A stretch of 19,747 nucleotides of DNA from an uncultured Holophagaceae bacterium (GTDB taxonomy: Bacteria > Acidobacteriota > Holophagae > Holophagales > Holophagaceae). Under the pieces are notes generated by a model. That model did not search any database. It had not been told where the DNA came from and saw nothing but the letters and a program-made list of their open reading frames with translations. Positions 1 to 19,747 of the stretch are shown here, one piece after another. The stretch is from positions 1-19,747 of the forward strand of contig CAIYNT010000230.1 in assembly GCA_903927605.1 (NCBI GenBank), given 5' to 3'. How positions within the stretch are numbered: the first letter of the stretch is position 1; each line of letters starts with the position of its first letter. Position numbers and translations under genes: made by a program.

Positions 1-2
1 CC

Positions 3-818
3 CTGGGCGTGCCTGATGAGATCCTGGAAGCCGTGAGGGGTTACGCGCGCCGGTTGGCCCTGGACCTGGGCGTGCTGGGCCTCATGAACCTGCAGTTCGC
101 CGTGAAGGATGGCATCGCCTACTGCCTGGAGGCCAACCCCAGGGCCAGCCGCACGGTGCCCTTCGTGAGCAAGGCCACGGGCGTGGACTGGGCGGGCGTG
201 GCCGCCCGCATCGGTCTGGGCCAGAGCCTGAAAGCTCAGGGCGTCACGGATGGTGTGCCCCGCGCGGTCTCGGTGAAGGGTGTGGTCTTCCCCTTCGCCA
301 AGTTCCCCGGCGTGGATCCGGTGCTGGGTCCCGAGATGAAGAGCACGGGCGAAGTCATGGGCATCGGTGACACCTTCGGCGAGGCCTACGCCAAGGCCCT
401 GCTGGCGGCAGGCATCCCGCTGCCCTTGTCGGGCACGGTGTTCCTCACGGTAAACGACGCGGATAAGGCGCGGCTTCCGGAGCTGGCCCACAAGCTGGTG
501 TCACTGGGTTTCGGCCTCTGCGCGACGGAGGGCACCGCCCGGACGCTGGAGTCCGTGGGCCTCAAGGTGCGCCGCATCTTCAAGGTGAACGAGGGCCGGC
601 CCAACGCGGTGGACCTGCTGAAGAACGGCGAGGTGCAGTGGGTCATCAACACGCCCCTGGGCCGCGACGCCTTCTTCGACGAAGGGTCCATCCGCAAGGA
701 GGCCCTGCGCCTGAAGATCCCCTGCCTCACCAACCTCAGCGCCGCCCTCGCCGCCTGCGAGGCCGTGGAGACCCTGCGGGGCGAGATGAAAGTGCGGGCC
801 ATTCAGTCACTGGCGTAG
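3..818 (+). CDS. carB: Carbamoyl-phosphate synthase large subunit, C-terminal part (5' truncated by window)
   Basis: This is the 3' end of the large subunit that makes carbamoyl phosphate from bicarbonate, ammonia (from glutamine via the small subunit) and two ATP, feeding pyrimidine and arginine synthesis in the cytosol. The reading frame is open from the window edge, so the GTG at 9 is internal. The first ~75 residues are the end of the second ATP-grasp unit, with the hallmark EANPRASRTVPFVSKATG. From about residue 150 the allosteric MGS-like domain follows, with the CATEGTA loop and later NTPLGRDAF and LTNLSAA. The protein ends with a TAG at 816-818. The neighbour downstream is unrelated, so any car operon would lie upstream of the window. 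I see no frameshift or missing motif in the visible part. The family assignment is secure; the full length cannot be judged. Confidence 0.96.
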   Translation: MGVPDEILEAVRGYARRLALDLGVLGLMNLQFAVKDGIAYCLEANPRASRTVPFVSKATGVDWAGVAARIGLGQSLKAQGVTDGVPRAVSVKGVVFPFAKFPGVDPVLGPEMKSTGEVMGIGDTFGEAYAKALLAAGIPLPLSGTVFLTVNDADKARLPELAHKLVSLGFGLCATEGTARTLESVGLKVRRIFKVNEGRPNAVDLLKNGEVQWVINTPLGRDAFFDEGSIRKEALRLKIPCLTNLSAALAACEAVETLRGEMKVRAIQSLA

Positions 819-847
819 TCCCGCACCAAGAAACACAGACTTCTTAT

Positions 848-913
848 CCACAGATTCCGCTGATTCCCACAGATTTTTTTCGTTTGAATCTGTGCTATCT
901 GTGAAATCTGTGG
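848..913. repeat. Imperfect inverted repeat with ~10-nt internal periodicity (CACAGATT type)
   Basis: The left arm 848-875 and right arm 887-913 are near-perfect reverse complements separated by an 11-nt T-rich loop. Each arm is itself built from three CACAGATT-like units spaced about 10-11 nt apart, roughly one helical turn. It lies between the carB stop and the Shine-Dalgarno of the CoA-binding gene. It could fold into a long hairpin that ends carB transcription. The design matches the inverted repeat at 19343-19430, though the unit sequence differs. Confidence 0.7.
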
Positions 914-937
914 GTGATGTTTTTCCTGGAGGTGCCT

Positions 938-1348
938 ATGTCCATGTCTATCTCTGAGCGTACCCAGTCCTTTCTGGCCTCGGGCCCCTTCGCCGTGGTG
1001 GGCGCCAGCGTGGACCGCTCGAAGTACGGCAACAAGGTGCTGCGCTGTTATCAGCAGCATGGGAAGGAGGTCTATCCCATCAATCCGAGGGCGGCGGAGG
1101 TCGAGGGACTCAAGGCCTATCCCTCATTGGCAGCGCTGCCCGTGCAGCCCAAGGCCATCTCGGTGATCACGCCACCCGCCATCACGGAGCGGGTGGTGTG
1201 CGAAGCCGCGGCCGCGGGTGTGACGCACATCTGGATGCAGCCCGGCGCCGAGAACGAGGCCGCCATCCGTACGGCGGAATCCCTGGGGCTGTCCGTCATC
1301 GCGGGGGGGCCGTGCCTGCTGGTGGTGATGGGGTACCGGGAACGCTGA
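938..1348 (+). CDS. CoA-binding domain protein (YccU-like Rossmann fold)
   Basis: A 136-residue, single-domain cytosolic protein of the CoA-binding family (Pfam CoA_binding_2 type), related to the N-terminal domain of succinyl-CoA synthetase alpha subunits. Visible landmarks are the N-terminal strand and glycine turn FAVVGASVDRSKYGN, the VYPINPRA segment after the second strand, and the motif HIWMQPGAENE near residue 100, all typical of the family. The ATG at 938 is preferred because GGAGG at 928-932 sits 5 nt ahead; the GTG at 914 would fall inside the upstream inverted repeat. The biochemical role of these stand-alone proteins is poorly defined, and some bind CoA in redox-responsive fashion. 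It is followed immediately by the hairpin cluster at 1345-1431 and has no operon partner here. Confidence 0.88.
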   Translation: MSMSISERTQSFLASGPFAVVGASVDRSKYGNKVLRCYQQHGKEVYPINPRAAEVEGLKAYPSLAALPVQPKAISVITPPAITERVVCEAAAAGVTHIWMQPGAENEAAIRTAESLGLSVIAGGPCLLVVMGYRER

Positions 1349-1431
1349 ATCTGCTGCGCAGATTCAGTAGGGGATTCGCTGTGCGAATCCGGAAGACTTC
1401 TTTTCTTACTGAATTCGCACAGCGAATTCAG
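1345..1431. repeat. Cluster of three REP-like hairpins, outer pair in inverted orientation
   Basis: Three perfect stem-loops follow one another. Hairpin 1 has arms 1345-1354 and 1358-1367 (CTGAATCTGC/GCAGATTCAG). Hairpin 2 has arms 1372-1379 and 1383-1390 (GGATTCGC/GCGAATCC). Hairpin 3 has arms 1409-1418 and 1422-1431 (CTGAATTCGC/GCGAATTCAG). All have 3-nt loops. Hairpin 3 read on the minus strand resembles hairpin 1, each beginning GCTGAAT and ending ATTCAGTA, so the outer two form an inverted pair like a REPIN or BIME. The cluster lies between convergent genes, where it could terminate both transcripts; a pyrimidine-rich stretch follows hairpin 2. Confidence 0.75.
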
Positions 1432-1432
1432 C

Positions 1433-1526
1433 CTACGCCAGCCCCAGGTTCCGCCGCACTTCCTGACGGTGCTCCTCATGGGCCTGGATCACCTTCGGCA
1501 CCTCGTTCTGCCAGAGGTTCGCAAAA
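1433..1526 (-). pseudogene. Displaced C-terminal segment of the zeta-like gene
   Basis: On the minus strand this frame reads ANLWQNEVPKVIQAHEEHRQ and on to a TAG, with strongly G/C-ending codons typical of this genome. The annotated upstream frame instead runs out into Pro/Gly-rich sequence. Removing one T from the minus-strand TTTT at 1526-1523 joins the two frames as HLLRRF-ANLW. I read it as the true C-terminus of the upstream gene, separated by a real indel or a homopolymer sequencing error. Confidence 0.6.
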
Positions 1527-2447
1527 TCGGCGAAGGAGATGGTCGGCCTCGCTTCGGCGCCAGGCGTCGAGCGTTCGGTTGAGTCCTGCGAGCACATCTC
1601 GCGGGTACCAGGCTTGGGGGTCATGGGTGGGATTCCTTAGAAGAGAAAGGTAAGCGGTCTGGAGCTGGTAGGCAACCACAGATTCGACGGCTTTGGGCTT
1701 GGCCCGCACACTGGCCAAAGCCTCCCGACCTTCGGTCATGCGGCCCGGCCCCTCCTCGTCCACCCGCACGTGGTAGAGCTGTAGACTGCGGCCTACCCGC
1801 GGGGCCAAGCCCAGGAAGGTGAAGGGCGCCCAGGCATGGGCCCGGGCCATGCGGTGCAGGGGCACGTAGCGGCCCTCGCGTTCGGAGCGGGCCAGCATGG
1901 CCTTCAGGGAACCTTCGGGGGCGCGGTCGGTGTAGGCGAGATGGACTTCCCCACAGCCCGCCCGCCGGATGCGGCCCAGCAGGAAGGCGACGCCTTCGGG
2001 ATCGGTGTGGGGCGCGTCGAATACGGCGCCAAAGGCCGGCCCCAGGGCCAGGGCGCCCGTGGTCTTGCCCGTGGCCTGGCCGCCCATGAAGATGATCACG
2101 GGCTCGCCCCGGGCGTAGGCCAGGGCCCGATCCCGCAGGCGCTTGCCCAGGGCGTTCAGGTGCACCGCCGCGCGGCCTGCGGGATCCTCCAGCGCTTCAT
2201 AGCCCTGGGTGGGGTTGCGCCGCAGGCTGGGCAGCAGCGTGGCCAGCACATCGCCATTGACCAGCTGGCCATCCAGTGTGCCAGGGAAGTTGGCGTAGTC
2301 CTCCAGGGACTGGTCCGCGTGCCGGGCTAGGCTGGCGGCTTCCCGCTCAAGGGCCTCCCGCAGGTTGCTGCGCTCACCTTCCGCCAGCTCCCAGTAGGAG
2401 CGGCGCTCGTGCCAGGCCACATCCTGCCAACGTTTCTCGGAAGTCAT
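1476..2447 (-). CDS. Zeta-toxin-like P-loop kinase, C-terminus apparently frameshifted
   Basis: The open frame encodes 323 residues. A charged helical N-terminus (~1-110) precedes a nucleotide-binding core with the Walker A motif GGQATGKT at 122-129. The segment AYTDRAPEGSLKAMLARS at ~171-188 and the following EGR-x-VPL resemble the region after the catalytic Asp in zeta-toxin/PezT-type kinases, which phosphorylate UDP-N-acetyl sugars. Whether this protein has that activity is unknown, and no epsilon-type antitoxin is adjacent. The last ~17 codons of this frame use atypical codons. If the A4 run at 1523-1526 had three A, the frame would continue in good codon usage to a stop at 1433-1435, giving a 337-aa protein that ends 2 nt before the hairpin cluster. 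The gene is divergent from the acyltransferase gene, with only 31 nt between the two starts. Confidence 0.75.
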   Translation of the reverse strand: MTSEKRWQDVAWHERRSYWELAEGERSNLREALEREAASLARHADQSLEDYANFPGTLDGQLVNGDVLATLLPSLRRNPTQGYEALEDPAGRAAVHLNALGKRLRDRALAYARGEPVIIFMGGQATGKTTGALALGPAFGAVFDAPHTDPEGVAFLLGRIRRAGCGEVHLAYTDRAPEGSLKAMLARSEREGRYVPLHRMARAHAWAPFTFLGLAPRVGRSLQLYHVRVDEEGPGRMTEGREALASVRAKPKAVESVVAYQLQTAYLSLLRNPTHDPQAWYPRDVLAGLNRTLDAWRRSEADHLLRRFCEPLAERGAEGDPGP

Positions 2448-2478
2448 CCGGAAACAGTACTAGATTTATGCTGAAGGC

Positions 2479-3381
2479 ATGCAGACCCGCCCCTCCGTCC
2501 TCCTCTTCCCCGGCCAGGGTACTGAGGCTGTGGGTATGTCCGCGGGTTGGGAAGCCCACGGGGCCTGGGCGGACACGGTGCGGGCAGCCGAAGTCCACAC
2601 GGGCTATCCACTCCGGCGCCTGATGGCGGAAGGGCCCCTGGCGGAACTCCGGTTCCAGCGCCATGCGCCTTATGCGGTGTTGGCCCACTCCGTGGGGGTG
2701 TTCCGCGCCTGGCGCGAAGCGGGGCTGCCCCTTCCGGTGGCGGCGGCCGGGCACAGCATGGGATTCTACTCAGCCCTGGTGGCGGCGGAGGTCGTTTCCA
2801 TCGAGACCGTGCTGGACCTGCTATCCGCCGTGGAGGACACGAGCGAAGCTGCCTTCGCGGACCGGCCCATGGGCATGGCCTTTGTCATCGGTATGCCGGA
2901 GTTGGAAGTGCGGAAGATCCTGCTCGCCCATCCGGCTCTGGTGCTCTCGAACCGCAATGGCCAGGCGCAGTTCACGGTCTCGGGACCCGTGGACGAGCTG
3001 GAGCCTCTGGTGGACGCCCTCCGGCCCACGGCGTTCAAGGTGGGACTGCTGCCGGTCCGACACCCGCTGCACGGCCCCCACATGGCGGCGTTGCTCCCGG
3101 CCATCTCGCGACGGATGGGGGCCGCGGGACCCGTCGCGCCGGCCTTCCCCTTGATCTCCCACTTCGACGGCCGGTTGCTCTCGACTGGCCTTGAAGCCTG
3201 GGACGAGGGCCTGGCTTCGGTGACCCTGCCCGTGGATTGGCTGGCGGTGGTGGCCCGACTCCGGGTTCTGAACTCGCCTCTGGCCGAATGCGGGCATGGC
3301 AGCCAGCTGGCGGGGCTGACCCGCTGGGCTGAGCGGAACTTCCAGGTGCCCAGCCTCCAGCTTCCACCCGTGCAGACCTGA
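2479..3381 (+). CDS. FabD-like acyltransferase (malonyl-CoA:ACP transacylase fold) lacking the canonical Arg
   Basis: A 300-residue protein with the FabD/acyltransferase fold, which transfers an acyl group from CoA to an acyl carrier protein through a serine ester. Visible are the oxyanion-loop motif GQG (12-14), the nucleophile elbow GHSMG with Ser93, the SNRNGQAQFTVSG stretch (157-169) matching the family ANxNxxxQxVxSG, and the catalytic His in HPLHGPHM (His198 by alignment). The Arg that binds the malonyl carboxylate (Arg117 of E. coli FabD) aligns with Val118, so substrate preference is probably not malonyl. No fab or acp genes lie beside it. The ATG at 2479 has only a poorly spaced GAAGG before it, so the transcript may be leaderless. 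A housekeeping fabD is expected elsewhere in the genome. Confidence 0.85.
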   Translation: MQTRPSVLLFPGQGTEAVGMSAGWEAHGAWADTVRAAEVHTGYPLRRLMAEGPLAELRFQRHAPYAVLAHSVGVFRAWREAGLPLPVAAAGHSMGFYSALVAAEVVSIETVLDLLSAVEDTSEAAFADRPMGMAFVIGMPELEVRKILLAHPALVLSNRNGQAQFTVSGPVDELEPLVDALRPTAFKVGLLPVRHPLHGPHMAALLPAISRRMGAAGPVAPAFPLISHFDGRLLSTGLEAWDEGLASVTLPVDWLAVVARLRVLNSPLAECGHGSQLAGLTRWAERNFQVPSLQLPPVQT

Positions 3382-3500
3382 GGAAAGGCAAGCTCCAGCG
3401 CGAAAAAAGCGTGCTTCCTGGCGGGCGATTCGCTGGATCGTCTCCCCGCGGCTCTGCCATCATGGGGCTTCCGCTCCCTTCGACCAGGATCCTCTTACCC

Positions 3501-5315
3501 ATGTCCAGTTCCAGTCTAATTCTTGGCGAGGCCCTCGCCAATCGCTGCTCCCAGGTGCTCTACCGCTGCCTGGAGGAAGTGGGCAGCACCAAAGGGGCTC
3601 TCTACCTGAGGACGCCTGGACAGGAAGCCTTTGAAGTGGTCAGCTTCTATGGCTGGCCCCGGGGCACGCGGCCGCCAGTGACCATTCCTTCGGATCACCC
3701 CCTGCTGGTGCGGGCGCAGCATGTCCGGCGCTCCTTCGTGGTGAACGACGCGGCCGAACTGCCCGAGCTGGCGACCTTCGGCCAGGGCGGCGAGTGGCCG
3801 AGGTATCTCATCACGCCCGTTTATCTGGCAGGCGAATGGGTGGGGCTGCTGATCCAACGGGACCGTATCAAGGGTGGCACCTTTGAAGTGGAACGCGACG
3901 AACCGCCCACCTTGGCCATCTGTGGGGATCTGGTCCAGGCGCTGCGGGAATTCCGGCTCTATGGCTCGACCCCCCGGCCTGACCAGGTGTCGCTGTCGCC
4001 CCATGTTCCGGACCCGCCCGCCCCTGAGCCGGTCCTGGCGCCAAGTCCCGTGCCTCCTGGCCTGCCCAGAGCCGCCGCGGTCATTGACGAAGTGCCCGCG
4101 GCCGAACGTCTGCTGCCGCCCGCCCTGGTGACGACACCACCCCAGCGGACGCAGGAATTCCACCTCCCCTCGACCGGCCCCTCTGCGCAGGAGCGGATGT
4201 ACGGCTTTCCAAGTGGTCGGGACGGCTACGCGGCGCTGCCCTGGGAGTCGGATCGCACCCTCAGTGGCTGGGTGGCTCCCCAACCCCCAAATCCCGAACG
4301 GAAACGCGGGATGGTGCTCCCCGAACAGAGAGCCTATTTCTGGGAGATCGCGGGGCTGCTGAGCCAGATCCTCACCGCCTCGGCGGTGGCCCTCTGGATC
4401 GAGGATCCCGAGGAGATCCGGCCCATCCTCGCCTACAGCATCCTGCCCCTGTCGCCGGACCTGCAACAGCAGATCCTCGCCCATGCCACCTTCCACTTGC
4501 CGAGGGTAATGGAGGAGGATCTTCGCCTCATCACCCACGTCGACTTGGCCGAATCGGCCGAGATCCAGGGGGCTTTCTCGACCTACCTCCCGCTCCTGCT
4601 CAACGAGACGCCACACGGGCACGATCTGTTGATGGTGTTCCGTCAGGAAGAGCATTCCTTCTCCATCTCCGAGATCGAAGTCATCCAGAAGCTGGGTCGC
4701 ATCCTGGGCCTCCATCTGCAGGAGGCGCGCCTCCACGAGCGCTACCATCATGCCTTCCTGTCCGTGAGCCACCGGATCCTCCAGTCCAGCGAAAGCCGGT
4801 TGCCGAGCCTCCGGCCCCACAGCCTCGCCACGGCCCGGTTGGCGCGGGACCTGGCGCTGAGTCTCGAGCTTTCCACCGAGGAGGTGGAGGCCGTCAGCAT
4901 TGCCGCCATCCTGCACGATGTCGGTCTGCTGATGCTGGACCCGGCCATGCTGAGCAAGGCGGACCTGAATGCCGAGGAAGTGAAGAAGATCCGCAACCAC
5001 CCCGAGTTGGCGGCGGTGTTCCTGAAGGATCTGCGCTTCCCCTTTGAAGTGGTGAAGATCATCCGGCATCATCATGAACGCTGGGATGGACGGGGCTACC
5101 CGGAGGGCCTGATGGAAACGGCCATCCCCATGGGGAGCCGCATCATCGGCCTGATCGAGGCCTATGAGGTGATGACCAGCGGCAAGGGCTACCGGCGCTC
5201 CAAGGGCTACCACCAGGTGCTGAGGGAGCTACAGAACGAAGCCGGATCCCAGTTCGATCCCAGGATTGTGGAAGCCTTTTCCCAGCTCATGACACGAAAG
5301 GGTGAGGGAGGGTAG
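3501..5315 (+). CDS. GAF-GAF-like sensor with HD-GYP domain, altered metal-ligand positions
   Basis: A soluble 604-residue protein. Residues ~5-150 look like a GAF domain, ~160-270 form a Pro-rich linker, ~280-420 a second GAF-like region, and ~440-595 an HD-GYP domain, the family that hydrolyses cyclic di-GMP. The HD pair is H472-D473, HHH is 523-525 and the GYP is 532-534 within DGRGYPEGL. The usual HDxGK Lys is Leu476, and the Asp of the VaDxYDAL motif is Glu553. Both are metal- or active-site positions in studied HD-GYP enzymes, so activity may be reduced or the domain may be a sensor. The ATG at 3501 is chosen because the good domain sequence starts there; a GTG at 3411 and an ATG at 3462 extend the frame with unstructured sequence. 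The gene ends 22 nt before the next start, suggesting co-transcription. Confidence 0.87.
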   Translation: MSSSSLILGEALANRCSQVLYRCLEEVGSTKGALYLRTPGQEAFEVVSFYGWPRGTRPPVTIPSDHPLLVRAQHVRRSFVVNDAAELPELATFGQGGEWPRYLITPVYLAGEWVGLLIQRDRIKGGTFEVERDEPPTLAICGDLVQALREFRLYGSTPRPDQVSLSPHVPDPPAPEPVLAPSPVPPGLPRAAAVIDEVPAAERLLPPALVTTPPQRTQEFHLPSTGPSAQERMYGFPSGRDGYAALPWESDRTLSGWVAPQPPNPERKRGMVLPEQRAYFWEIAGLLSQILTASAVALWIEDPEEIRPILAYSILPLSPDLQQQILAHATFHLPRVMEEDLRLITHVDLAESAEIQGAFSTYLPLLLNETPHGHDLLMVFRQEEHSFSISEIEVIQKLGRILGLHLQEARLHERYHHAFLSVSHRILQSSESRLPSLRPHSLATARLARDLALSLELSTEEVEAVSIAAILHDVGLLMLDPAMLSKADLNAEEVKKIRNHPELAAVFLKDLRFPFEVVKIIRHHHERWDGRGYPEGLMETAIPMGSRIIGLIEAYEVMTSGKGYRRSKGYHQVLRELQNEAGSQFDPRIVEAFSQLMTRKGEGG

Positions 5316-5337
5316 TACCCTGCCCCTGGAGTCTTCA

Positions 5338-5889
5338 ATGCTCTTCGTCCGATCCCAGCGTGGCTTCACTATGGCCCTGGCCTTGGCCATGGCTGTGGTG
5401 ATGGGGTTGATGCTCATGAAGACAGCCCCGGACGTGCGGGCCGAGGTGCAGCGGGAGAATGAGTCCGAGCTGATCTTCCGGGGAGAAGCCCTGGCCGCCG
5501 CCCTCCAGACCTACTCGACGAAGACCGGACGGTATCCCACCGATCTCGAAGAATTGATGAAGGTGCGACCCCGCATCCTCCGGCAGAAATACAAGGATCC
5601 GATGACCGCCGATGGGGAATGGGATTACATCACCCAGGTTCAGCCTGGCGCCTCCGGCAACAAGGAAGGGCTTCCCATCGTCGGCGTGCGGAGCAAAAGC
5701 CTCGTCAACGGCATCCACATCTACCAGAAGAAGGAGCTGGTGCGGGATTGGCAGTTCAGCGCGGTGCAGAACCTGCTGGGTGTCCCGGATGCGGTGGGGA
5801 ATGCTGCCGGCCTGCCCAAGGCGGGCAATGCCGTGAACGTACCTGCCACGAACACCCCCGCCGCCGCACCTGCCACGCCGAAGGAGTAA
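5338..5889 (+). CDS. Type IV pilin/type II secretion pseudopilin-like protein, no Glu at +5
   Basis: A 183-residue protein beginning with a short basic leader and the prepilin-like junction QRG|FTM, followed by one hydrophobic helix (residues ~10-31) and a soluble domain. The soluble part contains TYSTKTGRYPTDLEELMK, typical of GspG-like pseudopilins, and ends in an Ala/Pro/Thr-rich tail (~155-183). Prepilin peptidase should cut after Gly9. The normally conserved Glu at +5 of the mature protein is Leu14, as in minor pseudopilins of the GspK type. The start at 5338 has GGAG at 5328-5331; the GTG at 5302 would overlap the HD-GYP gene. The next gene starts 2 nt after the stop, its Shine-Dalgarno lying inside the last codons here. 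No other secretion genes are in view. Confidence 0.75.
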   Translation: MLFVRSQRGFTMALALAMAVVMGLMLMKTAPDVRAEVQRENESELIFRGEALAAALQTYSTKTGRYPTDLEELMKVRPRILRQKYKDPMTADGEWDYITQVQPGASGNKEGLPIVGVRSKSLVNGIHIYQKKELVRDWQFSAVQNLLGVPDAVGNAAGLPKAGNAVNVPATNTPAAAPATPKE

Positions 5890-5891
5890 GG

Positions 5892-7028
5892 GTGCCCTGG
5901 AAAGCCGTGACTGTCCTCCTCGTTTCGGGCATGACCCTGTACGCCCAGAATGTCCAGGGTTGGGCGCGGCGGTTGGAGGGGCGGGGTATTACGGTGTCTG
6001 CGGGACTATGGGACGCCGCCACCGGGAAGGCCCTGGAACGCCACCACGATGACCTGGCGCTGGTGCCCGCCAGCACCACCAAGGCCGTCACGACCTATGC
6101 CCTGCTCAAGACGCTGAAGCCCGATTTCACCCTGGAAACTGAGGTCTGGGGGGACCTGAAGGACGGGGTGGTGCTGGGTGATCTCGTCTTCAAGGGCGGC
6201 GGGGATCCCCTCCTCACCAGTGAGCGCATCTGGAGGTTGGCCCAGACTCTCCGGAAGCAGGGGCTCCAGCGCGTCACGGGGAGCATCCGCCTGGACCAGA
6301 GCGCCTTCGACGGCCAGCGGGAGCCCCGGGGGTGGGAGAACACGTCGGAGAACACCCTCCCGCCCGTGCTGCCGCTCTCGGTGAACTTCAACCGGGATGA
6401 GGATGGCCACATGGTGAAGGATCCGGAACGCCAGTCCCGGGAGACCATCCACCGGATCCTCCAGGAGGTGGGCATCACCGTCGAGGGCAGGGCCGAAGGA
6501 GGAGGGACGCCTCGCAAGCTCCTGAGCTGGACCTCACCCCCCATGCGGTCTCTGGTGGTGGACATCAACAAGTGGTCGAACAACTTCATGATCGAGATGC
6601 TGGTCCGAGAATTTGGCGCGGGCTCCTGGCCCCGGGGCGTGAAACGGATCCAGGAGTTCTACCGCACGTCCTTCAACCTGGGGCCGGAGGCCGTGTGTAT
6701 CACGGATGGATCTGGGCTCAGCAAGGACAATCGCCTGTCCGCCCGCACGTTGGCCATCATCTTGCGGGGTGCCTACCACGACTTTGAAGTAGGGCCCGAG
6801 TTCGTTTCTTCCCTGAAGATCATCGGGGGCGAACCCTGGAAGCTGAGGGTGAAGGACGCCAACCTCACGCGCCGGGTGCGCGTGAAGACCGGCCATCTGG
6901 ACCGCGTCACCAGCCTCTGTGGCTACCTGCAGACCCTGGATGGGCAGGTGCGTGTATTCGCCATCCTGCTCAATGGTCCCGCCCAGGATGAGGATGTGTG
7001 GGAACAGGTCTCCCGCTGGGCGAACTAA
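5892..7028 (+). CDS. dacB: D-alanyl-D-alanine carboxypeptidase/endopeptidase, PBP4 family (S13)
   Basis: A 378-residue periplasmic peptidase that trims or cleaves cross-links in peptidoglycan. The N-terminus (~1-19) is a signal peptide ending TLYAQ. The active-site triad of motifs is complete: SxxK as S61-T-T-K64, SxN as S229-N-N, and KTG at 332-334; DGSGLS near residue 275 is also typical of family S13. It is shorter than E. coli PBP4 (477 aa), and the missing length falls between SxxK and SxN, in the variable inserted domains. The GTG start at 5892 is chosen because AAGGAG at 5881-5886 precedes it by 5 nt and the signal peptide starts there; the frame is open further upstream but that part is antisense-like noise. 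It is translationally coupled to the pseudopilin-like gene. Confidence 0.9.
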   Translation: MPWKAVTVLLVSGMTLYAQNVQGWARRLEGRGITVSAGLWDAATGKALERHHDDLALVPASTTKAVTTYALLKTLKPDFTLETEVWGDLKDGVVLGDLVFKGGGDPLLTSERIWRLAQTLRKQGLQRVTGSIRLDQSAFDGQREPRGWENTSENTLPPVLPLSVNFNRDEDGHMVKDPERQSRETIHRILQEVGITVEGRAEGGGTPRKLLSWTSPPMRSLVVDINKWSNNFMIEMLVREFGAGSWPRGVKRIQEFYRTSFNLGPEAVCITDGSGLSKDNRLSARTLAIILRGAYHDFEVGPEFVSSLKIIGGEPWKLRVKDANLTRRVRVKTGHLDRVTSLCGYLQTLDGQVRVFAILLNGPAQDEDVWEQVSRWAN

Positions 7029-7085
7029 TCTCCACCCATTGTTGATCTCCCGCTTCTGGCGGACGATGAGAGCTGAGGAGTTGCC

Positions 7086-7457
7086 ATGTCCCGCATCGCC
7101 ATCGTGGATGACAGCCGTCTGGTCCGGGCCTTTGCGGCCGGGGCCCTGCGTGCCAAGGGCCACGATACGATCGAGGTGGAGCCGACCTCCTTGTTCGAGG
7201 TGCTGAAGGTGCTCCGGGAGACCCCGGTGGACCTGCTCGTGGCGGATTTCCTCATGCCCGAATGCCCCGGAGAGAGCCTGGTCCGGGCCTGCCGGGAAGA
7301 TGCCGCCCTGCGGGAACTGCCCATCCTGGTGGTGTCGGCCCATCGCGACGACATCAGCCTGCAGCGCCTGCAGCTGATGGGCATCTCCGGCTTCCTGCTG
7401 AAGCCGGTGGAGGCCTCGGCCCTGGTGGCCAAGGTGGCTGAGGCCCTGGCGGAGTGA
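7086..7457 (+). CDS. Single-domain response regulator (CheY-like receiver)
   Basis: A 123-residue stand-alone receiver domain. All phosphorylation residues are present: the acidic pair Asp8-Asp9, the phosphoacceptor Asp54 in VADFLMP, the switch Ser84 in VVSAH, and Lys106 in LLKP. There is no output domain, so it should act by protein contact, as CheY does, or as a phosphotransfer intermediate. The start has AGGAG at 7076-7080, 5 nt ahead. No histidine kinase is adjacent; it lies 57 nt after the PBP4 gene and 19 nt before the transporter gene, so it may be part of the same transcript. The partner kinase cannot be inferred from context. Confidence 0.93.
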   Translation: MSRIAIVDDSRLVRAFAAGALRAKGHDTIEVEPTSLFEVLKVLRETPVDLLVADFLMPECPGESLVRACREDAALRELPILVVSAHRDDISLQRLQLMGISGFLLKPVEASALVAKVAEALAE

Positions 7458-7476
7458 CGTCGACGGGGCCGCTCCC

Positions 7477-8358
7477 ATGAGCAACCGGGAAGCTGCGGAT
7501 GCGCGAGGGCTCGGCGCCCTGATCCTGGGCGCCTCGCTGCTGGGGTTCGCGGCCATGCTGGTGCGCTGGGCCTCACCCGCCGGGCCCTTGGCCGTGGGCT
7601 TCTACCGCATGCTGATCGCGCTGCCCTTCGTGGCCTGGATGGCCCGTGGAACGGGTCGTCCGGCCACGGGCCGGGCCCGGTTCTGGGCCCTGATCGCCGG
7701 GGGCTGCTTCGTGCTGGACCTCTGGGGCTGGCACACGGCCCTCCACCACACCAGCGCCGCCAACGCCACCCTCCTGGTCACCCTGGCGCCCATCTGGGTG
7801 GCCGTGGTGTCCGTGCTCTGGCTGGGGGCCCGGTTGCGCCGCCGGTTCTGGGCGGGAGTGCTCCTGGCCCTGGCCGGGGCCCTGGTGCTGGGGCTGGCCA
7901 AGGGCGCGCGCTGGGGCTCCGGTCTGGGGGAACTGCTGGGCGCCCTCGCTTCCCTGGCCTACGGAGCCTTCACCTTGGCCTTGGGACGGGCCCGGCAGGA
8001 ACTCAGCGCCCCTGAGGCCCTGTTCTGGGTGGTGCTCTGCAGCACGGTGCTCTTCGGCGTCCTGGGCTGGGCCCAGGGAGAAGCCTTCACTGGCTACTTG
8101 GCCAGGTCCTGGTGGGCACTGCTGGGGCTGGGCGTACTCGTCCAGGTGGTGGCCTGGTGGTTCATTACCTGGGGCCTGGGCCATGTGCCCATGAACCTGG
8201 GCGCCATGGGCCTCATGACCCAGCCCGTGGCCACCATCATCCTCGGCTGGCTGTTGCTGTCCGAGTCGGTGAAGCCACTCCAGGGGCTGGGCGCGCTGCT
8301 GGTCCTGGCCGGCATCGCGATCTGCGCCTTCACGCCTCCGGCGCTGGAAGCTCGCTGA
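7477..8358 (+). CDS. EamA/DMT-family transporter, 10 transmembrane segments
   Basis: A 293-residue inner-membrane protein with two homologous halves of five hydrophobic helices each, the EamA (DUF6) arrangement of the drug/metabolite transporter superfamily, which usually exports amino acids, nucleosides or other metabolites. Family-like features are the first helix segment ILGASLLGFAAMLVRW, the HTSAANATLLVTLAPIWV segment ending the first half, and the closing helix GLGALLVLAGIAI. No substrate can be assigned. The ATG at 7477 lacks a strong Shine-Dalgarno, but it is the first Met in a compact arrangement 19 nt after the receiver gene. The downstream 278-nt gap separates it from the porin unit. 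Confidence 0.9.
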   Translation: MSNREAADARGLGALILGASLLGFAAMLVRWASPAGPLAVGFYRMLIALPFVAWMARGTGRPATGRARFWALIAGGCFVLDLWGWHTALHHTSAANATLLVTLAPIWVAVVSVLWLGARLRRRFWAGVLLALAGALVLGLAKGARWGSGLGELLGALASLAYGAFTLALGRARQELSAPEALFWVVLCSTVLFGVLGWAQGEAFTGYLARSWWALLGLGVLVQVVAWWFITWGLGHVPMNLGAMGLMTQPVATIILGWLLLSESVKPLQGLGALLVLAGIAICAFTPPALEAR

Positions 8359-8386
8359 TCCAGATCGTCTGCGCGGTCTTCCAGCC

Positions 8387-8415
8387 GGGACAACTTCGGC
8401 CCCCGCCGGTATCCT
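8387..8415 (+). promoter_or_regulatory. Possible sigma-70-type promoter of the porin leader
   Basis: GGGACA at 8387-8392 and TATCCT at 8410-8415 are 17 nt apart, each matching the -35/-10 consensus at 4 of 6 positions. They lie just upstream of the leader element at 8428. Prediction only. Confidence 0.35.
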
Positions 8416-8427
8416 CTCAAGGTTGCC

Positions 8428-8487
8428 GGGAAGGAGGTTGCGATGAAGCTGCTGTCCGTGATCGCTGAACCTCCGTCGAGCAGCGCC
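8428..8487 (+). promoter_or_regulatory. Leader element A: conserved 60-nt SD/anti-SD RNA motif upstream of the porin
   Basis: Block 1, GGGAAGGAGGTTgCGATG (8428-8445), is followed by 19 nt of free sequence and block 2, CTGAACCTCCGTCGAG (8465-8480), then two free nt and GCGCC (8483-8487). The same arrangement, identical in every block except one base and with the same 19-nt spacer, is found on the minus strand at 13357-13298 ahead of the ABC operon. GGAGGTT in block 1 is perfectly complementary to AACCTCC in block 2, so the RNA can pair its ribosome-binding site with an anti-SD copy. The porin ATG is 149 nt further down and has no good Shine-Dalgarno of its own. It may be a riboswitch or an attenuation leader; the ligand is unknown. 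Confidence 0.7.
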
Positions 8488-8499
8488 CACCTGGCCTAG
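8443..8499 (+). CDS. Putative leader peptide A (18 aa)
   Basis: The ORF encodes MKLLSVIAEPPSSSAHLA and is preceded by AAGGAGG at 8431-8437, the best Shine-Dalgarno in this part of the window, with 5-nt spacing. It ends 137 nt before the porin start and is in another frame, so it is not an N-terminal extension. The peptide ahead of the ABC operon shares Glu-Pro-Pro-Ser-Ser at the same codon positions. Consecutive prolines are known to slow ribosomes, which would suit an attenuation role. It could instead be a by-product of RNA-level conservation; translation is not shown. Confidence 0.5.
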   Translation: MKLLSVIAEPPSSSAHLA

Positions 8500-8580
8500 C
8501 GTTTCCCGGGCTGATCCTGAGGGTCTGACTGGCGGTGGCGTGGGGTCTTGGTGGCGTTGCCTGCCCCCGCATCCCCGTTC

Positions 8581-8599
8581 CGGGGCCGTCACGGCCCCG
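8581..8599. repeat. Perfect GC-rich palindrome upstream of the porin
   Basis: CGGGGCCGT and ACGGCCCCG flank a single central C. In RNA this gives a strong 7-bp stem with a 5-nt loop. It lies between leader element A and the porin start, and is followed by a pyrimidine-rich but not U-rich stretch. It could be an operator, an attenuator stem or part of the leader structure. Confidence 0.55.
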
Positions 8600-8636
8600 T
8601 CACCGTCCCGCCTTCTCTTTATGCCACGGTGTTCCC

Positions 8637-9965
8637 ATGCGCATCCATCGGACCCTGTTCCGCGCCCTGCTGCTCCCCATCACCTTCCTGGCATTCTCCA
8701 GTCCTCTCCGGAGCCAGACCAGCGATCCCGTCCCCGAGACCTGGAGCTTCCACGGCCAGGCGACCACCATCACCCAAGGGCACGGCGCCTTTGCTTCTCC
8801 CTATGCCGGCGACAACAGCTTCGAGTCCCGCAAGGAGGTCCGCAATTCCTTCACCTCCACGCTGTTCCTGGGGCATCGCCTCTGGGAGGGCACCGAGTTC
8901 TACGTGAATCCCGAACTGGCTGGAGGGCAGGGCTGCAGTCACGTCCTGGGTCTGGCCGCCGCGCCGAACGGTGAAATCTACCGGGTAGACAGCTCAGAGC
9001 TGAAACTCTCGCTCGCCCGCCTATTCCTGCGGCAGATCTGGAATTTTGGTGGCGGCACGGAAGCCGTTGCCGCGGACCAGAACCAGCTAGCCGGATCGCA
9101 CGACCGCCGCCGATTCGTGATGACGGCCGGCAAGATCGCCCTCGGGGATGTCTTCGATAACAATGCCTACACCCATGATCCCCGCACCCAATTCTTCAAC
9201 TGGACGCTGATGGATACCGCCGCCTGGGACTATCCAGCCGATACCCGGGGCTACAGCTGGGGCCTGGCAATCGAGCTGTACTGGGACCAATGGGCCCTCC
9301 GCGCCGGCAGCTTCCTGGTGCCCACCAAGGCGAACGGCCTGTCCTTCGACCATCAGGTGGACCGCGCCCACGGGGACGTGATCGAGGTGGAGCATGACCA
9401 TGAGATCGGTGGCCAGGCAGGCCATGTCCGGCTGCTTGGGTACGCCAACCACGCCGCCATGGGCAGCTACCAGGAGAGCCTCCAGCAATCGCCTCTCGCG
9501 CCGGATGTGACCGCCACGCGCCAGCCCGGCCGCATCAAGTACGGCTGGGGCCTCAGTGCCGACCAGGCCCTGACCGCAGACCTTGGAGCCTTCCTCCGGG
9601 CCGGCTGGAACGATGGCCGCACGGAGACCTGGGTCTTCACCGAGGTGGATCAATCGCTGGCCACGGGCCTCTCTTTAGCGGGGACCGCCTGGTCCCGTGC
9701 CCAGGACCGGCTGGGAATCGCGATGACCCTTGATGGCCTCTCACCTGAGCATCGCGCCTACCTCGCCGCGGGCGGTCTGGGCTTCATGCTCGGGGACGGG
9801 CGGTTGACCTATGGCCAGGAACGTCTCTTCGAGACCTACTACGCCATCGCCCTGGGGCGGTTCTTCACCGCCACCCTGGATGTCCAGCGCATCTGGAATC
9901 CCGGCTACAACCGCGACCGCGGGCCCGTGGACATCTACGCCCTGCGGCTCCACGCGCAGTTCTGA
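8637..9965 (+). CDS. Carbohydrate-selective porin, OprB family
   Basis: A 442-residue outer-membrane beta-barrel protein. Residues 1-26 form a signal peptide ending PLRSQ. The mature protein opens with WSFHGQATTITQGHGAFASPYAGDNS, characteristic of OprB-like porins (HGQ and a Y-x-G-x-NS element). It has many alternating aromatic/polar strands and ends with PGYNRDRGPVDIYALRLHAQF, whose terminal Phe is the usual C-terminal signal for BAM insertion. The ATG at 8637 is chosen for the signal peptide; the frame is open further upstream to 8535 without sensible sequence. Its upstream region carries leader element A, shared with the convergent ABC transporter. Family members often take up sugars or other small polar molecules, but the substrate here is unknown. 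Confidence 0.88.
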   Translation: MRIHRTLFRALLLPITFLAFSSPLRSQTSDPVPETWSFHGQATTITQGHGAFASPYAGDNSFESRKEVRNSFTSTLFLGHRLWEGTEFYVNPELAGGQGCSHVLGLAAAPNGEIYRVDSSELKLSLARLFLRQIWNFGGGTEAVAADQNQLAGSHDRRRFVMTAGKIALGDVFDNNAYTHDPRTQFFNWTLMDTAAWDYPADTRGYSWGLAIELYWDQWALRAGSFLVPTKANGLSFDHQVDRAHGDVIEVEHDHEIGGQAGHVRLLGYANHAAMGSYQESLQQSPLAPDVTATRQPGRIKYGWGLSADQALTADLGAFLRAGWNDGRTETWVFTEVDQSLATGLSLAGTAWSRAQDRLGIAMTLDGLSPEHRAYLAAGGLGFMLGDGRLTYGQERLFETYYAIALGRFFTATLDVQRIWNPGYNRDRGPVDIYALRLHAQF

Positions 9966-9978
9966 GATACCTGGAAGG

Positions 9979-10043
9979 TTACTCCGGAGTCAGGACGCCG
10001 CGTTCCTCGCGATAGGCGAAGAGCTCGCCGAAACGGCCCCACG
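9979..10043 (-). pseudogene. Remnant second copy of the ABC ATPase 3' end
   Basis: These 64 coding nt plus stop match the last 21 codons of the ATPase gene (10141-10204) at 60 of 64 positions. The four differences fall in TAT/TAC, GAG/GAA, CTG/CTC and ACT/ACA codons, and the stop is TAA rather than TAG, so the encoded peptide WGRFGELF...GVLTPE is unchanged. Similarity stops abruptly at 10043. No start or ATPase sequence precedes it, so it is a fossil, not a gene. Confidence 0.75.
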
Positions 10044-10080
10044 GGGCCCCCTCCACGATCGAGCGGAGCGAGGAGCGGGA

Positions 10081-10103
10081 GCACGCAACTAAATGTCGCG
10101 TGC
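10081..10103. terminator. Stem-loop downstream of the ABC ATPase gene
   Basis: GCACGCAAC (10081-10089) and GTCGCGTGC (10095-10103) pair over 9 bp with one G-U/A-C-type mismatch around a TAAAT loop. It lies between the convergent porin and ATPase genes, 37 nt beyond the ATPase stop on the minus strand. There is no T-tract on either side, so it is not a classical intrinsic terminator; it may protect 3' ends or aid Rho-dependent ending. Confidence 0.4.
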
Positions 10104-10139
10104 GATCGGGGCGGTAGTCCGGTGGGGCCTGCGCTGGAC

Positions 10140-11441
10140 CTACTCCGGTGTGAGGACGCCGCGTTCTTCGCGGTAGGCGAAGAGCTCGCCGAAACGGCCC
10201 CACGTGACCAGGGTGTCGAAGGTCTGCTCGGAGTTTTCCATGGGCAGACGTTGTTGCAGTTCGGCGAGCAGCTCGCTTTCTTTCAGCTCGCCCTCGTGCA
10301 GGTCGAGAAGTTCCTGGACCAGGCGGAACAGACGCAGCTCCAACAGCTGGGCCTTCCAGATGTCCTTGCGATCGTCCATGTTGGCGCGAACGAAACGTTG
10401 ACCCAGGGTCGTGAGGACGACCTGGCGCTTGGGGGTGTCCACGAAGTCGAGCATCTCGGCGCCCTTCACGGAGGCGAGGATCTTTTCGAAGGTCACGTGC
10501 GTGGCGGCGGCCACCTGGAAGAGGTCCGCCGTGCCACCCTGGGTCTCCAGGTATTCCAGCAGGCCCAGGATGTCCGAAGAGGGCGCCGGAGGCAGGGGTT
10601 CCACGAGATCGTCCTGCAGGCTGGGCGCTGGAGCGGTGACTTCCACGTCCGGGAGTTCCGTGCTGGTGATGATGTCGTGCAGCTGATCCACCAGACGGAG
10701 GAACTCGGGACTGCGCATGTCCCGGGGCCGGGGCAGGGGGTTCTCCACGATGGTGCGCAGGCGGCCGGGATTTGCTGAAAGCACCACGATGCGGTCAGCC
10801 ATGTAGACCACTTCTTTGATGTCGTGGCTCACCATCAGGATGGAGGACGGATTGCGCTCGGCATCGTCCCAGATGTCGAGGATTTCAGCCCGGAGGCCCT
10901 CCGCCGTAAGTGCATCTACATGGCTGAAGGGCTCGTCCATGAAGAGGATCTCGGGATCCACACTGAGGGCGCGGGCCATGCCCACGCGCTGCTTCATGCC
11001 GCCAGAGAGCTCCCGGGGATAGGCTTCCTCGAAGCCTTCCAGCCCCACCAGGCTAATGGCCCGATGGGCCTTGGCCTTGATGGTCGCTTCATCCAGCCCC
11101 TGGGCCTGGAGCACGGTCTTCACGTTGGCCTCCACCGTCATCCACGGGTAGAGGGCGAAGTTCTGGAAGACGATGGCCACGCCCGGATTGAGTCCCTCCA
11201 TCTTCTCGCCGTGGTAGAAGGTCTTCCCCTTGGTGGGCTGGATCAGGCCGGCGAAGATACGGAGGATGGTGGACTTCCCGCAACCGGACGGCCCGATGAG
11301 GCAGACCACCTCGTTGGCGCGGACATCCAGATTGATGTCCTCCAGCACCCGCAGGGGCTGGCCGGTGTCCCGGTTGAAGGACTTCTGGATGCCCTTCAGC
11401 TCGCAGATGACTTCGTGATTGGCGTGAATGGAGTGCAGCAT
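10140..11441 (-). CDS. ABC transporter ATP-binding protein (NitT/TauT type) with C-terminal AAA-associated domain
   Basis: A 433-residue ATPase that powers the adjacent permease. The ABC domain (~10-250) has Walker A GPSGCGKST (50-58), the Q-loop Gln93, the signature LSGGMKQ (145-151), Walker B ILFMDE (165-170) and the H-loop His206, and resembles SsuB/TauB/NrtD. After a Pro-rich linker (~265-286), residues ~287-430 form a winged-helix-like domain of the AAA-associated C-terminal type (Pfam AAA_assoc_C), ending WGRFGELFAY. That domain is found in a subgroup of these ATPases and is thought to be regulatory. The start is 7 nt after the permease stop, so the pair is translationally coupled. The substrate is unknown. 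A partial copy of its 3' end lies at 9979-10043. Confidence 0.92.
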   Translation of the reverse strand: MLHSIHANHEVICELKGIQKSFNRDTGQPLRVLEDINLDVRANEVVCLIGPSGCGKSTILRIFAGLIQPTKGKTFYHGEKMEGLNPGVAIVFQNFALYPWMTVEANVKTVLQAQGLDEATIKAKAHRAISLVGLEGFEEAYPRELSGGMKQRVGMARALSVDPEILFMDEPFSHVDALTAEGLRAEILDIWDDAERNPSSILMVSHDIKEVVYMADRIVVLSANPGRLRTIVENPLPRPRDMRSPEFLRLVDQLHDIITSTELPDVEVTAPAPSLQDDLVEPLPPAPSSDILGLLEYLETQGGTADLFQVAAATHVTFEKILASVKGAEMLDFVDTPKRQVVLTTLGQRFVRANMDDRKDIWKAQLLELRLFRLVQELLDLHEGELKESELLAELQQRLPMENSEQTFDTLVTWGRFGELFAYREERGVLTPE

Positions 11442-11448
11442 GGAGCCC

Positions 11449-13200
11449 TCACTTCGACAGGGAATAGCGGGTCTCGGCGATCTTGTAGAGCGGTTTCCAG
11501 ACCAGACGGTTGAACAGCACTACCGTTGCGGCAAGGACCAGGGTGGAGGCGGCCAGCAGGGGGAAATCCCGTTGCTCTCCAGCCTGGCTCACAATGGCGC
11601 CGAGGCCAAAAGTCTGCAACGTGGGTCCACTGATGTTGTAGTACTCAGACACGATGCTCGCATTCCAGGCGCCCCCGGCGGCCGTCAGGCAGCCAGTCAC
11701 CAGGTAGGGGAAGATCGCCGGCAGGTAGAGGTTGCGGAAGCGCTGCCAGCGGCTGAAGCCGAAGGCGGTCCCCACTTCCCGGAGGTCGCTGGGGATGGCG
11801 CTGGCACCGGCGATCACGTTGAACAGGATGTACCACTGGGTTCCCAGCAACATGAGGACAATGCTGCCCCAGCCCAGGCCGATCTTGAGGGAAGCCAGGA
11901 CGGCGACAACCACTGGGAACAGCATGGGCGCGGGAAAGGAGGCCGCCACCTGGACGATGGGCTGGAAGATGCGCGACAACCGCTGGGAGAGTCCGATGGC
12001 GAGACCCGCGGGCAGGGTCCAGCAAAGCCCGATGAGGATGGACGCCATCACCCGTGACAGGGTCAGGCCGGCGGCCTTGAGGAGGGTCCACCAGCTACTG
12101 GAAGGGAGCTGATGCAAGAGGTGGAACACGCCGAATCCTCCCAGGACCAGGAAGCCCGAGAGGACAATTAGGGCGGTCATGGACAGCCAGGGAGCAGCAT
12201 GGGCCGCCCGATCGACGCCACCCTCCACTGGAATCCGCTTCCGAACGGGATGGCGATGCTGCCGGTTCCGCCGTCGCTTCGCGCGCCAGCGATCCCACCG
12301 CCGGATGAGGCGGGAGCGGCGGATGAGGTTGAGGAACCAGCTCTGGGAATCGGCGTTCTGGACGGTATCCTCGATGCGGAACCGCTGGGCCCACACCACG
12401 ATGGGCCGCCACAGCACCTGATCCAGCAATACGATCATGAGGATCATCGCCGCGACCGCGAAGAGCTGCGCCCGGACATTGCCGCGTTCCACCGCCATGC
12501 TCATGTACGAGCCCAGGCCCGGTACGCGGAAATCCTTGTCTCCCAGCTTGAAGGCCTCCACCAGCATGAGGAAGAACCAACCGCCCGCCATGCTCATCAT
12601 GCTGTTCCAGGCCAGGCCCGTGGTGGCGAAGGGCAGCTCGACCCACTTGAACCTCTGCCACCAGTTGAACCGATAGACTGTGCCGGCCTCGTGCAGCTCT
12701 GCCGGTACGCTCTTCAGCGAGTGGTAGAGGCTGAAGGTCATGTTCCAGGCCTGGCCTGTGAAGATGGCGATGACGGCGGTGAGCTCGATGCCCACGTTGC
12801 TGTGGGGGAAGGCCGCCACCAACGCGAGCATCAACGGCACGATGAAGGTCATCACCGGGATGCTCTGGAGGATGTCCAGCAGGGGCACCAGCAGCCGTTC
12901 CGAGCGGGCGTCCTTGGCGGCCCAGTAGGCATAAATGAGCGTGAAGAAGAACGAGATCAGGTAGGCCGTCAGCCCCCGCATCATGGAGAAGAAGGTGTAC
13001 TTGGGCAGGGCCCAGGGCGACAGGTCGATCTCCAGCACGGGCCGCTGGATGTCGGTCCACTGGCGGCCCAGGAGGATGAGGCCGTAGAGCATGCCGAAGG
13101 CTGCGGCGACGAGGAGCAGATCTACCCAACGCCGTCGGCGCAGGGGCGCGAAAAGGGCGTTGGCCTGTCCCCACATGGTGTCGAGAAAGCGGTGCATCAT
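11449..13200 (-). CDS. ABC transporter permease, two fused BPD domains (NitT/TauT type)
   Basis: A 583-residue inner-membrane protein that contains both permease units of the transporter in one chain. Each half has about six hydrophobic segments and a cytoplasmic coupling (EAA) loop: AELHEAGTVYRFNWWQRFKW in the first half and SDLREVGTAFGFSRWQRFRN in the second. The halves are joined by a very basic stretch (about residues 290-325, rich in Arg). In the SsuC/TauC/NrtB family the permease is usually a single domain acting as a homodimer, so the fusion is notable though it occurs in some lineages. No substrate-binding protein gene accompanies it. The ATG at 13200 (next Met at 13197) lacks a good Shine-Dalgarno; the leader element B lies 97 nt upstream. 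Confidence 0.9.
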   Translation of the reverse strand: MMHRFLDTMWGQANALFAPLRRRRWVDLLLVAAAFGMLYGLILLGRQWTDIQRPVLEIDLSPWALPKYTFFSMMRGLTAYLISFFFTLIYAYWAAKDARSERLLVPLLDILQSIPVMTFIVPLMLALVAAFPHSNVGIELTAVIAIFTGQAWNMTFSLYHSLKSVPAELHEAGTVYRFNWWQRFKWVELPFATTGLAWNSMMSMAGGWFFLMLVEAFKLGDKDFRVPGLGSYMSMAVERGNVRAQLFAVAAMILMIVLLDQVLWRPIVVWAQRFRIEDTVQNADSQSWFLNLIRRSRLIRRWDRWRAKRRRNRQHRHPVRKRIPVEGGVDRAAHAAPWLSMTALIVLSGFLVLGGFGVFHLLHQLPSSSWWTLLKAAGLTLSRVMASILIGLCWTLPAGLAIGLSQRLSRIFQPIVQVAASFPAPMLFPVVVAVLASLKIGLGWGSIVLMLLGTQWYILFNVIAGASAIPSDLREVGTAFGFSRWQRFRNLYLPAIFPYLVTGCLTAAGGAWNASIVSEYYNISGPTLQTFGLGAIVSQAGEQRDFPLLAASTLVLAATVVLFNRLVWKPLYKIAETRYSLSK

Positions 13201-13282
13201 GGCCGGTCCGGAGGTGCGGATGCAGCGCGCAGGGGCGGGCCGTCATCCCGTTCAGGGGGCAGATTCTGAAGAGCGGGGAATG

Positions 13283-13300
13283 GCCGCCTCAGCGGGCGGC
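13283..13300. repeat. GC-rich hairpin at the 3' edge of leader element B
   Basis: GCCGCC (13283-13288) and GGCGGC (13295-13300) form a perfect 6-bp stem with a 6-nt loop. It overlaps the last codons and stop of leader peptide B and the GCGCC end of the conserved motif. No T-tract follows on the minus strand. It may be part of the leader switch. Confidence 0.5.
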
Positions 13301-13342
13301 GCAACTCGACGGAGGTTCAGAGAGGTCGGCTTGTCGTCCCAT
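13289..13342 (-). CDS. Putative leader peptide B (17 aa)
   Basis: The ORF encodes MGRQADLSEPPSSCAAR, preceded by AAGGAGG with the same spacing as leader peptide A. Glu-Pro-Pro-Ser-Ser is at the same codon positions as in peptide A. It ends 88 nt before the permease ATG and is in a different frame. The peptides otherwise differ, which suits a leader whose key parts are the PP motif or the RNA itself. Translation is unproven. Confidence 0.5.
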   Translation of the reverse strand: MGRQADLSEPPSSCAAR

Positions 13343-13357
13343 CGAAACCTCCTTCCC
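13298..13357 (-). promoter_or_regulatory. Leader element B: conserved 60-nt SD/anti-SD RNA motif upstream of the ABC operon
   Basis: Read on the minus strand, GGGAAGGAGGTTtCGATG (13357-13340) is followed by 19 free nt, CTGAACCTCCGTCGAG (13320-13305), two free nt and GCGCC (13302-13298). It is the partner of element A at 8428-8487, with equal total length and equal spacer but unrelated spacer sequence. That pattern points to constraint on the blocks, not recent duplication. GGAGGTT and AACCTCC can form a 7-bp helix hiding the ribosome-binding site. It lies in the divergent region between the permease and the kinase. Confidence 0.7.
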
Positions 13358-13381
13358 AGCGCAAGCACCAGGGCCAAGGCC

Positions 13382-13410
13382 AGTCTGACCTTCGGTTCCA
13401 CCCCGGTCAA
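13382..13410 (-). promoter_or_regulatory. Possible sigma-70-type promoter of the ABC operon
   Basis: On the minus strand, TTGACC (13410-13405) and CAGACT (13387-13382) are 17 nt apart. The -35 is good (5 of 6) and the -10 weak (3 of 6). It lies 24 nt upstream of leader element B. Prediction only. Confidence 0.35.
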
Positions 13411-13492
13411 CCCAGGGTAGCTTCTCTGGAGGCCGCCTTGGCCTCACGATGGATCATTCACACAGGAGTTACACACGTGGGCATAGGTGACC

Positions 13493-16291
13493 ATGGCGAC
13501 GGCTGAGGAGCGGGCGCTTGCCCTGGCGGTGGCCTGCGGGTTGCTCGAACCCGGTGATATCCGTGGGGCTAACCTGGCCGGCCTGGTCCGGTCGGGGCGC
13601 TTGTCCGAGGCTGATCGCCAGATGCTGGAACAGGATCTGGCGGACCTGGAGCGCGCCGGGGCGAGCCACTGGTCCTGCGAAATCACGGCGCAATCGCCCA
13701 CCGGGGCCGACCCGGATCCCGAGGGAATTGGGCCCGCGGAACCCGAGTCGGGCCCCCCCCCAGACGGCACCTCCGCCTCGGCAGGGTTCAGGCAAGGTGG
13801 CGTGTTTAGGGCCAGGACCCTCTCCCGCTGGGGCCGCTTCGAATCCCTCGAGCTGCTCGGCGAGGGCGGCATGGGGCGCATCTTCCGGGCTACGGATCCC
13901 CGCCTTCGCCGGGAAGTGGCTCTGAAGCTCCTGCGGCGCGATGACCCGGACCTCCTCCGGCGCTTTCTCCAGGAGGCCCAGCTCCAGGCCCGAGTCGATC
14001 ATCCGAATGTGTGCCGGGTCCATGAAGTGGGGGAATGGCGTGGCCAACCCTACATCGCCATGCAGTTCCTCCGCGGGGTGACCCTGCAGAAGGCCGCGCC
14101 GAGCCTCTCCCTGGAGGCCCTGCTCCGCCACATGGTGGAGGTCTGCGAGGGCGTTCACGCGGCCCACCGAGTGGGTCTCGTCCACCGTGATCTGAAGCCG
14201 GCCAACCTGATGCTCGACCGATCGGAGGATGGCTCCGCCCATGCCTGCGTGCTCGATTTCGGACTGGCCCGGGGCGCCGAGGGTGGGGGACTCACCGAGA
14301 CAGGCCGTGTGATGGGCACGGTGAGTTATATGTCCCCAGAGCAGGCGCGGGGAGACACGGCGCTGCTCGACCGGCGCTCGGATGTCTATTCGCTGGGAGC
14401 CACGCTGTACTCGCTGTTGACGGGGGCGCCGCCCTTCCCGGGCGAGGGGCTCGAGTGCATGTCTCAGATCGTGAAGGACGACCCGGTTCCGCTGCGTCGC
14501 AAGCTGCCCGATCTCCCGGCGGATCTCGAGACCGTGGTCCTCACCTGCCTCCAGAAGGATCCGCGCTCCCGGTATGCCACGGCCCGGGCGCTGGGCGAGG
14601 ATCTGCAGCGCATGCTCGATGGCGAGCCCATCCAGGCCCGCCCGGCCTCGGCGGTGGAGAGGGCGGCTCGCTGGGTGCGGAAGCACAAGATCCTGGTGGC
14701 GGCCTCAGCCGCCGTGCTCCTGTCCATGGTCACCTTTGGCGGGTTCGCCGTGCGGGAGCGGCTGCGGGCCACCGCCCAGGCCGCCCATGCCCAGCGCTTC
14801 GCCCAGGCGGCGGAACGGATCGAGGCCCTGGCGCGGTACCTCCGCCTGCAGCCTGCGCGGGACCTAACCCGGGATCACGCGGACCTGCGGGCTCGGGCGG
14901 AGGCCCTGGCCCAGGCGGTCAAGGGCGCTGGTGCCCTGGCTGAGGCGCCCGGTGCCTACGCCCTGGGGCGGGCCAGCCTGTCGCTGGACGATCCCGCCGG
15001 GGCGCGCGTCCACCTGGAACGCGCATGGTCCCTGGGGTTCCGGACGCCAGAGACAGCCCATGCCCTGGGGCGGGCCATGGCGGCCATCTACCAGGTCGAG
15101 TTGGAGAAGGCCTCCGCGCTGCCGGATCCGGACCTGCGGAAACGGCGGCTTGATGAGCTGCGCACCACTCTGCGGGACCCCGCAGCGGATTGGCTCCGCC
15201 GCGGGGCGTCGGCCAGCCTGGAACCCCCGGCGTTCCGGGCGGGCCTGCTCACGCTCATGGAGGGCCGAGCCCAGGAGGCAGTTCGCCTCGCGAAGGAGGC
15301 CCAAGCGCAGGCCCCCTGGTTCTACGAGGCCCTGCGGCTGGAAACCGAGGCTTGGCTGGCCCAGGCCCGCACCGCCCAGGAACCGCAGGTTGCGAAACCC
15401 GCCCTGGTCGCTGCTGGAAAGGCCCTGACCGAGGCCGAGGCCCGGGCTCCCTGCGACGTGGAGCTCCTGCGCCTCGACATGCGCCGGTGGCAGGAGGCCG
15501 TGGCCCTGGGTTGGCAATCCGAGACTGATCCGAAGGTGCCCGTGCAGGCGCAGGTCTCCGTGGCGGACCGCTGGGCCCGTCTGGAGCCTGCCTCCGCCTC
15601 GCCCTTGGCGTGGCGGGCCCGGGCCCAGGGGGAGATGGCCCGCTACCTCACCATGCGCGAGGCGGACCCGGGAGTCTGGCTCGACCAGGCCAGGCAGGAC
15701 GCAGCCGAGGCGGTCCACCGGAACCCTGAGGACGTCGAAGCCTGCACGGCCCTGGCCTCCGTCCTGCGCACAGAGAGCTACCGCCTGTTGAGCCGCAGGT
15801 TGGATCCCACGGTCCGGGTTCGGGAGGCCATCGCGGCGGCGGATCGGGGCCTGCGCCTAGATCCCGGGCACATTGTCCTGATCAACATCCGCAGCTCGGC
15901 CCTGCTGCTCCTGATCGACGCCGCCCGGGCGAGGGGAACCTACCACCGAAGCGATGTGGCCCCTTACATCGATGAGGCGCGTGCAATGGCCGAGGCCCAC
16001 TCGGACGAAGCCTACTTCCAGGGACATCTCGGCGCTCTGGCCCAGGCCGCCGCCAAGGCCGAGGTGGCCTCAGGCGAGGACCCGACCGGCGATGCGGAAC
16101 TGGCCGCCCGGGCCTACGCCATCAGCCTGAGGGCCCAGCCACACCATGTGGGATGGCATCGTGGCATCCTCATCGTGCGGGCGGCCCAGGCCCTGGTCAG
16201 GGTCCGGGAAGGGCGGGGGATCCCGCCCCCTTCGTGCAGCAGGTACGGGCGGCCTTCCAGGAGGCCCGGAAGGCCCAGGTCCCCCTGGTGA
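13493..16291 (+). CDS. Ser/Thr protein kinase (Hanks type) with membrane segment and repeat-rich C-terminal region, 3' end frameshifted
   Basis: As read, 932 residues. A short N-terminal region (~1-112) precedes a complete kinase domain: glycine loop GEGGMG (123-128), catalytic Lys145, HRDLKPAN with Asp233 as catalytic base, DFGLAR from Asp255, and SYMSPEQAR in the activation-loop end. A single hydrophobic segment (~400-422) anchors it, and the remaining ~500 residues are Ala/Arg/Glu-rich helices resembling tetratricopeptide repeats, presumably on the far side of the membrane. The last ~28 residues (from about 907) become Arg/Pro/Ser-rich and poorly coded; the coding signal moves to another frame after the G5 run at 16215-16219. 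The ATG at 13493 is used; a GTG at 13487 is 2 codons upstream. Neither has a good Shine-Dalgarno. The target is unknown. Confidence 0.85.
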   Translation: MATAEERALALAVACGLLEPGDIRGANLAGLVRSGRLSEADRQMLEQDLADLERAGASHWSCEITAQSPTGADPDPEGIGPAEPESGPPPDGTSASAGFRQGGVFRARTLSRWGRFESLELLGEGGMGRIFRATDPRLRREVALKLLRRDDPDLLRRFLQEAQLQARVDHPNVCRVHEVGEWRGQPYIAMQFLRGVTLQKAAPSLSLEALLRHMVEVCEGVHAAHRVGLVHRDLKPANLMLDRSEDGSAHACVLDFGLARGAEGGGLTETGRVMGTVSYMSPEQARGDTALLDRRSDVYSLGATLYSLLTGAPPFPGEGLECMSQIVKDDPVPLRRKLPDLPADLETVVLTCLQKDPRSRYATARALGEDLQRMLDGEPIQARPASAVERAARWVRKHKILVAASAAVLLSMVTFGGFAVRERLRATAQAAHAQRFAQAAERIEALARYLRLQPARDLTRDHADLRARAEALAQAVKGAGALAEAPGAYALGRASLSLDDPAGARVHLERAWSLGFRTPETAHALGRAMAAIYQVELEKASALPDPDLRKRRLDELRTTLRDPAADWLRRGASASLEPPAFRAGLLTLMEGRAQEAVRLAKEAQAQAPWFYEALRLETEAWLAQARTAQEPQVAKPALVAAGKALTEAEARAPCDVELLRLDMRRWQEAVALGWQSETDPKVPVQAQVSVADRWARLEPASASPLAWRARAQGEMARYLTMREADPGVWLDQARQDAAEAVHRNPEDVEACTALASVLRTESYRLLSRRLDPTVRVREAIAAADRGLRLDPGHIVLINIRSSALLLLIDAARARGTYHRSDVAPYIDEARAMAEAHSDEAYFQGHLGALAQAAAKAEVASGEDPTGDAELAARAYAISLRAQPHHVGWHRGILIVRAAQALVRVREGRGIPPPSCSRYGRPSRRPGRPRSPW

Positions 16292-16620
16292 CGCTGGCGG
16301 CCTACCTGATGGATGCGCTGGTCGCCGAGGCGGATTTCCGGGCCTCCCAGGGGAGAGATGCGACCCCGGCGCTGGCAGAAGCCGAGTCCTGGTTGCCTTC
16401 CGTGGAAGCGGAACCGGGGGAACCCCTGGAATCCTCGGAGGTGCGCCTCCGGTTCTACACGCTCATGCTGCGCGCGGGTCCGCAGTCGCGTCGAGCTTCC
16501 ATGCGGGCGCGGGGTGAGGCCCTGGTCCACTCCCTTGCGCGGCATGCCCCCCTGGAGCCAGAACTCCGGGTGGTTCTGGCCCAATTCCGCGAGGCGTGCC
16601 GACGGTCATCCCCGGGTGGG
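16220..16620 (+). pseudogene. Displaced C-terminal segment of the kinase gene
   Basis: In this frame the sequence reads DPAPFVQQVRAAFQEARKAQ and continues through LVTLAAYLMDALVAEADF to LRVVLAQFREACRR with codon usage like the kinase repeats, whereas the kinase frame stops at 16291. One extra G in the G5 run at 16215-16219 would fuse them. The true end beyond ~16620 is unclear: this frame runs on to 17010 antisense to a convincing minus-strand gene, while a TGA at 16668-16670 in the third frame would fit the gene border and would require a second indel. Confidence 0.55.
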
Positions 16621-16659
16621 CGGCCTGGCGGAATCCTCGGCGAAAGGGAGCGGGGCGGC

Positions 16660-17019
16660 TCACCCGTTGACGGGGTTCTTGATGCTCTTCGCCAGGAAGG
16701 CCGGGGTGGTCATGTCGGCCTTGGGGTGGTGCCAGATGGCGTTCACCACCTCGGGTGTCATGGGCAAGTGCGGCTGGTCGCCGATGAGGGCGCCTGCGTG
16801 GGGGAAATGGTGGAGGAAATCCTCCCGGCTCATGTGCTTCCCTTCTGCGGGGCCGCCCTTGTCGTAGAATCTGGAGAAGACCTCCACGGCTCGGTCGCTC
16901 CAGGCGAGGGCATCGCAATCTTCAGGATTGATGTCGTGGATCCTGGTGGTGCCATCGGGCATGAGCACATGGAGGGTGATGGCCGTGATCTTGGGGCGCT
17001 TCGGGACTGAGGTCGACAT
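16660..17019 (-). CDS. Hypothetical protein, 119 aa, downstream of moxR
   Basis: I do not recognise this protein. It is soluble, with no signal peptide or membrane helix. It contains beta-like LHVLMPDGTTRIHDI near the start, then acidic and aromatic segments rich in His: HMSREDFLHHFPHAG (about 64-78) and AIWHHPKAD (about 93-101). Codon usage is strongly native, and GAGGAG sits 4 nt before the ATG, so it is surely translated. It starts 51 nt after the moxR stop and is probably in the same transcript. Its 3' end meets the 3' end of the kinase gene. The His/Asp content could suggest metal binding, but that is speculation. Confidence 0.8.
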   Translation of the reverse strand: MSTSVPKRPKITAITLHVLMPDGTTRIHDINPEDCDALAWSDRAVEVFSRFYDKGGPAEGKHMSREDFLHHFPHAGALIGDQPHLPMTPEVVNAIWHHPKADMTTPAFLAKSIKNPVNG

Positions 17020-17070
17020 GGATCTCCTCGTTGGTGGGCCTGGCTTGGCCGGGCCTGGGAAAGTGCGGGA

Positions 17071-18048
17071 TCAGGGGCGCGGCACGGCATGCAGCAGCTG
17101 GGTGATGGCCTGATCCGTGGTGACGCCATCAGCCTCGCTCTCGAAGGTGAGCAGGAGGCGGTGGCGCAGCACATCCGGCGCCAGGTCCACTACGTCCTGG
17201 GGCAGCACATGGTCGCGGCCCTGGAGGTAGGCCAGGGCCCGGGAGGAGGACTGGAGGGCGAGGGAGGCCCGGGGGCTGGCACCGCAGCGGAGCAGTTCCT
17301 TCCCCTTCCAGACCTTCCCGTGGCCCGGCCGCGTGGCCTGCACGAGCCGCACGATGTAGGTGCGGATGGCGTCGTCGAGACGCACCTGCCCGGCCTCGCG
17401 GCCCGCGGCCAATAGGCTGGGACCGTCCACCACCGGGCGCACCTCATCTCCGTTCAGATGGGCCCGGCGCAACACCTCGACTTCATCATTCTGGTTGGGG
17501 TAGTCCACCCGGAGTTTGAAGAGGAAGCGGTCCATCTGCGCCTCGGGCAGGGGGAAGGTGCCCTCCTGCTCCAGCGGGTTCTGCGTGGCCAGCACCAGGA
17601 AGGGATCGGGCAGACGGAAGCTGTCCTCGCCCAGGGTGACCTGGCGTTCCTCCATGGCCTCCAGCAGGGCGGCCTGCACCTTGGAGGGCGCGCGGTTGAT
17701 CTCGTCCGCCAGCAAGAGGTTGGTGAAGATGGGGCCCCGCTTGGGCGTGAAGGTGAGCTGTTTGGGATCGAAGATGAGGGTGCCCACCACATCGCTGGGT
17801 AGCAGATCCGGCGTGAACTGGATGCGGCGGAAACTGGTGTGGCTGGCGGCGGCCAGGGTCTTGATGGTGCGGGTCTTCGCCAGGCCCGGCAGGCCTTCCA
17901 GCAGCACGTGGCCGCGGCAGAGGAGGGCCACCAGCAGGCGGTTGAGCAGCTGGGTCTGGCCCACGATCACCTTGCGGCATTCGGCGAGCAGCGGTTCCAG
18001 AGAGTGGGCAGAAGTGGGGGCCATGGCGTGTCCGGGGAGTGGTTCCAT
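17071..18048 (-). CDS. MoxR-family AAA+ ATPase
   Basis: A 325-residue cytosolic AAA+ ATPase of the MoxR/RavA class, chaperone-like proteins that help mature or insert metal cofactors into partner complexes, often those with von Willebrand A domains. Visible motifs are Walker A GLPGLAKT (about 53-60), Walker B LLLADEIN (about 111-118), sensor 1 LATQNP (about 153-158) with EGTFPLPEAQMDRFLF, and the C-terminal lid. The usual companions, a DUF58 protein and VWA-domain proteins, are absent on the 3' side, where an unknown 119-aa protein takes their place. The start at 18048 is the upstream of two Mets; 18024 is an alternative, as neither has a strong Shine-Dalgarno. It is divergent from the thiolase gene, with an inverted repeat between them. 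Confidence 0.92.
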   Translation of the reverse strand: MEPLPGHAMAPTSAHSLEPLLAECRKVIVGQTQLLNRLLVALLCRGHVLLEGLPGLAKTRTIKTLAAASHTSFRRIQFTPDLLPSDVVGTLIFDPKQLTFTPKRGPIFTNLLLADEINRAPSKVQAALLEAMEERQVTLGEDSFRLPDPFLVLATQNPLEQEGTFPLPEAQMDRFLFKLRVDYPNQNDEVEVLRRAHLNGDEVRPVVDGPSLLAAGREAGQVRLDDAIRTYIVRLVQATRPGHGKVWKGKELLRCGASPRASLALQSSSRALAYLQGRDHVLPQDVVDLAPDVLRHRLLLTFESEADGVTTDQAITQLLHAVPRP

Positions 18049-18087
18049 CTTGCCTGGAATGCCGCCCAGCCGAAATGGCGCGTTGAC

Positions 18088-18114
18088 CCGTGGTAGGAGT
18101 TCTTCGACCCACGG
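18088..18114. promoter_or_regulatory. Operator-like inverted repeat between moxR and the thiolase gene
   Basis: CCGTGG (18088-18093) and CCACGG (18109-18114) are perfect reverse complements separated by 15 nt, about 21 nt centre to centre, or two helical turns. It sits in the 143-nt divergent region upstream of both genes, as expected for a dimeric repressor site. A TTGACC -35-like sequence at 18083-18088 overlaps its left half. Only one site is visible. Confidence 0.4.
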
Positions 18115-18191
18115 TAAGTGCTGTCGCCCGACTCAGCGGATGCTAGGCTCCCTGGAATCCCATAGCCACTGTTGCTTCCTTTGGAGGACCC

Positions 18192-19340
18192 ATGCGATCT
18201 GCAGTCATCGTCGAAGCCAAGCGCACTCCCGTCGGCCGGGGGGTCAAGGGCAGCTATGCCGCCACTCGCCCCGAGCAGCTGGGCGCGGTGGTGATCGAGG
18301 CCCTCAAGCCCCTGCTGAAGGACTGGGCGGGACTGGAGGATGTGCTGGTGGGCTGCGCCATGCCCGAAGGCGAACAGGGCATGAACATGGCCCGCCTCAT
18401 CAGCTTCCGCGCGGGTCTGCCCATCACCGCGGGCGCCGCCACCATCAACCGCTTCTGCGGCAGTAGCCAGGAGACCATGCTCATGGCCGCCCGGGCCATC
18501 ATGACGAATCAGGGCGACATCTTCCTGGCGGGTGGCGTGGAGAGCATGTCCAAGGTGCCCATGATGGGCTTCAATCCCAGCGTGGATCCCTTCATCACTG
18601 AAACCTACCCCCAGGCCTACTGTTCCATGGGCATCACCGCCGAGAACCTGGCCAGGGAATACAAAATCACCCGCCGGGACCAGGACGAATTCGCCTACAA
18701 CAGCCACCAGAAGGCTGCGGCCGCCTGGAAGGCCGGGAAGTTCGAGAAGGAGATCGTGCGTTTCGAGACCAAGGGCCTCGATGGCAAGCCCGTCACCCTG
18801 CAGCAGGACGAGTGCGTCCGCGCCGACACCAGCCTCGAGAAACTGGGTGAGCTGAAGCCCGCGTTCCTGGTGGGCGGCGATGTCACCGCCGGCAACAGCT
18901 CCCCCGTCACCGATGGCGCAGCCTTCATGCTGGTGATGGAAGAGGGTCTGGCCAAGTCCCTGGGTCTGAAGCCGCGAGCCCGCATCATCGGCGGCGCCGT
19001 AGCCGGTGTGGAGCCGGAACGCATGGGCATCGGCCCTGTCCCCGCTGTTAAGAAAGTACTGGACCGCTTCGGCATGAAGCTCGACCAGATCGACGCCATG
19101 GAACTGAACGAGGCTTTCGCCGCCCAGAGTCTGGCCGTGATCCGTGAAGGCGGCTACGACCCGGCTAAGGTGAATGCCTGGGGCGGCGCCATCGCCATCG
19201 GCCATCCTCTGGGCGCCAGCGGCGCCCGCATCCTCACCACCCTGCTCAACCGCCTCGAGACCGATGGCGGCAAGTACGGCATCGCCACCATGTGCATCGG
19301 CGGAGGCCAGGGCATCGCTTCGATCCTTGAAAAAATCTGA
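18192..19340 (+). CDS. fadA: Acetyl-CoA C-acyltransferase / thiolase
   Basis: A 382-residue thiolase, which cleaves 3-ketoacyl-CoA with CoA in beta-oxidation or, in reverse, condenses acetyl units. The catalytic set is complete: nucleophile Cys89 in NRFCGSSQ, His338 in GHPLGASGAR, and Cys368 in CIGGGQG, with NEAFAAQ upstream of the His. The start has GGAGG at 18183-18187, 4 nt before the ATG. The next gene encodes a 3-hydroxyacyl-CoA dehydrogenase, the preceding enzyme of the same pathway, so the pair looks like a fad operon. The sequence resembles long-chain-type 3-ketoacyl-CoA thiolases, but chain length cannot be read from it. An inverted repeat separates it from its partner. Confidence 0.94.
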   Translation: MRSAVIVEAKRTPVGRGVKGSYAATRPEQLGAVVIEALKPLLKDWAGLEDVLVGCAMPEGEQGMNMARLISFRAGLPITAGAATINRFCGSSQETMLMAARAIMTNQGDIFLAGGVESMSKVPMMGFNPSVDPFITETYPQAYCSMGITAENLAREYKITRRDQDEFAYNSHQKAAAAWKAGKFEKEIVRFETKGLDGKPVTLQQDECVRADTSLEKLGELKPAFLVGGDVTAGNSSPVTDGAAFMLVMEEGLAKSLGLKPRARIIGGAVAGVEPERMGIGPVPAVKKVLDRFGMKLDQIDAMELNEAFAAQSLAVIREGGYDPAKVNAWGGAIAIGHPLGASGARILTTLLNRLETDGGKYGIATMCIGGGQGIASILEKI

Positions 19341-19342
19341 GG

Positions 19343-19430
19343 AACCGCGAATGACGCGAGTGGGCGCGAATGAAATTTTGGTGAGGGCCCGTGTCTGCTT
19401 CATTCGCGTTCATTTGCGAAATTCGCGGTT
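19343..19430. repeat. Inverted repeat with ~10-nt internal periodicity (CGCGAAT type)
   Basis: Two 32-nt arms, 19343-19374 and 19399-19430, are imperfect reverse complements around a 24-nt loop. Each arm consists of three CGCGAAT-like units about 10 nt apart. It starts 3 nt after the thiolase stop and ends 18 nt before the dehydrogenase start. Its design matches the element at 848-913. Confidence 0.7.
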
Positions 19431-19448
19431 TCATTTTTGGGGTTTCCA

Positions 19449-19747
19449 ATGAGCATCAAGAAAATCGGGGTACTGGGTTCGGGTGTGATGGGCTCGGGGA
19501 TCGCGGCGCATGTGGCGTCGGCGGGCTGCGCGGTGGAGCTGTTGGACATCGTCATCGATGAGGCGGCGCCGGATAAGCTGGCGGAGGGCGCGTTGGCGGC
19601 CCTGGCGAAGTCCAAGCCCGCCCTGGCCATGCACGCATCGTTCCTGAAGAAGATCCGGCCCGGCAACCTGCGGGACCACCTGGACCGCCTGGCGGACTGC
19701 GACTGGGTAGTGGAGGTGGTGAAGGAGGATCTGGCCATCAAGCGCGA
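19449..19747 (+). CDS. 3-hydroxyacyl-CoA dehydrogenase, N-terminal part (3' truncated by window)
   Basis: The first ~99 residues of an NAD-dependent 3-hydroxyacyl-CoA dehydrogenase. The N-terminal Rossmann dinucleotide-binding motif GSGVMGSGIAAHVASAG is clear, with LLDI ending the second strand, where the acidic residue should bind the NAD ribose. ADCDWVVEVVKEDLAIK matches the family's aDlViEaI-E-xLeiK segment. The protein continues past the window, so it is unclear whether it is a stand-alone dehydrogenase or the FadB-like fusion with an enoyl-CoA hydratase. There is no strong Shine-Dalgarno before the ATG at 19449. It lies directly after the thiolase gene and an inverted repeat, and probably acts in the same beta-oxidation route. 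Confidence 0.9.
   Translation, partial: MSIKKIGVLGSGVMGSGIAAHVASAGCAVELLDIVIDEAAPDKLAEGALAALAKSKPALAMHASFLKKIRPGNLRDHLDRLADCDWVVEVVKEDLAIKR

Follow-up and report, generated by a model that had tools for sequence, protein, structure and literature searches.

The window analysed here, a stretch of 19,747 nucleotides from an uncultured Holophagaceae bacterium, carries an OprB-family porin gene on the forward strand (8637–9965; Pfam PF04966, E 8.8e-38) and, on the reverse strand, a NitT-like ABC permease gene with two BPD_transp_1 stretches (11449–13200; Pfam PF00528, NCBIfam profiles matching only below their cut-offs) followed by the gene of an ABC ATPase with a C-terminal AAA-associated domain (10140–11441; Pfam PF00005 and PF09821). 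Ahead of the porin and permease genes lie two matched elements, at 8428–8487 (+) and 13357–13298 (−), which share the order GGGAAGGAGGTTnCGATG, a 19-nt spacer, CTGAACCTCCGTCGAG, two free nucleotides and GCGCC, and form the longest inverted pair (63 nt) among those listed for the window. An earlier note, made from the letters of this DNA, had described the pair, and its coordinates, strands, shared blocks and unrelated spacers were all confirmed from the sequence. The full exact pattern occurs in six stretches of the genome collection (titles Geothrix rubra, Holophagaceae or Acidobacteria). Exact copies of GAACCTCCGTCGAG occur in the window only at the two elements; two other matches have three mismatches, and the total of four is at chance level, being reached by 51 of 200 shuffles. 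Two further features of the window are a 69-nt direct repeat (9980–10048 and 10141–10209, 91% identical), by which the last part of the ATPase gene, stop codon included, is duplicated about 160 nt downstream, and a gene at 13487–16291 (+) whose product of 934 residues includes a Ser/Thr kinase domain and the transcription of which is directed away from the ABC leader.

Each element contains a short open reading frame (ORF) preceded by a strong Shine–Dalgarno (SD) site. In the porin leader, the SD block GGAGGTT (8433–8439, +) stands ahead of an ORF at 8443–8499 (+) that, translated from its ATG, yields MKLLSVIAEPPSSSAHLA, with Glu9-Pro10-Pro11 encoded at 8467–8475; in the ABC leader, GGAGGTT (13346–13352, −) stands ahead of an ORF at 13289–13342 (−) encoding MGRQADLSEPPSSCAAR, with Glu9-Pro10-Pro11 at 13318–13310. 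Both ORFs were recognised by translation and by comparison with relatives. The sequence also allows each SD block to pair with an AACCTCC stretch (8468–8474 and 13317–13311, respectively), and this pairing was counted on the relatives.

Among relatives, an SD was present in 82 of the 83 elements examined, and these provided 79 distinct ORFs; left out were a degenerate leader without an SD (L074, which was nevertheless counted among the ABC neighbours described below) and one leader (L013) whose 66-mer is identical to that of L007. Leader ORFs of 13 to 31 codons were seen, with an SD-to-start spacing of 9, 10, 11 or 13. All 79 ORFs retain an acidic residue, which occupies codon 8, 9 or 13 and whose codon invariably begins with G; the core [E/D]-P-P-[S/L] is found in 78, the exception being Pro-Ser in L158. 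The exact 19-nt free spacer described earlier holds in length and unrelatedness for the window pair, but it consists of codons 2–7 plus one base of the ORF, and its length is not fixed in relatives, where the Glu/Asp codon follows the start codon at a distance of 21, 24 or 36 nt. As the keeping of frame is partly favoured by the procedure used to pick start codons, the motif and the changes of length in multiples of three are the stronger facts. At the level of sequence, the 79 ORFs, with their core and in-frame steps, represent the conserved short ORF in a 5' leader that characterizes leader-peptide attenuators. Taken alone, the statement that the element is a conserved leader ORF is almost certainly correct, and a leader-peptide gene that is translated describes the element better than a structured RNA would.

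Two observations concern the ABC group. In the MGR-type leaders of this group, codons 2–3 are nearly invariantly GGA CGA, for which neither SD pairing nor the core provides an explanation. The degenerate leader L074 (genome G039), which lies ahead of a permease paralogue, has a recognisable MGRQADL start and has lost both the SD and the Pro-Pro core.

The codons of the core are also unusual. Using BLAST-framed downstream genes as background, we determined that 78 of 79 ORFs have CCT as their first Pro codon, as compared with a CCT share of 6.1% among 1529 Pro codons of the downstream genes; the second is CCG in 63, CCT in nine, CCC in four and CCA in two, with Ser in the remaining one. GAA for Glu (63 rows; background 27%) and TCG for Ser (66 rows; background 18%) likewise exceed the background, and the peptide does not account for why GAA, CCG and TCG are over-used in the core.

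Pairing between the SD and CCUCC, which the earlier note had proposed to hide the ribosome-binding site, is possible in 94.3% of the cells of the relatives' alignment, whereas covariation is slight. Five cells are changed on both sides of the helix (reached by three of 500 shuffles) and the covariation score is reached by one of 500 shuffles, but only two base pairs show a double change, a number that 61 of 500 shuffles reach. In predicted folding, the two 66-mers do no better than dinucleotide shuffles (z −0.17 and −0.45), so that structure is not evident from energy alone. When compared with synonymous variants, SD pairing is stronger than expected (mean z −1.13, as opposed to +0.20 for a control with shuffled upstream sequence), and in 29% of the 79 ORFs at most 5% of synonymous variants pair as strongly. 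Freezing the first Pro codon, however, removes this excess (mean z +0.22; 6% of ORFs), and selection for SD pairing was therefore rejected as an explanation going beyond the CCT codon itself. CCU may accordingly be kept for decoding rather than for pairing, although codon-specific decoding and pairing fit the present data alike. The idea that the constraint is mainly one of RNA structure was not supported, as the conserved blocks correspond to the start and the Glu-Pro-Pro-Ser core, length changes are in frame, and the codons differ across classes.

To follow the element through related genomes, covariance-model searches of the kind suggested by the earlier note were performed, and they revealed many further copies, the real ones all ahead of transporter or porin genes. 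Of 77 genomes from the family to which Geothrix rubra belongs, 60 had a match to model R1 (E up to 0.1) and 63 to model R2 (E up to 0.01), while none of 16 other genomes of the same class had an R2 match. In a phylum sample of 396 genomes, 35 gave matches with E no higher than 0.02, of which three are false; among four weak matches (E 0.014–0.020), that in G066 is a porin leader and those in G417, G108 and G218 are not leaders. In the A3 set, L033:1092 is evidently a false hit and L047/L158 is a duplicate.

BLAST comparison with three gene types, within 900 nt downstream, served to assign the neighbours. All 82 real elements with a readable neighbour stand ahead of a NitT-like ABC permease (55), an OprB porin (15) or an Nramp-related transporter (12), which bears out the earlier proposal that the elements precede uptake genes. 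In the first set of elements, 71 of 72 were assigned (52 ABC, 14 OprB, five Nramp), the remaining one being at a contig end; 15 additional elements comprised three ABC, one OprB, seven Nramp, one at a contig end and three false matches. The sequences L072 and L157 end before any gene could be matched. An earlier clustering that did not use those BLAST queries gave the same three groups. Since real copies occur only ahead of three gene types, a mobile repeat was rejected. In one genome (G004), a porin leader, the porin gene, an Nramp leader and the Nramp gene follow one another consecutively.

For the Nramp-related target, the best PDB match is 7qia (E 5.8e-59; the next match is at 2e-17), which we take to be EleNRMT, and the aligned target L078 has DAGG and TTIAPW in common with it. 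The NRMT metal-site signature, described in PMC8806188 as a change of Asn to Gly in helix 1 and of Ala to Thr and Met to Ala in helix 6, is present in L078 as judged by this alignment. The Nramp targets thus carry the metal-site signature of NRMTs (Mg2+/Mn2+) and may transport Mg2+. The nrmT genes were discovered through M-box riboswitches, and NrmT proteins are reported to move Mg2+, although for an NrmT of Acidobacterium Mn2+ is reported to have served better than Mg2+ (PMC4072509). For the ABC permease and ATPase, the closest profiles are those of nitrate, taurine and related systems, all under the curated NCBIfam cut-offs; the family combines a double NitT-like permease with an AAA-associated-domain ATPase, and there is no binding-protein gene between leader and ATPase.

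We also determined which other Mg2+ systems these genomes encode. Twelve of 20 chosen genomes have CorA, one MgtE, two a close NRMT, and three an MgtA-type ATPase over the cut-off. Across the family, CorA is over the cut-off in 32 of 77 genomes: four of 19 with a porin or NRMT leader as compared with 28 of 58 others (p 0.059, uncorrected for kinship). Among the 61 genomes of at least 2.8 Mb, the respective values are four of 19 and 24 of 42 (p 0.012, with a size cut chosen afterwards and kinship uncorrected), and for porin leaders alone they are three of 14 and 29 of 63 (p 0.13, kinship uncorrected). This weak association of porin/NRMT leaders with the absence of CorA is suggestive only. G. 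rubra (G001) has both leaders and no CorA, MgtE, close NRMT or MgtA-type ATPase over the cut-off. By elimination among these four systems, the ABC system may carry Mg2+.

Known riboswitches do not account for the element. No Rfam family, M-box RF00380 included, matches the window above its gathering score, in agreement with the note's failure to recognise a known riboswitch family. No Rfam match was obtained in 20 distant upstream stretches either, and 13 further loci (E up to 0.5) gave only tRNAs and sub-threshold matches to YrlA and Acido-Lenti-1. An M-box was found in one of 297 genomes of the phylum; this single instance (L166, genome G334) lies ahead of a 433-residue frame, followed by an Nramp-related frame with DNDAGG. 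Searches of the open-licence literature on leaders, Mg2+ transporters, Acidobacteria, NRMTs, porins and the ABC family brought up no description of the element.

The distance from element to gene is mostly 50–150 nt. The interval ahead of the ABC permease is C-rich and G-poor, C exceeding G in 49 of 50 cases as compared with 18 of 52 in the 100 nt upstream, while for the porin interval this bias is weaker (9 of 13). In the window, where these intervals lie at 13201–13288 (−) and 8500–8636 (+), respectively, neither contains an intrinsic terminator, and the interval ahead of the porin has no sigma-70-like match. The C-rich ABC interval, together with the lack of an intrinsic terminator in the window intervals, leans toward Rho. 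Alignment of the leader-to-gene stretches (MAFFT/RNAalifold, without ten loci that were truncated or had intervals of unusual length) identified the SD/CCTCC helix as the only fold feature common to the groups, and neither this comparison nor single folds revealed a common switch structure in the Holophagaceae intervals. SD-like motifs are absent at 52 of 52 permease starts, 13 of 14 porin starts and 12 of 24 ATPase starts, and present at four of five Nramp starts.

Homologues of the permease (E up to 1e-60) were also detected in 23 of 147 genomes of another class of the phylum. Of 25 loci scanned from other classes, four of them from the phylum search and two starting inside the gene with no upstream sequence visible, only three have a leader: L087, L129 and L131, with the peptides MSEPGSSRTTEPPSPLTIVND, MSDSGSSSRTEPPSSKWFVQRRTARL and MSDTGSSSSRMEPPSTRMSSSAIVSDRPVRG, respectively. 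Their core coding sequences (GAACCTCCATCT, GAACCACCGTCT and GAGCCTCCGTCT) keep EPPS with different codons, CCTCC is lost in L129, which retains EPPS, and model R2 misses all three; conservation of the peptide thus outlives conservation of the nucleotides. In the predicted fold of L087, the end of the leader and the anti-RBS arm pair with each other except when the leader stop codon is covered by a ribosome, while in L129 and L131 this logic is not clear. The stretch between leader and permease in L131 contains a second small ORF, MQNQVIAISLCHVKGEARA, which overlaps the permease start and comes after a hairpin in which a GGAGG site is hidden. In 20 upstream stretches of other Acidobacteriota ABC operons, from genomes that are presumably Terriglobia, there is no leader, and the ATPase gene comes first in 16. 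A near-identical TAATGATACGCTGA block 60–90 nt ahead of the ATPase start in L109, L113, L114, L117–L120, L123 and L124 is possibly a promoter or another element.

Several known leaders resemble the one described here. Destabilisation of the ribosome by MgtL, which has an EPDP motif, and by MgtQ, which has acidic residues, is reported to raise Mg2+ importers, acting through Rho or through RBS structure (PMC11282234; PMC8092293). Like the leaders analysed here, MgtL of enteric mgtA is a short ORF with an early acidic/proline motif and a Mg2+ importer behind it, and its translation governs Rho-dependent termination (PMC11282234). An early acidic/proline motif of this type, [E/D]PP, occurs in 78 of 79 ORFs, while the exact EPDP is absent from the window peptides. 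Furthermore, EPDP occupies codons 2–5 of MgtL, whereas [E/D]PP is found here at codons 8–15, and the target of MgtL is a P-type ATPase rather than an ABC permease, OprB porin or Nramp-related protein; the likeness described here is one of motif. MgtQ of Salmonella mgtCB is likewise a tiny ORF with acidic residues, and its poor translation opens a stem that otherwise sequesters the RBS (PMC8092293), a logic that the predicted fold of L087 would follow; it differs in having eight codons and no diproline core and in sitting between operon genes. The M-box controls Nramp-related transporters in other bacteria (PMC4072509), but it is a 169-position aptamer, while the element here is an ORF. MgtP and other diproline/EF-P leaders also place Pro codons in the short leader of a Mg2+-related operon, although the signal reported for MgtP is charged tRNA-Pro (PMC8092293) and in the present leaders the acidic residue is invariant. 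In XPP motifs targeted by EF-P, G is described as favoured first in the X codon (PMC11611912). Acidic/proline leaders that sense Mg2+ by way of the ribosome are described in enteric bacteria, and an MgtQ-like ORF has been noted in Brucella (PMC8092293). As a kind, acidic/proline leaders preceding Mg2+ uptake genes are known; the leader family, hosts, core and target set appear to be new.

Considering these results together, we propose, with a probability of roughly 0.6, that an MgtL/MgtQ-like leader peptide controls a divalent-cation uptake regulon, most likely for Mg2+, by translation-dependent attenuation. Under shortage of Mg2+ or of a comparable divalent ion, ribosomes would pause or abort at the acidic-diproline core. 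This would alter either how Rho reaches the C-rich interval or how the RNA folds near the start of the downstream gene, and porin, ABC importer and Nramp-related transporter would be made. With an ample supply of the ion, the ribosome would complete the leader and expression would drop. The occurrence in 63 of 77 family genomes and none of the 16 others, the 82 of 82 neighbours, the almost invariant core with its in-frame steps, the EPPS leaders of another class, the NRMT targets, the analogy with MgtL and MgtQ, the G-first X codon, the L087 fold, the C-rich interval and the set of Mg2+ systems in G. rubra argue for this proposal. Counted against it are the lack of a common switch in the Holophagaceae, the unclear logic of L129 and L131, the scarcity of leaders elsewhere (3/25), the weak CorA association, the NrmT of Acidobacterium that served Mn2+ better, and the over-used codons of the core.

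The same device could instead read charged tRNA-Pro or EF-P activity, with the genes serving a sulfonate- or nitrate-like or other nutrient. The Pro-Pro core with its rare first codon, the response of Salmonella MgtP to charged tRNA-Pro (PMC8092293) and the nitrate- and taurine-like profiles of permease and ATPase, all below curated cut-offs, would suit such sensing; since plain proline sensing needs no acidic residue, which is nevertheless present in 79 of 79 ORFs, and since a divalent ion is suggested by the Nramp-related target, we regard it as unlikely. A predominantly RNA-based switch, in which CCUCC hides the leader's own SD until a signal opens the hairpin and the peptide is incidental, seems more improbable still: the widespread pairing, the covariation score, the near-constant CCT and the pairing excess over synonymous variants speak for it, but it is difficult to reconcile with in-frame length steps, a peptide kept across classes in other codons (in L129 even without CCTCC), the disappearance of the pairing excess once the first Pro codon is frozen, and fold energies equal to those of shuffles.

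It is also conceivable that the strong leader RBS simply loads ribosomes for a weak downstream start, without ion sensing, leader genes having been proposed to raise translation via re-initiation (PMC4833913). While the missing SD-like motifs at permease and porin starts agree with such a helper, SD absence is common in these genomes, as the ATPase starts illustrate, most Nramp starts do have an SD, the distance from element to gene is mostly long for re-initiation, and a fixed [E/D]PP core would be unnecessary, so that we give this explanation very little weight.

Returning to the proposed attenuation by an acidic-diproline leader, a more far-reaching version is that Acidobacteriota possess an independently arisen, ribosome-sensed Mg2+ regulon in which such leaders coordinate porin, NRMT and ABC importer; this we put forward tentatively, as doubtful at present. 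If it is true, the ABC family would be a candidate new class of Mg2+ importers, serving organisms like G. rubra, for which neither CorA nor MgtE was found, and a likely substrate class would be at hand for an orphan ABC importer and an OprB-type porin. The leader would provide a compact diproline system for studying the effects of Mg2+, EF-P and codons on elongation. Moreover, with a separate lineage, another core and other transporters, pausing on a nascent peptide would be a recurrent way to read divalent ions.
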